NCBI RefSeq assembly: GCF_003610255.1
Contig: NZ_RAPS01000001.1
Span: 4,712,001 to 4,776,000, forward strand
DNA: 64,000 bases
Direction of reading: 5' to 3'
Source of the DNA: Streptomyces sp. TLI_171
Lineage (GTDB): Bacteria; Actinomycetota; Actinomycetes; Streptomycetales; Streptomycetaceae
The position numbers and the translations under genes were made by a program. This document shows, piece by piece, positions 1 to 64,000 of this stretch. Each line of letters begins with the position of its first letter. The stretch's first letter is position 1. The notes below the pieces were generated by a model. That model did no database searches and was not told where the DNA came from. It worked only from the letters and a program-made list of their open reading frames with translations.

Positions 1-118
1 TGAACGGGAAGCCGCCCATCACCGGGAAGTGCTTCGTGAGCCCGGACACCTCCAGCAGCGGGGTGCCGGTGGCCACCGGTCCGGGGGCCTTGTCGCTGAC
101 GATCTGCTCTGCACTCAT
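1..118 (-). CDS. Oligopeptide ABC transporter ATP-binding protein, OppF/DppF type (partial, N-terminus only)
   Basis: Only the first 39 codons are in the window; the rest lies beyond position 1. The visible peptide starts MSAEQIVSDKAPG and runs into LLEVSGLTKHFPV, the usual first beta strand of an OppF/DppF-type ABC ATPase (LLEVxxLxKxFP). No Walker motif is visible yet. It is the last gene of a minus-strand operon, 32 bases after the OppD-like gene, so it is inferred to be the second cytoplasmic ATPase of the importer. The ATG at 118 is the first residue of the conserved-looking stretch. Assignment rests on position and a short motif. Confidence 0.8.
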   Translation of the reverse strand, partial: MSAEQIVSDKAPGPVATGTPLLEVSGLTKHFPVMGGFPF

Positions 119-150
119 GGTTGTTCGCTCCTTGAACCGAGAATCCGGAC

Positions 151-1227
151 TCAGCTGCTCAGCCGGGGCAGGATCTGCTCGGTGAGGATGGACTGCTTCT
201 GCGCGAGGGTGAGGTGGCACGCCGACAGGTGACCGGAGTCGTCGACGGCGTCCAGGCCGGGCCGCTCGGTGGTGCACCGGTCGCCGGGGACCTGGGAGCG
301 GAACTCGCAGCGCGGGTTGAAGGCGCAGCCGGACGGCGGGTTCAGCAGCGAGGGCGGCGAACCCGGGATCGGCCGCAGCGGCACGTCCACCGCCGCGTTG
401 ATCCGCGGGATGGAGCTCAGCAGGCCCCAGCCGTACGGGTGCTGGGGGGTCTTCAGGATCTGCCGCATGGTGCCGCGCTCGACCGCCCGGCCCGCGTACA
501 TCACCAGCACGTCGTCGGCGATCTCGCGGATCACGCCGAGGTCGTGGGTGATGAAGATGATCGACGTGCCGGACTCCTCCTGGAGCTCCTTCAGCAGGTC
601 GACGATCTGGGCCTGCACGGTCACGTCGAGCGCGGTGGTCGGCTCGTCCGCGATCAGCAGCTTGGGGCTGCAGACCAGGGCCATGGCGATCATCGCGCGC
701 TGGCGCATGCCGCCGGAGAACTCGTGCGGGTAGCTGTCCACGCGCTTGTCGGGCTGCGGGATGCCGACCTTGGCCAGCATCTCGATCGCCCGCGCGCGGC
801 CCTCGCGCTTGTTCGCGCCGGTGTGCTTCATGAACGGCTCGGCGATCTGCCGGCCGATCGTGTAGTACGGCGAGAGCGCGGCCAGCGAGTCCTGGAAGAT
901 CATCGCCATCTTGTTGCCGCGCAGCTTCTCCAGCTCGCGCTGGGAGGCGGTCAGGAGCTCCTGGCCCTCCAGCTTGATGGAGCCCTCGATGGTGGTGTTG
1001 CGCGGGTTGTGCAGGCCCATCACCGCGAGGTTGGAGACCGACTTGCCGGAGCCGGACTCGCCGACGATGCCGAGGGTCTTGCCGGCCGCCAGGTCGAAGT
1101 TCAGCTCGTTGACGGCCTTGACGATGCCGTCCTCGGTCCGGAAGCGGACCCGCAGGTCGCGGACGGAGAGGAAGGCCTCGCCCGCAGCGGCCGGGGTGCC
1201 GGCCTCGGACTTGGTGAGGGTGCTCAC
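151..1227 (-). CDS. Oligopeptide ABC transporter ATP-binding protein, OppD/DppD type
   Basis: A 358-residue cytoplasmic ATPase that would power peptide import together with the OppF-like partner. It shows Walker A (GESGSGKS), the ABC signature ([15 protein letters not shown]), Walker B ([12 protein letters not shown]) and the switch His (FITHDLGV). The C-terminal oligopeptide-transporter region has the Cys pattern [10 protein letters not shown]...DRC, typical of OppD/DppD. It starts with ATG 55 bases after the OppB-like permease and is followed after 32 bases by the OppF-like gene, so the three are presumably co-transcribed. The length is normal for the family. The substrate (di- or oligopeptide) cannot be read from the ATPase. 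Confidence 0.93.
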
Positions 1228-1282
1228 GGTCGGATCTCCTCGGGGACGGGGTGGTGCGGGGCGGAGGCGGATGCGGGGGTGC

Positions 1283-2263
1283 TCATCCGATCCTCACCCG
1301 GGGGTCGAGCACGCCGTAGACGGCGTCGACGATGATGTTGAAGACCAGGATCGCGGCGGCGCTGAACAGCAGCACGCCGAGCTCCAGCTGGGTGTCCTGG
1401 ACGGTGATCGACTTCACCGCGAGCATGCCCAGGCCCTGGATGCCGAAGGACACCTCGGTGATGATCGCGCCGGAGAACACCAGGCCCAGGTCGAGGCCGA
1501 AGATGGTGATGATCGGGGCCATCGCGCCGCGGAGCGCGTAGCGCCACCACACGTACCGGCTCGACATGCCCTTGGCGCGGGCCGCCCGGATGTGGTCCTC
1601 GGAGAGCTGCTCGATCATCAGCGAGCGGACCTGGCGGGTGTAGTTCGACCAGAAGATGATCGACATGACCAGCCAGGGCAGGATCATCCCGGTGATCGAC
1701 CCGATCGGGTCCTCGGTGAACGGGGTGTACCCGGGCTTGTCCAGCCAGTGCAGGTTGGTGACGAACAGCGCCATCGCGAGCGGGGCGACGAAGAAGATCT
1801 GGGTCGACTGGCCGAGCTGCGACACCGAGCTGGCGACGGTGTCGAAGATGCTGCCCTGCTTCCAGGCGGAGATCATGCCCAGGCTGACGCCGATCACCAG
1901 GAACGCCACCGAGCCGCCCAGCGCCAGCATGATGGTCGCCGGGTAGTTCGCCAGGATGACGTCGATGACCCACTGGTGGCGGGAGTTCGAGTAGCCCAGG
2001 CACGGCGCGTTGCAGAAGCCGTAGGCACCCTTCTCCACGCCGACGAACAGGCCCTTGATGTAGTCCCAGACCTGCTCGACGTGGGACTTGTCCAGACCCA
2101 TGTTGTGTCGGACGGTCGCGAGCTGCTGGGGGCTGCACCCCTTGGGGCAGTTGAGCTGGGCCTGGTCCACCGGCAGCGTCATGACCGCCAGGTAGGTCAG
2201 CAGGACCAGGAGGAAGAGGATGACAATCGCGCCGAGCGCCCGGCGGGTGAGAAATCTGAGCAT
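1283..2263 (-). CDS. Oligopeptide ABC transporter permease, OppB/DppB type
   Basis: A 326-residue inner-membrane permease. It begins MLRFLTRRALGAIVILFLLVLLTYLAV, the classical first helix of OppB-type subunits, which fixes the start at the ATG at 2263; the open frame continues upstream without coding character. Near the C-terminus, the EAA loop that contacts the ATPases is visible (QLSEDHIRAARAKGMSSRYV). An extracytoplasmic loop with paired cysteines (CPKGC, then CNAPC) follows the first helix. The gene is separated from the binding-protein gene by 182 bases containing a strong hairpin, so its expression may be set below that of the binding protein. Confidence 0.92.
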   Translation of the reverse strand: MLRFLTRRALGAIVILFLLVLLTYLAVMTLPVDQAQLNCPKGCSPQQLATVRHNMGLDKSHVEQVWDYIKGLFVGVEKGAYGFCNAPCLGYSNSRHQWVIDVILANYPATIMLALGGSVAFLVIGVSLGMISAWKQGSIFDTVASSVSQLGQSTQIFFVAPLAMALFVTNLHWLDKPGYTPFTEDPIGSITGMILPWLVMSIIFWSNYTRQVRSLMIEQLSEDHIRAARAKGMSSRYVWWRYALRGAMAPIITIFGLDLGLVFSGAIITEVSFGIQGLGMLAVKSITVQDTQLELGVLLFSAAAILVFNIIVDAVYGVLDPRVRIG

Positions 2264-2401
2264 GGGTTGGGCTCTTCCGAGTCTGGGCGCCGTCGGCGGC
2301 CGCGTCGTGGAGAGTGCCGGGCCCGGTCGCGGACCCGTGTGAGGGCCTGGTTCGTGGTCGGCAGGGGACGGCGGGTCCGTCCGGTCGGACGGACCCACCG
2401 G

Positions 2402-2437
2402 CAGGGCGCGGGACCGGTCTTCGGGTCCCGCGCCCTG
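2402..2437 (-). terminator. Hairpin inside the opp operon (partial terminator or mRNA stabiliser)
   Basis: A perfect 14-bp inverted repeat (CAGGGCGCGGGACC and its complement) with an 8-base loop, starting 9 bases after the stop of the lipoprotein gene and before the permease gene. There is no T-run. In binding-protein operons such hairpins often allow only part of the transcripts through, or protect the upstream message; that role is inferred. Confidence 0.6.
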
Positions 2438-2445
2438 TCAGGTCA

Positions 2446-4212
2446 TTACTTGACGTAGATGCTGGAGACGTCCACGGCGCCGATGACCTCGTTGTAGGCC
2501 ACGCCACCGAGGCCGGAGCCGTACACCTGGAAGAACTTGTCGTAGACCGCGGGGATCTGCGGCACGTCGGCCAGGGCCTTGTCGGCGAGCTTCATCCACT
2601 CGGCGGAGGCGGCGGTCACGTCCGTCATCTTGTTGATGCGGTCGATCTCGGTGTTGGTCGCGTCGCTGTTGTAGTGGCTGTAGTTCGGCGAGCCGTCGGC
2701 GACGGTGCGGCCGTCCAGGGTCGGCGGGACGACGGTCGAGGCGACCGGCCAGTCCGCGCCCCAGCCGGAGCGGTACAGGTCGAAGCCGTTGTCCTTCTTG
2801 CCGATCACCGAGTAGTAGCTGGTCGGGTCCAGCTCCTTGCGGTCGACCTTGAAGCCCGAGTTGTTCAGGGCCTCCTGGATCGCCGCGGCGACCGGCTGCC
2901 AGCGCGGGGTGTTCGCGTAGGCCAGGACGATCGGGTAGTTCTCGGCGCCGGCCTCCTTCAGGAGGGCCTTGGCGGCCTCCGGGTCACCCTCCGGCTTGGC
3001 CTTCAGGCCCAGCGGGTCGGAGTCCTTCCAGCCGGCCACGGTCGGGCTGACCAGGTTGGTGGCGAGGTCGCCGGTGGCGGCGCCGCCGAGCAGCTTCTGC
3101 ACCTGGGCGCGCGGGAAGGCGAGCGCGAGGGCCTTGCGGACCTTCGGGTCCTTCACGCGGGTGGTGTTGATGTCGAAGACGTCGACGAACGGCAGGAACT
3201 TGTTGACCAGGCGGTCCTTGTAGGTGGCCTGGTCGGTCTGGATCTTGGCGATCGACGCGTTGTCGGCGTTGGTCACCAGGGTCAGGGCGTTCTTGTCCTC
3301 GCCGTTCTCCGCCAGCAGGCGCTGGGTCAGCAGCGGGTTGGCGATGGAGAGCTCGAACTCCCAGCTGTCCACGTACTGGTGACGGATCGGGTCCGACTTC
3401 GGGTCCCAGTTCGGGTTCTTCACCAGCTTGAGGGACTTGTCCTTCTCGTAGCTGGCGATCTTGTAGGGGCCGATGGAGACCGGGTGGTCGTTGTACTTCT
3501 CCTTGTCGTCCTTCGACTTCTGGATGGCCGTGATGTTCGGCATCTGGACGGCGTACGGGGTGTCCGCGTGCGCCTCCTTGAAGTGGAAGACGATGGTCTT
3601 GTCGTCGGGGGTGCCGATGACGTCGTCACCGAGCTCCTTGCCGTCGTACGGACCCTGGTACACCTTGCGGTAGTCCTGGCCGGACAGCCAGGTCTGGATG
3701 TAGGTCGGACCCTGGTCCTGGTAGTCCGCGTACAGGCGCTCGATGCCGTACTTGACGTCCTTCGAGGTGATCGGCGTGCCGTCCTCGAACTTCAGGTTGT
3801 CCTTGAGGGTGTACGTCCAGGTCTTGCCCTCGTCCGACAGCTTGCCGGTGTCGGTGGCGAGGTCGCCGACCAGGATGGTCTTGCCGGTGGCCGGGTCGGT
3901 CTTGTAACCGGTCAGCGAGCGGCTGTAGAGCTGCGCGAGGGCCTGGTACTCGTTGACGTAGATCTGGCCCGGGTCGAGGTAGTCGATGCCGGCCGGCTCG
4001 ATGCCGTGGGCGACGCCGCCCGGCTTGGCGCCCGCGACGTCCTTGGCCGGACCGGTGGAGTCGGCCAGGGTGCCCAGACCGAAGTTCTGCACCTCGGACT
4101 TGGCGACGTTGCCGTCACCGGACTTGGTGTTGTGGCCGCTGGAGCAGCCGGTCAGGGTGAGCGCGCTGATCGCCAGCATCGCGGGCACGTACGCGGCCTT
4201 GCGAAGTCTCAT
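2446..4212 (-). CDS. Peptide ABC transporter substrate-binding lipoprotein, family 5 (OppA/DppA-like)
   Basis: A 588-residue extracellular lipoprotein of the SBP_bac_5 family. The signal peptide MRLRKAAYVPAMLAIS... ends in the lipobox LTGC with Cys23 as the lipid anchor. The mature part has the family's early segment (GIDYLDPGQIYVNE), the central region naming a transport-ready peptide site (DGTPITSKDVKYGIERLY) and normal length. It lies between the two permease genes, an order also seen in Streptomyces BldK-type operons, but I cannot say from sequence whether this is the BldK orthologue or a paralogous importer. The downstream hairpin at 2402-2437 is a plausible cause of higher expression of this gene than of the membrane genes. 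Confidence 0.93.
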   Translation of the reverse strand: MRLRKAAYVPAMLAISALTLTGCSSGHNTKSGDGNVAKSEVQNFGLGTLADSTGPAKDVAGAKPGGVAHGIEPAGIDYLDPGQIYVNEYQALAQLYSRSLTGYKTDPATGKTILVGDLATDTGKLSDEGKTWTYTLKDNLKFEDGTPITSKDVKYGIERLYADYQDQGPTYIQTWLSGQDYRKVYQGPYDGKELGDDVIGTPDDKTIVFHFKEAHADTPYAVQMPNITAIQKSKDDKEKYNDHPVSIGPYKIASYEKDKSLKLVKNPNWDPKSDPIRHQYVDSWEFELSIANPLLTQRLLAENGEDKNALTLVTNADNASIAKIQTDQATYKDRLVNKFLPFVDVFDINTTRVKDPKVRKALALAFPRAQVQKLLGGAATGDLATNLVSPTVAGWKDSDPLGLKAKPEGDPEAAKALLKEAGAENYPIVLAYANTPRWQPVAAAIQEALNNSGFKVDRKELDPTSYYSVIGKKDNGFDLYRSGWGADWPVASTVVPPTLDGRTVADGSPNYSHYNSDATNTEIDRINKMTDVTAASAEWMKLADKALADVPQIPAVYDKFFQVYGSGLGGVAYNEVIGAVDVSSIYVK

Positions 4213-4319
4213 TGCTTCCTACCTGTCAACTGGGCGTGGGATGTCTGGTCAGCGCGGACCGCCGGTGCACCACCGGGGACTGCTGGACTCAGGGCACTGC
4301 TTGGTGATGCGAGGTGGTG

Positions 4320-5342
4320 CTACCGGATGGTCTTCGGGTCGAGAGCGTCCCGGACCGCGTCCCCGAGCAGGTTGAACGCGAGGACGAAGGTCGTCAGCGC
4401 CACGCCGGGGAAGACGAGATATGTGATGTCGACGTCGTAGTACTGGGCGGCGTCGGAGAACATCCGGCCCAGGTCGGGAGTCGGGCTGGTGAAGCCCACG
4501 CCGAGGAAGGAGAGACCGGCCGCGCTGGTGATGATCAGCGGCAGCGACAGGGTGGCCTGCACCAGGATGGTGGTGGCCAGGTTGGGCAGCAGCTCCTTGA
4601 AGATGATCCGCCAGGGCGACGCGCCGGCAATCTTCGCGGCCTCGATGTACTCGCGCTCGCGCAGCGAGATGGTGATCGAGCGGATCAGACGGGCCATGCC
4701 CATCCAGCCGAGCAGCGCCAGGATCGTCCACATGCCGACCAACCGGACCCAGGTCGGGGTCTCCTTGTCGATCGGGACGATGGCGTTGACCACGATCGGG
4801 AAGAACGCGATGGCGGTCAGCTGGGTCGGCAGCGCCAGCAGCATGTCGGTGAAGCGGCCGACCAGGTAGTCGAAGGTGCCGCCGAGGTAGCCCTGCGCCA
4901 GGCCGACCACCACACCGAGGACCGTGGCGGTGACCACCACGATGACGCCCACACCGAGCGAGGTGCGGATGCCGTACAGGATGTTGGTGAAGATGTCCTG
5001 ACCGGTCGTGGGCGTGATGCCGAACCAGTAGTCGCCGCTCATGCCGCCGTTGGGGGCGACCGGCAGACCGAGGGCGTCCAGCAGGCTGGAGTCCTTCAAC
5101 CCGTAGAAGACATACGGGCTCTTGCCGTACAGCGCGGAGATCACCGGGGCGAGCAGGGCCGCCGCGATGTACCCGAGGGTGATCACTGCACAGACCACGC
5201 CCGTGCGGTTGCGCTTGAAGCGGCTCCAGGCGATCTGGCCCGGCGTGCGCCCGAGGAGCTCGGCCGGCTTGGCGCCGGCCTCGTCCGTGGACTTGGCGAG
5301 GATGGGATCTCCCTCGGCCGTCGTCCCAGTTGGCGTCGTCAT
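4320..5342 (-). CDS. Oligopeptide ABC transporter permease, OppC/DppC type
   Basis: A 340-residue permease and the first gene of the importer operon. An N-terminal cytoplasmic stretch (MTTPTGTTAEGDPIL...) precedes the OppC-type N-domain (GQIAWSRFKRNRTGVVCAVIT) and the first helix. The EAA loop is REREYIEAAKIAGASPWRIIF, followed by ELLPNLATTI. The ATG at 5342 is chosen because the family pattern begins shortly after it; the frame stays open to 5483 but the extra residues look non-coding. The lipoprotein gene follows after 107 bases. The 480 bases upstream hold no gene and should carry the operon promoter. Confidence 0.92.
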   Translation of the reverse strand: MTTPTGTTAEGDPILAKSTDEAGAKPAELLGRTPGQIAWSRFKRNRTGVVCAVITLGYIAAALLAPVISALYGKSPYVFYGLKDSSLLDALGLPVAPNGGMSGDYWFGITPTTGQDIFTNILYGIRTSLGVGVIVVVTATVLGVVVGLAQGYLGGTFDYLVGRFTDMLLALPTQLTAIAFFPIVVNAIVPIDKETPTWVRLVGMWTILALLGWMGMARLIRSITISLREREYIEAAKIAGASPWRIIFKELLPNLATTILVQATLSLPLIITSAAGLSFLGVGFTSPTPDLGRMFSDAAQYYDVDITYLVFPGVALTTFVLAFNLLGDAVRDALDPKTIR

Positions 5343-5825
5343 GGTGCTAAAGCTCCCGACCGTGGTCCGTGCAGAAGCAAGGAGTAAGAACTTGGATGAA
5401 TGGACTCTTGCAAGTCGTTTATCGAACGTCAAGAGTTCCTCAGTTGTCGGGGGCCCATTTCCTCCTTCGTGCTGGAATGTCAACCACTTCGTAGTTCTCG
5501 GACTCTTGACACCGGCCGAGCGAGACGGTCAAAACCGGACAAACTTGCGCAAGCGTTGTTCACATGTCCGTAACGATGCACTGTCAGCTCCGCTATCAGG
5601 ACGTCGAGTTCAAGATCTCGGTCGGACGACGCGCGTAGACCACATGTCCGTTTTGAGGCCATTCACCGGAATTGGCGAGCGTAATTGAGTGTCCGATAAT
5701 CGGACACCGGTGTTTTCGGGCGTGCGGGAGCGAATTCATGGGTAGGGGTGACCCAATTCGGGCGGCCCGGGGGGCGCCGCCCGGCTGGCAATTTCTCGCC
5801 ATTGGCGAGTCCTCGCCGCGCCGGG
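5343..5825. promoter_or_regulatory. Gene-free upstream region of the opp operon
   Basis: About 480 bases, less GC-rich than the surroundings, with no convincing gene. It contains a perfect 19-bp palindrome (5689-5707), the 10-bp palindrome CTTGCGCAAG (5544-5553), and the direct repeat CACATGTCCGT at 5561 and 5641, exactly 80 bases apart. A 60-codon minus-strand frame (5480-5662) lacks a ribosome site and was not called. I could not place a convincing -10/-35 pair. Confidence 0.5.
5689..5707. promoter_or_regulatory. Perfect 19-bp palindrome, candidate operator
   Basis: GTGTCCGATAATCGGACAC is a perfect 9+1+9 inverted repeat with an AT centre, unlike the GC-rich hairpins used as terminators here. 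It lies between the 3' end of the orphan lipoprotein gene and the opp operon, about 350 bases before the OppC-like start. The TGTCCG half also occurs in the two CACATGTCCGT repeats nearby. Binding by a dimeric repressor is inferred. Confidence 0.5.
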
Positions 5826-7547
5826 TTACTTCAGCAGCCCGATGTTCTCGTAGACGAAGTCGCCGAGCCCGGGGGCGCCGATGTTCGCCAGGTCCTTCCG
5901 GGCCCCGTAGAGAGCCGGCCGCTGGTACAGCGGGACCAGACCCGCGACCTGCCACGCCTCTTCGTCCGCACGGTTGAGCGCCTCCGTCTCCTCGTCCACG
6001 GTGTCGGCCTTGGCGGCCTCCGCCATCGCCTTGTCGAGCGCCTTGCTGCCGACCTGGGACCAGTTGGAGCCGGAGTCCTGCTGGAAGGTGCTGATCGAGT
6101 TGGAGACCGGGAAGGGGGTGCCCAGCAGGGCGAACGCGGTCAGGTCGAAGTCGTGCTGGTAGATGTGGCCGTCGAAGAACTCGCCCGCGGGCACGGTCTG
6201 CACCGTGACCTTCACCCCGACCTCGCCCAGCATCCGGGTGACCAGCGCGCTCTCGTTGGCGGCCAGGTTGTTCGACGCGGGCGCCACGAAGCGCAGCACC
6301 AGTTCCTTGCCGTCCTTGGCGCGGACGCCCGAGGGGCCGACCTTCCAGCCCAGCGAGTCGAGGGCCGCCTTCGCGGCGCCGGGGTCGAAGCGGCTCAGGC
6401 CGTTCGAGTTGTCCTGGTAGCCGTGCTGCGAGGGCACCAGGAAGTGGTTGTTCATCGGCACGTACGGCCAGTCCAGGCCGGCCAGGTCGGTGCGGGTGAT
6501 CTCGGCCCGGTCGATCGCCTGGATCAGCGCCTGACGGAGCTTCGGGTCGCCCAGCAGCGGGCTCCGGCCGTTGAGCACCAGGTGCCGCAGGTTCGGCCCG
6601 CCGGCCTTGCGCACCTCGGCGCCCGCGGTGGCCTGGATGACCCGGTAGCCCTCGGTGTTGGGGCCGTTGTTGTAGAAGTCGACCTCGCCCTTGGCGAAGG
6701 CCTGCGGCATCGAGCCGGTGTCGTAGGCCTTGAACACGATCTTGTCGAGCATCGGCCGGTCGCCCCACCAGCCCGGGTCGGCGACCACCGTGACGGTGCG
6801 TGCCTCGGCGTCCATGTCGGCGACCTTGAACGGGCCGGCCGACACCGGGATGCGGCCCTTGAACGCGGTGTTGAACAGCTCCGGGGTGGAGACGTACCGG
6901 GCGGGCAGCAGCGGGGCGTTGCCGGCGTTGTTGAACATCGCCTGCCACTCCGAGTACGGCGCCTTGAAGGTCATCACCGCCTGGAAGTCGTCCTCGCCCC
7001 GGACGACGCTCTCCACCTGGTCGAAGCCGTTGGTGGTGGCGGTCCTGTACGCCGGGTCCTGGCCGTTCAGGGCCTGCCAGTCGGCCTGCAGGTCGCGCCA
7101 GGTGATCGGGGCGCCGTCCGACCAGTGCGCCTTCGGGTTGAGCGTCCACACCACGACCTGCTTGCCCTGCCGCACCTCGCTGCGCACGTCGCTGAGGTAG
7201 GCCGGGTTGGGGGTCTGGGTGCCGCCCGCGTCGGAGCGCCAGAAGGTCGGCAGCAGCGCCTTGACCACGTCGTTGGTGGAGGCCTCGGACCCGTCCGCCT
7301 GGACCGGGTTCCACTGGCTGGAGTACTGGTCGATCGCCCAGTTGAGGGTGCCGCCCCGGCGCAGCTCGGACCGCGGGTGGGCGTTCATCGCCTGCTGGGT
7401 CATCCGCGGCGCCTCGCCGCCGCCCGCCGCCGCCGACCGGCCGTCGGCGGACCCGTCGGCGGAGGCGCAGGAGCACAGCGCGAAGGTCAGCGCCGCCACC
7501 GTGGCGGTCAGCGGGAGCGGGAAGCGGGGTCTCGGCACGCGGCACAT
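5826..7547 (-). CDS. Orphan peptide-binding lipoprotein, SBP family 5
   Basis: A 573-residue predicted lipoprotein. The signal sequence (MCRVPRPRFPLPL TATVAALTFA) ends in a lipobox-like LCSC with Cys27 as the probable anchor. The body matches family 5 binding proteins: GGTLNWAIDQYSSQWNP near the start and WTLNPKAHWSDGAPITWRDLQADW, the usual sequence before the ligand site. No permease or ATPase gene is linked on this side. It could deliver peptides to the neighbouring importer, but 480 bases and its own transcription unit separate them. The start at 7547 is the only ATG giving a full signal peptide; no clear Shine-Dalgarno precedes it. Confidence 0.85.
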   Translation of the reverse strand: MCRVPRPRFPLPLTATVAALTFALCSCASADGSADGRSAAAGGGEAPRMTQQAMNAHPRSELRRGGTLNWAIDQYSSQWNPVQADGSEASTNDVVKALLPTFWRSDAGGTQTPNPAYLSDVRSEVRQGKQVVVWTLNPKAHWSDGAPITWRDLQADWQALNGQDPAYRTATTNGFDQVESVVRGEDDFQAVMTFKAPYSEWQAMFNNAGNAPLLPARYVSTPELFNTAFKGRIPVSAGPFKVADMDAEARTVTVVADPGWWGDRPMLDKIVFKAYDTGSMPQAFAKGEVDFYNNGPNTEGYRVIQATAGAEVRKAGGPNLRHLVLNGRSPLLGDPKLRQALIQAIDRAEITRTDLAGLDWPYVPMNNHFLVPSQHGYQDNSNGLSRFDPGAAKAALDSLGWKVGPSGVRAKDGKELVLRFVAPASNNLAANESALVTRMLGEVGVKVTVQTVPAGEFFDGHIYQHDFDLTAFALLGTPFPVSNSISTFQQDSGSNWSQVGSKALDKAMAEAAKADTVDEETEALNRADEEAWQVAGLVPLYQRPALYGARKDLANIGAPGLGDFVYENIGLLK

Positions 7548-7680
7548 CTTGCGAGCCGGTGAACGGACTTGTCGACCTGCGGAGGATCAAGGATTGGTAA
7601 CGCGACGTGGCCGCCCGGTTGCGCCGTCCGGTTCGCCCGGTTCTGCGACGCCAGTGGCGAGGATTCGCCAGCACGCCGAA

Positions 7681-7710
7681 GGCCGGGGCGCCGACTTCGG
7701 CGCCCCGGCC
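7681..7710 (-). terminator. Rho-independent-type hairpin after the Pro/Ala-rich membrane protein gene
   Basis: A perfect 12-bp stem (GGCCGGGGCGCC / GGCGCCCCGGCC) with hexaloop GACTTC, 35 bases beyond the stop of the minus-strand gene ending at 7745. It has no clear U-tract, as is common in streptomycete terminators. Confidence 0.65.
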
Positions 7711-7744
7711 CGGGCCGGGTGTTGACGGGCGGTCAGGCGGCCGG

Positions 7745-9934
7745 TCAGGCCGGGAACTTGAAGGTGCGGTCCCGGCCGCTCTTCCCGATCGTCTGGCCGA
7801 TCGCGTCCGCCACGTCCTGCGCGGTGATCGGGCTCGCCTTCCCGGCCTTGGTGGTCTTCACCTTGTCGAAGGTGGTGCCGATGGAGCCGGCCAGCGCGTC
7901 CAGGTCCCACTTCAGCACCACGTTGCCGGACGCGTCCGGGGCCAGCGTCAGCGCCTTGGCCGCGGTGTTCCGGCCGAAGTTGAACTGCTTGCCGCCGGCG
8001 GTGACCGTGACGTTCCCGTTCAGCACCTGCTTGCCGAGCGTGTCCGCGGCGGCCTGCAGCGCGTCCTGGCCGACCTTCGGCTGGGCCTCGGCGGTGGGCA
8101 GCGCCAGCTCCGCCTCCGGCTTGCCGGCCGCCCGGTCGCGGTAGGCCTGCTCGACCTTGTCCGCGGCGGCCGCCGAGTCCAGGCCCTGGCCGCCCTTGCC
8201 CGGCACCACCTCGGCGGCGCCCGCGTCGGTGAACCGGACGAAGCCCTCCTGCAGGCTGCCCCCGGACTTGGCGGCCAGGTCGTCCAGGGCGGCCTTCAGC
8301 TTGGCCCGGTCGACCCGGACCGTGGGCGCGACGGCCTTGCCGCTGCCGGTCAGCGAGCCGAACACCTCGACCGGGTTGTAGCTGTGCTTGGTCAGCGCGT
8401 CGACCGTCGCGGTGGTGTCGAAGGTCAGGCCGGCGCTGGCCGGGTCCAGCGACACCGACTGATCGCCGATCTTCAGCTTCAGCGGCTGCTGGCCGATCTT
8501 GCCGACCGAGCCGTCCAGCACGGTCACCGCCTGGTCGCGGGAGTCGCCGCCGATCGAGGTCCCCAGCACCGTGGTGCCCTTGGGGATGTCCGACTGATTC
8601 ATCATCAGGCCGGCGCCGTACCCGGCCGCGCCGACGAACAGCACCGCGGTGACCGCGTACACCAGCAGCTTCTTGCCGCGGCCGCCGCGCTTCTTCCCGC
8701 TCGGCTCCGGCTCGACGTCCTCCTCGATCGCCTGCTGCGTCTCGGGGGCCAGCGGGCGCTTCGGGGTGGCGGCCCGCGGGCCGCCGGGGAACGGCTGCGC
8801 GGCGGGCACGTCGGCGAACCGGCCGCCGCCCGCCGCGGCCTGGGCGCCCTCGGCGGCCGGGCGCGGACGGTCACCGGCGTTGGGGTACCCCCGGCCGGCG
8901 GCCGGGGACGGATCGCCGGGCTGGGCCGGGCCGTTGAGGAACAGCTGGGTGGTCGGCGGGTCGTCGAACCCGCGCTCGGCGGCCGGGCCGCCGAACAGCT
9001 GGGTGGTCGGCGGGTCGGATATGCCCGCGCCCGGCCGCGGCTCGTCGCCGGTGATCGGGTCGAAGCCGCCGATCTGGGTGTCCTCCGGCTCCTGGCCGGG
9101 GCCGGCCGCACCGGGGAACGGCCCGCCCGGCCCGCGCTGCGCGGTCGGGGCGCCGCCCGGCGCCGGACGGCGGCCGGCGGCCGGGGTGTCGAACGGGTCC
9201 TGCGCGCCCGGGGCGTTGAACGGGTCCCGGGCCGCCGGGCTGTCGAACGGGTCCTGCGGAGCCGGGGCCTCGAACGGGTCCTGGGCCGCCGCCGCGGGAC
9301 GGAACGGGTCGGCCTGCTGCTGCGGCAGCGGGTGCCCGCCGGTGCGGGAGGACAGCTCGTCCGGGCCGAACGGCGAGGCGGGCGCGCCGGACGGGCGCGG
9401 AGCGGGCCGCGGGGCCGCCTGCGGGGCGCCGCCGGGGGCGGGCGCGGCCGGGGCCGGGGCGGCGGCCGGAGCGGGCTCCGGACGGCCCTTCTGGCGCGGC
9501 TTGAACCACTCGCCGGTGGACTCCGACTCGCTGGGCTTCGGCGCGGGCTCCTGCCACTCCGGCGGCAGGTTCGGCGGGCTGGCGGTGCGCGCCCCGGCGT
9601 CCATCACGCCGAGCACCGGGTCGCCGGCGCCGCCGCGGTGCCGCGGGCCGGTCGGCTCGGCCGGCTTCTCGTCCTTGACCTTGCTCTGCACCACGATCGG
9701 CGGGATCGGCCGCGACCCGGGGATGTTGATCCGCATCCGGGTGGTCAGCGTGGTCTCCGTCTTCGGCGTCTCGGCCTCGTCGCCGCGCGGCCCGGGAGCG
9801 GGGCGTCCGGCGGCCGGGTCCGCGCCGGTCCCACCGGGCAGGCCGGTGCCGTACGGCGGGGTGCCCGACGGGTACGCGTCGGGGCCGCCGCGGCGGGGCT
9901 GCGGGTGGGCGTTGTCAGATTCGCGGCTGCTCAA
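7745..9934 (-). CDS. Membrane-anchored protein with disordered Pro/Ala-rich cytoplasmic half and extracellular PG_binding_4-like domains
   Basis: A 729-residue single-pass protein of unknown function. Residues 1 to about 415 are Pro/Ala/Gly-rich and probably disordered. They carry four 9-residue repeats DPFxxPxxx (219-254) and the motif DPPTTQLF twice (307-314, 325-332). A basic stop (KKRGGRGKK) and one helix (about 422-444) follow. The outer part (GTTVLGTSIGG...) has repeated segments like the domains that precede VanW or L,D-transpeptidase modules, but no catalytic module is visible. The start is a TTG at 9934 with GGAG 10 bases upstream; no ATG or GTG fits better. Role inferred: envelope sensor or scaffold, the TTQ sites being possible Ser/Thr-kinase targets. 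Confidence 0.8.
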   Translation of the reverse strand: MSSRESDNAHPQPRRGGPDAYPSGTPPYGTGLPGGTGADPAAGRPAPGPRGDEAETPKTETTLTTRMRINIPGSRPIPPIVVQSKVKDEKPAEPTGPRHRGGAGDPVLGVMDAGARTASPPNLPPEWQEPAPKPSESESTGEWFKPRQKGRPEPAPAAAPAPAAPAPGGAPQAAPRPAPRPSGAPASPFGPDELSSRTGGHPLPQQQADPFRPAAAAQDPFEAPAPQDPFDSPAARDPFNAPGAQDPFDTPAAGRRPAPGGAPTAQRGPGGPFPGAAGPGQEPEDTQIGGFDPITGDEPRPGAGISDPPTTQLFGGPAAERGFDDPPTTQLFLNGPAQPGDPSPAAGRGYPNAGDRPRPAAEGAQAAAGGGRFADVPAAQPFPGGPRAATPKRPLAPETQQAIEEDVEPEPSGKKRGGRGKKLLVYAVTAVLFVGAAGYGAGLMMNQSDIPKGTTVLGTSIGGDSRDQAVTVLDGSVGKIGQQPLKLKIGDQSVSLDPASAGLTFDTTATVDALTKHSYNPVEVFGSLTGSGKAVAPTVRVDRAKLKAALDDLAAKSGGSLQEGFVRFTDAGAAEVVPGKGGQGLDSAAAADKVEQAYRDRAAGKPEAELALPTAEAQPKVGQDALQAAADTLGKQVLNGNVTVTAGGKQFNFGRNTAAKALTLAPDASGNVVLKWDLDALAGSIGTTFDKVKTTKAGKASPITAQDVADAIGQTIGKSGRDRTFKFPA
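9173..9280 (-). repeat. 27-bp in-frame tandem repeat, four copies (DPFxxPxxx)
   Basis: Encodes DPFEAPAPQ, DPFDSPAAR, DPFNAPGAQ and DPFDTPAAG in the disordered cytoplasmic half of the 729-residue membrane protein. Two further DPF units at irregular spacing lie just before it. Expansion or contraction would keep the reading frame. Confidence 0.8.
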
Positions 9935-10230
9935 TGCTGCTCTGCTCCGGATTCGCGGCCGGGCCGGCTGGGCCGTCCGCTGCGTATGGGGAGGGTGACC
10001 GCCGGACGACGGCGTGCGGCGTGCGGCGGGCCGACCGGCCCCTGGACATCAGCTGTTCACATGTCGGCTGCGGCGAGCGCCGCCGGCCACGCGAGTGGTG
10101 CCGAAGGTACCGCCCCGCCCGGCTCGGCCGGACAGGGGGGTGGCCCGCCGGTGCACCACCTTACCGACAAGGAATCCGGCCCGTCCGACGACCGGGAGAT
10201 CCCAATGGTCCGAATCCCCCCGGTATGCGG

Positions 10231-10686
10231 CTACCGGTCGGCGTCCTTGACGGTCCGTCGGGCCTCCGGCGCCGGTACGCCGAACAGGAACCCGGACCGG
10301 GTCGGCAGGGTCGTGCAGACCACGCCGATCACCGATCCGCCGAACAGGTAGAGGTAGGCGGGCAGCGTCGCGGAGAGCACCAGGTCTCCCTCCGGACGGG
10401 GCGCCAGCAGCACCGCTAGCACCAGGAACCAGCCGCCGAGCGCCGCGCCCGCGCCGAGCTTGGTGCCGGTCGCCCGCAGCCCGCCGTAGAACAGCCCGGC
10501 GCAGGCCGCCAGCGCCAGGAACACGCCCAGCGGGGGCCACAGGGTCTGCACGAAAGCTCCGCACACGGAGACCGCCGCGCCGAGCAGGAACAGCACCGCG
10601 TAGGCGGTGATCCGCAGGCCGCGGGGCGGCAGCGGCTCGGCGATCCGCTGCTCGCGGGAGCCGAAGAAAGGGTGCAGGAACTTCAC
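10231..10686 (-). CDS. DUF6113-type integral membrane protein
   Basis: A 151-residue membrane protein with four or five hydrophobic helices and short loops. It starts at a GTG (10686) that overlaps the mshB stop as GTGA, showing translational coupling; the open frame upstream is only the shadow of mshB. The first residues, [25 protein letters not shown], are cytoplasmic and charged. The family is conserved next to mshB in actinomycetes (as I recall, a membrane gene also follows mshB in Mycobacterium), but its function is unknown. A link with mycothiol or with the substrate of MshB is only suggested by context. Confidence 0.85.
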
Positions 10687-11573
10687 GGCGCCACCCCGGC
10701 GAACAGGTCGGTCTCCGGGGCGCCCGCGCCGAGCGCGCCTCGGACCAGCTCGTAGTACTCGGTGGCCAGCAGCGGCTGCCCGAGGTCGTTGCTGAGCGCG
10801 AAGTGGCGCCCGTCCACCGCGATCTGGGTGGCGTGCGCCCGCATCGCGGCGGCCTTCGCCCCGGCGTACGCCGCGTTGTCCAGCACCGTGGTGACCAGCC
10901 GGTCGTCCACCACCCCGGGGATCTGGTCGACCGGCGCGACGCCCTTGAACGGGGCCTCGGCGGCGGTCTCCCGCAGCGCGGCCTCGATCACCGTGCGGGG
11001 CATCCGGTTGAAGTAGACCTTGGCGATCCGCCACGGCCCGCCCAGCTCCGGGCGGAACTCCGGGTCGGCGGCCAGCTCGTAGCCGCGCAGCGCGACCCGG
11101 TGCGCCTGGATGTGGTCGGGGTGCCCGTAGCCGCCCTGCTCGTCGTAGGTCACCAGCACCTGCGGGCGGACCTCGCGGATCACCTCGACCAGGTGGCCGG
11201 CCGCCTCGTCCAGCTCCGCCCGCCAGAAGCAGGACGGGTCGTCGTTGTCCGGGACGCCCATCATCCCGGAGTCCCGGTAGCGGCCAGGGCCGCCCAGGAA
11301 GCGGTGGTCGGAGACCCCCAACTCGCGCATCGCCGCCGCGAGTTCGCCGATCCGGTGGGCGCCCAGGGTGTTGTCGCGGGACTGCTCCAGATGGGCCAGC
11401 TCCGGCGGGATCACCTCGCCGCCCTCGCCCAGCGTGCAGGTCACCAGCGTCACCCGGACGCCCTCGGCGGCGTACCGGGCCATGGTGGAGCCGTTGTTGA
11501 TCGACTCGTCGTCGGGGTGGGCATGCACCAGCAGCAGCCCGCGCGCGTCGGCACGGGCGGAGTCGGAGGTCAT
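10683..11573 (-). CDS. mshB: N-acetyl-1-D-myo-inositol-2-amino-2-deoxy-alpha-D-glucopyranoside deacetylase (mycothiol biosynthesis)
   Basis: A 296-residue zinc deacetylase of the PIG-L/LmbE family that removes the acetyl group from GlcNAc-Ins, the second step of mycothiol synthesis in the cytoplasm. The signature HAHPDDE is at residues 17-23 (His19, Asp21 as base, Asp22 as zinc ligand) and HPDHIQAH at 151-158 gives the third ligand, His154. The tail [10 protein letters not shown] matches MshB rather than the Mca amidase. The ATG at 11573 has a -10 box TAAGCT seven bases upstream, so the mRNA is probably leaderless. It is coupled to the DUF6113 gene downstream. Confidence 0.93.
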
Positions 11574-11580
11574 GCCCGGC

Positions 11581-11586
11581 AGCTTA
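11581..11586 (-). promoter_or_regulatory. -10 box of a leaderless mshB promoter
   Basis: TAAGCT (minus strand) ends 7 bases before the mshB ATG, which leaves no room for a 5' leader. The -35 region would fall in the terminator hairpin at 11587-11619. Confidence 0.55.
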
Positions 11587-11619
11587 CGGCCTGCCCGGAG
11601 GGGACTCCCGGACAGGCCG
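11587..11619 (-). terminator. Hairpin after the small membrane protein gene
   Basis: CGGCCTG...CAGGCCG with an inner CCGGA/TCCGG arm and one mismatch, 33 bases beyond the stop of the gene at 11653-11847. It directly abuts the mshB -10 box. Confidence 0.5.
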
Positions 11620-11652
11620 CAGCGGCACGCGGATCGGAACCGCGGACCCCGG

Positions 11653-11847
11653 TCAGAGCTTCAGGCCGTTGATCATTCCGGCCAGGTTGGCCGTCACCTG
11701 CTGGATCGAGGGGGCGATCGAGCTGGAGGCCAGATAGAAGCCGAGCAGCGCGCACACCAACGCGTGGCTCAACTTCAGGTTGGAGCGGCGGACCAGGACC
11801 CAGACCACGACCAGCATCAGGACAGCTGCGGAGACGGACAAAGCCAT
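11653..11847 (-). CDS. Small membrane protein (64 residues), function unknown
   Basis: [19 protein letters not shown] forms one hydrophobic helix, followed by [26 protein letters not shown], a second helix, and a short polar tail. The Shine-Dalgarno stretch GAGGAAGGG lies about 12 bases before the ATG. The second half resembles the small membrane proteins found with Streptomyces conjugation (Spd) genes, but this gene sits in a core region next to mshB, so I do not assign that role. It ends in a hairpin, so it is probably monocistronic. Confidence 0.7.
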
Positions 11848-12078
11848 GACGGCTCACACCCTTCCTCGGGTGCGCGGCCCCGGGGACGGGGCGGCGGGCG
11901 GAACAATGCTCAACTGATACCCGATGAGTGACGCCCGGGTAACGTTCCGTGAGCTCCGCCGGGGTGTCGCGGGGGCCCCGCGCGGGCGCAGCGCCGCCGG
12001 TCAGCGCCGGTCCGAACGGCCGTGCGCAGCCGAACCGGCGGGCTGCGCCGAACGAGTGATCACCGCAACCCCAGGCCG

Positions 12079-12084
12079 TAGGGT
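12079..12084 (+). promoter_or_regulatory. -10 box of a leaderless promoter (S9 peptidase)
   Basis: TAGGGT followed by CGGCGGC and the ATG at 12092: spacing of 7 fits transcription starting at the A of ATG. Confidence 0.6.
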
Positions 12085-12091
12085 CGGCGGC

Positions 12092-14209
12092 ATGACCACC
12101 GAGAAGCCGCACGACACCTTCCCCCGGCAGCACGCGCGCACCCAGCGGTTCACCGCCGGCGCGCCCCGGTCGTTCACCGTCGGCCCGGACGGTGAGCGGG
12201 TGCTGTTCCTGCGCTCCCACGGGGTGGAGCAGCCCGCCAACCTGCTGTGGAGCCTGGACGTCGCCAGCGGCGTCGAGACCGTGCTCGCCGACCCGGCCGA
12301 GCTGCTCGGCGGCGGCGCCGAGCAGCTGTCCGCCGCCGAGCGGGCCCGCCGCGAGCGCAGCCGGGAGACCTCCGCCGGGATCGTCGGCTACGCCCTGGAC
12401 GCGGCCGGCCGGACCGCCGCGTTCGCGCTCTCCGGCCGGCTGTTCGCGGTCGACACGGCCACCGGCGAGGCCCGCGAGCTGCCCGCCGCCACCCCGCTGC
12501 TGGACCCGCGGCCCAGCCCCGACGGCCGGCTGGTCGGCTACGCCACCCCCGGCGGCGAGCTGCGGGTGACCGCCGCCGACGGCAGCGGCGACCGGCTGCT
12601 CGCCGGACCGGAGGCGGACGGCGTCAGCTGGGGCCAGGCCGAGTTCGTCGCCCAGGAGGAGATGAGCCGCGACCGCGGCTACTGGTGGGCCCCCGACAGC
12701 AGCGCGCTGCTCGCCGCCCGGGTCGACGACCGGCCGGTGCAGCGCTGGTGGATCGCCGACCCCGCCAACCCGGAGCGGCCGCCGGTCGAGGTCGCCTACC
12801 CGGCGGCCGGCACCCCCAACGCCGAGGTCGGCCTGTGGCTGCTCGGCCTGGACGGCTCCCGGACCGAGATCCGCTGGGACCGCGCGGCGTACCCCTACCT
12901 GGCCCGGGTGCACTGGTCGGCCGGCGGGCCGCCGCTGCTCCAGGTGCAGGCCCGCGACCAGCGCGAACAGCTGGTGCTGGAGGCCGACCTGACGACCGGT
13001 GGGACCACGGTGCTGCTGACCGAGCGGGACCCGGACTGGCTGGAGCTGTTCGGCGGCGTGCCGGTCCGGCGGGCCGACGGCGAACTGGTGCGGATCGCCG
13101 ACCGGGACGGCGTCCGGGTGCTGCTGGTCGGCGAGCAGGCCGTCACCGACGCCGACCTGCACGTCCGCTCGGTGCTGGCCGTGGACGGCGACGGGGTGCT
13201 GTTCGCGGCCTCCGCCGGCGCCGCCGAGTTCGAGCGGCGCCCGCCCGGCTGGCTCGGCGTCTTCACGGCCGGCCCGGACGGGGTGCGGGAGGTCGGCGAA
13301 GGCGCGCTCGGCGCGGTCCGCGGCGGCGGCACCACCGTGCTCACCACCGCCGACCCGCTGCGGCCCGGCACCACCGTCACCGTGCTGCGGGCCGGCGTCG
13401 AACCGCGGGTGATCGCCTCGCACGCCGCCACCCCGCTGATCACCGCCCGGCCGGTGTTCCGGTTCGCGGGCGAGCGGCGGATCCCCTGCGCGGTGCTGCT
13501 GCCCACCGGCTACGACCCGGACGTGGACGGGGAGCTGCCCGTCCTGATGGACCCGTACGGCGGCCCGCACGGGCAGCGCGTGGTGCAGGCGCACAACCCG
13601 CACCTGGTCTCCCAGTGGTTCGCCGACCAGGGTTTCGCGGTGATCGTCGCCGACGGGCGCGGCACCCCCGGGCACAGCCCCGCCTGGGAGAAGTCGATCA
13701 ACCGCCGGACCGCCGAGATCACCGTCGCCGACCAGGTCGACGCACTGCACGCGCTCGCCGAGCAGTTCCCGCTCGACCTGACCAGGGTCGCCATCCGCGG
13801 CTGGTCGTACGGCGGCTACCTGGCCGCCGCCGCGGTCCTGCGCGAACCCGAGGTGTTCCACGCCGCGGTGGCCGGCGCGCCCGTCACCGAGCACGACCTC
13901 TACGACACGCACTACACCGAGCGCTACTACGGCGACCCGAACACCGAGCCCGAGGCGTACCGGGCCAACTCGGTGGTGGAGCTGGCCCCGACGCTGCGCC
14001 GGCCGCTGATGATCGTGCACGGCCTGGCCGACGACAACGTGGTGGTCGCGCACAGCCTGCGGCTGTCCACCGCGCTGCTCGCCGCCGGCCGGCCGCACAC
14101 CGTGCTGCCGCTGTCCGGGGTGACCCACATGACGCCGCAGGAACAGGTCGCCGAGAACCTGCTGCTGCTCCAGGTCCGGTTCCTGAAGGAGGCGCTCGGC
14201 CTGCTGTAA
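12092..14209 (+). CDS. S9 family prolyl oligopeptidase / dipeptidyl peptidase IV-like
   Basis: A 705-residue cytoplasmic serine peptidase, with no signal peptide. The N-terminal two thirds form a DPPIV-type propeller (RQHARTQRFTAGAPRSFTVGPDGERVLFLRS at the start; LGQAEF VAQEEMSRDRGYWWAPDS, with the EE pair used for the free amino terminus of substrates). The C-terminal alpha/beta-hydrolase domain has the nucleophile motif GWSYGGYLAA, the Asp in VHGLADDNVV, and the His in SGVTHMT. It would release N-terminal dipeptides, probably X-Pro. The ATG at 12092 is preceded by TAGGGT, so I prefer it to in-frame starts upstream. It stands alone, with unrelated neighbours. Confidence 0.92.
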   Translation: MTTEKPHDTFPRQHARTQRFTAGAPRSFTVGPDGERVLFLRSHGVEQPANLLWSLDVASGVETVLADPAELLGGGAEQLSAAERARRERSRETSAGIVGYALDAAGRTAAFALSGRLFAVDTATGEARELPAATPLLDPRPSPDGRLVGYATPGGELRVTAADGSGDRLLAGPEADGVSWGQAEFVAQEEMSRDRGYWWAPDSSALLAARVDDRPVQRWWIADPANPERPPVEVAYPAAGTPNAEVGLWLLGLDGSRTEIRWDRAAYPYLARVHWSAGGPPLLQVQARDQREQLVLEADLTTGGTTVLLTERDPDWLELFGGVPVRRADGELVRIADRDGVRVLLVGEQAVTDADLHVRSVLAVDGDGVLFAASAGAAEFERRPPGWLGVFTAGPDGVREVGEGALGAVRGGGTTVLTTADPLRPGTTVTVLRAGVEPRVIASHAATPLITARPVFRFAGERRIPCAVLLPTGYDPDVDGELPVLMDPYGGPHGQRVVQAHNPHLVSQWFADQGFAVIVADGRGTPGHSPAWEKSINRRTAEITVADQVDALHALAEQFPLDLTRVAIRGWSYGGYLAAAAVLREPEVFHAAVAGAPVTEHDLYDTHYTERYYGDPNTEPEAYRANSVVELAPTLRRPLMIVHGLADDNVVVAHSLRLSTALLAAGRPHTVLPLSGVTHMTPQEQVAENLLLLQVRFLKEALGLL

Positions 14210-14221
14210 CGGGTGCACCCG

Positions 14222-14248
14222 TGACATCCGTCATGCGGAGGTCACGAC
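14222..14248 (+). promoter_or_regulatory. Inverted repeats upstream of the ABC exporter operon, candidate response-regulator site
   Basis: TGACATCCGTCA (14222-14233) is a TGAC-N4-GTCA inverted repeat, overlapped by GTCATGCGGAGGTCACGAC with further GTCA/TGAC-like arms. It resembles the ATGAC/GTCAT-type targets of DesR/NarL-family regulators of ABC-2 exporters. It lies 80-106 bases before the ATPase start, and the operon encodes such a regulator itself. Autoregulation is inferred. Confidence 0.5.
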
Positions 14249-14327
14249 GGTGCGCACTGCCGCGGCCACCCCCGTCCGAAGGAGCCTTGAGGAGTCGGAG
14301 AGAACGGCTTCGAAGGGACTGAGTGGG

Positions 14328-15266
14328 ATGGGGACGGGAACGGGGGAGGTCGCGGCCTTCCGGAACGTCAGCAAGAGCTACGGCCGGGTGAAGGCGGTGA
14401 ACGGGCTCGACCTGGTGCTGCGACCTGGCGAGACCGTGGCGCTGCTCGGCCCGAACGGCGCGGGCAAGTCCAGCAGCCTCGACCTGCTGCTGGGCCTGCG
14501 CGAGCCGGACAGCGGGACCGTGGAGCTGTTCGGCGGCGCGCCGCGGGCGGCGATCACCGCCGGGCGGGTCGGCGCGATGCTGCAGAGCGGCGGCCTGATG
14601 AGCGACGTCAAGGTCCGCGAACTGGTCACCCTCGCCTGCAAGGTGCACCCCAAGGGGCACGCCCCCGCCGAGGTGCTGAGGACCGCCGGGATCGCCGACC
14701 TCGCCGACCGGCGGGTGGACAAGCTCTCCGGCGGCCAGGAGCAGCGCGTCCGGTTCGCCCTCGCGGTGGCCGGCGCCAACGACCTGATCGTGCTGGACGA
14801 GCCCACCACCGGCATGGACGTCTCGGTCCGCCAGCAGTTCTGGGCCGCGATGCGCGCCCAGGCCGACGCCGGCCGCACGGTGCTGTTCGCCACCCACTAC
14901 CTGGAGGAGGCGGACTCCGTCGCCGACCGCGTCCTGGTCCTGCACAAGGGCCGGCTGATCGCCGACGGCTCCTCCGCCGAGATCAAGGCCCGGGCCGGCG
15001 CCCGCCGGATCGGCTTCGAACTCCACCCCTCCGACGGCGCCTTCGACGAAGCCGCGCTGCGCGAGCTGCCCGGCACCGTCGGACTGGACGTCAGCACCCG
15101 CGCCGACGGCGTGCGCACCGTCCGGATCCGCTCCGCCGACGCGGACGCGGGCGTCGCCGCGCTCTACAAGGCGGGCCTGTACCCGCGCGGGCTGGAAGTC
15201 ACCGGCCTCGGCCTGGAACAGGCCTTCCTGACCATCACCAACGAGGCCGAGGAGAGCGCGCGATGA
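14328..15266 (+). CDS. ABC-2 type exporter, ATP-binding subunit
   Basis: A 312-residue ATPase of the drug/lipid exporter class. Walker A is GPNGAGKS (41-48), the signature LSGGQEQRVRFALA, and Walker B LIVLDEPTTGMD; the switch region is FATHYLEEAD. A DrrA-like C-terminal extension (about 220-312) follows. The ATG at 14328 is chosen because the ATPase fold (VAAFRNVSKSYG) starts at once after it. It overlaps the permease gene as ATGA (15263-15266) and continues into a kinase/regulator pair, the arrangement of DesKR/LiaRS-like exporter modules that sense membrane stress or fluidity. The exported substrate is unknown. Confidence 0.93.
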   Translation: MGTGTGEVAAFRNVSKSYGRVKAVNGLDLVLRPGETVALLGPNGAGKSSSLDLLLGLREPDSGTVELFGGAPRAAITAGRVGAMLQSGGLMSDVKVRELVTLACKVHPKGHAPAEVLRTAGIADLADRRVDKLSGGQEQRVRFALAVAGANDLIVLDEPTTGMDVSVRQQFWAAMRAQADAGRTVLFATHYLEEADSVADRVLVLHKGRLIADGSSAEIKARAGARRIGFELHPSDGAFDEAALRELPGTVGLDVSTRADGVRTVRIRSADADAGVAALYKAGLYPRGLEVTGLGLEQAFLTITNEAEESAR

Positions 15267-15979
15267 CCACCCTGATCCGACTGGAGATCCTGCGCACCCT
15301 GCGCAACAAGCGGTACCTGCTGTTCACCGTGCTCTACCCGGCGCTGCTGTACGTCTTCTTCATCAGCGCCTACGGCGACAGCGCCGCCGGCGGGGTCTCC
15401 GCGAAGTCCTACTTCATGGTCTCGATGGCCACCTTCGGCGCGGTCGGCGCCGTCCTCACCGGCTCCGCGCAGCGCATCTCGCTGGAGCGCAAGAGCGGCT
15501 GGACCCGCCAGCTGCGGCTCACCGCCCTGCCCGGACCGGCCTACACGCTCGGCAAGATCGCCTCCTGCGCGGTCACCACGCTGCCCGCCATCGTGGTGGT
15601 CTTCGTGATCGGCGCGATCGAGGGCGTCGACCTGAGCGCCGCCCAGTGGCTCGGCCTGGCCGCCGCGCTGTGGCTCGGCAGCTTCGTGTTCGCCGCGCTC
15701 GGCGTCGCCCTCGGCTACGCCGCCCAGCCGGACGCCGTGCAGCCCGTGGTGATGATCGTCTACATGCTGATGGCGCTGTTCGGCGGGACCTGGTTCCCCG
15801 TCAGCGACTCGCTGCGGAGCTACGCCCGGTTCAACCCGGTCTACGACTACAACCAGCTGGCCGGCTTCATCCACGGCCAGGGCCTCGCGGGCACCGCGAT
15901 CGCCGTGCTGGCGGCCTACCTCGCGGTCTTCACCGCGGCGGCGGCCTACCTGTACCGCAAGGACGCCCAGCAGGCATGA
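15263..15979 (+). CDS. ABC-2 type exporter, permease subunit
   Basis: A 238-residue permease with six predicted helices (for example LFTVLYPALLYVFFISAYG, VVMIVYMLMALFGGTWFP and the final IAVLAAYLAVFTAAAAYLY). The start ATG overlaps the ATPase stop (ATGA), and its own stop overlaps the histidine kinase start (ATGA at 15976-15979), so the four genes are translationally coupled. The pattern (conserved FGGTWFPVSDSLRSYARFNPVYDYNQL) matches ABC2_membrane permeases that travel with DesK-like kinases. Confidence 0.92.
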   Translation: MTTLIRLEILRTLRNKRYLLFTVLYPALLYVFFISAYGDSAAGGVSAKSYFMVSMATFGAVGAVLTGSAQRISLERKSGWTRQLRLTALPGPAYTLGKIASCAVTTLPAIVVVFVIGAIEGVDLSAAQWLGLAAALWLGSFVFAALGVALGYAAQPDAVQPVVMIVYMLMALFGGTWFPVSDSLRSYARFNPVYDYNQLAGFIHGQGLAGTAIAVLAAYLAVFTAAAAYLYRKDAQQA

Positions 15980-17220
15980 TGACCCCCATGCAGACGCCCG
16001 CACCGGCCCGCCACCCCGACCACACCGGGGAGGACGGGCCGGACGGCCGTTGGACCACCTACCCCGGCGCGCCGGTGGACACCAAGCGCCAGCTGCTGGT
16101 CAAGCTCGCCTGGACCTCCGTCTGGGCGCTCTACCTGGCCTACCCCGTCCAGGACCTGACCACCGGTCAGCACACCCCGGCGGCGAGCGTCGCCGGAGCC
16201 GTCGCGCTGGCCGTCTTCCTGGCCGCGTACCTGTCGCTGGTCGTCATCCGCAACCGGCCGGGCCTGCCGCAGCCCACCCGGTACCTGCCGCTCGGACTGA
16301 TGGCCGCGATCGCCGTCACCACCTCGTACGCCCTCGGCGAGTCCTGGCTGACCCTGTTCACCTACACCTCGGTCTGCGCCGCGATCGTGCTGCCCGGGCG
16401 GTTCGGCTTCCTCGGGGTCCTCGCCAGCACCGGCCTCTTCGCGGTGGTCGGGCTCACCAGCCACGCCGACGCCGAGACCCTGATCGCCATCGGCCTGCCC
16501 TGCGTGCTGGCCGGCCTCGCCATGCTCGGCATGCAGCGCCTGGTCGCCACCATGCGGGAGCTGCGCGAGGCGAGGGCCGCCGTCGCGCACCTCGCCGCCT
16601 CCGAGGAACGGCTGCGACTGGCCCGCGACCTGCACGACCTGCTCGGCCACTCGCTCTCGCTGATCGCCATCAAGAGCGAACTCACCGGACGGCTGATGGA
16701 CGCCGGCAAGGCCGAGGACGCGCGCACCCAGGTCGCCGACATCGAACAGGTCGCCCGGCAGTCGCTGGCCGACGTGCGGAGCGCCGTCAGCGGCTTCCGC
16801 CGCCCCACCCTGCCGGTGGAACTCGCCGCCGCCCGCACCGCGCTGGCCGCCAGCCAGATCGAACTGGACGCCGACCCCCGGCTCGCCGAGGACCGCCCCG
16901 GACTCGGCGCGGAGGAGTCCGGCGTGCTCGCCTGGGCGCTGCGGGAGGCCGTCACCAACGTGGTCCGGCACGGCGCCGGCGCCACCCGCTGCGCCGTCCA
17001 CCTCGACGAGACCTGGGAGGAGGACGGCCGCTACGCCGTCCTGGAGATCGTCGACAACGGGCCCGGGCCCGGCAAGTCCGGCGCCGGCAACGGGCTGTCC
17101 GGGCTGAGCGAGCGGCTCGAACTGGTCGGCGGCCGCCTGCAGACCGGCCCCGCCAACCGCGGCAAGGGCTTCCGGCTGCGCGCCACGGTGCCGCTGCGCC
17201 CCGGCCCCAGCGGGCAATAG
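15976..17220 (+). CDS. Sensor histidine kinase, DesK/HisKA_3 type
   Basis: A 414-residue membrane kinase. Five hydrophobic segments (about residues 40-190) form an intramembrane sensor without a large outer domain. HisKA_3 follows, with phosphoacceptor His in RLARDLHDLLGHSLSL. The ATPase domain has the N box EAVTNVVRHG, G1 VDNGPGPG and G2 GNGLSGLSERLELVGG. The ATG at 15976 overlaps the permease stop; two further ATGs follow at 15979 and 15988. Its partner is the response regulator 9 bases downstream. Together with the exporter, it would sense membrane state or the exported compound. Confidence 0.92.
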   Translation: MMTPMQTPAPARHPDHTGEDGPDGRWTTYPGAPVDTKRQLLVKLAWTSVWALYLAYPVQDLTTGQHTPAASVAGAVALAVFLAAYLSLVVIRNRPGLPQPTRYLPLGLMAAIAVTTSYALGESWLTLFTYTSVCAAIVLPGRFGFLGVLASTGLFAVVGLTSHADAETLIAIGLPCVLAGLAMLGMQRLVATMRELREARAAVAHLAASEERLRLARDLHDLLGHSLSLIAIKSELTGRLMDAGKAEDARTQVADIEQVARQSLADVRSAVSGFRRPTLPVELAAARTALAASQIELDADPRLAEDRPGLGAEESGVLAWALREAVTNVVRHGAGATRCAVHLDETWEEDGRYAVLEIVDNGPGPGKSGAGNGLSGLSERLELVGGRLQTGPANRGKGFRLRATVPLRPGPSGQ

Positions 17221-17223
17221 GCT
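17218..17223 (+). promoter_or_regulatory. -10 box overlapping the kinase stop codon
   Basis: TAGGCT: the TAG is the stop codon of the histidine kinase, and the box ends 6 bases before the GTG of the response regulator. This matches the leaderless promoter pattern seen elsewhere in the window, and would allow the regulator to be made independently. Confidence 0.4.
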
Positions 17224-17229
17224 GCCCGC

Positions 17230-17859
17230 GTGACGGACGGAACGGGTGGACGACCGGTGCGAGTGCTGCTCGCCGAGGACCAGGGCATGGTGCGGGAGGC
17301 GCTCGCCGCGCTGCTCTCGCTGGAGGGCGACCTCGACGTCGTCGCGCAGGTCGCGCGCGGGGACGCCGTGCTGGCCGCGGTGACGGAGCACCAGGTCGAC
17401 GTCGCGGTGCTCGACATCGAGATGCCCGGCATGACCGGGATCGACGCCTGCGCGGAGATCCGCCGCGCCCGGCCGCAGACCAAGGTGGTCATCGCCACCA
17501 CCTTCGGACGGCCCGGCTACCTGCGCCGGGCGATGGAGTCCGGCGCCGACGCGTTCCTGGTCAAGGACGCGCCGGCGGCGCAACTCGCCGACGCCATCCG
17601 GCGGGTGCTGCGCGGCGAGAAGGTCATCGACCCGACCCTGGCCGCAGCGGCGCTCTCCGAAGGCGCGAATCCGCTCACCGGCCGCGAACGGGACGTCCTG
17701 GCCGCCGCCGCCGACGGCGCGGTCAACGCGGACATCGCCGCCCGGCTGCACCTCTCCGAGGGGACGGTGCGCAACTACCTGTCGATGGCCATCCAGAAGA
17801 CCGCGGCCCGCAACCGCGCCGAGGCGGTCCGGGTCGCCCGCGAGAAGGGCTGGCTGTGA
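17230..17859 (+). CDS. Response regulator, NarL/LuxR family (DesR-like)
   Basis: A 209-residue two-component regulator. The receiver domain has the acidic pocket (AEDQ), phosphoacceptor Asp62 in VLDIEMPG, and Lys112 in FLVKDAP. The C-terminal LuxR helix-turn-helix (about 145-200) reads NPLTGRERDVLAAAADGAVNADIAARLHLSEGTVRNYLS. It begins at a GTG (17230) 9 bases after the kinase gene. The likely target is the inverted repeat upstream of the exporter operon at 14222. The gene ends one base before the stop of the convergent SirB1-like gene. Confidence 0.92.
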   Translation: MTDGTGGRPVRVLLAEDQGMVREALAALLSLEGDLDVVAQVARGDAVLAAVTEHQVDVAVLDIEMPGMTGIDACAEIRRARPQTKVVIATTFGRPGYLRRAMESGADAFLVKDAPAAQLADAIRRVLRGEKVIDPTLAAAALSEGANPLTGRERDVLAAAADGAVNADIAARLHLSEGTVRNYLSMAIQKTAARNRAEAVRVAREKGWL

Positions 17860-17860
17860 G

Positions 17861-18778
17861 TCAGTTCATGCGGTGGCGAGCCGACCTGGCCTCCAGGCGG
17901 ACCTTCTCCGCGCTCTCCGGGTCGAAGGCGTCGAGGATCTCGGCGTAGGAGTCCATCTCGGCGGCGCCGGTCAGGAAGTCTCCGGTCTTGACCAGCAACT
18001 CTGCGCGTTCCAGCCGGAGTTGGGCGGGGTGGCGGGGGAGCAGCAGGGCCAGTTCGGCGGCCCAGAGCTGGGTGCGGGCGTGCTCGGGGCGGTCGGCGGC
18101 CCAGCGCCGGATGTTGCCCAGGACGCGCAGCACCAGGTCCAGCGGCTGCGCGGGGGTGAGCAGTTCGGGCGAGAAGGGGTGGCCGGAGGCGCCCACCAGG
18201 CGCTCGAGGTCGGGGACGTCGAGGATCCGGCCGCCGTGGAACGGATCGGCCAGCACGTACTCGTCGCCGCCGCCCGGCCCGCCGACGGCGACGATGAAGT
18301 GGCCGGGCAGGGCGATGCCGTGGACGGTGAGGCCGGCCCGGGCGGCGACCGCCGACCAGACCAGGGCCAGCATGATCGGCAGGCCGCGCCGGCGCCGCAG
18401 CACCTCCGGGAGCAGCGAGGACTCCAGGCGGCGGTAGTCGGACTGCCGGCCGTGGAAGCGCTCGCGGCCGCCGAGCACGGCGGCGAGCAGCGCGGCGGTC
18501 TCCTCCGGGCCGGTCGGACGGCGCTCGGCGACGGCCTGGCGGATGGCGGCGGCATGGCGGTCCAGCGCGGCCTGACAGGCGGTCAGGAGCTCGTCCAGAT
18601 CGGGTTGTTCGGCACTGTCGCCGGGGTCGCCGAGGGTGTGCTCGGCGGCGGCGAGCAGGCACAGCATCACCGGGTCGGGGCGTTCTGCCCTGGCCTCGGC
18701 TCGGAAGCGGGTTCGGCTCTGCTCGGTCACTGCGGCCTTCGGTTCAGCAGCGGTCGTGGCGCGGTTCAGGTGGTGCAC
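17861..18778 (-). CDS. Transglutaminase-like SirB1 family protein
   Basis: A 305-residue cytoplasmic protein. The SirB1 N-domain region contains SDYRRLESSLLPEVLRRRRGLPIMLALVWSAVA, followed by GIALPGHFIVAV and ADPFHGGRIL, the usual SirB1 order with His of the PGHF motif and Asp of ADPF. The catalytic Cys of true transglutaminases is not obvious. The C-terminus has tetratricopeptide-like helices. The GTG start lies one base after the stop of the GNAT gene, so the two are coupled. The function of the family is unknown; in enterobacteria the relative is linked to siroheme genes only by position. Confidence 0.85.
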   Translation of the reverse strand: MHHLNRATTAAEPKAAVTEQSRTRFRAEARAERPDPVMLCLLAAAEHTLGDPGDSAEQPDLDELLTACQAALDRHAAAIRQAVAERRPTGPEETAALLAAVLGGRERFHGRQSDYRRLESSLLPEVLRRRRGLPIMLALVWSAVAARAGLTVHGIALPGHFIVAVGGPGGGDEYVLADPFHGGRILDVPDLERLVGASGHPFSPELLTPAQPLDLVLRVLGNIRRWAADRPEHARTQLWAAELALLLPRHPAQLRLERAELLVKTGDFLTGAAEMDSYAEILDAFDPESAEKVRLEARSARHRMN

Positions 18779-18779
18779 G

Positions 18780-19787
18780 CTACCGCTGGGGAAGGCGGGC
18801 GTAGTGGTAAGTGTGACTGGTCGTGAAGCCCAGCCGGTCGTACAGCGCGATCGCGCCGCCGTTGTCGGCCTCGACCTGCAGGTACCCGCCGGTGGCGCCC
18901 TCCTCGGCGCCCCGGCCCGCGAGCTGGGCCATCACCGCGGTGGCCAGCCCCCGGCGGCGGGCCGCGGGGGCCACCTCGACCGCGCCGAAGCAGGCCCACG
19001 GGCCGTCGACCACCATCCGGCCGATGGCGAGCGGGGCGCCGTCCGGGCCGGGCACGTGGGCGAACCAGACCGAGGGGCCGCCGTGCAGCACCGCGGCGGC
19101 GGCCGCCTCCAGCGCGGGGTCGCCGCCCACCCGGCGGTACAGCGCCAGCCACCCGGGCCCGGCGGTGCGGGCCAGCCGGACGTCCGCGGGGCGGCCGGCG
19201 CGGGCCAGGTCGCCGAGCGGGGCGGTGCGCACCAGGGTGGGGGCCAGCGCCGCGCCGAGGCGGTCGAGCTCGGCGGCGAGTTCGGGCGGCGAGCCGGGGG
19301 AGACCACCTCGACGTACGCGGGCAGCGAGCGGGCCGCGTACCAGTCGCGCACCCGCTCCAGCGCCGCGTCCACCGGCAGGCCCGGATCGCCCAGCGCCTG
19401 GACCGAGTTGGCCCGGCGGGTGAACCCGGAGGAGGCCCGCAGCGTCCACTCGCCCAGCGGCTCCTGCTCGACGGCGGGCCAGCCGCGGGCGGCGATCCGC
19501 TGCAGGTCGATCGGGGAGACGGCGGGCGGCGGGGTGCGGCGGGCCGGGAAAGCCGGAACCGGTTTTCCGGCGACCAGCAGTTCGGCGGCGAACCGGATCG
19601 GGGCGCCGGCGCGCGGCTCCACCGTCAACCCGGCGCCGTCCCAACCGGTGAGCACGCCGATCACATCCCGGAACTGCGGACGGCCGTCCGCCACGCCGTC
19701 CAGACGGCGGACCGACACGCGTCGTCCCACGTCAGACGGGTCTATCCGGACCTCCGGACGCGACTCGAGCGGTACTCCGCCGGTCAT
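18780..19787 (-). CDS. GNAT family N-acetyltransferase with an N-terminal SH3-like domain
   Basis: A 335-residue cytoplasmic protein. The C-terminal GNAT fold shows VEVAPAARRRGLATAVMAQLAGRGAEEGATGGYLQVEADNGGAIALYDRLGF, with the acetyl-CoA loop RRRGLA. The N-terminal 80 residues (VRRLDGVADGRPQFRDVIGVLTGWDGAGLTVEPR) look like a small beta barrel. The start is the ATG at 19787, preceded by AGGAGGTG with 6-bp spacing; the upstream in-frame GTG overlaps that ribosome site. It is divergent from the ferredoxin gene and coupled to the SirB1-like gene. The acceptor substrate is unknown. Confidence 0.87.
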   Translation of the reverse strand: MTGGVPLESRPEVRIDPSDVGRRVSVRRLDGVADGRPQFRDVIGVLTGWDGAGLTVEPRAGAPIRFAAELLVAGKPVPAFPARRTPPPAVSPIDLQRIAARGWPAVEQEPLGEWTLRASSGFTRRANSVQALGDPGLPVDAALERVRDWYAARSLPAYVEVVSPGSPPELAAELDRLGAALAPTLVRTAPLGDLARAGRPADVRLARTAGPGWLALYRRVGGDPALEAAAAAVLHGGPSVWFAHVPGPDGAPLAIGRMVVDGPWACFGAVEVAPAARRRGLATAVMAQLAGRGAEEGATGGYLQVEADNGGAIALYDRLGFTTSHTYHYARLPQR

Positions 19788-19826
19788 CAACGGCACCTCC
19801 TGTGCATTTGCAGTCCCCGACCCGCG

Positions 19827-19832
19827 ATACTA
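19827..19832 (-). promoter_or_regulatory. -10 box for the GNAT gene
   Basis: TAGTAT on the minus strand, 39 bases before the ATG at 19787, a good actinobacterial -10. No convincing -35 was seen. Confidence 0.4.
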
Positions 19833-19915
19833 GGGGCGGGCATCGACGACGCCGCGCGCAACCGCGCGACCGAGTAAACAGTAGGGCGGCAGCCCTTCCG
19901 AGGAGGAACGACAGC

Positions 19916-20242
19916 GTGACCTACGTCATCGCGCAGCCTTGTGTCGACGTCAAGGACAAGGCGTGCATCGAAGAGTGCCCCGTCGACTGCATCTACGAGG
20001 GTGAGCGCTCCCTCTACATCCACCCGGACGAGTGCGTCGACTGCGGTGCGTGCGAGCCGGTCTGCCCGGTCGAGGCGATCTTCTACGAGGACGACACTCC
20101 GGAGGAGTGGAAGGACTACTACAAGGCGAACGTCGAGTTCTTCGACGACCTGGGCTCGCCCGGCGGCGCCTCCAAGCTCGGCCTGATCGAGCGCGACCAC
20201 CCGTTCATCGCCGCGCTGCCCCCGCAGAACGCCGACCACTGA
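19916..20242 (+). CDS. fdxA: 7Fe ferredoxin (3Fe-4S/4Fe-4S)
   Basis: A 108-residue soluble electron carrier. Cys9, Cys17 and Cys50 would bind the 3Fe-4S cluster and Cys21, Cys40, Cys43 and Cys46 the 4Fe-4S cluster (C-x7-C-x3-CP and CVDCGACEPVCP). The rest matches actinobacterial FdxA/FdxC (IYEGERSLYIHPDECVDCG). The GTG at 19916 has AGGAGG 9 bases before it. It is followed by dapC after 17 bases, the same order as fdxC and the aminotransferase in Mycobacterium (from memory). Likely partners are P450s or oxidoreductases elsewhere in the genome. Confidence 0.95.
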   Translation: MTYVIAQPCVDVKDKACIEECPVDCIYEGERSLYIHPDECVDCGACEPVCPVEAIFYEDDTPEEWKDYYKANVEFFDDLGSPGGASKLGLIERDHPFIAALPPQNADH

Positions 20243-20259
20243 TCGGTGGCATCCACGCT

Positions 20260-21405
20260 GTGAGCACCAACGACAGCACGCACGCGCCGTTCCCGGGCCA
20301 CCCGGGGGCGGCGCGCCGCGCATCCGACCGCCTGCCGGTCTTCCCCTGGGACAGGCTCGAACCGTACAAGCGCACCGCCGAGGCCCACCCGGACGGGCTG
20401 TGCGACTTCTCCGTCGGCACCCCCGTCGACCCGGTGCCGGAGCTGATCCAGCGGGCGCTGGCCGCGCACACCGACACGCCCGGCTACCCCACGGTGTGGG
20501 GCCCGCTGTCGCTGCGCGGCGCCATCGCCGGCTGGCTGAACCGCCGCTGCGGCGCCGAGATCGGCCCCGAGGCGGTGCTGCCCACCGTCGGCTCCAAGGA
20601 GCTGGTGGCCTGGCTGCCCGGCCAGCTCGGCCTCGGCCCCGGCGACCAGGTCGCCTACCCCCGGCTCGCCTACCCCACCTACGAGGTCGGCGCGCTGCTC
20701 TGCGGCGCCGAGCCGGTCGCCTACGAGGACGTCGAGGAGCTCGACGGCTCCAAGGTCCGGCTGCTCTGGCTGAACTCGCCGTCCAACCCGACCGGGCGAG
20801 TGCTGGACGCCGCCGAGCTGCGCCGCGCCGTCGAGTGGGCCCGGGCCCACCGGGTGCTGCTGGTCAGCGACGAGTGCTACCTCGAACTCGGCTGGGACGC
20901 CGAGCCGGTGTCGGTGCTCAACCCCGCCGTGTGCGGCGGCTCGCACGAGGGCCTGCTGGCCGTGCACTCGCTCTCCAAGCGCTCCAACCTGGCCGGCTAC
21001 CGGGCGTCCTTCGTGGCCGGTGACCCGGTGGTGGTCCGGGAGCTCCTGGAGGTCCGCAAGCACGGCGGCATGATCGTGCCCGCGCCGGTGCAGGCGGCCA
21101 CCGCCGCCGCGCTCGCCGACGACGCGCACGTGGCCGAGCAGCGGGCCCGCTACGCCCAGCGGCGCAGCGCCCTGCGGGCCGCGCTGGAGGCGTACGGGTT
21201 CCGGATCGAGCACTCCGAGGCGAGCCTGTACCTGTGGGCGACCCAGGACCGGCCGTGCTGGGAGACGGTGGCCGAACTCGCCGCGCTGGGCATCCTGGTG
21301 GCCCCCGGCGACTTCTACGGCCCGGCCGGCGACCGGTTCGTGCGGGTGGCGTTCACCGCCACCGACGAGCGGGTGGCCGCGGCCGTGGAGCGGCTCAAGC
21401 GCTGA
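20260..21405 (+). CDS. dapC: N-succinyldiaminopimelate aminotransferase (lysine/meso-DAP pathway)
   Basis: A 381-residue class I/II PLP aminotransferase. The PLP Lys is Lys240 (HSLSKRSNLAGYR); the family signature NSPSNPTG is at 172-179 and SDECYLEL at 203-210. The sequence DFSVGTPVDPVPE and YPTVWG near the start match actinobacterial DapC, which converts N-succinyl-2-amino-6-ketopimelate to N-succinyl-LL-DAP. The GTG at 20260 starts a Ser/Thr-rich leader 17 bases after fdxA. dapE, two steps later in the pathway, is encoded at 23682. A strong terminator follows. Confidence 0.9.
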   Translation: MSTNDSTHAPFPGHPGAARRASDRLPVFPWDRLEPYKRTAEAHPDGLCDFSVGTPVDPVPELIQRALAAHTDTPGYPTVWGPLSLRGAIAGWLNRRCGAEIGPEAVLPTVGSKELVAWLPGQLGLGPGDQVAYPRLAYPTYEVGALLCGAEPVAYEDVEELDGSKVRLLWLNSPSNPTGRVLDAAELRRAVEWARAHRVLLVSDECYLELGWDAEPVSVLNPAVCGGSHEGLLAVHSLSKRSNLAGYRASFVAGDPVVVRELLEVRKHGGMIVPAPVQAATAAALADDAHVAEQRARYAQRRSALRAALEAYGFRIEHSEASLYLWATQDRPCWETVAELAALGILVAPGDFYGPAGDRFVRVAFTATDERVAAAVERLKR

Positions 21406-21423
21406 CCCGCCGTCAGGGCGTGC

Positions 21424-21457
21424 GGAAGGGGCGGAGCCGGCCGGCTCCGCCCCTTCC
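21424..21457. terminator. Bidirectional terminator between convergent genes
   Basis: A perfect inverted repeat of 17+17 bases without spacer (GGAAGGGGCGGAGCCGG and complement), between dapC (plus) and the secreted-protein gene (minus). It should serve both strands. Confidence 0.75.
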
Positions 21458-21475
21458 CGTTCACCCGGTGCGGGG

Positions 21476-22198
21476 TCAGCCGATCGGCAGGCCGCCGCCG
21501 CCCACGCCGCCGAGCAGGCCGCCGACCGGGCCGAGCGCGCCGGTCAGGCCGCCGAGCGGGCTGTCGCCGCCCAGCCCGGGCATGCCGCCCAGCCGGTTGG
21601 CGGACTCGTGCTCGGTCAGGCCGGCGACGGCGCCGGCGACCGGCAGCGACTGGACGACGCCGGTGACCGGGCCGAGCTTGTCGGCGGCCGGCAGGCCCTG
21701 GGTCAGCTTGTCGGCCGGCAGGCCCTTGGTGACGGTGCCGAGCGGGCTGGCGGTGGCCTTGTGGGCGGCCGGGACGACCTTGTCGGCGACCGCGGGGCCG
21801 ACCTTCTCCTCGACCGCGGGGGCCAGCCGGTCGGAGAGCATGCCGACCGCGCCGGTCAGCTGGCCGGCCTTGCCGACCGGGCCGAGCTTGCCGAGCGCGT
21901 CGTCGGTGGAGGGCAGGCTGTGCGCCACGGTGTTGCCGGCCGCGTCACCGGCCGCCGGGCCGCCCGCCGCCAGGGTCGCGGCGCCGGTGGTGCCGACCAT
22001 CTGGCCGAGCTCGTGGGTCGCCCCCTGCACCGCGTCGCCCGAGTTGGGGACGTCGGCCAGCTTGGTCACGCCGGCGCCCAGGTCGGTCTGCGGCACCACC
22101 TCGGTGGCGGAGGCGGCGCCCGCGGCCGCCAGCGGGGCCGCCGTGGCGGCGACCAGCAGGGCGGCCTGGGCGATCCGGCGCGTGAGGGGGAGGGACAT
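21476..22198 (-). CDS. Secreted Ala/Gly/Val-rich protein of unknown function
   Basis: A 240-residue exported protein. The signal peptide MSLPLTRRIAQAALLVAATAAPLAAAGAASA has a basic start and an ASA cleavage site near residue 31; no lipobox. The mature part has loose repeats with VGP/LGP and KLxxGLPAADKL, probably amphipathic helices, and ends in a glycine-rich tail (GGLTGALGPVGGLLGG). It has no catalytic motif. The ATG at 22198 has TAGGAG six bases upstream. Homologues are, as I recall, often mislabelled ATP-binding protein in Streptomyces; no nucleotide-binding motif is present here. Confidence 0.75.
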   Translation of the reverse strand: MSLPLTRRIAQAALLVAATAAPLAAAGAASATEVVPQTDLGAGVTKLADVPNSGDAVQGATHELGQMVGTTGAATLAAGGPAAGDAAGNTVAHSLPSTDDALGKLGPVGKAGQLTGAVGMLSDRLAPAVEEKVGPAVADKVVPAAHKATASPLGTVTKGLPADKLTQGLPAADKLGPVTGVVQSLPVAGAVAGLTEHESANRLGGMPGLGGDSPLGGLTGALGPVGGLLGGVGGGGLPIG

Positions 22199-22560
22199 GG
22201 TGCTCCTAAGAGGTGAGGTCAACGGTCCGCAGGGCGGGCGGCGGTGGGGCGTTCCGTCCGGCGGGCGACGTGTATGACCGCAAGAGCACCGGGAAGGTTT
22301 CGGCCGGTCAAGGTCAAGGGTTGGCAAAGATCGGACGATCCTTTTTCGGACCCCGCGGAACTCGCGCCCCGGCGCAGGGCCCTGAAAAACCGTCACTTCC
22401 CTTGCGGGCCGGGCCGACGGGGGACCACCGGCGCACCGGTGCGGGGCCGCCCGACCGGGCCGTTCCCGTCAGCGGGCGTTGACCCGAATCACCCGCCGGG
22501 CGGTCACCCGCGCACCAGTGCGTCAACGCACCGTCAGGGCGCGCACCACCCGTGGACGGC
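22199..22560. other. Intergenic region, 362 bases
   Basis: Holds the leader of the secreted protein gene (RBS TAGGAG) and the 3' region of the lysozyme-like gene. Small GC-rich inverted repeats occur (for example CGCACCGGTGCG near 22432) but no strong terminator or clear promoter was found. I see no gene in it. Confidence 0.4.
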
Positions 22561-23508
22561 TCACTTCCCGGCCGGCGCGCCCAGCGTCACCAGCACCCGG
22601 TCGGACGGGGCGACCGCCAGCGGCTTCCAGCCGTCGTTCGGCCGGTCCACCCGCCACACCTTGCCGTCGTACGCGACCTGGCCGATGCCCAGGTCCGCCG
22701 CCCGGGCCACCGCCCAGTGCGCCAGCGCCCACCCGGTCTGCGCCGCACCGCCGGAGCCGGCCGTGCTCGCCGTCACCTGCGGGCTGAACGCCAGCACCTC
22801 GCGCGGGTCCTTCGCCGGCTTCGCGTCCGGACCCACCGCCACCGCCTTGCCGAACTCCCGGCGCACGCGCTCCTCCACACCCGCCGGCGAGGCCGCCGCG
22901 TCGGGCGCGGGCAACTCGTGCACCACGCAGTTCAGCGAGGCCGGCTCACGGCCCGTCAGCACCGCGGACAGCAGCATGGCACTGCCCTCGTGCTTGGCGT
23001 ACGCCTGCGGGTAGCCGCTGCGCTGCACCTGCTGGGCGGCGTCGGTCAGCGGCATCTGCGCGTACCCGTTCACCTTCACCAGCGCGTCCAGGAACTTGTT
23101 GGTGGAGTACACCGGGTCCATGATCTGCTCGACCGTGCCCCAGCCCTGCGAGGGCCGCTGCTGGAACAGGCCCACCGAGTCCCGGTCGCCGCCCTCCAGG
23201 TTGCGCAGCTTCGACTCCTGGATCGCCGTCGCCAGCGAGATGGTCACCGCCCGCTCCGGCAGCCCGCGGGACATCGCCACCGCGGTGATGGTCGCCGCGT
23301 TGGCCGCCGCCGGCAGCTCCAGCGTCCCCGAACCGCCCGCCGTGGTGATCTTGCAGCCCTCGTCCGGCACCGTGATCTTGTCCCGGTTCAGCCACACCAC
23401 CAGCGCGCCGACCACCGCCAGCGCGAGCAGCCCGACCAGCACCCGCCGCCACGGCCGCCGTCGGCGCGCGGACCCACGGCCCTCCGAGTACCCGGCGTCT
23501 GTGGCCAC
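22561..23508 (-). CDS. Membrane-anchored lysozyme/transglycosylase-like protein
   Basis: A 315-residue type II membrane protein. A basic stretch ([13 protein letters not shown]) precedes one helix ([17 protein letters not shown]). The outer part contains [31 protein letters not shown] and later [14 protein letters not shown], the pattern of lytic-transglycosylase or lysozyme-like folds (catalytic Glu in the AIQESKL segment). This supports cleavage of glycan strands, or at least a wall-binding lysozyme fold. The GTG at 23508 is chosen because of the AAGGAG 11 bases upstream; an ATG at 23541 has no ribosome site. Older annotations of relatives as heavy-metal transporter have no support here. 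Confidence 0.78.
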
Positions 23509-23668
23509 GGCCTGCCCCTCTCCTTCGTGCTGCTGTCGCATCGGTCCTGGTCCGGCGCGCGGCCGTTCGCGGACACCGTAACCGCTCGGACGGCCGTACG
23601 GGTCCGCGCGGTTGCGCGGACCCCCGCGCGGCCGTCGCGGCTCTGTCGGAAAGGCGCCGCCCTGTCGA

Positions 23669-23674
23669 TAAGGT
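23669..23674 (+). promoter_or_regulatory. -10 box of a leaderless dapE promoter
   Basis: TAAGGT followed by GGCCGCC and the ATG at 23682, the same 7-base spacing as at mshB and the S9 peptidase. Confidence 0.6.
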
Positions 23675-23681
23675 GGCCGCC

Positions 23682-24755
23682 ATGAGCAGCCCGAACGAGC
23701 CCCTCGACCTGACCCTCGACGGCGGAGCGCTGACCGCCCGCCTGGTCGACTTCCCGTCCGTCAGCGGCGAGGAGACCGCGCTCGCGGACGCCGTCGAGAC
23801 CGCGCTCCGGGCCTACCCGCACCTCACGGTCGACCGGTACGGCAACAACGTGGTCGCCCGCACCCACCTCGGCCGGTCCGAGCGGGTGGTGCTCGCCGGG
23901 CACCTGGACACCGTGCCGATCGCCGACAACGTCCCGTCCCGGGTCGAGGGCGACCTGCTCTACGGCTGCGGCACCTCCGACATGAAGTCCGGCGTCGCCG
24001 TGCAGCTGCGGCTCGCCGCCACCCTCACCGAGGCCAACCGCGACGTCAGCTACGTCTTCTACGACTGCGAGGAGGTCGAGGCCACCCGCAACGGCCTCGG
24101 CCACCTGTTCGCCACCCACCCCGACTGGCTGGCCGGCGACTTCGCGGTGCTGATGGAGCCCAGCGGCGCCGTCGTCGAGGGCGGCTGCCAGGGCAGCCTG
24201 CGCGCCGACATCACGCTCACCGGCGTCCGCGCCCACGCCGCCCGCAGCTGGCTCGGCGACAACGCCATCCACAAGGCCGCCGAGGTGCTGCGCCGGCTCG
24301 CCGAGTACCAGCCGCGCCGGGTGGAGATCGACGGCCTGGAGTACCGCGAGGGCCTGAACGCCACCCGGATCGACGGCGGGGTGGCCGGCAACGTCATCCC
24401 CGACGAGTGCAAGATCCACGTGGCCTTCCGGTTCGCGCCCGACCGCAGCCTGGAGGAGGCCGAGACGCACCTCCGCTCGGTCTTCGAGGGCTACCAGCTG
24501 GACATCGTCGACGCCTCGCCCGCCGCCCTGCCCGGCCTCGGGCTGCCCGCCGCCCGGGACTTCCTGGCCGCGGTCGGCGGCGAGCCCCGCGCCAAGTTCG
24601 GCTGGACCGACGTCGCCCGGTTCTCCGCGCACGGCGTCCCCGCCGTCAACTACGGCCCCGGCGACCCGAACCTGGCCCACAAGCGCGAGGAGCACTGCTC
24701 GCTCGCCGCGATCGCCGAGGTCGAGCTGCGCCTGCGGGACTGGCTCACCAAGTAG
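23682..24755 (+). CDS. dapE: Succinyl-diaminopimelate desuccinylase
   Basis: A 357-residue M20 metallopeptidase that hydrolyses N-succinyl-LL-DAP to LL-DAP and succinate in lysine and peptidoglycan precursor synthesis. Metal ligands and catalytic residues are visible: His74 and Asp76 (AGHLDTVP), Asp100 ([10 protein letters not shown]), Glu130/Glu131 ([11 protein letters not shown]), Glu159 (LMEPSG) and the C-terminal His in HKREEHCS. The ATG at 23682 follows TAAGGT by 7 bases; a GTG 9 bases earlier overlaps that box and is less likely. It is followed by the LOG-family gene, as dapE is followed nearby by a LOG gene in Mycobacterium (from memory). Confidence 0.93.
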
Positions 24756-24806
24756 CCCTCGCCCAGCCGTTTTCCGTTGTTCCCCGGAAAGTTGCCTCGT
24801 CAGGCG

Positions 24807-24812
24807 TAGGGT
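24807..24812 (+). promoter_or_regulatory. -10 box of a leaderless promoter (LOG-family gene)
   Basis: TAGGGT, 6 bases before the ATG at 24819. Confidence 0.55.
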
Positions 24813-24818
24813 TTCGTC

Positions 24819-25601
24819 ATGACAGCCAACGGAGATGAACCCGTCCGCCGGCAGAAGAAGCCGTGGCCCGAGAAGCGCAAGGGCCCGGTGCTGCTGCGGC
24901 GGGACCAGGTCGAGACGAGTACGACGGACCAGCGGCTGCTGGACACCACCGGGCCCACCGACTGGTTGCACACCGACCCGTGGCGGGTGCTGCGGATCAC
25001 CTCGGAGTTCGTCGAAGGCTTCGGCGCGCTCGCCGAACTCCCGACCGCGATCAGCGTGTTCGGCTCGGCCCGGACCCCGGCCGGCTCGCCCGAGTACCAG
25101 GCCGGGGTGGAGATCGGCCGGGCCCTCGCCGAGGCCGGCTACGCGGTGATCACCGGCGGCGGCCCCGGCGCGATGGAGGCCGCCAACAAGGGCGCCACCG
25201 AGGCCGGCGGGCTGAGCGTCGGCCTGGGCATCGAACTGCCCTTCGAGCAGGGCCTGAACGAGTACGTCGACCTGGGCCTGAACTTCCGCTACTTCTTCGT
25301 CCGCAAGACGATGTTCGTGAAGTACGCCCAGGGCTTCGTGGTCCTCCCCGGCGGCCTCGGCACGCTGGACGAGCTGTTCGAGGCGCTGACCCTGGTGCAG
25401 ACGAAGAAGGTCACCCGGTTCCCGGTGATCCTGTTCGGCAGCGCGTACTGGGGCGGCCTGGTGGAGTGGCTGAAGACCACCCTGGTCGCGCAGGGCAAGG
25501 CCAACCCCGCGGACCTCGAACTGTTCCACGTGACGGACGACATCCCCGAGGTGCTGAAGATCCTGGACGCCGCCCGCCGGCCGCAGGGCACCCCCGCGTA
25601 G
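24819..25601 (+). CDS. LOG family protein (TIGR00730), cytokinin riboside 5'-monophosphate phosphoribohydrolase-like
   Basis: A 260-residue cytoplasmic Rossmann-fold protein. The two family motifs are present: GGGPGAMEAANKGA (113-126) and PGGLGTLDE (177-185), which bind the nucleotide and catalyse release of the base from a nucleoside 5'-monophosphate. The N-terminal 60 residues (basic, then DWLHTDPWRVLRITSEFVEGF) are the actinobacterial extension. In Mycobacterium a LOG protein of this neighbourhood makes cytokinins; the same activity here is inferred. The former label lysine decarboxylase is not supported, since no PLP site is present. Confidence 0.9.
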   Translation: MTANGDEPVRRQKKPWPEKRKGPVLLRRDQVETSTTDQRLLDTTGPTDWLHTDPWRVLRITSEFVEGFGALAELPTAISVFGSARTPAGSPEYQAGVEIGRALAEAGYAVITGGGPGAMEAANKGATEAGGLSVGLGIELPFEQGLNEYVDLGLNFRYFFVRKTMFVKYAQGFVVLPGGLGTLDELFEALTLVQTKKVTRFPVILFGSAYWGGLVEWLKTTLVAQGKANPADLELFHVTDDIPEVLKILDAARRPQGTPA

Positions 25602-25649
25602 CCCGCGGCGTGACGGTCCGCCGGCCCGAGCGGTGACGGCCCGTCAGGC

Positions 25650-26513
25650 TCAGGCGAGCCCCCGGCGGGCGACCGCCGGGGGACGGGTGCCGCGGATCGA
25701 GGCGACCATGTCCAGCACCTGGCGGGTCTCCGCGACCTGGTGCACCCGGTAGACCTGCGCACCCAGCCAGGCCGACACCGCGGTGGTGGCCAGGGTGCCC
25801 AACAGGCGCTCGTCCACCGGCCTGTCGAGGGTCTCGCCGACGAAGTCCTTGTTGGAGAGCGAGACCAGCACCGGGAAACCGGTCGCCGTCATCTCCGGCA
25901 GGCGGCGGGTCGCCTCCAGCGAGTGCCGGGTGTTCTTCCCGAAGTCGTGGCCCGGGTCGATGATCAACCCGTCGCGGCGCACGCCCAGTTCGAGCGCCCG
26001 CTCGGCCAGGCCCACGGTCACCTTCAGGATGTCCGCCATCACGTCGGCGTAGCCCACCCGGTGCGGGCGGGTGCGCGGCTCCGCGCCGCCCGCGTGGGTG
26101 CACACCAGGCCCGCGCCGTGCCGGGCCGCGACCTCGGCGAGCTTCGGGTCGAAGCCGCCCCAGGCGTCGTTCAGCAGGTCCGCGCCGACCTCGCAGACCG
26201 CCTCGCCGACCTCGTGCCGCCAGGTGTCCACGCTGATCACCGCGTCCGGGTGGCGCCTGCGCAGCTCCGCCACGAACGGCACCGTGCGGCGCAACTCCTC
26301 CTCGACGGTGACCTCCTCGCCCGGACCGGCCTTCACCCCGCCGATGTCCAGGATCGCCGCGCCCTCGGCCACCGCCCGGTCCGCCGCGGCGAACGCCGCC
26401 TCGTCGGCGAAGGTCGCGCCGCGGTCGAAGAACGAGTCCGGGGTGCGGTTGACGATCGCCATCACGACCAGCTCGTCCGGACCGAATTCCCGCGTGCCGA
26501 GGCGTAGTGCCAC
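25650..26513 (-). CDS. Dihydropteroate synthase-like protein, FolP2 type
   Basis: A 287-residue TIM-barrel protein of the pterin-binding family. Recognisable segments are VVMAIVNRTPDSFFDRG (loop 1), AAILDIGGVKAGPG (loop 2), VISVDTWRHEV, NDAWGG, IIDPGHDFGKN and PVLVSLSNKDFVG. In true dihydropteroate synthases loop 1 is usually NVTPDSFSDGG and loop 2 GGESTRPGA; both are altered here, as in mycobacterial FolP2, which is reported not to make dihydropteroate. The GTG at 26513 has GAGGAGGAG 6 bases before it. It is divergent from the DivIVA-like/tag pair, matching the mycobacterial neighbourhood. Family membership is sure; enzyme activity is doubtful. Confidence 0.85.
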   Translation of the reverse strand: MALRLGTREFGPDELVVMAIVNRTPDSFFDRGATFADEAAFAAADRAVAEGAAILDIGGVKAGPGEEVTVEEELRRTVPFVAELRRRHPDAVISVDTWRHEVGEAVCEVGADLLNDAWGGFDPKLAEVAARHGAGLVCTHAGGAEPRTRPHRVGYADVMADILKVTVGLAERALELGVRRDGLIIDPGHDFGKNTRHSLEATRRLPEMTATGFPVLVSLSNKDFVGETLDRPVDERLLGTLATTAVSAWLGAQVYRVHQVAETRQVLDMVASIRGTRPPAVARRGLA

Positions 26514-26653
26514 CGGTGTCTCCTCCTCAGCGCTCCCGGGTGCAATGATGGGCCCCGGCCTGTACGGGGACCATGATCCCACCTTGCTCCCGCCCGCGGG
26601 CCGTAGCCGACCGGGAACTGCCGGACCTGCCGGGGACTGACGGAGGACAGCTC

Positions 26654-27067
26654 GTGTTCTGGGTGATCGTGGTTGCGATGGCCGTGGTGGTCGGCGGTGC
26701 CGCGCTGGTGGCGCTGGGCGGCGGCGGGACCCTTCCGGAGGCGGAGCACGACCGCCTCTCCGCCCGCCTCCCGCAGGACCGCCCGCTGAGCCGGGTCGAC
26801 GTCGACGAACTCCGCCTCCCGATGGCGGTGCGCGGCTACCGCATGGACGAGGTCGACGACGTGCTCGACCGCCTCGGCGCGGAACTCGCCGTCCGGGACG
26901 CCCGGATCGCCGAACTGGAGGCCGTCGGCGCGGTGCGCGGCTCGGTGGAGGCGTCGTCCGGCGCCGCGGCGGGGGAGCCGCTGCCCGGGCTGGAGTCCTT
27001 CACCGCGGTGCTGGAGAAGGAGCCCGCCGAGCCCGCCGGACGCGACGAGAAGAGCGACCGCTCGTGA
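26654..27067 (+). CDS. Single-pass membrane protein with a DivIVA-like domain
   Basis: A 137-residue protein. It begins with one transmembrane helix (VFWVIVVAMAVVVGGAALVAL) and continues with a DivIVA-type segment: LPMAVRGYRMDEVDDVLDRLGAELAVRDARIAELE, where the GYR motif and the coiled coil are characteristic. An acidic C-terminal tail (EKEPAEPAGRDEKSDRS) follows. The GTG at 26654 has GGAGGA with 6-base spacing. Its stop overlaps the tag start (GTGA). Role inferred: membrane-associated septal or polar scaffold factor. Confidence 0.85.
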   Translation: MFWVIVVAMAVVVGGAALVALGGGGTLPEAEHDRLSARLPQDRPLSRVDVDELRLPMAVRGYRMDEVDDVLDRLGAELAVRDARIAELEAVGAVRGSVEASSGAAAGEPLPGLESFTAVLEKEPAEPAGRDEKSDRS

Positions 27068-27630
27068 CCGGTGCCGTTCTCGGGGCCGACGGGCTGCGAC
27101 GGTGCGGGTGGGGCGACTCGGCGGACGACTACCGGGTCTACCACGACACCGAGTGGGGCCGGCCGGTCCACGGCGACCAGGCGCTGTTCGAACGGATCTC
27201 GCTGGAGGCCTTCCAGTCCGGCCTGTCCTGGATCACCATCCTGCGGCGCCGGGAGGGTTTCCGGGCGGCGTTCGCGGACTTCTCGATCGACGCCGTGGCG
27301 GAGTTCGGCGACGCCGAGGTGGAGCGGCTGCTGGCGGACACCGGCATCATCCGGAACCGGGCGAAGATCGTGGCGACCATCGCGAACGCCCGGGCCGCGC
27401 GAGAACTCGACGGCGGGCTGGACGAGTTGATCTGGGGCTTCGCGGGCGACCCGGAGCGGGCGGCGCCCATGACCCTCGCGGACGTGCCGGCCGTGACGGC
27501 GGAGTCGACGGCGCTGGCGAAGGCGCTGAAGCGCAGCGGGTTCCGGTTCGTCGGCCCGACCACGGCCTACGCCCTGATGCAGGCCTGCGGACTGGTGAAC
27601 GACCACCTCGCCGACTGCCACGCGCGCTGA
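27064..27630 (+). CDS. tag: DNA-3-methyladenine glycosylase I
   Basis: A 188-residue base-excision repair enzyme that removes 3-methyladenine. The Tag pattern is clear: RCGWG...DYRVYHDTEWGRPVHGDQALFERISLEAFQSGLSWITILRRREGFR, and the end VGPTTAYALMQACGLVNDHLADCHAR. The zinc-binding residues would be Cys14, His27, His181 and Cys185. The GTG start overlaps the DivIVA-like gene. A bidirectional hairpin follows before the convergent enoyl-CoA hydratase gene. Confidence 0.95.
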   Translation: MTGAVLGADGLRRCGWGDSADDYRVYHDTEWGRPVHGDQALFERISLEAFQSGLSWITILRRREGFRAAFADFSIDAVAEFGDAEVERLLADTGIIRNRAKIVATIANARAARELDGGLDELIWGFAGDPERAAPMTLADVPAVTAESTALAKALKRSGFRFVGPTTAYALMQACGLVNDHLADCHAR

Positions 27631-27633
27631 TCC

Positions 27634-27671
27634 GCCCCGGGGGCCCACCCACCCGCGCCCCCGGCGGGGCG
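27634..27671. terminator. Hairpin between tag and the enoyl-CoA hydratase gene
   Basis: GCCCCGGGGG pairs with CCCCCGG-C-GGGGC around a 14-base loop, lying between two convergent stops 52 bases apart. It should act in both directions. Confidence 0.55.
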
Positions 27672-27682
27672 CGGGGAGTCGC

Positions 27683-28483
27683 TCAGCGGCCCACGTAGCC
27701 GGGCTTCTCCTTGGCGATGAAGGCGTCGACCGCGATCCGGTGGTCCTCGCTGTTCCCGGCCAGGGTCTGCAACTCGTCCTCCTTGTCGAGCAGTTCGGAG
27801 AGCGAGTGGGAGGCGCCGTAGGCCAGCGACTCCTTGATGGCGCCGTACGCGACGGTGGGACCGTTGGCCAGGGTCAGGGCGAACTCGTGCGCGGCGGCCG
27901 CGAGTTCGGCAGCGGGGAGGACGCGGGTGGCGAGGCCGAGAGCGAGGGCCTCCTCGGCGCGGACGGTGCGGGGGAGCATCAGGAGCTCGGTGGCCCTGGC
28001 GTGCCCGACCAGGCGGGGGAGGGTCCAGGAGGCGCCGGAGTCGGCGGTCAGCGCGACCCCGGCGAAGGAGGTGTTGAAGCCCGCGGTGTCGGCGAGCAAG
28101 CGGAAGTCGCAGGCGAAGGCGAGCGAGGCTCCGGCGCCGGCCGCGACGCCGTTGACGGCGGCGACGGTGGGCTTGCGCATCCCGGCCAGGGCGCGGACCA
28201 GCGGGTTGTAGTGCTCGGCGACCGTGCGCAGCGCGCCCTCGCCGGTCTCCTGCTGGTGGCGGAGCAGGCCGAGGTGCTCCTTGAGGTCCTGGCCGACGCA
28301 GAACGCCTTGTCGCCGGCGCCGGTCAGCAGCACGGCCCGGACCTCGGGGTCGCCGGCCGCGGTGGTGACCGCGTCCCGGAGGGCGACCTTGGTGGGGACG
28401 TCGAGGGCGTTCATGGCGTCGGCGCGGTCGATGGTGAGGACGGCGAGGGCGCCGTCGCGCTCGTAGCGCACGGTGTCGGACAT
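27683..28483 (-). CDS. Enoyl-CoA hydratase/isomerase family protein
   Basis: A 266-residue crotonase-fold enzyme. It has the oxyanion-hole segments AFCVGQDLKEH and the helix KPTVAAVNGVAAGAGASLAFACDFRLLAD, plus FNTSFAGVALTADSGASWTLPRLVG. The usual second catalytic Glu position in the latter loop is Asp (DSGAS), as in PaaG-type isomerases that use one acid. It may therefore act on ring-derived or unsaturated CoA esters. The ATG at 28483 (MSDTVRYERDG) fits the family's normal N-terminus. Exact substrate unknown. Confidence 0.88.
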   Translation of the reverse strand: MSDTVRYERDGALAVLTIDRADAMNALDVPTKVALRDAVTTAAGDPEVRAVLLTGAGDKAFCVGQDLKEHLGLLRHQQETGEGALRTVAEHYNPLVRALAGMRKPTVAAVNGVAAGAGASLAFACDFRLLADTAGFNTSFAGVALTADSGASWTLPRLVGHARATELLMLPRTVRAEEALALGLATRVLPAAELAAAAHEFALTLANGPTVAYGAIKESLAYGASHSLSELLDKEDELQTLAGNSEDHRIAVDAFIAKEKPGYVGR

Positions 28484-28662
28484 GGGTGAGGGCTCCCGGG
28501 TCGCGGTGGGCTGTCGTGGGTCAGCATGCCGGAGTGCGGCCGTCCGGGGGAGTGTGAGGTGTCGCACCCCCGGCGGGCGTGTCGGACTGCGACGGGATGC
28601 GGCTTTGGGCAGGTAATCGGCGCTTTCGAGCAGGTTGGTGAGGGTTGGCGCAGAGAGTGATG

Positions 28663-28693
28663 TTGGTCATCCAGCCGTCGCATGCGGGATAAT
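28663..28693 (+). promoter_or_regulatory. Candidate promoter of the DUF3117 gene
   Basis: GATAAT (28688-28693) with TTGGTC (28663-28668) 19 bases upstream, about 80 bases before the ATG. The -10 is good, the spacer is somewhat long. Confidence 0.4.
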
Positions 28694-28774
28694 GGCTTCC
28701 GATCAATGCGTTCGATACCGGCGGTGGACGGACTGCCGGTGCGTACCTGAACGGTTGCAGGAAGGGGAACGAGC

Positions 28775-28942
28775 ATGGCGGCCATGAAGCCGCGGACGGG
28801 TGACGGCCCGCTGGAGGTCACCAAAGAGGGGCGGGGCATCATCATGCGAGTTCCGCTCGAAGGGGGCGGGCGCCTGGTGGTGGAGCTGACGCCGGACGAG
28901 GCCGACGCCCTGGGCGAGGCCCTGAAGAAGGCCTGCGGCTGA
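28775..28942 (+). CDS. DUF3117 family protein (55 residues)
   Basis: The peptide MAAMKPRTGDGPLEVTKEG followed by RGIIMRVPLEGGGRLVVEL and TPDEADALGEALKKACG matches the highly conserved actinobacterial DUF3117 family, found directly after tagA in Mycobacterium (Rv1211 in my memory). AGGAAGGGG lies about 8 bases before the ATG. No catalytic residues are visible; a small mixed beta/alpha protein is likely. A terminator follows 48 bases after the stop, so it is transcribed alone. Its function is unknown. Confidence 0.92.
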   Translation: MAAMKPRTGDGPLEVTKEGRGIIMRVPLEGGGRLVVELTPDEADALGEALKKACG

Positions 28943-28990
28943 CCTTGCGGCAGGTACTGCCCCGCACCTTCCGGTTCTCGAAGGTGTTCG

Positions 28991-29026
28991 ACGGGCCCGG
29001 TCCCCCGGTAAGGGGGCCGGGCCCGT
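28991..29026 (+). terminator. Terminator after the DUF3117 gene
   Basis: ACGGGCCCGG-T-CCCCC pairs with GGGGG-CCGGGCCCGT around a GGTAA loop: a 15-bp stem with one bulged T. It also stands in front of the stop of the convergent methyltransferase gene. Confidence 0.7.
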
Positions 29027-29045
29027 CGCGCGTGTCCGGGACGGG

Positions 29046-29720
29046 TCAGCGTTTGACCGCGCAGAGCAGGCCGTCGGAGACCGGGAGCAGGGCCGGCAGC
29101 AGGGTGTCGCTCTCCCGGATGTCGGCCACCAGGTCGCGGACGGCGCGGATCCGCGGGTCGTCGAGTCCGGGTTCGGCCAGCCGGCCCTCCTGGAAGACGC
29201 CCTCGAAGCAGACCACGCCGCGGGGCCGGAGCAGGCGCAGCGCCTCGGTGAGGTGGAAGCGGGAGTCGGCCGGGTCGCCGTCGCAGAACACCAGGTCGTA
29301 CTGGCCGTCGGCGAGCCGGGGGAGGACGTCGCGGGCCCGGCCGGGGATGAAGCGGGCCCGGTTGGCGGCGAACCCGGCGGCCAGGTAGGCCTCCCGGGCG
29401 TACTGCTGGCGGACCGGCTCGGAGTCGACGGTGGTGAGCACCCCGTCGGCGCGCATGCCGCGCAGCAGGTAGACGCCGGAGACGCCGGTGCCGGTGCCGA
29501 CCTCGACCACGGCCTTGGCGTCGAGGGCGGCGGCGAGCAGGCGCAGCGCTGCTCCGCCGCTCGGGCCGATCGCGCGTATCCCGGTGCGGGCCGACTGGGC
29601 CCGGGCGTAGGTCAGCACCGCGTCCTCGCCGACGTAGGTGTCGGCGAGGGCCGCTCGCTGGGGCCCGAACTCGGTGATGGCTGCCTCTTCCGGAGCGCCG
29701 GTGCCGACCGAAGTCGACAA
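29046..29720 (-). CDS. O-methyltransferase family protein (class I, SAM-dependent)
   Basis: A 224-residue cytoplasmic methyltransferase of the Methyltransf_3 family. SAM-binding motif I is [16 protein letters not shown], the acidic end of strand 2 is TTVDSEP, and [14 protein letters not shown] carries the metal-binding Asp region. The homologue in Mycobacterium (Rv1220c) stands in the same place, divergent from sigE. The substrate is unknown. The ATG at 29720 opens [21 protein letters not shown]. Confidence 0.88.
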
Positions 29721-29748
29721 ATTCCAGCGACAGACTACTGGCCGTCCG

Positions 29749-29774
29749 GGAACCGCGTTCGACGGCTGGCCGTT
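29749..29774 (+). promoter_or_regulatory. ECF-type promoter upstream of the sigma factor gene
   Basis: GGAAC (29749-29753), 17 bases, CGTT (29771-29774). This is the GGAAC-N16/17-CGTT form used by envelope-stress ECF sigma factors, 80 bases before the sigma start, so autoregulation is likely. Confidence 0.6.
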
Positions 29775-29853
29775 CCACTTCTACGGGCGGCCGGACCGTC
29801 CGGGGCGGTGGCTGTTCGACCGCTCTTATCCGGGCTTGACGGGTGAGGTGGAT

Positions 29854-30675
29854 ATGGTGGTGGCTCTGCTGGGCAGAAGAGCCGACCGAGGAGGTGTGGC
29901 CGAGGGCGACGTCCCTGTGCAGCGGCATTTCCGCGGCACCTCGTCGGCCCGTACGCCGAAGCCCGTGATGAACCAGTCTGTGCATTCCCCCCTGGACAAG
30001 CCGACCGCAGCCGACGACTCGGTGGTCGAGACCGCCGGCACGCTCGCGTCCTTCGCCGAGGGGCCCGACGCGCAGAGCTGGACGCCGCCCAGCTGGGAGG
30101 AGATCGTCGAGGCGCACAGCGCCCGGGTCTACCGCCTCGCGTACCGGCTGACGGGCAATCAGCACGATGCCGAGGACCTCACGCAGGAGGTCTTCGTCCG
30201 GGTGTTCCGCTCGCTGTCCACCTACACCCCCGGCACCTTCGAGGGCTGGCTGCACCGGATCACCACCAACCTGTTCCTGGACATGGTGCGCCGCCGCCAG
30301 CGGATCCGCTTCGACGCCCTCGCGGACGACGCCGCGGAGCGCCTGGCCAGCCGCGAGCCCAGCCCCGCCCAGCACTTCAGCGACACCCACTTCGACGCGG
30401 ACGTCCAGCAGGCGCTGGACACCCTCGCGCCGGAGTTCCGGGCCGCCGTCGTGCTCTGCGACATCGAGGGCCTCTCCTACGAGGAGATCGCCGCCACCCT
30501 CGGCGTGAAGCTCGGCACCGTCCGCAGCCGGATCCACCGCGGTCGCTCGCACCTGCGCGCGGCCCTCAAGCACCGGGCGCCGAACACCGCCGCGGGCCGC
30601 AACCGCCGGGGCGGCTCGGAGGAGCCCGTGCCGGTGGGCGCGGAGCCGGGCGGCAGCGACCGGAGGGGGTCATGA
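29854..30675 (+). CDS. sigE: ECF RNA polymerase sigma factor, SigE-like
   Basis: A 273-residue group 4 sigma factor. Region 2 spans [59 protein letters not shown], and region 4 [27 protein letters not shown]. It directs envelope-stress transcription and is held by the anti-sigma encoded next (start overlaps its stop as ATGA). The N-terminal 80 residues are poorly structured. The start is uncertain: the ATG at 29854 has GAGGTGG nearby, and an alternative ATG lies at 29968. An autoregulatory promoter is at 29749. The symbol reflects orthology with mycobacterial sigE by context, not Streptomyces SigE. Confidence 0.88.
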
Positions 30676-31535
30676 GCGATCGCGCCCCCGAGCGCGCGGA
30701 CGCCCCCGGGCGCTCGCGCTGGGCGCCGCTGCGCCGGGTCGAGCCGGCCGCCCCGCCGGCGCCCGACCTGCGGCCCGTGGCGCTGCGTCCGGTCGAGCCG
30801 GCCGCCGAGGAGCACCACCTGGGCGACCGGCTGACCGCCTACCTGGACGGCGAGCTCGGCCACGACGCCCGCGAGCGGGTCCAGGCCCACCTGGCGACCT
30901 GCGCGGACTGCCTGGCCGAGGCCGAGGACGCCCGCGCGGTCAAACGGACGCTCAGCGGCGCCGGCACGCCCGGCCCGTCGGCGGCCCTGATGGCCCGACT
31001 GATGTCCGTCGCCGCACTGCCCGAGGACGAGCCGGGCCCTGACGGTCCGTCGGGGTCCGGCGGCGTGTTCGGCGGCAGCCGGCTCACCGGCGGCTCGTTC
31101 GGCCGCGGCGCCGGCTTCGGCGGGGGCGCGCTCGGCGCCGACGCCCCGATACCCGGGATCGACCCGCGGGCCGGCCTGTTCGGCTCCCGCCCGTCCGCCG
31201 CACCGCGCCGCGACCCGGCCGCGATGCCGCGCCCGCTCGCCGCACTCGGCGAGCTGCCCACCGCCCGCCCGCAGCCCGCCCGCGGCCGCCGGCTGGTGTT
31301 CGCCGCCGCCGGGGCCTTCTCGGTCGCCGCGGTCACCCTCGGCGGGGTCGGCGGCGTCACCGCGGGCCAGGGCACCACCCGGCAGCCCACCAGCGTCACC
31401 CCGGTCGGCGGGGCGATCGTCCCGGTGAACGCCCAGCAGCCCGCCGCGGACGTGCAGGAGTACCCGCTGCGCACCCGGGCCCAGGCCAGCGCCCCGCCCT
31501 CGCCTACCGGTGACCCGCGGCAGCTCCTGCGCTAG
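30672..31535 (+). CDS. Zinc-type anti-sigma factor, membrane-anchored (RseA-like)
   Basis: A 287-residue regulator of the sigma factor before it. The anti-sigma domain (about 45-95) reads [35 protein letters not shown], with His73, Cys77 and Cys80 as the HxxxCxxC zinc motif. A Gly/Pro-rich linker and one helix (about 208-231, [21 protein letters not shown]) follow, and a short outer tail. This fits release by proteolysis or by thiol oxidation under stress. In the usual actinobacterial order an htrA protease gene follows; here tatB follows directly. Confidence 0.9.
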
Positions 31536-31667
31536 CCTGCCTTCACCGGCACGCCGTCGACGCCGGTCACCCGGGTGGTCTTTACCACGGTTTCATCCAC
31601 GGGGGGCCGGGGGAACGGCCGACCGCGTTTACCCTTGTTGCAGCGTTGTCGGGTGCTGGGAGTTCAG

Positions 31668-32090
31668 GTGTTCGGAGACATAGGCGGACTGGAGGTCATG
31701 ACGCTCATCGTCATGGCCATCGTGATCTTCGGCCCGGACAAGCTCCCCAAGCTGATCCAGGACACCATGGGCTTCATTCGCAAGATCCGCTCCTTCGCGG
31801 ACAACGCGAAGGAGGACATCCGCAGCGAACTCGGGCCGGAGTTCCAGAACTTCGACTTCGAGGACCTCAACCCGAAGACCTTCGTCCGCAAGCAGCTGCT
31901 CGGCGACGGCGAGGACCCGCTCGGCCTGAAGGACCTCAAGGACAGCGTCGACATCAAGTCCGCGCTGAACGGCGACCCGACGCCCACGCCCACCGCCTCG
32001 GTCGACTTCTCCAAGGCCGCCACCGCCGCGAGCGCCGGACCGGCGCTGTCCGCCGGCGAGCGCCCTCCGTTCGACCCGGACGCCACCTGA
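31668..32090 (+). CDS. tatB: Sec-independent protein translocase subunit TatB
   Basis: A 140-residue Tat component that receives folded, twin-arginine precursors with TatC. It has the short outer N-terminus (VFGDIGGLEVM), a single helix (TLIVMAIVIFGPDKLPKLIQD with the conserved FGP hinge), an amphipathic helix (RKIRSFADNAKEDIRSELGPEF) and an acidic variable tail. The GTG at 31668 places the FGDIG motif at the very start as the family requires; GGGAG lies 6 bases upstream. TatA and TatC are not in the window. Its place after the sigma/anti-sigma pair links export to envelope stress. Confidence 0.93.
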   Translation: MFGDIGGLEVMTLIVMAIVIFGPDKLPKLIQDTMGFIRKIRSFADNAKEDIRSELGPEFQNFDFEDLNPKTFVRKQLLGDGEDPLGLKDLKDSVDIKSALNGDPTPTPTASVDFSKAATAASAGPALSAGERPPFDPDAT

Positions 32091-32199
32091 GGCCGACCGC
32101 CCCGCCCCGCTTCGACGACGCCCCGCCCCAGCAGGCGGGGCGTCGCCGTTCGCGCCGCTATGGTGGTCCACCAGAAGAGCCCAGCCGAGGAGGCCCGCA

Positions 32200-32841
32200 G
32201 TGGACGCCACGCACAGCACGGTAGGCACCGCCGCCACGCGCCAGCCCGCCGACCCGTTCGCCGCGCACCGCGCCGCCGACTTCGCCTGGTACGGCCTCGA
32301 CGAAGGCTGGACCGGCCGCCGCTGGCTCGGCCAGGTCGGCACCGGCCAGCGGGCCGCCGACATCCCCGACTACGGCACCCTCGGCCACGGCGACGAACCC
32401 GGCCGCGGCCCCGAACCGCGCGACACCCGGCGGTTCGCCGTCGTGGTCACCGTCGCCCGCCGGGACGTCCGCCGCAGCGCCGACAACACCGGCACGCTGG
32501 AAGCCACCTCCGCCTCCTCCGCCGCCTGGCTGGCCGGCGCCGGACTGCTCGCCGCCACCTGGCCCGGCAACCTCGACCGCACCCTCCGGCAGAACTGGCT
32601 CGACCAGCAGTCCGCCCTCGCCTGGGACCTCGCCGACGACCTCGAAGGCCCCGGCTGGTCCTCCCTCACCCTCCCCGTCAACGGCCTGCCGCAGCCCTTC
32701 CGCTACCGCGAATCCGAGTACGGCTGGGTCCTGGCCGGCGAGGCCCCCGGCGTGCTGATCGGCGCCTACGGACGCTCGGTGTCCGCGTACGGCGTCGGCT
32801 TCACCGCGGTCTCCGACCTGGAGACGTACGACGGGCGCTAG
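32200..32841 (+). CDS. Conserved actinobacterial protein of unknown function (213 residues)
   Basis: A soluble protein without signal peptide or helix of membrane length. Aromatic-rich motifs FAWYGLDEGWTGRRWLGQVGT and PGWSSLTLPVNGLPQPFRYRESEYGWVLAGE look conserved and could line a binding site. A GTG at 32200 is preceded by AGGAGG with 6-base spacing. It follows tatB after 109 bases. Its stop TAG overlaps the stop of the convergent membrane gene by three bases. I do not recognise the family and assign no function. Confidence 0.75.
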   Translation: MDATHSTVGTAATRQPADPFAAHRAADFAWYGLDEGWTGRRWLGQVGTGQRAADIPDYGTLGHGDEPGRGPEPRDTRRFAVVVTVARRDVRRSADNTGTLEATSASSAAWLAGAGLLAATWPGNLDRTLRQNWLDQQSALAWDLADDLEGPGWSSLTLPVNGLPQPFRYRESEYGWVLAGEAPGVLIGAYGRSVSAYGVGFTAVSDLETYDGR

Positions 32842-33191
32842 GCGTAGCAGCGGTAGGAACCGTCCACCTGGCGGGCGATCCGGCCGCCGTCGCAGGCCAG
32901 CATCGGGGCCAGGACCGTTGCGCGGTAGGTTCCGAACGCCAGCAGCAGGAGCCCCGCCACGGCCACCGCGATCCGGCCGCGGCGGGAGCCGTACAGGCCG
33001 ACGGCGATCCCCGCGATCCCCAGCAGCAGGCCCGGGGCCAGGAACATCACCGCCAGGCCCGAGGTGTTGTCGCGGAGGCCGACGAACAGCGGGTCCTCCA
33101 GCTCCATCGTGGCGGTCGTGCTGAGGCCCGTCAGCAGGGCCGACAACACCAGGAGCGCCGCCGCCAGGCAGCCCGTCGATCGTCTGTCCAC
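32838..33191 (-). CDS. Small integral membrane protein (117 residues)
   Basis: Three predicted helices (CLAAALLVLSALLTGLS, LAVMFLAPGLLLGIAGIAVGLYG, IAVAVAGLLLLAFGTYRATV) and a C-terminal CDGGRIARQVDGSYRCYA with a pair of cysteines on the outer side. A GTG at 33191 gives VDRRSTGCLAA, and the frame upstream is only the complement of the PP2C-like gene. No good ribosome site is seen. Divergent from the PP2C-like gene by 46 bases. Function unknown. Confidence 0.6.
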   Translation of the reverse strand: MDRRSTGCLAAALLVLSALLTGLSTTATMELEDPLFVGLRDNTSGLAVMFLAPGLLLGIAGIAVGLYGSRRGRIAVAVAGLLLLAFGTYRATVLAPMLACDGGRIARQVDGSYRCYA

Positions 33192-33237
33192 ACCCCGAGG
33201 ACAGTCCCACCGCCCCTCCCGGTTCCGGAGCCGCCCC

Positions 33238-34050
33238 GTGCAGATGTCGCTCGCCACCGAACCCGGCGCCGCAGACCGGCCGAACGAGGACTTCGCGCTC
33301 GCCGGACCCGACACCGTCCTGGTCCTCGACGGGGCCGGGCTCCCCGACGGCACCGACACCGGCTGCGCCCACGGCGTGGTGTGGTTCGTCCGGCGGCTCG
33401 GGGCCGCGCTGCTGCGCCACGCCACCGGACGGGACGCCCCACTGACGGAGTGCCTGGCCGACGCGCTGACCGAGACCGCGGCGGCGCACGGCCCCCGCTG
33501 CGACCTCGGACACCCCATGACGCCCACCGCCACCGTCGCCGTGCTGCGCAGGCGGGACGAACAGCTCGACTGGCTGGTGCTCGCCGACTCCACCCTGCTG
33601 CTCGACCTGCCGTCCGGCGTCCGGGCCGTCTCCGACCACCGCGTCGGCGAGGTGACGGACCGTCAGCAGCGCGACCTCGCCGACCGCCTGGCCGGCCTCG
33701 CCCCCCGGGCCCGGCGCGAACTCCTCGCCACCGCCCAGCGCGGCGCCATGAACACCCCCGACGGCTACTGGGTCGCCGGCCCCCACCCCGCCGCCGCCGG
33801 CCACGCCCTCACCGGCGGTGCCCCCGCCGCCGGCCTCCGCCTGGCCGCCCTGCTCACCGACGGCGCCGCCCGCCCGGTCGACGACTTCGCCGCCATGACC
33901 TGGCCCGACGCCCGCACCCTCCTCCACACCTCCGGCCCGCAGGCCCTGGTCGACCGCACCCGCACCCTCGAACTCACCGACCCCCACCACACCCGCTGGC
34001 CCCGCGCCAAGACCCACGACGACGCCACCGCCGTCCTGCTCCGCCCCTGA
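33238..34050 (+). CDS. PP2C-like protein phosphatase domain protein
   Basis: A 270-residue cytoplasmic protein. It begins VQMSLATEPGAADRPNEDFAL and VLVLDGAG, the first metal motif of PP2C phosphatases (usually ED...VADGMGG), and ends PRAKTHDDATAVLLRP, the final DDAT(A/V) motif. The middle contains DWLVLADSTLLL, equivalent to the NVGDSR region. Other PP2C acidic motifs are weak, so activity is uncertain. The GTG at 33238 has GGAG 8 bases before it; an ATG follows at 33244. It could dephosphorylate Ser/Thr-phosphorylated proteins or act as a pseudophosphatase. Confidence 0.75.
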   Translation: MQMSLATEPGAADRPNEDFALAGPDTVLVLDGAGLPDGTDTGCAHGVVWFVRRLGAALLRHATGRDAPLTECLADALTETAAAHGPRCDLGHPMTPTATVAVLRRRDEQLDWLVLADSTLLLDLPSGVRAVSDHRVGEVTDRQQRDLADRLAGLAPRARRELLATAQRGAMNTPDGYWVAGPHPAAAGHALTGGAPAAGLRLAALLTDGAARPVDDFAAMTWPDARTLLHTSGPQALVDRTRTLELTDPHHTRWPRAKTHDDATAVLLRP

Positions 34051-34061
34051 AAACGCCGAAA

Positions 34062-34090
34062 CCGGCCCCGGGCAGCACGCCCGGAGCCGG
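34062..34090. terminator. Bidirectional hairpin between the PP2C-like gene and mrp
   Basis: A 12-bp stem (CCGGCCCCGGGC / GCCCGGAGCCGG, one mismatch) with loop AGCAC, between convergent genes that end at 34050 and 34108. Confidence 0.65.
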
Positions 34091-34107
34091 AATCGGTCGA
34101 CGGTCCG

Positions 34108-35268
34108 TCAGAACTTGTTCTTCGGGGTCAGGCCCAGGGAGAGGCCCGAGAGGCCGCGCTGGCGGCCGGAGAGCTTGCCGGCGATGGTGCGGAGGGCGGC
34201 GCCGGCGGGGGAGTCGGGGTTGGAGAGGACGACCGGGCGGCCGTCGTCGCCGCCCTCGCGGAGGCGGACGTCGATCGGGATGGAGCCGAGGACCGGGACG
34301 GTCGCGCCGACGCTGCGGGTGAGGGCGTCGGCGACGGTCTGGCCGCCGCCGGTGCCGAAGACGTCGATCATCTCGTCGCAGTGCGGGCAGGGCATGCCCG
34401 ACATGTTCTCGATGACGCCGACGATCTTCTGGTGGGTCTGCAGCGCGATGGTGCCGGCCCGCTCGGCGACCTCGGCGGCGGCCATCTGCGGGGTGGTGAC
34501 GATCAGGATCTCGGCGTTCGGGACCAGCTGGGCGACCGAGATGGCGATGTCGCCGGTGCCGGGCGGCAGGTCGAGCAGGAGGACGTCGAGGTCGCCCCAG
34601 TAGACGTCGGCGAGGAACTGCTGCAGGGCGCGGTGCAGCATCGGGCCGCGCCAGACCACCGGGGCGTTGCCCGGGGTGAACATGCCGATCGAGATGACCT
34701 TCACGCCGTGCGCGGCCGGCGGCATGATCATGTCCTGGACCTGGGTGGGCCGGCCCTCGACGCCCAGCATGCGGGGCACGCTGTGGCCGTAGATGTCGGC
34801 GTCCACCACGGCGACCTTGAGGCCGTCCGCGGCCAGCGCCGCCGCCAGGTTGACCGTCACCGAGGACTTGCCGACGCCGCCCTTGCCGGAGGCGACCGCG
34901 TACACCCGGGTCAGCGTGCCGGGCTTGGCGAACGGGATCTCCCGCTCGGGCGCGCCGCCGCGCAGCAGCTGGGAGAGCTCGCGGCGCTGCTCCTCGCTCA
35001 TCACGTCGAGCTCGACGGCGACCGAGGTCACCCCGGGGACGGCGGTGACCGCGTCGGTGACCCGCTGGGTGATCGTCTCGCGCATCGGACAGCCGGAGAC
35101 GGTGAGGTACACCGCGACCTTCACCGCACCGCCGTCGCCGATCTCGACGGACTTCACCATGCCGATGTCGGTGATCGGGCGGTTGATCTCCGGGTCGTGG
35201 ACGGTCGCCAGGGCTTCCCGGACGGACTGCTCCGTCACCCCGGCCGCCACCTCTGTCTCGTTGGCCAT
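34108..35268 (-). CDS. mrp: Mrp/NBP35 family iron-sulfur carrier ATPase
   Basis: A 386-residue cytoplasmic P-loop protein for assembly or transfer of Fe-S clusters. The N-terminal DUF59/MIP18 domain (1-95) contains VHDPEINRPITDIGMV and VSGCPMRETI; the deviant Walker A is GKGGVGKSS (128-136); the dimer-bridging cluster pair is CPHC in MPCPHCDE near residue 290. The family form without an extra ferredoxin domain is normal. The ATG at 35268 follows TACCAT by 6 bases, a leaderless promoter. In Mycobacterium mrp stands in the same neighbourhood. Confidence 0.94.
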   Translation of the reverse strand: MANETEVAAGVTEQSVREALATVHDPEINRPITDIGMVKSVEIGDGGAVKVAVYLTVSGCPMRETITQRVTDAVTAVPGVTSVAVELDVMSEEQRRELSQLLRGGAPEREIPFAKPGTLTRVYAVASGKGGVGKSSVTVNLAAALAADGLKVAVVDADIYGHSVPRMLGVEGRPTQVQDMIMPPAAHGVKVISIGMFTPGNAPVVWRGPMLHRALQQFLADVYWGDLDVLLLDLPPGTGDIAISVAQLVPNAEILIVTTPQMAAAEVAERAGTIALQTHQKIVGVIENMSGMPCPHCDEMIDVFGTGGGQTVADALTRSVGATVPVLGSIPIDVRLREGGDDGRPVVLSNPDSPAGAALRTIAGKLSGRQRGLSGLSLGLTPKNKF

Positions 35269-35274
35269 GTGTTG

Positions 35275-35280
35275 ATGGTA
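35275..35280 (-). promoter_or_regulatory. -10 box of a leaderless mrp promoter
   Basis: TACCAT on the minus strand, 6 bases before the ATG at 35268. Confidence 0.5.
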
Positions 35281-35324
35281 CGGCGCGGCGGCCCGCGCCC
35301 GACTCGTCGGTAGCGTGCCGAGGG

Positions 35325-35975
35325 TCACAACGTGTCGGCGGACTCCCGGCGGTCCTCGATCTCCTTGAGCAGCGACTGCAGTTCGGAGCGGATGCTGCCC
35401 AGTTCAGAGGCGATGAAGGCGCGGGTGGCGACCTCGCCGAGGCCCTGGCGCAGGGCCGCGACCTCGCGGGTCAGGTACTCGGTGTCGGCGATGTTGCGGT
35501 CGCTGCGGGCCCGGTCCTGCTCCATGTTGACCCGGTCGCGGTCGTCCTGGCGGTTCTGTGCGAGCAGGATCAGCGGCGCCGCGTACGAGGCCTGCAGGGA
35601 GAGCATCAGGGTGAGGAAGATGAACGGGTAGTCGTCGAAGTGGACGGACGCCGGGAGCAGCGTGTTCCACACCACCCAGGCGATGATCACCACCGTCATC
35701 CAGACGATGAACCGCCCGGTGCCGAGGAAGCGCGCGATCCGCTCGGAGAGCTTGCCGAACGCCTCCGGGTCCCAGGCGGGCAGCCGGATCAGGCCCGGGC
35801 GGGCGGTGCGCGGCTGGTCCAGCCGGGAGCGGGGCCCGCCCGGGGAGGGCCGTTCCTCGCGGCGGCGGCGCTGCTGCTCGCGGGCCCGCAGTTCGCGCAG
35901 CTGCCGCAGTTCGCGCAGCTCGCCCTGGATCCGCTGGCCGGAGCTGTCGCCCTGGCGCTTGCGGTCACCGTCCAT
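35325..35975 (-). CDS. DUF1003 family membrane protein
   Basis: A 216-residue protein. A basic, Arg/Gln-rich start (RELRQLRELRAREQQRRRREE) is followed by the DUF1003 core: FLGTGRFIVWMTVVIIAWVVWN, FDDYPFIFLTLMLSLQASYAAPLILLAQNRQDDRDR, then a coiled coil (DRNIADTEYLTREVAALRQ). Two helices are expected with a conserved FPFIxLNxxLSxxAxxxAPxIMMSQNR-like loop. The start overlaps the MgtE_N/CBS gene by 11 bases, so the two are coupled. The same gene pair occurs near mrp in Mycobacterium. Function unknown; a link with metal transport is inferred. Confidence 0.9.
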   Translation of the reverse strand: MDGDRKRQGDSSGQRIQGELRELRQLRELRAREQQRRRREERPSPGGPRSRLDQPRTARPGLIRLPAWDPEAFGKLSERIARFLGTGRFIVWMTVVIIAWVVWNTLLPASVHFDDYPFIFLTLMLSLQASYAAPLILLAQNRQDDRDRVNMEQDRARSDRNIADTEYLTREVAALRQGLGEVATRAFIASELGSIRSELQSLLKEIEDRRESADTL

Positions 35976-37251
35976 CGGGCACCTCGCTCGTCTCGGTCTC
36001 GATGTCGTGCGCCGAGCCTTCGCGCCAGTCGTCCGGCAGCAGGTGGTCCAGCACGTCGTCCACGGTGACGGCGCCCAGCAGGCGGTCGTCCTCGTCCACC
36101 ACCGGCGCGGCCACCAGGTTGTAGGTCGCCAGGTACGAGGTGATCAGCGGCAGCGGGGTGTTGGGCGGCAGCGGGTCCAGGTCGTCGTCGACCATCGAAC
36201 CGACCAGGGTGTACGGGGGTTCGCGCAGGAGTCGCTGGAAGTGCACGGTGCCGAGGTAGGTGCCGGTCGGGGTCTCGTTGGGCGGGCGGCAGACGTAGAC
36301 CTGCGCGGCGAGGGCCGGCTTGGTGTCGGAGATCCGGACCCGGGCCAGCGCCTCGGCGACCGAGGCGTCGGGCTCCAGGACGATCGGCTCGGTGGTCATC
36401 AGACCGCCCGCGGTGTCCTCCTCGTAGGAGAGCAGGCGGCGCATCTCCTCGGCCTCGGCGGGCTCCATCAGGCGCAGCAGGCGTTCGGCGTCCTCCGCCG
36501 GGAGTTCGGAGAGCAGGTCGGCGGCGTCGTCCGGGTCCATGGTCTCCAGGATGTCGGCGGCCCGTTCCTCCTTCAGCTTGCCGATGATCTCCACCTGGTC
36601 GTCCTCGGGCAGTTCCTCCAGCACGTCGGCGAGCCGGTCGTCGTCGAGGGCGGCGGCGACCTCGGCGCGGCGCTTGGCGGACAGGTGGTGCATGACGTTC
36701 GCCAGGTCGGCGGGGCGGAGCTGCTCGAAGGTGGCGAGCAGGGTGGCCGCGCCCTGGCCCTCCTCGGTGAGCGAGAAGCCGGTGACGGCGGACCAGTCCA
36801 GCAGGAACTGGTCGCCCCTGGCCTTGCGCAGCCGGGTGGGCCGGCCGGTCTGGACGAAGACCTTGTCGATCTCCCACTCGCGCAGCCGGGTCTGCACCAT
36901 CGCCACGTCGAGGACGGTCACCTCTTCGGCGGTCTTGGTGCGGGTGACGGTGCGGTCCAGCAGTTCGGCGAGGACCAGGGTCTCCGACGGCCGCTGCTCG
37001 AACCGCCGCATGTTCACCAGGCCGGTGGACAGCACCTGCCCGGACTCCAGGCTGGTCACCCTGGTCATCGGCAGGAAGATCCGCCGCCGCCCGATCACCT
37101 CCACGACCAGTCCCAGCACCCGGGGCGGGCGGCCGCCGAGCCGCAGCGAGACGACGACGTCGCGGACCCGCCCCACCTGGTCGCCGTTCGGGTCGAAGAC
37201 GGCGACCCCGGCGAGATGGGAGATGAAGACCCGGCTGCCTGGCCCCGCCAT
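35965..37251 (-). CDS. Cytoplasmic MgtE N-domain/CBS protein with PRC-barrel, lacking the channel
   Basis: A 428-residue soluble protein. A PRC-barrel (VFISHLAGVAVFDPNGDQVGRVRDVVV) is followed by an MgtE intracellular N-domain (LLATFEQLRPADLANVMHHLSAKRRAEVAAALDDDRLADVLEELPEDDQVEI...) and two CBS motifs (GGLMTTEPIVLEPDASVAEAL; VAAPVVDEDDRLLGAVTVDDVLDHLLP). In the Mg2+ channel MgtE these parts close the pore when Mg2+ is high; here no transmembrane domain follows. It could sense Mg2+ or adenine nucleotide and act on the coupled DUF1003 protein or CorA. The ATG at 37251 has GGAGGGAG about 6 bases before it. Confidence 0.9.
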   Translation of the reverse strand: MAGPGSRVFISHLAGVAVFDPNGDQVGRVRDVVVSLRLGGRPPRVLGLVVEVIGRRRIFLPMTRVTSLESGQVLSTGLVNMRRFEQRPSETLVLAELLDRTVTRTKTAEEVTVLDVAMVQTRLREWEIDKVFVQTGRPTRLRKARGDQFLLDWSAVTGFSLTEEGQGAATLLATFEQLRPADLANVMHHLSAKRRAEVAAALDDDRLADVLEELPEDDQVEIIGKLKEERAADILETMDPDDAADLLSELPAEDAERLLRLMEPAEAEEMRRLLSYEEDTAGGLMTTEPIVLEPDASVAEALARVRISDTKPALAAQVYVCRPPNETPTGTYLGTVHFQRLLREPPYTLVGSMVDDDLDPLPPNTPLPLITSYLATYNLVAAPVVDEDDRLLGAVTVDDVLDHLLPDDWREGSAHDIETETSEVPDGR

Positions 37252-37340
37252 GCGACTCCCTCCGGTGGAAACGGACACAACCACCCAAATCTAACGGTGG
37301 AGGGCCGCCGGCGCGCGGAGCCGGGAGGCGCGGGCGGGTG

Positions 37341-37871
37341 CTACCGCTTCCGCTTCTTGAACAGGAGCTTGGGCAGGCCGGCCGGGACGGGCTGACGGGT
37401 CGTCACCGGGCTGGGCATCGGGGGAGCGGTGAGGGCGTCCGTGGGGAGGGCGGCGAGCGGGCCGGTGGGCTCCAGGCGCAGCACGCGGCACTCGCGGGCC
37501 CAGCGGTCGGTGATGGTGTCGGTGTCGGGGGCGTTCAGGCGCTTGCCCTTGAGTTCCTCGACGGCGCCGTCCCAGGCGGGGGTGCCCGGGGCGAGCAGGG
37601 TGACGGTGGCGGTGAAGGCCACCAGGCGGCCCCACTTGTCCTTGCTGCGGAGGGTCAGGGCCGCGGTGGCGCCCGCCGCGAGGCCGTGCAGGGGCTGTTC
37701 GCCGCCCTCGCCGACCACGACCACCGCGCCGTCGTGCCAGGCGTGCCAGAGCGGGCGGGCGTGCGGCTGACCGGCGGGCTGGACCCAGAGCAGGCCGGAC
37801 TTCTTGGCGGCTTCCTCCACCAGGGCCCGGTCCAGGAAGTCTTCCGCGCTCGCGGTCGTCGTACGCTCCAT
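37341..37871 (-). CDS. Pyridoxamine 5'-phosphate oxidase-like flavin-fold protein
   Basis: A 176-residue cytoplasmic protein with the split-barrel order of the PPOX family: SGLLWVQPAGQPHARPLWHAWHDGAVVVVGEGGEQ, then AALTLRSKDKWGRLVAFTATVTLLAPG. It may bind FMN, F420 or haem; the cofactor is not predictable. The basic tail (PKLLFKKRKR) is unusual. The ATG at 37871 follows TACGCT by 7 bases, a leaderless promoter. The longer upstream frame is the complement of the EamA transporter gene. Confidence 0.8.
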   Translation of the reverse strand: MERTTTASAEDFLDRALVEEAAKKSGLLWVQPAGQPHARPLWHAWHDGAVVVVGEGGEQPLHGLAAGATAALTLRSKDKWGRLVAFTATVTLLAPGTPAWDGAVEELKGKRLNAPDTDTITDRWARECRVLRLEPTGPLAALPTDALTAPPMPSPVTTRQPVPAGLPKLLFKKRKR

Positions 37872-37878
37872 GGCGCAC

Positions 37879-37884
37879 AGCGTA
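37879..37884 (-). promoter_or_regulatory. -10 box of a leaderless promoter (PPOX-like gene)
   Basis: TACGCT on the minus strand, 7 bases before the ATG at 37871. Confidence 0.5.
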
Positions 37885-37989
37885 CGGCCTGGGTGTCCGC
37901 GGCCGGTCCCATCCCCCGGACGACAGTGCCGTAGCGGCCTGACAGCCCTTACCGTGTATGCCGTCCACCACACCGCCCGAAGGAGCGCC

Positions 37990-38910
37990 GTGACCGCCGC
38001 CAGCACCACCGTCCCCGCCGCACCACCGGCGACCGGGGAGCGACGGCAGCTGCCGCGTACCGACCTGATGCTGCTAGCGGTGTCGATCGCCGGGATCTCG
38101 CTGTCCGCGCCGCTGATCAGCGCGACGGCCGCGCCCGCGCTGGCCATCGCGTTCTGGCGCAACAGCATGTCGGTGGCGGTGCTGGGCCCGTACGCGCTCT
38201 GGCGGCACCGGGCCGAGCTGCGCGGGATCCCACGGCGGGCGCTGCTGCTGGCGACCGCGGCGGGCGTGCTGCTGGCGCTGCACTTCGCGCTGTGGATGCC
38301 GAGCCTGCGGATGACCTCGGTGGCGTCGGCGACGGCGCTGGTGACGACCACTCCGCTGTGGACGATCCTGCTGATGCGGCTGTTCGGGGCGCGGGCGCCG
38401 CGGCTGGTGTGGCTGGGCACCGGCGTCGCGTTCGCGGGCGTGCTGGTGCTGACGGGGGTCGACCTGTCGGTGTCGCCGCGGGCGCTGCTCGGGGACGGGC
38501 TGGCGCTGGCCGCGGGCGCGGCGGCGGCCGGGTACATGCTGCTGGGCGCGGAGGTCCGGCGGACGGTGTCGACCACCGCGTACACCCTGGTCTGCTACGC
38601 GACCTGCGCGGTGGCGCTGCTGGCAGCCTGCCTGCTGACGGGCAGTCGGCTGGGCGGCTGGCCGGCCGGCGCCTGGTGGCAGATCTTCCTGCTGATGGTG
38701 ACGGCGCAGCTGCTCGGGCACTCGCTGAGCAACCGGGTGGTGCGGACCCTGGGCCCGTCGATCACCTCGACGGCGATCCTGCTGGAGACCCCGGGCGCGG
38801 CGCTGATCGCCGCCGTCTGGCTGGGCCAGTGGCCGCCGGCCGCCGCCTACCCGGCGGTCGGCCTGATCCTGCTGGGGCTGGTCCTGGTGGCCCGGGCGGA
38901 GCGCCGCTGA
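37990..38910 (+). CDS. EamA/DMT family transporter
   Basis: A 306-residue inner-membrane protein with ten predicted helices in two EamA repeats (for example LMLLAVSIAGISLSAPLISA, ALLLATAAGVLLALHFALWM, ALVTTTPLWTILLMRLFGARAP and ITSTAILLETPGAALIAAVWLGQWP). The conserved motif of the second repeat (ETPGAALIAA) is visible. The family exports amino acids, nucleobases or drugs; the substrate here is unknown. The GTG at 37990 follows AAGGAG by 4 bases, and a -10 TACCGT lies at 37950. Confidence 0.9.
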   Translation: MTAASTTVPAAPPATGERRQLPRTDLMLLAVSIAGISLSAPLISATAAPALAIAFWRNSMSVAVLGPYALWRHRAELRGIPRRALLLATAAGVLLALHFALWMPSLRMTSVASATALVTTTPLWTILLMRLFGARAPRLVWLGTGVAFAGVLVLTGVDLSVSPRALLGDGLALAAGAAAAGYMLLGAEVRRTVSTTAYTLVCYATCAVALLAACLLTGSRLGGWPAGAWWQIFLLMVTAQLLGHSLSNRVVRTLGPSITSTAILLETPGAALIAAVWLGQWPPAAAYPAVGLILLGLVLVARAERR

Positions 38911-38932
38911 CGCCCCGCCCGCCGACGGGCCG

Positions 38933-40051
38933 TCACAGCCAGCCGTTGCGGCGGAAGCCGCGGTACATGCCGACGCAGATCAGCACGATCGCGCCGAGCA
39001 CGGTCGGGTAGCCGTACGTCGACTTCAGCTCCGGCATGTGCTCGAAGTTCATCCCGTACACGCCGGTGATCATGGTCGGCACGGCGAAGATCGCGGCCCA
39101 GGCGGTGATCTTGCGCATGTCCTCGTTCTGGGCGACCGAGACCTGCGCCAGGTTGGCCTGGAGCAGCGAGTTGAGCAGTTCGTCGAAACCCTGCACCTGC
39201 TCGCTGACCCGGGCCAGGTGGTCGGCGACGTCCCGGAAGTACTTCTGCATCTCCAGGTCCACCAGCCGCGGGGCCGGCTCGGACAGCTGCAGCATCGGGC
39301 GCAGCAGCGGGGTGACGGCGCGCTTGAACTCCAGCACCTCACGCTTGAGCTGGTAGACCCGGCCGACGTCGGCGCCGCGGCCGCCCTTGTTGGCGAACAC
39401 GTCGTACTCGATCTCGTCCACGTCGTTCTGCAGGCGCTCGGCGACCAGCAGGTAGTTGTCCACCACGTGGTCGGCGATGGCGTGCAGCACGGCGGCCGGG
39501 CCCTTGGCGAGCAGGCCGGCGTCCTCCGCGTCCGCCTCCAGGCGGTGGCGCAGCTCGCGCAGCGAGGAGTGCGCGCCGTGCCGGACGGTGATCACGAAGT
39601 CCGGGCCGGCGAAGACCATCAGCTCGCCGGTCTCGACCACCTCGCTGGTCGGCGTGAGCTGCTCGTGCTCGACGTACCGGACGGTCTTGAACACCGCGAA
39701 CAGCATGCCGTCGTACCGCTCGACCTTGGGGCGCTGGTGCGCGTGCACGGCGTCCTCGACGGCCAGCGGGTGCAGGCCGAAGCGCTGCGCGATGCCCTCG
39801 AACTCGGCCTCGGTGGGCTCGTGCAGACCGATCCAGCTGAACGAACCGGGCCCGGTCTGGTGGGCCGCCTTCACCTGCCGGGCGGCCTCGCGCGGGCTGC
39901 AGGTCTCCCCGGCCCGCTTGCCCTGCTGGTACACGGCGCAGTCCACCACGGCGGACGGCGTGCGCCCGGGGTGCAGCGGCTCGAAGTCGTCGCCGACCCG
40001 ACGGCGGGTCGGGCGGACGACGGCGGCGCGCAGGTTGTTGATCATCGACAT
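38933..40051 (-). CDS. corA: Magnesium/cobalt transporter CorA
   Basis: A 372-residue divalent-metal channel. A large acidic cytoplasmic domain (with WIGLHEPTEAEFEGIAQRFGLHPLAVEDAVHAHQRPKVERY) and long stalk helices lead to two C-terminal helices; the signature YGMNF is at 332-336, followed by FEHMPELKSTYGYP. The C-terminus RGFRRNGWL is basic as expected inside. The ATG at 40051 starts MSMINNLRAAVV; a second ATG two codons on is also possible. Upstream lies a 430-base leader with a short open frame (40238-40312). The neighbouring MgtE_N/CBS protein suggests a metal-homeostasis theme. Confidence 0.94.
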   Translation of the reverse strand: MSMINNLRAAVVRPTRRRVGDDFEPLHPGRTPSAVVDCAVYQQGKRAGETCSPREAARQVKAAHQTGPGSFSWIGLHEPTEAEFEGIAQRFGLHPLAVEDAVHAHQRPKVERYDGMLFAVFKTVRYVEHEQLTPTSEVVETGELMVFAGPDFVITVRHGAHSSLRELRHRLEADAEDAGLLAKGPAAVLHAIADHVVDNYLLVAERLQNDVDEIEYDVFANKGGRGADVGRVYQLKREVLEFKRAVTPLLRPMLQLSEPAPRLVDLEMQKYFRDVADHLARVSEQVQGFDELLNSLLQANLAQVSVAQNEDMRKITAWAAIFAVPTMITGVYGMNFEHMPELKSTYGYPTVLGAIVLICVGMYRGFRRNGWL

Positions 40052-40237
40052 GGCGCGGGCTCCCTAAGGCCGGACCGGCGCGCCCCGGCCTGGCGGGCGG
40101 GTGCGCGGCGGCGGAAAACACCGGTGGACACGCCGGGGTTGAGGAAGCGTCAGAAATCCGCTGCCGAGCGGGTTTCGGCGGAAGAACCCCGGGGAAGGTG
40201 CTCTCCCGGCCGGGCGCGACGCTGCGTGGAGCCTTGG

Positions 40238-40312
40238 TCAGCCGTGCGAGCGGCTGGTCAGGGTGGGCCGAGGAGAGCTGCCGGTACTGCATGGTCGACT
40301 GCTGTCCACCAT
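40238..40312 (-). CDS. Possible leader peptide upstream of corA (24 residues)
   Basis: Reads MVDSSRPCSTGSSPRPTLTSRSHG and stops. Its ATG is preceded by GGAGGAGG at a 5-base distance, one of the best ribosome sites in the window. The codon use (CGA, CCA, AGT, TCT, CCT) is not typical of genes here, so the peptide itself is probably not selected for. The frame ends about 190 bases before the corA start. In Salmonella a short reading frame (corL) in the corA leader controls Rho-dependent termination; an analogous role is only a suggestion. Confidence 0.35.
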   Translation of the reverse strand: MVDSSRPCSTGSSPRPTLTSRSHG

Positions 40313-40475
40313 GACCACCTCCTCCACGCCGGGGCCCGCGCGGGGGCCGTCGCGGTCCTGGTTCGTATTCACAAGGCCGACCGCTCACATTAACAGCTCT
40401 TCCCGGGACCGCGCCCGGGACTTCGCCGTCCGCCGGGTAAAGGTCGCGCCAAGGTTCGCCGCCGCATGCGCGCGC

Positions 40476-40481
40476 TAAGGT
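40476..40481 (+). promoter_or_regulatory. -10 box of a leaderless promoter (SUFU gene)
   Basis: TAAGGT, 6 bases before the ATG at 40488. Confidence 0.55.
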
Positions 40482-40487
40482 CGCGGC

Positions 40488-41153
40488 ATGGCGCACGACT
40501 TCCCTCACTTCGGCGACTTCTCGAATCCGGCCGAAGGCCCCGACGCCGGTCACGGCGACGGCGGCCCCACCCGGTCGACGGTGCTGGACGCCGTCGAGGC
40601 CCGGCTGCTCGCCACCTTCGGCGAACCCACCGGCCGGGCCGCCGTCACCTTCCTCGGCGCGGACCGGATCGAGGTGCTGCGGTTCGGTCCCGACGCCGAC
40701 GGCCTGGTCCGGTACGCGACCCTCGGGATGGCCGCCGCACCGATGGCCGACCCGGCCGCACCGGTCGCCGACCCGGTGCGCGGCCCGCGGGTCGAACTGG
40801 TGCTGACGGTGCGCGGCGGGCGCGACGAGGCGCACAAGGCGCTCGCCGTGTTCGCCGCCAGCCCGCAGGTCGAGGGGCTGGTGGTGGCCCCCGGCGGCTC
40901 GCTCGACCTGGGCTCTCCGCTGTGGACCGGTGCCCCGTTCACCTCGGTGCTGGCCGCCGAGCCCGGCGGACTGGTCGAGGACCTCGAACTCCCGTCGCCC
41001 GCCGACCCGGTGCGCTTCCTGCCGCTGCTGCCGATGACGCCCAACGAGGCGGCGTTCAAGCGCGTCCAGGGCGCGGAGGCGCTGCAGGAGCGCTGGCTGA
41101 AGCACGGCACCGACCTGCGCGACCCCGACCGCCGCGGCGTCCCGCTGGACTGA
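40488..41153 (+). CDS. Suppressor-of-fused (SUFU) domain protein
   Basis: A 221-residue soluble protein. The SUFU-type core reads IEVLRFGPDADGLVRYATLGMAA, VELVLTVRGGRDEAHKALAVFAASPQVEGLVVAPGGSLDLGSPLW and PVRFLPLLPMTPNEAAFKRVQGAEALQERW. In bacteria SUFU proteins occur with immunity or housekeeping loci; their function is mostly unknown. This copy is adjacent to corA and marC and has no toxin gene beside it. The leaderless ATG at 40488 follows TAAGGT. Confidence 0.82.
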   Translation: MAHDFPHFGDFSNPAEGPDAGHGDGGPTRSTVLDAVEARLLATFGEPTGRAAVTFLGADRIEVLRFGPDADGLVRYATLGMAAAPMADPAAPVADPVRGPRVELVLTVRGGRDEAHKALAVFAASPQVEGLVVAPGGSLDLGSPLWTGAPFTSVLAAEPGGLVEDLELPSPADPVRFLPLLPMTPNEAAFKRVQGAEALQERWLKHGTDLRDPDRRGVPLD

Positions 41154-41202
41154 CGGGGAGTCGGGGGCGAGGTCGGGCGCGGTCCGGCCGGGCGCCCCGG
41201 GC

Positions 41203-41823
41203 TCAGGCCGGATAGGCGTCGACGAAGCCGAACACCCCGCTGGCCACCAGCTGCACCGCGATCGCGGACAGCAGCAGGCCGGACAGCCGGGTGATCAGCA
41301 CCACGCCGCCCTCCTTGATCACCCGGATGATCACCAGCGAGAAGCGCATGGTCAGCCAGAGCACCCCGTGGATCGCCACGATCGCCGACCACACCGCCAC
41401 GTACTGCGCCGAGCCGTGGGCCTGCTGGACCCCCAGGATCACCGCCACGATCGCCCCCGGCCCGGCCAGCAGCGGCGTCCCCAGCGGCACCAGGGCCACG
41501 TTGACGTCCTTGGTCTGGGTCGGCTCCTCGATCCGCCCGGTCAGCAGGTCCAGCGCGATCAGCAGCAGCAGGATGCCGCCGGAGACCTGCAGCGCCGGGA
41601 TCGACACGTGCAGGTAGCTGAGGATCTGCTGGCCGAACAGGCCGAAGCAGGTGATCACCCCGAGCGCCACCGCCGCGGCCTGCCAGGCCATCCGGCGCTG
41701 CACCTTGCCCGCCCGGCCGGAGGTGAGCGCCAGGAAGATCGGGATGGTGCCCGGCGGATCCATGATCACGAACAGCGTGACGAACAGCGACCCGAAGACC
41801 TTGCCGTCGATCACGCCGCTCAT
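41203..41823 (-). CDS. MarC family integral membrane protein
   Basis: A 206-residue membrane protein with six helices. The first helix reads FGSLFVTLFVIMDPPGTIPIFLALT, with the MarC signature DPPGxxPIFLALT; the later ALVPLGTPLLAGPGAIVAVIL segment carries the conserved TPLLAGPG. MarC proteins are of unknown transport function; the name derives from the mar locus, but no resistance role is established. The second ATG (41823) is chosen because CGGAGA stands 10 bases before it. Downstream of the PHP gene on the same strand, 55 bases away, so it may be co-transcribed. Confidence 0.9.
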   Translation of the reverse strand: MSGVIDGKVFGSLFVTLFVIMDPPGTIPIFLALTSGRAGKVQRRMAWQAAAVALGVITCFGLFGQQILSYLHVSIPALQVSGGILLLLIALDLLTGRIEEPTQTKDVNVALVPLGTPLLAGPGAIVAVILGVQQAHGSAQYVAVWSAIVAIHGVLWLTMRFSLVIIRVIKEGGVVLITRLSGLLLSAIAVQLVASGVFGFVDAYPA

Positions 41824-41877
41824 ACCGGGCATTCTCCGCGTCCCGGGTGCTCCCGGGCGGCGGGCGCGCCGAGCGCG

Positions 41878-42726
41878 TCACCCGGTGATCGGCTTCGCCC
41901 CCGTCGCCTGCGCCAGCAGTGCCCCGTACACCGCCGGGTCGGTGGTGTGCTCGCCCAGCCGGACCGTCTTGCGGCTGCCGTGGTAGTCGCTGGAACCCGT
42001 CACCAGCAGCCCCAACTCGCCCGCCAGGCCGCGCAGTCGGACCCGGGTCTCGTCGTCGTGGTCGACGTGGTCCACCTCCAGGCCGCCCAGGCCCGCCGCG
42101 GCCAGCTCGGCGATCACCGCGTCCGACACCGTCCGCCCGCGCTTCACCGCGCCCGGGTGCGCGAACACCGGCACCCCGCCCGCCGCCCGCACCAGCCGGA
42201 CCGCCGTCACCGGATCGGTCTCGTGCTTGCGGACGTCCGCCCGCCCGTCGTTGGCCAGCCACTCGGGGGTGAACGCGTCCGAGACGGTGGCCACCACGCC
42301 GGCCTCCACCAGCGCCGAGGCGATGTGCGGCCGCCCCACCGAGCCGGCGCCGGCGATCCGCTCCACCTGCTCCCAGCTGATCGGCGCGCCCAACTCCCGG
42401 CAGCGCTCCACGATCGCCCGGCCGCGCCGGAACCGGTCGGTGCGCACCAGTTCACGCTCGGCCGCGAACTCCGGCTCCGCCGGGTCGAACAGGTAGGCCA
42501 GCAGATGCATGCTGATCCCGTCCACGTGGCAGGACAGTTCGGCGCCCGGCACCAGGGTCAGGCCCGTCCCGGCCACCGCGGCCGCCGCCTCCCCGTACCC
42601 CGCCACGGTGTCGTGGTCGGTCAGCGCCACCACGTCCAGTCCGGCGGCCACCGCGTTGGCGACCAGCTCGGCGGGGGAGTCGGTGCCGTCCGAGGCATTG
42701 CTGTGGGCGTGCAGATCGATGCGCAT
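41878..42726 (-). CDS. PHP domain phosphoesterase (RNase AM / nucleoside 3',5'-bisphosphate phosphatase type)
   Basis: A 282-residue PHP-family hydrolase. Metal-binding motifs are seen in order: His6 and His8 (RIDLHAHSN), ALTDHDTV (motif II), a GAELSCH (motif with Glu), HPGAV (GVPVFAHPGAVKRG), and the final GSSDYHG. Members of this subgroup (YciV/TrpH) dephosphorylate 3',5'-bisphosphonucleotides or trim RNA 5' ends. The ATG at 42726 follows TATCCT by 7 bases. Specific substrate not determined. Confidence 0.9.
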   Translation of the reverse strand: MRIDLHAHSNASDGTDSPAELVANAVAAGLDVVALTDHDTVAGYGEAAAAVAGTGLTLVPGAELSCHVDGISMHLLAYLFDPAEPEFAAERELVRTDRFRRGRAIVERCRELGAPISWEQVERIAGAGSVGRPHIASALVEAGVVATVSDAFTPEWLANDGRADVRKHETDPVTAVRLVRAAGGVPVFAHPGAVKRGRTVSDAVIAELAAAGLGGLEVDHVDHDDETRVRLRGLAGELGLLVTGSSDYHGSRKTVRLGEHTTDPAVYGALLAQATGAKPITG

Positions 42727-42733
42727 GCCGCCC

Positions 42734-42739
42734 AGGATA
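42734..42739 (-). promoter_or_regulatory. -10 box of a leaderless promoter (PHP gene)
   Basis: TATCCT on the minus strand, 7 bases before the ATG at 42726. Confidence 0.5.
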
Positions 42740-42748
42740 GGGAGCCGG

Positions 42749-43387
42749 TCAGCCCAACAGGCGCGGGGTGAGCGCCCCGCAGGGCAGCAGGCCGAGTTCG
42801 GCGCCCGCGTCCCGCAGGTCGGTCAGCACCAGTTCGTCGTGCATCAGCAGCGCGGACTGCTCGGGCCAGGCGATCGCCCACAGCCACAGGCCGCGTGCCT
42901 CGCCCACGTACACCGCGCGGTCGTCCGGCGCGCCCGGGACGTGGAACATCGGGGTCGGCCGCCCCGCCGCCATCAGCTTGGCGTCGGCCGGCTTGTACAG
43001 CGCCACCGAATCGCCCGGGTCCGGCCCGTCCAGCCCCGCGTACCGCGCGCCCAGCCCGATGCCCAGCTCCTCAGCCACCAGCACCAGTTCGCCGAACCCG
43101 CCGAGCGGCGCCGGCCCCGAACAGGCGACGGCGGTGGCGCGGGCCCCTGACAGGTCGTCACCCGCGTGCGCGATGCCGGTGAACAGCCAGCCCACCGGCA
43201 GCGGCCAGGGCAGCCACACCGGGACCTGCGAGCGGTTCACCGCGACGTTCAGCGCCTCGATGCTGGGGGGCAGCACCGGCTGCATCGGGTGCACGGCACC
43301 GTGCAGATCGCACTGCCAGGTGTCGGAGAAGAGACCGGGGGCGCGGACCCGACCGGCGCACCTCGGGCAGCTTGGCTCGCCCCTCAT
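42749..43387 (-). CDS. DUF6758 family protein with N-terminal zinc ribbon
   Basis: A 212-residue soluble protein of unknown function. The start MRGEPSCPRCAGRVRAPGLFSDTWQCDLHG gives a zinc ribbon with Cys7, Cys10, Cys26 and His29. The rest (LPWPLPVGWLFTGIAHAGDD, GLDGPDPGD, LWLWAIAWPEQSALLMHDELVLTDLRD) is rich in tryptophan and conserved in actinomycetes. The ATG at 43387 lies 13 bases after GGAGGGAGG; an in-frame TTG three codons earlier has better spacing and cannot be excluded. The PHP gene follows after 22 bases, beyond its own promoter. Confidence 0.85.
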   Translation of the reverse strand: MRGEPSCPRCAGRVRAPGLFSDTWQCDLHGAVHPMQPVLPPSIEALNVAVNRSQVPVWLPWPLPVGWLFTGIAHAGDDLSGARATAVACSGPAPLGGFGELVLVAEELGIGLGARYAGLDGPDPGDSVALYKPADAKLMAAGRPTPMFHVPGAPDDRAVYVGEARGLWLWAIAWPEQSALLMHDELVLTDLRDAGAELGLLPCGALTPRLLG

Positions 43388-43540
43388 AACCGACAACGGT
43401 CCTCCCTCCGGACAGCTCCGTCAAGGACGATCACCCGTAAGGAGTGCGTCGCGACCCGCCCCGGGCACCGGCCCGGCACGGCAGGGTGATGTCCCGGGCG
43501 ACCCGCTGCCAAACCCCCGCAGGTCGCAGCCCCCGAACGC

Positions 43541-43590
43541 ACTGACGCCCCGTCGGTCCCAGGGGTCTCCTGCGGTGACGGGGCGTCAGT
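43541..43590 (-). terminator. Terminator after the 47-residue protein gene
   Basis: A perfect 14-bp stem (ACTGACGCCCCGTC / GACGGGGCGTCAGT) with a 22-base loop, 43 bases beyond the stop at 43633 on the minus strand. The loop is long for an intrinsic terminator. Confidence 0.6.
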
Positions 43591-43632
43591 TGGGTATCGG
43601 AACGTCGGACGGCTCGGCGCGTCCGCGTCCGG

Positions 43633-43776
43633 TCACACGGCCTTGCACGGCCGGATGTACAGGCGTTCGCCGGTCTGCGCGGCGGTCTTCAGGTACTCGG
43701 ACACGGTCTCCGCGTCGGCGATCAGCCGATCGGTCTCCGCGCCGGCGTGATCCAGGCGAAGGATCTCGAAATGCAT
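43633..43776 (-). CDS. Small conserved streptomycete protein (47 residues)
   Basis: The protein starts MHFEILRLDHAGAETDRL and ends GERLYIRPCKAV. Its pattern (MHFxILRLD, then a VD/AD-A-xTV helix, then AAxxGxRLxIRP) matches a family of about 50 residues that I recall in many Streptomyces genomes. GGGAGAGG stands a few bases before the ATG. No domain is known; the final RP-C tail holds the only cysteine. A hairpin follows the gene. The frame further upstream is not coding. Function unknown. Confidence 0.7.
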   Translation of the reverse strand: MHFEILRLDHAGAETDRLIADAETVSEYLKTAAQTGERLYIRPCKAV

Positions 43777-44210
43777 GGGCCTCTCCCTTCCCGTCCTCGG
43801 GCTCCGAGGCGGACTCGGCCGGCGGTCGGCCATCACACGATGGCCCGTCGGCGTGGGCTGGGTCGGACGTCCGGCAGGTGCAGTCACCCGTCGCTCCCCC
43901 CACTCTCGAACAGGACTTCTTCAGCGGCACTTTCCTTGCGGCACTGGAGGGAGGCAGAGGTGCCTCGATGACTCACTGTGCCGCGACGCTGCTTCCCGGC
44001 GGTTGCCCGCCGGTAAATCCGTGGTTTCGGCGGCCGGAGGAGGGTGCGGCCGCCGGAGGGTACTGATCCCGGACGAATTCAAATATTACCCGAGCTAACG
44101 ATTCCTGTCGCGTGAATATTTCACCCGACTTCTGAGTGGCCGTCAGGAAGCCTGCCGGTGCCCCGGAAGCGGGCGCAAAGATCTCCGGGGACCCCCGGGA
44201 ACGGCAGCCG
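43777..44210. other. Intergenic region with an AT-rich island
   Basis: About 430 bases between the 47-residue protein gene and the hydrolase gene. At 44076-44125 the composition drops sharply in GC and contains AAATATT (44081) and AATATTT (44115) as an inverted repeat, each followed by CCCGA. A 32-codon plus-strand frame starting at 43968 has a purine-rich site before it but leads to no gene; it was not called. Confidence 0.4.
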
Positions 44211-45053
44211 TCAGGCGGACCAGAAGGCGGCCAGGGCAGCAGCCGTCTCGGCCGGGCGCTCGGCGTTGGGGGAGTGGCCCGCGCCCGCGATCACCGTGCG
44301 GTGCGCACCCAGGCGCTCCGCCATCCGCGACTGCTCCGGCACCGGCCACGCGTAGTCCCGCTCACCCGAGAGCACGTGCGTCCGCAGCCCCACCGCCGCC
44401 AACTCGGCCACCCGGTCCGGCGCCGAGACCAGGTGCGCGGCCGCCGCCCGCAGCGCCCGCGGGTGGTTCCCCAGCCAACGGCGGTGCAGGAACTCGGCGA
44501 TCTCCGGGTCCAGCGGGGGCACCCGCTCGCCCTCCATCTCCCGCATCACCTGCCAGATCGACTCCAGGTCCATCGACCCCAGCGCGTCCAGCAGCAGCGC
44601 CGTCCGCGCCCCCTCCGCCGGATCGATCGCCCCCGGGCCGGTCGACAGCAGCGTCAACGAACTCCACGGCTGCTCGTCCGGGTCCTGCAGCACCGCCTCG
44701 CGGACCACCTGGCCGCCGAAGGAGTGCCCCAGCAGGTGCAAGGGGCCGGAGGCCCCGAGCTGCCCGGCGAGAGCCCGGACGTCCGCGCCCAGCGCCTCGA
44801 TCGTGTAAGCCGCCGGGTCGTCCGGGCCGCCCGACTCGAACTGCCCGCGCTGATCCACCGCGACGGTGCGGAAGCCCGCCTCGGCCAGCGGCTCCAGCAG
44901 CGCGATGAAGTCCTCCTTGCTGCCCGTGAACCCCGGCACCAGCAACGCCGTCCCCCGCACCGCCCCGCCAGGCTCCCCGCACAACCCGGCCAGTCCCGCC
45001 ACGCGGACCGCCCGCACACAACCCGGCAGCTTCAGGAACGGCGGCGTACTCAT
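44211..45053 (-). CDS. Alpha/beta hydrolase
   Basis: A 280-residue cytoplasmic hydrolase. The nucleophile elbow is GHSFGG with Ser111; the oxyanion loop is VPGFTGSKED and the first acidic segment VDQRGQFESGG; the catalytic His is His260 in AGAGHSPNAERP. The fold is the prolyl-iminopeptidase/esterase class, and its substrate is unknown. The ATG at 45053 gives MSTPPFLKLPG. Monocistronic; the DEAD-box terminator lies just upstream. Confidence 0.87.
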   Translation of the reverse strand: MSTPPFLKLPGCVRAVRVAGLAGLCGEPGGAVRGTALLVPGFTGSKEDFIALLEPLAEAGFRTVAVDQRGQFESGGPDDPAAYTIEALGADVRALAGQLGASGPLHLLGHSFGGQVVREAVLQDPDEQPWSSLTLLSTGPGAIDPAEGARTALLLDALGSMDLESIWQVMREMEGERVPPLDPEIAEFLHRRWLGNHPRALRAAAAHLVSAPDRVAELAAVGLRTHVLSGERDYAWPVPEQSRMAERLGAHRTVIAGAGHSPNAERPAETAAALAAFWSA

Positions 45054-45142
45054 GTGCTGTGGCCTCTCACGCGATCACCCGACACCGTCACCATACGGCC
45101 GACCCGGCGGCGGGCCGGCGAGGGACGCGGAGGACGCGCAGA

Positions 45143-45201
45143 CAGGGGCGCGTGGGGGCACCCCCGGCCTTCCGGTCGGGAGGTGCCCCCACGCGCCCCT
45201 G
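45143..45201 (-). terminator. Very long terminator hairpin after the DEAD-box helicase gene
   Basis: A perfect 20-bp stem (CAGGGGCGCGTGGGGGCACC and complement) enclosing an inner 7-bp arm CCCGGCC/GGTCGGG with one G-U pair, a single bulged A, and a TTCC loop: about 27 base pairs. It stands 30 bases after the helicase stop at 45231 on the minus strand. Confidence 0.8.
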
Positions 45202-45230
45202 AGTGGTGCGGGTACCGCTCGCGGGTCGTC

Positions 45231-47705
45231 CTACTGCTCGACGGCCTTGCGGGTGCGGCGGGGGGCCGGGATCTCCTCGGCGGTGGCCGCGGTGGCCTTC
45301 TTGACGGTGCGCTTGCGGGGGGCCGGGGCGGCCTCGTCGGTCGGCACCGCGGTGTCGGCGACGGCCTTCCTGGTCGCGCGCTTGCGGGGCGCGGGCGCGG
45401 CTTCCTCCGCCAGCGGGGCCTGCGCCACGGGGGCGGCGGCCTTCTTGGCGACCCGCTTGCGCGGCGCCGGGGCGGCCTCCTCGGTCACCACGGGCTCGGC
45501 GGCCGCCTTCTTGACGGTGCGCTTGCGGGGGGCCGGGGCGGCCTCCTCGGTCGGCACCGCGGTGTCGGCGACGGCCTTCCTGGTCGCGCGCTTGCGGGGC
45601 GCGGGCGCGGCCTCCTCGGCCACCGGGGCCTGCGCCACGGGGGTCGCTTCTTCCTCGGTCACCGGGGCCTGCGCCACGGGGGCGGCGGCTTCCTCGGTCA
45701 CCGGGGCCTGCGCCACGGGGGCGGCGGCTTCCTCGGTCACCGGGGCCTGCGCCACGGGGGCGGCGGCCTTCTTGGCGACCCGCTTGCGCGGGGCCGGGGC
45801 GGCCTCGTCGGTCACCACGGGCTCGGCGGCCGCCTTCTTGACGGTGCGCCTGCGCGGGGCCGAAGCGCTCTCCTCGCCCACGACCAGGCCGGTGAACCGG
45901 TCGCGGACGGGCCGCTGCTGCGGCGTCCGGGAGCGGATGACCGGCTCCTCGACCACCGGGGCGGCGGCTTCGACCACGGCCGGGGCCTCGGCGGCGCCCG
46001 TCTCGACGACCGGCTCGGCCGCCTTGCGGGTGCGCTTGCGCGGGGCACGGGCCGGGGCGTCGGCCTCGGCGACCGGCTGGGCCACGGCGACCTGCTCGGC
46101 CACGGCGGGGGTCTCGACCACGGCGGTCTCGACGGCCGCCGGCGTCTCGGCCGCACCGCGGCGGCCGCGGGTGCGCTTGCGCGCGCCGCGGCCCTCGACC
46201 GGCGCCGCGGTGGTGTCGGCGGCGGGCTGCTCGACAACCGGGGTGGCGGCGGCGCCGGCCGCGGCGCCGCCGGAACGGGTGCGGCGGCGCTCACGGGAGC
46301 GGCGGGCCGGACGCTCGGCGGGAGCCGGCGTCTCGGGGGCGGCGGCAGCGGGGCGGCCACTGCGGCCGGCCGTGCGGGCGCCGCCGCGTCCGCCGCGTCC
46401 GCCGGTCTCACCGAGGTCCTCGACCTCTTCGGCGGCCAGACCGGCCCGGGTGCGCTCGGAGCGGGGCAGGACGCCCTTGGTGCCGGGCGCGATGCGGAGC
46501 AGCTCGTACAGGTGCGGCGAGCTGGAGTAGGTCTCCTCCGGGTCGTTGAACGGGAGGTCCAGCGCCTTGTTGATGAGCTGCCAGCGCGGGATGTCGTCCC
46601 AGTCGACCAGGGTGACGGCGGTGCCCGAGGCGCCGGCCCGGCCGGTGCGGCCGATCCGGTGCAGGTAGGTCTTCTCGTCGTCGGTGCACTGGTAGTTGAT
46701 GACGTGCGTGACGCCCTCGACGTCGATGCCGCGGGCGGCGACGTCGGTGCAGACCAGGACGTCGACCTTGCCGTTGCGGAAGGCGCGCAGCGCCTGCTCG
46801 CGGGCGCCCTGGCCGAGGTCGCCGTGCACCGCGCCGGCCGCGAAGCCGCGCTTGGTGAGCTGCTCGGCGACGTCGGCGGTGGTGCGCTTGGTGCGGCAGA
46901 AGATCATCGCCAGGCCGCGGCCGTCGGCCTGCAGGATCCGGGAGACCATCTCGACCTTGTCGAGCGAGTGCGCACGGAAGATGTGCTGCTCGATGTTGGC
47001 GACCGTGGTGCCGGTGTCGTCCGGGGCGGCGGCGCGGATGTGGGTGGGCTGGCTCATGTACCGGCGGGCCAGCGAGATGACCTGGCCGGGCATGGTGGCC
47101 GAAAAGAGCAGGGTCTGCCGCTTGGCGGGCAGCATGGTGATGATCTTCTCGACGTCCGGCAGGAAGCCGAGGTCGAGCATCTCGTCGGCCTCGTCCAGCA
47201 CCAGCGAGCGGACCTTGGACAGGTCGAGCTTGCGCTGGCCGGCGAGGTCGAGCAGGCGGCCGGGGGTGCCGACGACGATGTCGACGCCCTTCTTCAGCGC
47301 CTCGACCTGCGGCTCGTAGGCGCGGCCGCCGTACACGGCGAGGACGCGCACGTTGCGGACCTTGCCGGCGGTCTGCAGGTCGTTGGTGACCTGGGTGCAG
47401 AGCTCGCGGGTGGGCACCACGATGAGTGCCTGCGGGCCCTCGGAGAGCTGCTCGGCGGTGGCCCGGCCGGCGGCGATGTCGGCCTGCACCACGACGCGCT
47501 CGATCAGCGGGAGGCCGAAGCCGAGGGTCTTGCCGGTGCCGGTCTTGGCCTGGCCGATGACGTCGTGGCCGGTCAGCGCGACCGGCAGGGTCATCTCCTG
47601 GATCGGGAACGGGTGGACGATGCCCACGGCCTCCAGGGCCTCGGCGGTCTCCGGGAGGATCCCGAGGTCCCGGAACGTCGTCTTGATGGGGTCGTTGGTG
47701 GACAG
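45231..47705 (-). CDS. DEAD-box ATP-dependent RNA helicase with long repetitive basic tail
   Basis: Two RecA domains with all DEAD-box motifs: Q motif (TFRDLGILPETAEALEAVGIVHPFPIQ), AKTGTGKT, PTRELCTQV, GTPGRL, LVLDEADEML, FSATMP, FCRTKRT, ARGIDVEGV, HRIGRTGRAG. It would unwind structured RNA. The C-terminal half is a low-complexity tail of Ala/Pro/Glu blocks and basic PAPRKR/KKAA units. The Q motif demands a start before about 47670, yet the only in-frame candidates are a CTG at 47705 (GGAAGAGG 7 bases before it) and a GTG at 47837; no ATG exists between. I chose the CTG (824 residues). The region upstream implies a long 5' leader. Orthologous to mycobacterial rhlE by context. Confidence 0.9.
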   Translation of the reverse strand: MSTNDPIKTTFRDLGILPETAEALEAVGIVHPFPIQEMTLPVALTGHDVIGQAKTGTGKTLGFGLPLIERVVVQADIAAGRATAEQLSEGPQALIVVPTRELCTQVTNDLQTAGKVRNVRVLAVYGGRAYEPQVEALKKGVDIVVGTPGRLLDLAGQRKLDLSKVRSLVLDEADEMLDLGFLPDVEKIITMLPAKRQTLLFSATMPGQVISLARRYMSQPTHIRAAAPDDTGTTVANIEQHIFRAHSLDKVEMVSRILQADGRGLAMIFCRTKRTTADVAEQLTKRGFAAGAVHGDLGQGAREQALRAFRNGKVDVLVCTDVAARGIDVEGVTHVINYQCTDDEKTYLHRIGRTGRAGASGTAVTLVDWDDIPRWQLINKALDLPFNDPEETYSSSPHLYELLRIAPGTKGVLPRSERTRAGLAAEEVEDLGETGGRGGRGGARTAGRSGRPAAAAPETPAPAERPARRSRERRRTRSGGAAAGAAATPVVEQPAADTTAAPVEGRGARKRTRGRRGAAETPAAVETAVVETPAVAEQVAVAQPVAEADAPARAPRKRTRKAAEPVVETGAAEAPAVVEAAAPVVEEPVIRSRTPQQRPVRDRFTGLVVGEESASAPRRRTVKKAAAEPVVTDEAAPAPRKRVAKKAAAPVAQAPVTEEAAAPVAQAPVTEEAAAPVAQAPVTEEEATPVAQAPVAEEAAPAPRKRATRKAVADTAVPTEEAAPAPRKRTVKKAAAEPVVTEEAAPAPRKRVAKKAAAPVAQAPLAEEAAPAPRKRATRKAVADTAVPTDEAAPAPRKRTVKKATAATAEEIPAPRRTRKAVEQ
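45290..45710 (-). repeat. About 210-bp imperfect tandem duplication in the helicase tail
   Basis: Two copies of a segment that encodes PAPRKRVAKKAA / PAPRKRATRKAVADTAVPT / PAPRKRTVKKA in order. The copies are almost identical over long stretches (for example the part around TCGGCACCGCGGTGTCGGCG at 45340 and 45550). The boundaries are approximate. Confidence 0.6.
45621..45776 (-). repeat. 39-bp tandem repeat, four copies, in the helicase tail
   Basis: The sequence CACCGGGGCCTGCGCCACGG recurs at 45621, 45660, 45699 and 45738, exactly 39 bases apart. It encodes a 13-residue unit of the type PVAQAPVTEEAAA. The first copy has diverged slightly. The repeats are in frame. Confidence 0.85.
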
Positions 47706-48182
47706 GGTGCTGCCTCTTCCGTGTGGAGGGCCGGGCGTAAGCGCGTCCTGCCTCGCCCGGGCAGCCCCGTACGGGGCGTGTCGGGCGGGCGGCGCGGCGG
47801 AGGGCGTCCCGTTGGACGGGGTGGTGCGGACCGGCACGCTGTCGGCGTCGTCCGCGCGGCCCTCGCTCGGCCTGATGCGGTGCCTGGGCCCGAGGCTCGG
47901 GCCAGGTCGGAGCCGATCGGGTCTCCGACCGGGCATCCGCGTACGTGAGCGCCGGGTGCTGCACCGGGCGGCGGAACGCCACCGGGCACGGCTGCGCGGC
48001 CTGCCGTGGAACGGACGGGCCGCGCGGGTCCTACACCTGGCCTCACTACCTACCATACAGTCAAGCGACGACTCGAACACGTGACGGCGGCTACTCCGAC
48101 CGGCCGCGCCCGGGTGGCGACCGGGCGGGAGACGGGCGGCGGACGGGTTCCGGACCGGTTCGGACCACTAAGGTCTGGTGCC
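47706..48182. promoter_or_regulatory. Divergent upstream region of the DEAD-box helicase and ferritin-like genes
   Basis: About 475 bases. On the minus strand a TATGGT box (48052-48057) would start a transcript with a 5' leader of about 340 bases before the helicase CTG. On the plus strand TAAGGT at 48169 is the leaderless -10 of the ferritin-like gene. The minus-strand frame is open through the leader but shows no family sequence upstream of 47705. Confidence 0.45.
48169..48174 (+). promoter_or_regulatory. -10 box of a leaderless promoter (ferritin-like gene)
   Basis: TAAGGT, 8 bases before the ATG at 48183. Confidence 0.5.
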
Positions 48183-48908
48183 ATGGAGACTCAGGAACCC
48201 GGTGACGAGGTCACCGACTCGATCGGGCCCTGGTCGGCCCGCGCCGCCGACCCGCAGTACCGGGCGGCCGTGCTGGACCTGCTCGGCGCGCTCGCGTACG
48301 GCGAGCTGAGTGCCTTCGAGCGGCTGGCCGAGGACGCCAAGTTCGCCCCCGGCATCGAGGAGAAGGCCGCGCTGGCCCGGATGGCCGCCGCCGAGTACCA
48401 GCACTACCAGCTGCTGCACGACCGGCTGGCCGAGGTCGGCGCCGACCCGGTCGCCGTGATGGAGCCGTTCCTCGAGCCGCTGGAGGCGTTCCACCGGCTG
48501 ACCAAGCCCTCCGACTGGCTGGAGGGCCTGGTCAAGGCGTACGTCGGCGACGCGATCGCCACCGACTTCTACCGCGAGGTGGCCGTCCGCCTCGACGACG
48601 ACACCCGGGAGCTGGTGCTCCGGGTGATGTCCGACACCGGGCACGCCGAGTTCGCGGTGGACCGGGTGCGGCAGGCGATCGCCGAGGACCCGCGGGTCGG
48701 CGGCCGGCTCGCGCTGTGGGGCCGGCGGCTGATGGGCGAGGCGCTCAGCCAGGCCCAGCGGGTGGTGGCCGAGCGCGACGCGCTGTCCAACCTGCTGGTC
48801 GGCGGCGCGCAGGTGCGCGGCTTCGACCTGGTCGAGGTCGGCAAGATGTTCAACCGGATCACCGAGACCCACACCAAGCGGATGGCCGCCCTGGGCCTGG
48901 CCTCCTGA
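48183..48908 (+). CDS. Ferritin-like fold protein (diiron, MiaE-like)
   Basis: A 241-residue soluble helical protein. A possible diiron site is visible: Glu in AYGELSAFERLAEDAKFAP, Glu and His in AAAEYQHYQLLHDRL, and TDFYREVA with DTGHAEFAVDRV later. The order ExxE..ExxH on four helices is that of the ferritin-like superfamily, to which the tRNA hydroxylase MiaE also belongs. The actinobacterial family always lies beside the DEAD-box helicase, here divergently, as for Rv3210c next to rhlE (from memory). An RNA-modifying or oxidase function is inferred, not shown. Confidence 0.85.
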   Translation: METQEPGDEVTDSIGPWSARAADPQYRAAVLDLLGALAYGELSAFERLAEDAKFAPGIEEKAALARMAAAEYQHYQLLHDRLAEVGADPVAVMEPFLEPLEAFHRLTKPSDWLEGLVKAYVGDAIATDFYREVAVRLDDDTRELVLRVMSDTGHAEFAVDRVRQAIAEDPRVGGRLALWGRRLMGEALSQAQRVVAERDALSNLLVGGAQVRGFDLVEVGKMFNRITETHTKRMAALGLAS

Positions 48909-48932
48909 CCGGCCGGGGCGGGCGCGGACCGC

Positions 48933-49208
48933 TCAGCCGTGCCGGTGCCGGCCGCGGTGCTTCGGCAGCAGGTCGGGGCGGGCCGGCACCGACACCAGCA
49001 GGACCGCCACCGCCGCCGAGATCGCCAGCTGCGCCGCCGGCACCCGCCCGTCCAGCACGTAGCGGCTGATCCGGCCGGCCAGCACGGCGGCGAACAGCGC
49101 GGTGCCGACCGGCAGCCCGCGCGGGCCCGGGAACAGGTCCGGTCGGGCCAGCACGGCACCGACCCCGACGGCCAGGCCGATCAGGACGAAGGCGATCGTC
49201 TCCCACAC
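48933..49208 (-). CDS. Small membrane protein (91 residues)
   Basis: Three short helices (WETIAFVLIGLAVGVGAVLA, GTALFAAVLAGRISRYVL, QLAISAAVAVLLVSVPA) and a basic His-rich end (KHRGRHRHG). The GTG at 49208 has GGGAGG five bases upstream. It is read toward the ferritin-like gene, with stops 24 bases apart. No family recognised. Confidence 0.65.
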   Translation of the reverse strand: MWETIAFVLIGLAVGVGAVLARPDLFPGPRGLPVGTALFAAVLAGRISRYVLDGRVPAAQLAISAAVAVLLVSVPARPDLLPKHRGRHRHG

Positions 49209-49279
49209 GGCTGCCTCCCGGGGCGTGCGACGCTGCGGCAGCACTCCGCCTACCCGCCCGGGCCCCCCGGTACGCACAG

Positions 49280-49321
49280 CACGGCGCCCCGTCCCCCCGG
49301 GCGGGGGAACGGGGCGCCGTG
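49280..49321 (-). terminator. Terminator after the DUF3107 gene
   Basis: CACGGCGCCCCGT-CCCCC pairs with GGGGGAACGGGGCGCCGTG (one bulge): about 18 base pairs with a short loop, 9 bases after the stop at 49331. Confidence 0.7.
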
Positions 49322-49330
49322 GCACAGGCT

Positions 49331-49558
49331 TCAGAGCGTGCCGAAACCGACCTTGCGGACCGACGGCTCGCCGATCTCGACGTAGGCCAGCCGCTCGGCG
49401 GGGACCAGCACCTTGCGACCGTGCTCGTCGGACAGCGTGAACAGCTTCGAGCTGCCGTCCAGGGCCTTCGCGACCGCGTCCGCGACCTCTTCGGCAGTTT
49501 GCGCGCTCTCCAGGACGATCTCCCGGTTCGCGTTCTGCACGCCGATCTTGACCTCCAC
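49331..49558 (-). CDS. DUF3107 family protein (75 residues)
   Basis: VEVKIGVQNANREIVLESAQ opens the protein, followed by AEEVADAVAKALDG and GRKVLVPAERLAYVEIG. This matches the actinobacterial DUF3107 family of small ATP-related proteins (Rv3208A in Mycobacterium, from memory) whose function is unknown. The GTG at 49558 has GGAGGG 9 bases before it. The TetR gene is upstream on the same strand, 141 bases away; a terminator follows. Confidence 0.9.
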   Translation of the reverse strand: MEVKIGVQNANREIVLESAQTAEEVADAVAKALDGSSKLFTLSDEHGRKVLVPAERLAYVEIGEPSVRKVGFGTL

Positions 49559-49699
49559 GGCTTCCGTCCCTCCGGTAGCTGGCCGCGCGCGCCGGACCGC
49601 CCGTTCGCGGGCGGCGCGCCGTACGGGCATCACCTTAAGGCAGCAGGGCAGCTGTGCGGCGAAGGTCGGGGGCCGGTCCGCTCAGGGCCGAATCCGCGG

Positions 49700-50356
49700 T
49701 CAGTCGCCGAGGCCGCCGACGCCGTCCTGGGTCGGGTGCATCGGGAAGCCCTTCAGACCGCGCCAGGCCAGGCTGGCGACCAGCCGGACCGCCTCGTCGC
49801 GCGGGATCTCGGACTCCTGGGAGAGCCAGTACCGGGCGGTGATCTGGGCCAGGCCGCAGACGCCGACCGCGAGCAGCTTGGCCTCCGCCTCCGGGAGGTC
49901 GGTGTCCTCGGCGATCACCTTGGAGACCAGCGTGGCGCTCAGGTCGGTGGCCCGCTCGACCCGCTCGCGCACCGCGGGGTCGTTGGTCAGGTCCGACTCG
50001 AAGACCAGCCGGAACGCGCCCGACTCGCTGGAGACGTAGTGGAAGTACGCCTCCATGGTCGCGGCGACGCGCTGCTTGTTGTCGTTGGTCGCCTCCAGCG
50101 CGGCACGGGTGCCGTCGACCAGGGCGTCGCAGTGCTTGTCGAGCAGCGCGAGGTAGAGCTCGAGCTTGCCCGGGAAGTGCTGGTAGAGCACCGGCTTGCT
50201 GACGCCGGCCCGCTCGGCGATGTCGTCCATGGCCGCGGCGTGGTAGCCCTGGGCGACGAACACCTCCTGGGCGGCTCCGAGCAGTTGTTCACGGCGGGCG
50301 CTTCGCGGCAGGCGGGCACCGCGCGGACGCTCCTGCGCCTCCTGGATGGCCGTCAC
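49700..50356 (-). CDS. TetR family transcriptional regulator
   Basis: A 218-residue repressor. The N-terminal helix-turn-helix is RREQLLGAAQEVFVAQGYHAAAMDDIAERAGVSKPVLYQHFPGKLELYLALL. The C-terminal ligand domain contains the actinobacterial pattern EAYFHYVSSESGAFRLVFESDLTNDPAVRERVERA. The GTG at 50356 has GAGGAG four bases before it; the in-frame GTG further up overlaps that site. It is divergent from the hydrolase gene at 50589 and orthologous by position to Rv3208. Its ligand is unknown. Confidence 0.9.
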   Translation of the reverse strand: MTAIQEAQERPRGARLPRSARREQLLGAAQEVFVAQGYHAAAMDDIAERAGVSKPVLYQHFPGKLELYLALLDKHCDALVDGTRAALEATNDNKQRVAATMEAYFHYVSSESGAFRLVFESDLTNDPAVRERVERATDLSATLVSKVIAEDTDLPEAEAKLLAVGVCGLAQITARYWLSQESEIPRDEAVRLVASLAWRGLKGFPMHPTQDGVGGLGD

Positions 50357-50574
50357 GGCGCTCCTCACTTCACGGTCTGCGATGGGCTGGCAGGGTGATT
50401 GATTCTACTTTTCGGTAACCCGTTTGTGCGCGGGTGAAGCCGAGTAAAGCGCACAACCGCCCCTTGTCGGGAGCCCACAATACGACCCGGGCCCGGACTG
50501 TCCACAGGTCGAGACGGGGCCGCGACGGGCCCGTGACCGGCCGTGCTCCGCACCGGCGCCGGGTGGTCCGTCAC

Positions 50575-50580
50575 TACCAT
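50575..50580 (+). promoter_or_regulatory. -10 box of a leaderless promoter (hydrolase at 50589)
   Basis: TACCAT, 8 bases before the ATG at 50589. Confidence 0.45.
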
Positions 50581-50588
50581 CGTGCTCC

Positions 50589-51506
50589 ATGAGCGCCGCC
50601 CAGCACCCCCTCGCCGCCCTGGAGCCGTACCGCACCGTCGAGGTGCCCGGAGCGGAACTGGCCGTCAGCCGCCACTCCGAACCCCGGGACGGGCTGCCGC
50701 CCGCACTGTTCGTGCACGGCCTCGGCGGGTCCGCGGACAACTGGCTGGAACTGCTCGACCAGCTCGCCGGGGACGTCGACGGCGAAGCGGTCGACCTGCC
50801 CGGCTTCGGGCACTCCGCCCCGCCGCTGGACGGCAACCTGACGATCTCCGGGCACGTCCGCGCCGTCATCGGGTACCTGGAGGAGTCCGGCCGCGGCCCG
50901 GTCCACCTGTTCGGCAACTCGCTCGGCGGCGCGGTCGCCGTCCGGCTCGCCGCCGTCCGGCCCGACCTGGTGCGCACCCTGACCCTGATCTCACCCGCGC
51001 TGCCCGAACTGCCCCCGCAGCGCACCGCCTGGACCACCGGGCTGCTGGCCGTCCCCGGCGTCGCCGAACTGGTCCGCCGGCGCGGCCCGGCCGCCGACCC
51101 GGAGGTCGCCACCGCCGACCTGCTGCGGCTGGTCTACGCCGACCCCGCGGCCATCCCCGCCCACCGCCGGGCCCGCGCCGTCGCCGAGTACCGCCGCCGC
51201 ACCGCGCTGCCGTACGCGCTGACCGTGCTCGCCGGGTCCGCCCGCGGCATCGTCAGCGCGTACACCGAGCGCGGCGACCAGTCGCTGTGGCGGCAGGCCG
51301 AGCAGGTCACCGCGCCGGTGCTGCTGGTGTACGGGCTCAAGGACAAGCTGGTCTCCTACCGCTCCGCCCGGCGGGCCTGCGCCGCGTTCCGGGACGCCCG
51401 CCTGCTGGTGCTGCCGCACTCCGGGCACGTGGCGATGCTGGAGCACCCCGAGCCGGTCGCCCGCGCCGTCCGGGAGCTGCTCGCGGAGGCCGAGCGGCAG
51501 GGCTGA
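50589..51506 (+). CDS. Alpha/beta hydrolase (LipV-like)
   Basis: A 305-residue hydrolase without signal peptide. The oxyanion loop is FVHGLGGSADNW, the nucleophile elbow GNSLGGAVAVRLA (Ser111), the acid in LVYGLKDKLV and the catalytic His280 in LPHSGHVAMLEHPE. The position after the TetR gene corresponds to the lipase LipV in Mycobacterium. The lid is not long, so small esters are likely substrates. Confidence 0.88.
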   Translation: MSAAQHPLAALEPYRTVEVPGAELAVSRHSEPRDGLPPALFVHGLGGSADNWLELLDQLAGDVDGEAVDLPGFGHSAPPLDGNLTISGHVRAVIGYLEESGRGPVHLFGNSLGGAVAVRLAAVRPDLVRTLTLISPALPELPPQRTAWTTGLLAVPGVAELVRRRGPAADPEVATADLLRLVYADPAAIPAHRRARAVAEYRRRTALPYALTVLAGSARGIVSAYTERGDQSLWRQAEQVTAPVLLVYGLKDKLVSYRSARRACAAFRDARLLVLPHSGHVAMLEHPEPVARAVRELLAEAERQG

Positions 51507-51816
51507 GCGGGGCCGCCGCGCGGCCGGGCCGAGGCGTACGCCCGGCGCAGTCGGGCGCGAACGCCGAAAACGGAGCGGGTACACGCGAGGTCACGGCCGT
51601 TCACTCGATGGTGTGGCAAGCCGGGCCGGGCCCCTAGGGGGCTCGGCCCGGAGCTCTACCGTCGTGTTGTCGGACCGAACAGGTGTGGGGGGCGAGACGG
51701 CGAGGGCGGCGGACGCGGGGAGCGGACACCGGCCGGACGGCCGTCGAGCGCACAGACGCACTCCCCTGTGTCGTAGGGCCGTGAACCCAGTCGAAACGCT
51801 CTGCTCTGGAGGCGTC
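51507..51816. other. Intergenic region, 310 bases
   Basis: Contains the terminator at 51622-51652 and the upstream region of the glycosyltransferase gene. No clear promoter pair was placed and no gene was seen. Confidence 0.4.
51622..51652 (+). terminator. Terminator after the LipV-like gene
   Basis: CCGGGCCGGGCCCC pairs with GGGGGCTCGGCCCGG around TA: a 14-bp stem with one mismatch, 115 bases after the stop at 51506. Confidence 0.6.
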
Positions 51817-53427
51817 GTGCGCATCGCTCTGCTCACCGAGGGCACCCTCACCAACGCGCAGCGTGGCGAAGGAGGCTGGTGCGGCCGCCTGGTCAGCGGC
51901 CTGCCCGAGCACGAGTTCCGGCTCTACCGGCTGCTCCCCGCCGACCGGCCCGCCCCCCCGAGCGGCGTGCGCGGCCTGCACGGCGTCCACGAACTGCCCA
52001 TGTGGGGCCGCCGCCCGGCCGGCCGCGGGCCCACCCCGCTGCGCCGCCGGGCCTACGTCCGGGCGTACGAGGAACTGGTCCGGGCGCTGGTGGCGCCCGG
52101 CGAGCGGGCCGGCTTCGGGCCCGCGCTGTACCGGCTCGCCGAGCTCGGCCGGGAGGACGACGCGCTGCCCGCGTTCCTCGCCTCCGGCCACGCCCACCGG
52201 GCGCTGGAGCGGATCTGGCGGATGCCAGGCGCCGACACCGCCGGCGGCCAGCCGCTGGTCTGCGACGTCCTGGTGGCCGCCGACCTGCTGGAGCAGTGCC
52301 TGCGGCCGCTGTCCGCGCCCTGGTACGGCACCGGCCCGGCCGGACTGGGCGGCGCCGACCTGTGCCACGTGGTCGGCGGCGGGCCGGCCGCGCTGCCCGC
52401 GCTGGTCGCCCGCGAGCTGCACGGCGTCCCGTTCGTGGTCACCGAGCACGGGCTGCACCTGCGCGAGCAGTACCGCGGCTACCGCTCCGCCCCCTACCGC
52501 TGGCCGGTGCGCGCGCTGCTGCTGTCCTTCTTCCGGCAGCTCACCGAGGAGACCTACCGGCAGGCCGCCGTGCTCACCCCCGGCAGCGCCTACGACCGGC
52601 AGTGGCAGCAGCGCTGCGGCAGCGACCCGGCCCGGACCCGGATCGTCCACGAGGGCACCCCCGCCACCGGGCGGCCCGCCGCCGGGAAGGAGCCGGAGGC
52701 CCCCACGCTGGTCTGGGCCGGCGCGCTGGAGCCCGGGCGCGACCCCGAACTGATGCTGCACGCCTTCGCCCACGTCCGGGCCGAACTGCCGGGCGCCCGG
52801 CTGAAGATGTACGGCGAGGAGGGCGCGCCCGGCTACCTCGCGCACTGCCGGGCGATCGCCGAACGGCTCGGCGTCGAGGAGGCCGTCGAGTTCGCCGGAC
52901 TGCCCGAGTCCCCGGCCGCCGCCTGGGAGTCCGGCAGCGCCGTGGTGTTCAGCGCGCTCGCCCAGCGCAGCCCCCGGCTGCTGGCCGACGCCATGCTGTC
53001 CGGGCGGGCCGTGGTGGCCACCGAGGTCGGGGTGGCCCGCGAGGTGCTCGGCCCCACCGGGCTGCTGGTGCCGCCGCGCAGCCCGCGCGCCCTGGCCGGG
53101 GCCTGCCTGGCGCTGCTCGGCGACCACGAGCGGCGCTCCCGGCTGGGCCTGGCCGGCCGGCTGCGGGCGCAGGAACGCTTCGCCGTGGAGCCGGTGGTCG
53201 GCGCGTTCCGCGAGATCTACCTCGAACTGGTCTCCCGCTACCCGGCGTTCCCGGCCCGCCCCGGCACCCGGGCCCGGCCGTTCGCCCGGCCCGCCGAGTA
53301 CTGGGTGGCGGGCAGCGGCGAGAGCGCGGCGCCGGCCCGGCCCGCCGAGGCGGCCCCGCTGGTCACCGACAAGCGCGCCGGGGTCACCCTGGTCAAAGCC
53401 GGGCCCGCTCTCGCGGAGGCACTGTGA
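51817..53427 (+). CDS. GT4 glycosyltransferase of the PelF type (DUF3492)
   Basis: A 536-residue cytoplasmic glycosyltransferase. The N-terminal domain starts VRIALLTEGTLTNAQRGEGGWCGRLVSGLPEHEF, the PelF/DUF3492 pattern (EGxYPxxxGGVSxW-like). It continues VVTEHGLHLREQYRGYRSAPYRWPVRALLLSFFRQLTEETYRQA and has the GT4 donor-site motif (LLADAMLSGRAVVATEVGVAREVLGPTGLLVPP). The C-terminal 60 residues are an extra Ala/Pro-rich tail. PelF uses UDP-sugars to polymerise an exopolysaccharide. The GTG at 51817 has TGGAGG five bases before it. The next gene overlaps (GTGA). Confidence 0.87.
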   Translation: MRIALLTEGTLTNAQRGEGGWCGRLVSGLPEHEFRLYRLLPADRPAPPSGVRGLHGVHELPMWGRRPAGRGPTPLRRRAYVRAYEELVRALVAPGERAGFGPALYRLAELGREDDALPAFLASGHAHRALERIWRMPGADTAGGQPLVCDVLVAADLLEQCLRPLSAPWYGTGPAGLGGADLCHVVGGGPAALPALVARELHGVPFVVTEHGLHLREQYRGYRSAPYRWPVRALLLSFFRQLTEETYRQAAVLTPGSAYDRQWQQRCGSDPARTRIVHEGTPATGRPAAGKEPEAPTLVWAGALEPGRDPELMLHAFAHVRAELPGARLKMYGEEGAPGYLAHCRAIAERLGVEEAVEFAGLPESPAAAWESGSAVVFSALAQRSPRLLADAMLSGRAVVATEVGVAREVLGPTGLLVPPRSPRALAGACLALLGDHERRSRLGLAGRLRAQERFAVEPVVGAFREIYLELVSRYPAFPARPGTRARPFARPAEYWVAGSGESAAPARPAEAAPLVTDKRAGVTLVKAGPALAEAL

Positions 53428-54431
53428 CCCCGCCGCCCGCCGACCCCGTCCGCGAACTCCTGGACGCCAACCGGGAGTTGTGCGAGCAGGCGGTCGACCC
53501 GCTGGAGATCGCCGCCGCCCTGGAGGACTCCGGCCTGGCCACCGACGGCACCGCCCGCTACCGGCACGCCGACGTGTTCGGCCTCGCCGAGGAGCTGTAC
53601 GCCCGGGTCCCGCGCCGCCCGCCCGTCCGCGAACCGCTGCCGCAGGCCGGGCCGCTGCACGGCCTCCCCGCGGCCGCGCTCCGCGGCGCCGCCGCGCACC
53701 TGCTGCCCCTGCTGCCCGCGCTGACCCTCGGCGGCCTGCCCGGCGGCGCGCTCGCGGTGCTCGCCGGCGCCGGTGCGGGCGCGCTCACCGCACGGTGGGA
53801 GGACCCCGGGCCGCGGCCGTCGGCGGTGTCGGACGGCTGGGACCCGGACGACGGCCTGGTCCGCGGCGAGCCGGCCGGGCGGCGGCCCCGGGTCGCACTG
53901 CCCCGGGCCGCGCTCGGCCAGGGCGCCGGTACCGGGCTGCTGCTCGCGCTGCTGGCCGCCGGCGCCCCCGGAGCGGCGCTGGTCGCCGCCCTCGGCGGCG
54001 CGGGCGCCGGCTGGGGCGCGGCCTGGCTGCGCCGGCACGGCCGACGGCAGACCGCGGCCGCCACGCTGGGGGAGTTCCGCTCCCGGCTGCGGCCCGTCCT
54101 GCCGCTGGCCGTGCTGGCACAGCTGGCCGTTCTCGCCGGGCTGGGCCGGGCGGTCGGCAGCGACCCGCCCGCCACCGCCTGGGCCGCGCTGCTGGTGCTC
54201 GGCACCCTGTCGCTGCTGGCCGCCGCGGTCCGGGCCGCGGGCCGGCCCGCCACCGCGGCGATCGCGGTCCTCACCGCCGCGGGCGGCGCGGCCGCGCTCT
54301 CGCTCCCCGGCCCGGCCCACTGGCTGGGCGCCCCGCCGCCGGGCGGCCTGCTCGCCGCCGCCCTCGGGCCGGCCGTGCTGCTGGCCGGCTGTGCCTGGCC
54401 GCTGAGCACCCGGCCGGGGGCGTACCGGTGA
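53424..54431 (+). CDS. Integral membrane protein linked to the PelF-like gene
   Basis: A 335-residue membrane protein. The N-terminal 65 residues form a soluble helix-rich segment (VRELLDANRELCEQAVDPLEIAAALEDSGLATDGTARYRHADVFGLAEELYARV); the rest is seven or eight Ala/Leu/Gly-rich helices without charged pore motifs. It overlaps the glycosyltransferase stop (GTGA). PelG, the flippase that normally accompanies PelF, is far longer and has twelve helices, so this is not PelG. It may be the membrane partner of the glycosyltransferase. Function unknown. Confidence 0.75.
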   Translation: MTPPPADPVRELLDANRELCEQAVDPLEIAAALEDSGLATDGTARYRHADVFGLAEELYARVPRRPPVREPLPQAGPLHGLPAAALRGAAAHLLPLLPALTLGGLPGGALAVLAGAGAGALTARWEDPGPRPSAVSDGWDPDDGLVRGEPAGRRPRVALPRAALGQGAGTGLLLALLAAGAPGAALVAALGGAGAGWGAAWLRRHGRRQTAAATLGEFRSRLRPVLPLAVLAQLAVLAGLGRAVGSDPPATAWAALLVLGTLSLLAAAVRAAGRPATAAIAVLTAAGGAAALSLPGPAHWLGAPPPGGLLAAALGPAVLLAGCAWPLSTRPGAYR

Positions 54432-54687
54432 GCCGGCGGCCGTTGCGTGGCGCGTCGGTGCGGTGCCGGGGGCCGGTGGGGGCGGTTCCGGGGAGGCGCC
54501 GGGCGGGGCGGGGCGGTTTCGCCCTGCGGGCTGCGGCGGGCGTCCGCCGCCCGGGGCCCGGCGGGCTCGGGTGCCGCTCGGCGGCCGGCGGGCCGGCCGG
54601 GTCCGGTGCCGGGCCGGTGCTGCGGTTTGTCGATCAGATCTCGTTCCGCCCGGTTGCTGCCGGGCCTGATGGAAGGACTTGGGCCCG

Positions 54688-55632
54688 ATGAGGGTGCTGC
54701 TGCTGGGAGCCGACGGATTCATCGGCCGGCGGGTGGCCGACCGGCTGCTGGCGGAGGAGGGGCTCCAGGTGACCGTGCTGGGCCGGGGCGACTCCGCCGA
54801 CATCCGGTTCGACCTGGCCGCGGGGAGTCCGGGTGCGCTGGCCCGGTTCCTGGACGCGGTGGCCGCGCAGGTGGTGATCAACTGCGCCGGGGCCACCTAC
54901 GGGACCTCGCGGACCCTGATCCGGTCCAACACGCTGGCGGTGGCGACGGTCTGCGAGGCGATCCGGCGCAGCCGGGAGCCCGCGCGGCTGGTGCACGTGG
55001 GCTCGGCGGCGGAGTACGGCCCGGCGCAGCCCGGCGGGCCGATCCCGGAGAGCGCGGAGCCGCGCCCGGTCGGGCCGTACGGGGTGTCGAAGCTGGCGGG
55101 CACCGAACTGGTGCTGGCCTCCGGCCTGGACGCGCTGGTGCTGCGGGTGTTCGACGTGGTCGGCCCGGGGGCGCCGACGGCCTCGCTGTTCGGGCGGCTG
55201 GCGGAGGGCCTGCGGCGGGCCCTGGAGCAGGACGAGTCGCAGGTGCGGATGCCGGACCTGTCCGGGCACCGGGACTTCGTGGACGTCCGTGACGTGGCGC
55301 GGGCGATCCAGGCGGCGGCGGTCTCGGCGGCCACCGGGGTGATCAACATCGGCTCCGGCCACGCCGTCCGGGCCCGGGACGCGGCGCACCTGCTGGTGCG
55401 GGCGTCCGGCTTCGAGGGCACCGTCACCGAGGACGCCCGCCAGGTGGTGCTGCCCGCCCAGCAGGCGGGCGCCGAGGGGTCGCGGGCGGCCGAGGCGCGG
55501 CCGGCCGTGGAGCCGGTGCAGTGGCGGCAGGCGGACGTCAGGACCGCCAGGGACCGTCTCGGATGGCGGACGCAGGTGCCGCTGGAGGAGTCGCTGGGGG
55601 ACGTCTGGCTGGAGACCGCCTGCCGGGTGTGA
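54688..55632 (+). CDS. NAD-dependent epimerase/dehydratase (extended SDR)
   Basis: A 314-residue sugar-nucleotide or related epimerase. The Rossmann motif is GADGFIGRRVADRLL, followed by the NAD-binding Asp-like segment ADIRFDLAAGS; the catalytic YxxxK is YGVSK in RPVGPYGVSKLAG, with Ser in HVGSAAEYGPAQ. The ATG at 54688 lies 11 bases after GGAAGGA. It follows the membrane gene after 256 bases of GC-rich, gene-free sequence. Plausible role: making the activated sugar used by the PelF-like enzyme (inferred from context). Confidence 0.87.
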   Translation: MRVLLLGADGFIGRRVADRLLAEEGLQVTVLGRGDSADIRFDLAAGSPGALARFLDAVAAQVVINCAGATYGTSRTLIRSNTLAVATVCEAIRRSREPARLVHVGSAAEYGPAQPGGPIPESAEPRPVGPYGVSKLAGTELVLASGLDALVLRVFDVVGPGAPTASLFGRLAEGLRRALEQDESQVRMPDLSGHRDFVDVRDVARAIQAAAVSAATGVINIGSGHAVRARDAAHLLVRASGFEGTVTEDARQVVLPAQQAGAEGSRAAEARPAVEPVQWRQADVRTARDRLGWRTQVPLEESLGDVWLETACRV

Positions 55633-55792
55633 ACCGGAACGGCCGGGCCTGACCTGGGGATTGGGCGGGAACGGCGGGGTCTCGGCATCCGGTGTCGCGC
55701 ATCTCACCCAGTGGACCCGCTGTCTTGGAATACCCCGGGCACGTGACACTGTTGGCGTAGTCGAAGAGAAACTGACGACCATCGGAGTCCCC

Positions 55793-56971
55793 GTGTCGCT
55801 GCCCCCCCTGGTCGAGCCCGCCGCCGAGCTCACCGTCGAAGAGGTCCGCCGGTACTCCCGCCACCTGATCATTCCCGATGTGGGCATGGACGGGCAGAAG
55901 CGGCTGAAGAACGCCAAGGTGCTGTGCGTCGGCGCCGGCGGCCTCGGGTCGCCGGCCCTGATGTACATGGCCGCCGCCGGTGTCGGCACGCTCGGCATCG
56001 TCGAGTTCGACACCGTCGACGAGTCCAACCTGCAGCGGCAGATCATCCACGGCCAGTCCGACATCGGCCGGTCCAAGGCGGAGTCCGCGCGCGACTCGGT
56101 CAAGGAGATCAACCCGCTGGTCAACGTGGTCCTGCACGAGGAGCGCCTCGACAACGACAACGTGATGGAGATCTTCTCCGGCTACGACCTGATCGTCGAC
56201 GGCACCGACAACTTCGCCACCCGGTACCTGGTGAACGACGCCGCGGTGCTGCTCGGCAAGCCGTACGTGTGGGGCTCGATCTACCGCTTCGACGGCCAGG
56301 CCAGCGTGTTCTGGGCCGAGCACGGCCCCTGCTACCGCTGCCTGTACCCGGAGGCCCCGCCGCCGGGCATGGTCCCGTCCTGCGCCGAGGGCGGCGTGCT
56401 GGGCGTGCTGTGCGCCTCGATCGGCTCGATCCAGGTCAACGAGGCCATCAAGCTGCTGGCCGGGATCGGCGAGCCGCTGGTCGGCCGGCTGATGATCTAC
56501 GACGCCCTGGAGATGCAGTACCGCTCGGTGAAGGTCCGCAAGGACCCGAACTGCGCCGTCTGCGGCGAGAACCCGACCGTCACCGAGCTGATCGACTACG
56601 AGTCGTTCTGCGGCGTCGTCTCGGAGGAGGCCTCGGCCGCGGCGATCGGCTCGACGATCACCTCCAAGCAGCTCAAGGAGTGGATCGACAACGGCGAGAA
56701 CATCGACATCATCGATGTCCGCGAGATCAACGAGTACGAGATCGTCAACATCCCGGGCGCCCGCCTGATCCCGAAGAACGAGTTCCTGATGGGCAACGCC
56801 CTGCAGGACCTGCCGCAGGACAAGCGGATCGTGCTGCACTGCAAGACCGGCGTCCGCTCGGCCGAGGTGCTGGCCGTGCTGAAGGCCGCGGGCTTCAGCG
56901 ACGCGGTGCACCTGGGCGGCGGCGTGGTCGGCTGGGTCAACCAGATCGAGCCGGAGAAGCCGATCTACTGA
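55793..56971 (+). CDS. moeZ: Adenylyltransferase/sulfurtransferase MoeZ
   Basis: A 392-residue two-domain enzyme that adenylates the C-terminus of ThiS-like sulfur-carrier proteins and transfers sulfur. The ThiF/MoeB domain (1-290) has VGAGGLGSPAL, the ATP motif TDNFATRYLVND and CxxC zinc pairs CYRC and CAVC. The C-terminal rhodanese domain ends in the active-site loop HCKTGVRS (Cys bearing the persulfide). In actinomycetes MoeZ serves molybdopterin, thioester and sulfur-containing antibiotic pathways. The GTG at 55793 has GGAG upstream. Position between the hydrolase and the ATL/AdnAB-like genes matches Mycobacterium. Confidence 0.94.
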   Translation: MSLPPLVEPAAELTVEEVRRYSRHLIIPDVGMDGQKRLKNAKVLCVGAGGLGSPALMYMAAAGVGTLGIVEFDTVDESNLQRQIIHGQSDIGRSKAESARDSVKEINPLVNVVLHEERLDNDNVMEIFSGYDLIVDGTDNFATRYLVNDAAVLLGKPYVWGSIYRFDGQASVFWAEHGPCYRCLYPEAPPPGMVPSCAEGGVLGVLCASIGSIQVNEAIKLLAGIGEPLVGRLMIYDALEMQYRSVKVRKDPNCAVCGENPTVTELIDYESFCGVVSEEASAAAIGSTITSKQLKEWIDNGENIDIIDVREINEYEIVNIPGARLIPKNEFLMGNALQDLPQDKRIVLHCKTGVRSAEVLAVLKAAGFSDAVHLGGGVVGWVNQIEPEKPIY

Positions 56972-56995
56972 TCCGTCGACGACCAGTCAGTGAAG

Positions 56996-57028
56996 ACCGC
57001 CCGGCCGGGGACTCCCCGGCCGGGCGGT
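56996..57028 (+). terminator. Terminator after moeZ
   Basis: A perfect 15-bp stem (ACCGCCCGGCCGGGG / CCCCGGCCGGGCGGT) with a 3-base loop followed by TT, 25 bases after the stop. It also serves as a barrier to the convergent TetR gene at 57036. Confidence 0.75.
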
Positions 57029-57035
57029 TTCGCGT

Positions 57036-57743
57036 TCAGCGGGTCGCGGCCAGGCCGAGCAGGGCGCCGGTGCGGCTCATCAGGTGGTCGAAGTACGCGC
57101 GGGCGTCGGCGGTGATCCGGGCCAGGTGCCCGAACAGCTCCAGCGAGAGCGCCCCCAGCAGGTCGCTCCAGGCGGCCAGCGCGGCCACCACCAGGTGGTC
57201 GGGGGTGCCGGGCGGCAGCCGGGTCAGCAGCGGGGCGAGCGCGGCCCGGGCGGCGTCCGGGACGGCGGGGTCGCCGAGCGGGCGGTAGCCGCCGGCCACG
57301 GCGGCCTCCTGGAACAGCCGGCCGATCAGCAGCGGCAGCCGGGTGCCGGGGCCGGTGGTGTCCTCGGGGGCGGTGTAGCCGGGCACGGGGGAGCCGTGCA
57401 CCAGGGCGAACTCGTGCGGGTGGGCCAGCGCCCAGTCGCGGACGGCGTGGCAGACGGCCAGCCAGCGGCCCGGGTGGTCGACCCCGTCGAAGGGGTCGGC
57501 GGCGGCGTCCGCCGCGTCGCCGAGCGCGGCGTAGGCGTCGGCGATCAGCGCGGTGAGCAGCGCGTCGCGGCCCGGGTAGTAGCGGTACAGCGCGGAGGCG
57601 GAGACCAGGCCGACGTCGCGGGCGAGGGAGCGCATGGAGAGCCCGGCCGGGCCGTGCTCGGCCAGGTGGCGGCGGGCGGTGTCCTTGATCTCGCGGGTGA
57701 ACTCGGCGCGGGCCCGCTCGCGGGGGGTGGGGGCCTTCGGCAT
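57036..57743 (-). CDS. TetR/AcrR family transcriptional regulator
   Basis: A 235-residue repressor. The DNA-binding part is ARAEFTREIKDTARRHLAEHGPAGLSMRSLARDVGLVSASALYRYYPGRDALLTALIADAY, followed by a helical ligand domain with the WHG-type pattern (HPGRWLAVCHAVRDWALAHPHEFALVHGSPVPGY). The ATG at 57743 has GGGAGG nine bases before it; an ATG three codons earlier overlaps that site. It is divergent from the SDR gene at 57897, with two palindromes in the shared region, so it most likely represses that gene and itself. Confidence 0.9.
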   Translation of the reverse strand: MPKAPTPRERARAEFTREIKDTARRHLAEHGPAGLSMRSLARDVGLVSASALYRYYPGRDALLTALIADAYAALGDAADAAADPFDGVDHPGRWLAVCHAVRDWALAHPHEFALVHGSPVPGYTAPEDTTGPGTRLPLLIGRLFQEAAVAGGYRPLGDPAVPDAARAALAPLLTRLPPGTPDHLVVAALAAWSDLLGALSLELFGHLARITADARAYFDHLMSRTGALLGLAATR

Positions 57744-57793
57744 GCCGGCCATCCTCCCAGCGGGCGAGAACAGGTGCAACATTCGAGCACGTC

Positions 57794-57817
57794 GTTCTCG
57801 TACGAGAACAGTGTTCT
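57794..57817. promoter_or_regulatory. Two overlapping palindromes, TetR operator
   Basis: GTTCTCGTACGAGAAC (57794-57809) is a perfect 16-bp palindrome, and AGAACAGTGTTCT (57805-57817) is a perfect 13-bp palindrome sharing its right arm. Further GAGAAC half sites occur at about 57766 and 57858. It stands between the divergent TetR gene and the SDR gene, just before the TTGACA box. Confidence 0.75.
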
Positions 57818-57847
57818 TGACAGTTCGCCCGCCGCTGCGCCAGGCTC
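57818..57847 (+). promoter_or_regulatory. Promoter of the SDR gene at 57897
   Basis: TTGACA (57818-57823), 18 bases, CAGGCT (57842-57847). The -35 is a perfect consensus and directly adjoins the operator palindrome at 57805-57817, a good place for repression. Confidence 0.6.
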
Positions 57848-57896
57848 GGAGCAGCGCGAGAACACCGTTTTCCCGGATCCCGAGTGGAGCGTCCCC

Positions 57897-58814
57897 ATGA
57901 GCAAGCACCTGGTCGTCGGCGCCGGACCGGTCGGCTCGGCCACCGCCCGACTGCTCGCCGAACGCGGCGAGCAGGTCGTGGTGGTCACCCGCACCGCCGC
58001 CTCCGCCCGTCCGCTGGACGGCGTCACCCGCCTGCACCTGGACGCCGCCGACCCCGCGGCGCTCACCGCCGCCGCCGAGGGCGCCGCGGTGCTCTACAAC
58101 TGCGCCAACCCGCCCTACCACCGCTGGCCGGAGATCTGGCCGCCGCTCGCCGCCTCCCTGCTGACCGCCGCCGAACGCAGCGGCGCCGTCCTCGCCACCG
58201 TCTCCAACCTGTACGGCTACGGCGCGGTGGACGGGCCGATGAGCCCCGACACGCCGCTGCGGCCGAACTCCGCCAAGGGCGAGGTGCGGGCCGCGATGTG
58301 GCGCGACGCGCTCGCCGCCCACCGGGCCGGGCGGGTGCGGGCCACCGAGGTGCGCGGGTCCGACTACCTGGGGCCGGGCGCCGTCAGCGCGCTCGACGAC
58401 CGGGCGTTCTCCCGGGCGCTGACCGGGCGCACCGTCCAGGTGCTCGGCGACCCCGACGCCCCGCACAGCTGGACCTCGCCCGCCGACACCGCCCGGCTGC
58501 TGGCCGCCGTCGGCTCCGACGAACGCGCCTGGGGCCGGGCCTGGCACGTGCCCGGCAACCCGGCCCGCAGCCAGCGCGAGGTGATCGCCGACCTCTGCGC
58601 GGCCGCCGGGAAGCCCGCCGCCAAGGTCGCCCGCGTCCCCGGCCCGGTGCTGGCCCTGCTCGGGCTGGTCAACCCGACGGTGCGCTCGGTCCGCGAGACG
58701 GCGTACCAGTTCGAGCGGCCGTTCGTCATCGACGACAGCGCCTCCCGGGAGGTGTTCGGCCTGGCGCCGACGCCCTGGGAGACGGTGCTCGCCGAGATCG
58801 CGGCCGCCTACTAG
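57897..58814 (+). CDS. NAD(P)-dependent epimerase/dehydratase family protein (atypical SDR)
   Basis: A 305-residue oxidoreductase-like protein. The Rossmann motif is GAGPVGSATARLLAERG near the start, followed by VVTRTAAS. The tyrosine of the SDR active site would lie in LYGYGAVDG; no clear YxxxK follows, so it belongs to the atypical class that binds the cofactor but may have altered chemistry. Divergent from a TetR gene, whose operator overlaps its promoter; so it is probably induced by a ligand, likely an electrophile or aromatic compound (inference). Confidence 0.83.
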   Translation: MSKHLVVGAGPVGSATARLLAERGEQVVVVTRTAASARPLDGVTRLHLDAADPAALTAAAEGAAVLYNCANPPYHRWPEIWPPLAASLLTAAERSGAVLATVSNLYGYGAVDGPMSPDTPLRPNSAKGEVRAAMWRDALAAHRAGRVRATEVRGSDYLGPGAVSALDDRAFSRALTGRTVQVLGDPDAPHSWTSPADTARLLAAVGSDERAWGRAWHVPGNPARSQREVIADLCAAAGKPAAKVARVPGPVLALLGLVNPTVRSVRETAYQFERPFVIDDSASREVFGLAPTPWETVLAEIAAAY

Positions 58815-58827
58815 AGCCGGCCGCCGG

Positions 58828-61587
58828 CTAGAGCGCGTTCCGCCGCTGCAGCACGTTGTAGGCGATCCAGCCCGGCAGCACCGGGAGCCAGAAGGTCAGC
58901 AGGCGGTAGAGGAACACCGCCGGGGTGGCGGCCGTGGCGGGGACGCCCGCCACGGTGAGGGCGGTGATCAGGGCGATCTCGACCGGGCCGATGCCGCCCG
59001 GGGTGGGGATCGCCGAGCCGGCCGCGTTGGCGGTCAGGAAGACCACCGCGACGGCCGCGTAGGTGACGTGCCCGCCGCCGCCGAAGGCCTGCACGGAGGC
59101 GTCCAGGCAGGCGGTGAAGGAGAGCGTCAGCAGCAGGATGCCGCCGAAGCCGGTGACCAGCTTGCGCGGGGTCTGCATCAGGTCGAGCATCCGCGGGACG
59201 ACGCCGAAGAACAGCGAGCGGACCCGGGTCACCACGAAGCGCCGCAGCGGGGCGACCGCGGCCACCACCAGGGCGAGCACCGCGGCGCTCAGCACCCCGA
59301 TGATCACCGCCCGGGAGGCGCCCAGGTCGCCGTTGGTCTGCGAGCCGGTGATCAGACCGAACGCGAACAGCAGCACCAGGTGCCCGCCCAGGCCGGCCAG
59401 CTGCGAGGCCCCGACCGAGGCGACCGCCTGCACCGGGCGGATGCCGGCCCGCTGCAGGTAGCGGGTGTTCAGCGCGATGCCGCCGACCGCGGCCGGGGCG
59501 ACCAGCTTCACGAAGGAGCCGGCCACCTGCGCGGCCACCGTCCGCCCGAACGGGAGCCGTTCCGGGACGAAGCCGGTCAGGCTCATCGCGGCGGCCACGT
59601 AGGAGACCGCCGCGGCGGCCAGCGCGGCCGCCGCCCAGGCCCAGTTCATCTGGGAGACCTTGAACTGGTCCGGCCGGATGGTGGTCAGCGCCAGGTAGGC
59701 GGCGAAGGTCAGCGCCACCACCATGATCAGCGTCTTCGGCTTCAGCCGCTCCAGCTTGGCGGGCGCCATCGGCGCCTCGGGGGCGATCTGCAGGATCTCC
59801 GCCCGGATCTTGGACAGCAGGTCCTCGCCGGCCTGCGCGATGTCCTCCTCCGCCTGCTGCTGGGTGCGCTCGCCCGCCGCGACCTGCTTGAGCGCCAGCG
59901 CCTGCGCGGCGGCCTTCCGCTCCTTGGTCATCCGCTGGAGGTCGCCGCGGGTCTGCCGGCTCAGGCCGACCGGCTGCAGCAGCGGCAGCGCCTCGGCGAT
60001 CCGGGTCGGGCCGAGCACCGCGGTGGCGACCGCGACCGAGCGCTCGGGGCCGATCCGCAGCGCGAAGGTGGTGAGCAGCTGGGCGACGTCGATGCGCAGC
60101 GTCAGGTCGCCGGCCGCGATGTCGCCGCCGGACAGGTTGGTCAGGCAGCCGGTGCGCTCGTCAACCACCAGCAGGGACTCGCCGGTGAGCCGGCGGTGCG
60201 CGATCCGGCGCTCGTGCAGGGTCGAGACGGACTCCCAGAAGGAGGCCATCACCTCGTCGGTGACCTCGTCGTCGGCGAGCTCGTCCAGGGTGCGGCCGGC
60301 CACGTTCTCGTAGACCAGGATCGCGGCGTCCGGGCCCAGCTCGGAGGTGGCGACCAGCTGCGGGGCGCGGGCCCCGGAGGCGGCCGCGGCGTACGCGATC
60401 AGCGCCTCCTGCTCCAGTGCCTGGCGCAGCGACTGCGGGCTGCGGCGGACCGCGACCGAGCGCAGCCGCAGCCGCCGCCAGGCCCGGTAGAAGAACCCGG
60501 AGGCCTGCTGCTCGCGGTCGATGATGTGGACGTCCAGCAGCGGCCCGGTCTGCTGGGTGACCAGGTAGCGGCGGGTGCCGCCGGGGGCGTCGGGGGCGAG
60601 GTGCGCGGCGGACGGGGCGAAGCCGACCTTGCGCAGGCCGATCATCAGGTGCTGCCCGGTGGGCCGGATGTTCGGCGAGCCGATCGCGTACAGCGTGCCG
60701 TACGCCACCGACCAGCCGATCAGCACGGTCAGCAGCAGCGACAGCGGCGTGGTGTTGCCGTTGATCAGCTCGGCCGCGCCGGAGAGGATCACCACCACCC
60801 ACAGCGCGACCCGCCAGCGCGGGCGGCTCGACATGCCGACGGCCGTCATGTAGGCGATCACCGGCGCGAGGTAGCCGTGCACCGGGTCGGTGAGGGTCTC
60901 GCTGCCGGGCGAGTTCTGGGTCAGCGCGTTGCGGATCTCCTCGGGGGCGCTGGCGGCCACCCACCAGTCCACGCCGAGCGAGACGCCGTACGCGAGCACC
61001 GAGGCGAGCACGCCGTCGGCGACCCGCAGGCCGTCGCGTTTGATCAGCCGCTCGACCGCGAAGACCAGCGGCACCGTCAGCACCGCGATGGAGGACACCA
61101 GGGCGGCGATCTTCGACAGCACGCCGGGGATCCGGTTGGCGTTGACGGTGATGTCGTTCTCGATGCCGGTGGTGGTGGAGACCGCCACCTGCGCTAGCAC
61201 GAACACCGCGATGATGCCGAGCAGGCCCGCGAGGAAGCGCAGCAGGTCGGACGGCCGGTGGGCGCGCGGCGCCAGCAGCGGTTCGTCGACCGCCAGGTAC
61301 TCGCCGGCCGGCTCCTCGGCCGGCTCCTCGGCCGGCCGGTCCGCGCGCCGTTCCGGCCGGTCGTCGGACCCTTCCGGACGCTCGGGCGGCCGGTCCGGTG
61401 CGTCCGGACGGTCCGGACCGTCGTCCGGCGGCAGCTGTGGGGCCACCGCTTCCTCCCCCGTGTGGTGCGCGTCCCGCGCCCGGTGGCGCAGGTCGACCGG
61501 CGGGGCGTGGTCGCCCCGGCGGGCGGAACCGTCGGTGGCGGACTCCCCGGAGTCCTCGTCCACGTTCAATTCTGCCGTCCCGGTCAT
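58828..61587 (-). CDS. Flippase-like (LPG_synthase_TM) protein fused to a kinase-like domain
   Basis: A 919-residue membrane protein. An acidic, Arg/Asp/Pro-rich start (about 1-125) is followed by a first block of helices (LLRFLAGLLGIIAVFVLAQVA ...), a soluble kinase-like domain, and a C-terminal seven- to eight-helix flippase region (TLIMVVALTFAAYLALTTI, with APAAVGGIALNTRYLQRAG and GSAIPTPGGIGPVEIALITAL). The kinase-like part has QEALIAYAAAASGARAPQLVATSELGPDAAILVYENVAGRTLDEL, but the catalytic loop reads HRRLTGESLLV instead of HRDxxxxN, and DFG is SGG. It therefore binds rather than phosphorylates, if anything. Role inferred: membrane lipid or glycolipid transport. The ATG at 61587 has GAGGAAC upstream. 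Confidence 0.87.
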   Translation of the reverse strand: MTGTAELNVDEDSGESATDGSARRGDHAPPVDLRHRARDAHHTGEEAVAPQLPPDDGPDRPDAPDRPPERPEGSDDRPERRADRPAEEPAEEPAGEYLAVDEPLLAPRAHRPSDLLRFLAGLLGIIAVFVLAQVAVSTTTGIENDITVNANRIPGVLSKIAALVSSIAVLTVPLVFAVERLIKRDGLRVADGVLASVLAYGVSLGVDWWVAASAPEEIRNALTQNSPGSETLTDPVHGYLAPVIAYMTAVGMSSRPRWRVALWVVVILSGAAELINGNTTPLSLLLTVLIGWSVAYGTLYAIGSPNIRPTGQHLMIGLRKVGFAPSAAHLAPDAPGGTRRYLVTQQTGPLLDVHIIDREQQASGFFYRAWRRLRLRSVAVRRSPQSLRQALEQEALIAYAAAASGARAPQLVATSELGPDAAILVYENVAGRTLDELADDEVTDEVMASFWESVSTLHERRIAHRRLTGESLLVVDERTGCLTNLSGGDIAAGDLTLRIDVAQLLTTFALRIGPERSVAVATAVLGPTRIAEALPLLQPVGLSRQTRGDLQRMTKERKAAAQALALKQVAAGERTQQQAEEDIAQAGEDLLSKIRAEILQIAPEAPMAPAKLERLKPKTLIMVVALTFAAYLALTTIRPDQFKVSQMNWAWAAAALAAAAVSYVAAAMSLTGFVPERLPFGRTVAAQVAGSFVKLVAPAAVGGIALNTRYLQRAGIRPVQAVASVGASQLAGLGGHLVLLFAFGLITGSQTNGDLGASRAVIIGVLSAAVLALVVAAVAPLRRFVVTRVRSLFFGVVPRMLDLMQTPRKLVTGFGGILLLTLSFTACLDASVQAFGGGGHVTYAAVAVVFLTANAAGSAIPTPGGIGPVEIALITALTVAGVPATAATPAVFLYRLLTFWLPVLPGWIAYNVLQRRNAL

Positions 61588-61729
61588 CTGGTCTTGTTCC
61601 TCGTGAGTCGCACTGCCCCGAAGATGCTGCCATGCCCGGAACCCGGGTGCGGGGCAGGGGCCGCATCCCGCGCGCCGGGTCGCCCGCACGGGGTGCTGGA
61701 AATCGACCGGATGGGGAAGAATGCGTCGG

Positions 61730-62065
61730 ATGACCGAGCCGATGGACGTGCCCGAGATCCCGCCGTTCGCGGAGGCGGTGCTCGACCTCGCCGAGCGGAT
61801 CCCGCCGGGCCGGGTGATGACCTACGGCGACGTCGCCGAGTACCTGGGCCGCGGCGGGCCCCGCCAGGTCGGCCGGGCGATGGCCCTGTACGGCGGCGCG
61901 GTGCCCTGGTGGCGGGTGATCCGGGCGGACGGCCGGCCGCTGCCCGGCCACGAGCACCGCGCGCTCCCCGAGTACCGGTCCGAGGGCACCCCGCTGCGCA
62001 CCGTCGGCGGCGAACCGCGGGTCGACCTGCGGGCCGCGCGCTGGGACGGGACCGCGGGAGCCTGA
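61730..62065 (+). CDS. Alkyltransferase-like protein (ATL, MGMT family without the reactive Cys)
   Basis: A 111-residue DNA-binding repair-signalling protein. The Ada/MGMT fold is seen in FAEAVLDLAERIPPGRVMTYGDVAEYLGRGGPRQVGRAMALYGGAVPWWRVIRADG. In alkyltransferases this site reads PCHRV with an active-site Cys; here it is PWWRV, so no alkyl transfer is possible. ATL proteins bind O6-alkylguanine and hand it to nucleotide excision repair. The second ATG (61730) is chosen because GGAAGA stands 9 bases before it. It lies beside the AdnA/B-like helicase as in Mycobacterium (Rv3204, from memory). Confidence 0.9.
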   Translation: MTEPMDVPEIPPFAEAVLDLAERIPPGRVMTYGDVAEYLGRGGPRQVGRAMALYGGAVPWWRVIRADGRPLPGHEHRALPEYRSEGTPLRTVGGEPRVDLRAARWDGTAGA

Positions 62066-62179
62066 CCGGGAGAGGTGCGCCGGAGGGGTCTGTGGGTGCA
62101 GGATCGTAGGCTCGATGCGGCGGGCGCCACCCCACGGCCACCGCCCGCCACCTGAACCGCCGTACGACCCTGGACCGCA

Positions 62180-64000
62180 GTGACCTCACCGTTCCGCCTG
62201 GTGCGCAGCCCCCTCGCGCAGCCCGACCCGCCCGTGCTGGACGAATTCCAGCGGGCGGTGGTCGCGCACGCGTCGGGGCCGCTGCTGGTGCTCGCGGGTC
62301 CCGGCACCGGCAAGACCACCACGCTGGTCGAGGCGGTCGCCCGGCGGGTGGCCGACGGGACGCCGCCCGACCGGGTCCTGGTGCTCACCTTCAGCCGCAA
62401 GGCCGCGATGGAGCTGCGCGACCGGATGACCGCCCGGATCGGCGCCACCGCCCCGCAGGCCACCACCTTCCACTCGTTCTGCTACGCCCTGCTGCGCGCC
62501 CACCAGCCGCCCGAGGAGTACGCCGAGCCGCTGCGCCTGCTGTCCGGCCCCGAGCAGGACGTGATGGTCCGCGAACTGCTGGCCGGCGGCGCCGAGGACG
62601 CGAAGGCGGGCACCGCCACCATCGGCTGGCCGCTCGACCTGCGGGCCTGCCTGACCACCCGCGGCTTCGCCGACGAAGTCCGCGCGGTGCTCGCCCGCAG
62701 CCGCGAACTCGGACTGGGCGAGGCGGAGCTGGAGCGCTTCGCGCAGGCCGTCCAGCGCCCCGACTGGGCGGCCGCCGCGCACTTCCTGGCCGAGTACCTG
62801 GACGTGCTGGACCTGCGCGGCGTGCTCGACTACGCCGAACTCGTGCACCGCGCCGTGCTGCTCGCCGAACGCGAGGACGTCGCCGCGCAGCTGCGCGAGC
62901 GCTACGACGTGGTGTTCGTCGACGAGTACCAGGACACCGACCCGGCCCAGGTCCGGCTGCTGCAGCGGCTCGCCGGCGGCGGCCGGGACCTGGTCGCGGT
63001 CGGCGACCCCGACCAGTCGATCTACGCGTTCCGCGGCGCCGACGTGAACGGCATCCTGGAGTTCCCGCACGCCTTCCCGCAGGCCGACGGACGGCCCGCC
63101 GAGGTCAAGGTGCTGCGGGTGTCCCGGCGCTCCGGCGCGGTGCTGCTGGCCGCCTCCCGGGAACTGGCCCGCCGGATGCCGATGGGGCGGCTGCCCGCCG
63201 ACAAGCTCGCCGCGCACCGCGCCCTGCTGCCCTCCCGCGAGGGCGGCGCCGTCGAGGTGTACACCTACCCGACGCCCGGCGCCGAACTCGACTCGGTCGC
63301 CGACCTACTGCGCCGCGCCCACCTGGAGGACGGCGTCCCCTGGGGCGAGATGGCGGTGCTGGTCCGGGCCGGCTCCCGGACCATACCGGCCGTCCGCCGG
63401 GCGCTGGCCGCCGCCGGCGTGCCGCTGGAGATCGACGGCGACGACCTGCCGCTGCGCGAGGAGACCGCCGTCGCCCCGCTGCTGCTCGCGCTGCGGGTCT
63501 GCGCCGAGGGCGAGGGCGCGCTCACCGCCGACCTCGCGCACACCCTGCTCACCGGCCCGCTCGCCGCCCTGGACGGCTCCGACCTGCGCCGCCTCGGCCG
63601 GACCCTGCGCGAGGAGGAGCGCCGGGCGCTCGCCGAGGAGGGCGCGCCCGGGGTGGTCCGGCCCGCCGAGGAGCTGATCCGGGAGGCGCTGGAGCAGCCC
63701 GAGTTGCTCGCCCTGCTGGACGCCCCCTACGCCCGCCGCGCCTACGAGCTGGGCGTGCTGCTGCGCAAGGTCCGCGAACTTCTGGCGGGCGGCGCGTCCG
63801 GCGAGGACGCGCTCTGGGAGCTGTGGGACGGCTCCCGGCGCTGGCGCGAGCGCCTGGAACGGGCCGCGCTGCGCGGCGGGCCCGGCGGCCGCAACGCCGA
63901 CCGGGACCTGGACGCGCTGTGCGCCCTGTTCGAGACCGCCGCCCGGGCCGAGGAGCGGGTCTCCGGCCACCGCGGCGCCCTCGACCTGCTCGCGGAGGTC
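62180..64000 (+). CDS. UvrD/PcrA-type ATP-dependent DNA helicase, AdnA/AdnB-like (partial, C-terminus outside)
   Basis: At least 607 residues are visible and the gene continues past the window. Superfamily 1 motifs in order: Q-like DEFQRAVVAHASG, Walker A AGPGTGKTTT (39-48), Ia VLVLTFSRKAAMELRDRM, Walker B VVFVDEYQDTDPAQ, motif III VAVGDPDQSIYAFRGAD, and later VLVRAGSR. The order and the context (next to ATL, MoeZ and the DEAD-box helicase) suggest the AdnA/AdnB helicase-nuclease that resects double-strand breaks in actinomycetes; a C-terminal RecB-like nuclease domain would confirm this but is outside. The GTG at 62180 has no strong ribosome site; TAGGCT lies at 62107. Confidence 0.9.
   Translation, partial: MTSPFRLVRSPLAQPDPPVLDEFQRAVVAHASGPLLVLAGPGTGKTTTLVEAVARRVADGTPPDRVLVLTFSRKAAMELRDRMTARIGATAPQATTFHSFCYALLRAHQPPEEYAEPLRLLSGPEQDVMVRELLAGGAEDAKAGTATIGWPLDLRACLTTRGFADEVRAVLARSRELGLGEAELERFAQAVQRPDWAAAAHFLAEYLDVLDLRGVLDYAELVHRAVLLAEREDVAAQLRERYDVVFVDEYQDTDPAQVRLLQRLAGGGRDLVAVGDPDQSIYAFRGADVNGILEFPHAFPQADGRPAEVKVLRVSRRSGAVLLAASRELARRMPMGRLPADKLAAHRALLPSREGGAVEVYTYPTPGAELDSVADLLRRAHLEDGVPWGEMAVLVRAGSRTIPAVRRALAAAGVPLEIDGDDLPLREETAVAPLLLALRVCAEGEGALTADLAHTLLTGPLAALDGSDLRRLGRTLREEERRALAEEGAPGVVRPAEELIREALEQPELLALLDAPYARRAYELGVLLRKVRELLAGGASGEDALWELWDGSRRWRERLERAALRGGPGGRNADRDLDALCALFETAARAEERVSGHRGALDLLAEV

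Follow-up and report, generated by a model that had tools for sequence, protein, structure and literature searches.

Lineage-specific loss of the htrA2 protease gene from the sigE-rseA-tatB locus of Kitasatospora

A sigE-rseA-tatB locus without a protease gene

The window, by which we mean the whole stretch of 64,000 nucleotides that was analysed, contains an ECF sigma factor gene, an anti-sigma factor gene and tatB in a row. We use sigE in its mycobacterial sense throughout; the S. coelicolor gene named sigE is a different gene. The features of the locus are:

29046..29720, minus strand: O-methyltransferase gene, synteny anchor upstream of the sigma factor gene (Pfam Methyltransf_3; keeps this position in the longer loci of the family)
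29968..30675, plus strand: ECF sigma factor gene, SigE in the mycobacterial sense (Pfam Sigma70_r2 and Sigma70_r4_2; its homologue adjoins rseA across the family)
30672..31535, plus strand: gene for an RseA-type zinc-binding, membrane-anchored anti-sigma factor (Pfam zf-HC2)
31536..31667, plus strand: 132-base rseA-tatB interval, the probable ancestral site of htrA2 (no htr match; TACNNT-like block near tatB)
31668..32090, plus strand: tatB, twin-arginine translocase subunit, with a GTG start (TatA_B_E match just under the cut-off; aligns with TatB of the family)
32200..32841, plus strand: gene for a conserved 213-residue protein, synteny anchor 3' of tatB (same place across the family; no Pfam match)

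The start of the anti-sigma gene overlaps the stop of the sigma gene (30672 versus 30675), and its product has an HxxxCxxC motif, a hydrophobic segment and a 61-residue tail. The window's TatB scores 19.6 bits against the 21-bit Pfam cut-off and aligns well with the TatB proteins of the family. Two elements of a sigE-rseA-htrA-tatB locus are therefore in place, an ECF sigma gene followed by a zinc anti-sigma gene and tatB at the 3' end; the third, a gene for a PDZ serine protease in the rseA-tatB interval, is absent. Pfam and HtrA searches agree with the preliminary description, which had given this gene row with a gap of exactly 132 bases and no protease frame. HtrA queries against bases 31401-31800 (400 bases) returned nothing better than E 0.04, which is chance level, and found no recognisable protease remnant in the interval. 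The alternative raised at that stage, an htrA gene hidden in an assembly gap, is ruled out: the contig is 8.0 Mb long, the window contains no N, and the same interval is found across the genus.

From gene order, together with the published description of the protein, we presume that the protease gene absent between rseA and tatB is that of HtrA2 (SCO5149). The Streptomyces proteins are named HtrB (SCO4157), HtrA1 (SCO2171), HtrA2 (SCO5149) and HtrA3 (SCO3977; PMC3498368). HtrA2 of S. coelicolor and S. lividans is described as a predicted membrane-anchored serine protease with a PDZ domain (PMC5157995) and as a target of CssR (PMC3498368, PMC5157995).

The window's genome (G000, 8.46 Mb) has Kitasatospora as its nearest named relatives; genomes (G), loci (L) and genera (g) are numbered within our sample. 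TatB was matched in 69 of the 70 genomes of the genus, the exception being G046, and HtrA-type queries (E 0.01) found no htr match at tatB in any of these 69 loci. Sixty-seven of them are informative, with rseA upstream; contig ends truncate the other two, L033 and L060. Among named loci, the best 80 of 550 comprise 25 of Kitasatospora type without htr, four of which (L112, L113, L116 and L117) are truncated in this way and carry no information on the point, and 55 with htr, labelled Streptomyces, Actinacidiphila glaucinigra or Microtetraspora. The absence of htrA2 is a trait of the genus and nothing peculiar to G000.

Nine of the named loci (L110, L112-L114, L116, L118, L121, L122 and L127) are labelled Streptomyces or Saccharothrix; these names are probably outdated or wrong, and the genomes would belong to the window's genus. 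G050 has a weak second TatB match, and a second TatB-like match in G087 (L262) lacks the usual neighbours and has no htr beside it. In the close relatives of G000 (L014-L024) the sigma match adjoins or overlaps the anti-sigma match, and the two lie further apart in much of the genus (L025-L035, L043-L081), where the distances are those of aligned parts, not whole genes. The overlap of the two genes in the window differs from M. tuberculosis, whose pair is reported not to be cotranscribed (PMC10027907).

The locus in the family and class

Outside the genus, we analysed 70 of 227 family genomes, a non-random sample made up of the best TatB matches, genomes covering the genera, and extra g7. An htr gene lies directly upstream of tatB in 50 of these genomes and is missing in 18; the remaining two are G132, cut by a contig end, and G079 (g11), without a TatB match. 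The 18 are made up of 17 of the 27 sampled genomes of g7, a genus that includes Actinacidiphila glaucinigra, and of G090 of g8, a 5.4 Mb draft of about 410 contigs in which the sigE-rseA-tatB stretch is on a single contig. In the second g8 genome of the sample, G076, htr is present, and all sampled members of g2-g6, g9, g10 and g12-g17 carry it at tatB.

In other families of the class, TatB adjoins an htr gene in 22 of 27 loci (no more than one htr locus was taken from each genome; 29 of the 38 genomes with a match were newly added), and the flank in four of these also shows sigma and anti-sigma genes. In the other five no TatB lies beside the htr gene examined, which counts against a common ancestral order. 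M. tuberculosis is reported to have the same order of sigma, anti-sigma and tatB genes with an htrA that is absent here (PMC10027907). Together these loci uphold the earlier view that actinomycetes commonly have htrA ahead of tatB.

A FastTree locus tree of 96 genomes was built from the sigma factor, TatB and the downstream 213-residue protein, with 23 of the 69 loci of the genus. In it the HtrA2-bearing g12 is sister to the window's genus (support 0.985; 0.996 for the window's genus itself). If presence is ancestral, this tree needs three losses, in the window's genus, in one g7 clade and in G090, a count drawn from a single FastTree on three short markers. The absence of htrA2 in Kitasatospora is derived, since the protease is encoded beside tatB in the sister genus, in most of the other Streptomycetaceae genera sampled and in most of the other-family loci. 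The preliminary description had named close relatives lacking htrA ancestrally as what would count against a loss; the relatives do lack the gene, but their state is not the ancestral one. That the family began without htrA at tatB and that Streptomyces gained it is hardly credible: the informative loci of the genus, all without htr, agree with it, but the htr-tatB neighbourhood recurs in the other families and, as published, in M. tuberculosis too (PMC10027907).

The intergenic spacing is consistent with a clean deletion. Across 77 loci, tatB follows the rseA stop by 106-223 bases where htrA2 is absent, which is about the distance at which it follows the htrA2 stop in the others (98-234 bases). 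The 132-base interval is well conserved in eight close relatives and less so in two more distant ones. In an alignment of 24 loci chosen from the 77, a tatB-proximal block with a TACNNT-like core is seen in most, with and without htrA2, and is a candidate tatB promoter. The matching spacing and the common block suggest that the deletion took htrA2 with its own upstream region and spared the apparent tatB promoter.

We consider it highly probable that the common ancestor of Kitasatospora deleted htrA2, encoding a PDZ serine protease for quality control at the cell surface, from a sigE-rseA-htrA2-tatB cluster, with the remaining HtrA set presumably bearing secretion-stress proteolysis since then. 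Such a deletion would have left rseA and the tatB-proximal region intact, and the proteolysis would have fallen to HtrB beside CssRS and to the HtrA1-type and HtrA3-type proteases. With htrA2 lost, an otherwise known locus takes a lineage-specific form, and the loss is repeated elsewhere in the family. A limited look at the open-licence literature found no published account of it in Kitasatospora.

The remaining HtrA-type proteases

We wondered whether HtrA2 has moved elsewhere in the genome, where it could still serve the same pathway. The genome of G000 has 12 Trypsin_2 matches, ten of them above the cut-off, and an HtrA2 query, the locus protein from G093 of g12, matches three htr genes (htr1, htr2 and htr3). 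The nearest match, htr1, groups (99/94) with the second htr copies of g12, a genus that carries HtrA2 at the tatB locus as well, and with Streptomyces copies outside the tatB and cssRS loci (HtrA3-type). It groups with the proteases of the tatB locus in neither of two protease trees. The product of htr2 is of HtrA1 type, with protease and PDZ domains, only 36% identity to the query and a start that, judged by eye, is lipobox-like. The third, htr3, is of HtrB type: its product has Trypsin_2 and lacks a PDZ domain, and the gene is flanked by a LacI-type regulator gene and by cssRS, as in Streptomyces; CssR is encoded beside it, cssS is intact, and the whole HtrB-CssRS region is syntenic with that of Streptomyces.

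The second protease tree, made from 29 of 52 earlier htr sequences and four new ones with long and deep rows omitted, separates the locus proteins (0.935) from the HtrA3-type group (0.943). All seven Kitasatospora HtrA3-type sequences tried, including five further copies, fall in the latter; about 7-8 HtrA-type proteins of the genus were placed in a tree. In the larger tree, the locus proteins of g3, g5 and g8 have no firm placement and long branches were flagged, which weakens the case for a single origin of all locus proteins. Against the 70 genomes of the genus, the best match to the HtrA2 query scores 280-342 bits, with 46-54% identity, in 67; three drafts (G043, G044 and G047) have no match at 1e-45. 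With this query the locus protein of G103 reaches only 312 bits, a value within the HtrA3-type range; HtrA2 and HtrA3-type proteins are therefore not separable by score alone.

Each of the three htr genes of G000 falls in a paralogue group found in the sister genus alongside HtrA2, and a relocated HtrA2 is accordingly very unlikely. Of the "loss or relocation" first suggested for htrA, the loss stands; the protease trees and the HtrB-CssRS synteny speak against the relocation, and the genome-wide check of proteases and their neighbours recovered three HtrA-type genes of other paralogue groups, none of them HtrA2.

Kitasatospora G019 has two HtrA3-type protease genes on different contigs (L412 on C2, L413 on C1). 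Both were considered as HtrA2 candidates and rejected, as their scores lie in the HtrA3-type range and both are HtrA3-type in the second tree. Elsewhere in G000 (L216:4037-5218, minus strand; C1, about 3562 kb), a gene encodes a protease in which a Colicin_V production domain precedes Trypsin_2, an arrangement presumably like that of MarP.

Compared with S. coelicolor and S. lividans, G000 thus lacks HtrA2 and has the HtrB-CssRS, HtrA1-type and HtrA3-type genes. In S. lividans, CssR is reported to bind the HtrA1, HtrA2 and HtrB genes, single mutants of which have reduced amylase activity; none of the three proteins replaces another in single copy (PMC5157995). By gene content, HtrB and the HtrA1-type and HtrA3-type proteases may have taken over the work of HtrA2 in Kitasatospora. 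A scan for published CutR and CssR motifs near htr genes in 14 loci returned one CutR-like site only and scattered CssR-like motifs; the scan has no power, as it finds no CutR-like site near htrB or the HtrA3-type gene of two Streptomyces genomes either. The single CutR-like site, TAAATAAA, is just upstream of htrB in G108 (L226:5580).

The HtrA of this locus is reported to be essential in mycobacteria (PMC10027907, PMC12735335) and HtrA2 is not replaceable in S. lividans, yet a whole genus, together with at least two other lineages, does without it. The conserved four-member HtrA set of Streptomyces is therefore not family-wide, which bears on protein-secretion hosts. The HtrA2-less lineages are natural knock-outs in which the function of HtrA2, the rseA-tatB position and the client that makes HtrA2 needed can be studied.

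Candidate clients of HtrA2

The anti-sigma factor had been presumed to be the client of HtrA, by analogy with E. coli, where DegS, a trypsin-like protease with a PDZ domain, is paired with RseA, an anti-sigma factor in the membrane (PMC12826053). HtrA2 would then make the first cut in the anti-sigma factor, and Kitasatospora would have rewired the release of its sigma factor. The gene neighbourhood and the membrane segment and outer tail of the factor fit this proposal. However, the HxxxCxxC motif, the hydrophobic segment (mean over 19 residues, 1.62-2.23) and a tail of at least 61 residues are present in every anti-sigma factor from 77 loci, of which 47 lack and 30 have htrA2, so that 47 of 47 HtrA2-less loci retain the zinc motif, the membrane segment and the outer tail. 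Removal of M. tuberculosis RseA has been assigned to PknB phosphorylation and ClpC1P2 (PMC10027907, PMC11173970), and the S. lividans gene named HtrA2 is reported to be under CssR control (PMC3498368). Because the factor keeps its parts without HtrA2 and destruction of the mycobacterial RseA is assigned to ClpC1P2, the presumed client relationship is unsupported, and a first cut by HtrA2 is improbable. The retained parts give no sign of dependence on HtrA2, although cleavage would still be compatible with them. Unlike the E. coli pair, the actinomycete loci gave no sign of an HtrA cutting the anti-sigma factor, which is presumably not an obligatory client of HtrA2.

In M. smegmatis, HtrA is reported to control the toxic wall amidase Ami3 (PMC12735335). 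Restraint of a secreted peptidoglycan amidase could likewise have been the ancestral job of HtrA2, which would have become dispensable and been lost where the amidase was gone or otherwise controlled; we regard this as a tentative and rather unlikely explanation. A PF01510 search of 15 genomes, with a tree of 25 sequences, brought out a group of secreted PGRP-type amidases, here called alpha, in 7 of 7 HtrA2-bearing and 2 of 8 HtrA2-less genomes, a difference in the expected direction. A profile search of 55 genomes followed, five of them common to the first 15, with a cut-off of at least 450 bits that we set ourselves between two groups; the split matches of G002 and G013 were summed, and a partial match with a stop in G040 was counted as absent. 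It found alpha in 20 of 23 HtrA2-bearing genomes; the three without it (G086, G103 and G073) speak against the explanation. Within g7 the contrast is clear, with alpha in 7 of 7 genomes with HtrA2 versus 0 of 14 without, one of the latter (G174) being only 71% complete. A related amidase group, beta, shows no such contrast there (4 of 7 versus 4 of 14). The 14 HtrA2-less g7 genomes form one clade, so that 0 of 14 may reflect a single event and the Fisher value overstates the case.

Kitasatospora is mixed: 11 of 18 sampled genomes have alpha, all without HtrA2, which argues against strict dependence. The alpha group, picked after looking, is a candidate counterpart of Ami3 that is not a clean clade in a quick tree, where one beta sequence is badly aligned; NCBIfam holds no name for it, and its PDB matches are general PGRP proteins and amidases. 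The co-loss of amidase and HtrA2, clear in g7 and mixed in Kitasatospora, is a lead only. It is similarly doubtful that HtrA at this locus restrains an amidase from mycobacteria to Streptomyces and that its repeated loss goes with loss or re-wiring of the amidase. Were amidase restraint the explanation, Kitasatospora, without HtrA2 and both with and without the amidase, would show how a protease that is elsewhere essential or non-redundant can become dispensable.

The number of Amidase_2 matches also varies among these genomes: two in G000 (C1:4141928, L329, and C2:242471, L319) and two each in G042 and G001, six in G052, of the same genus as G000, and 5-10 in seven HtrA2-bearing relatives.
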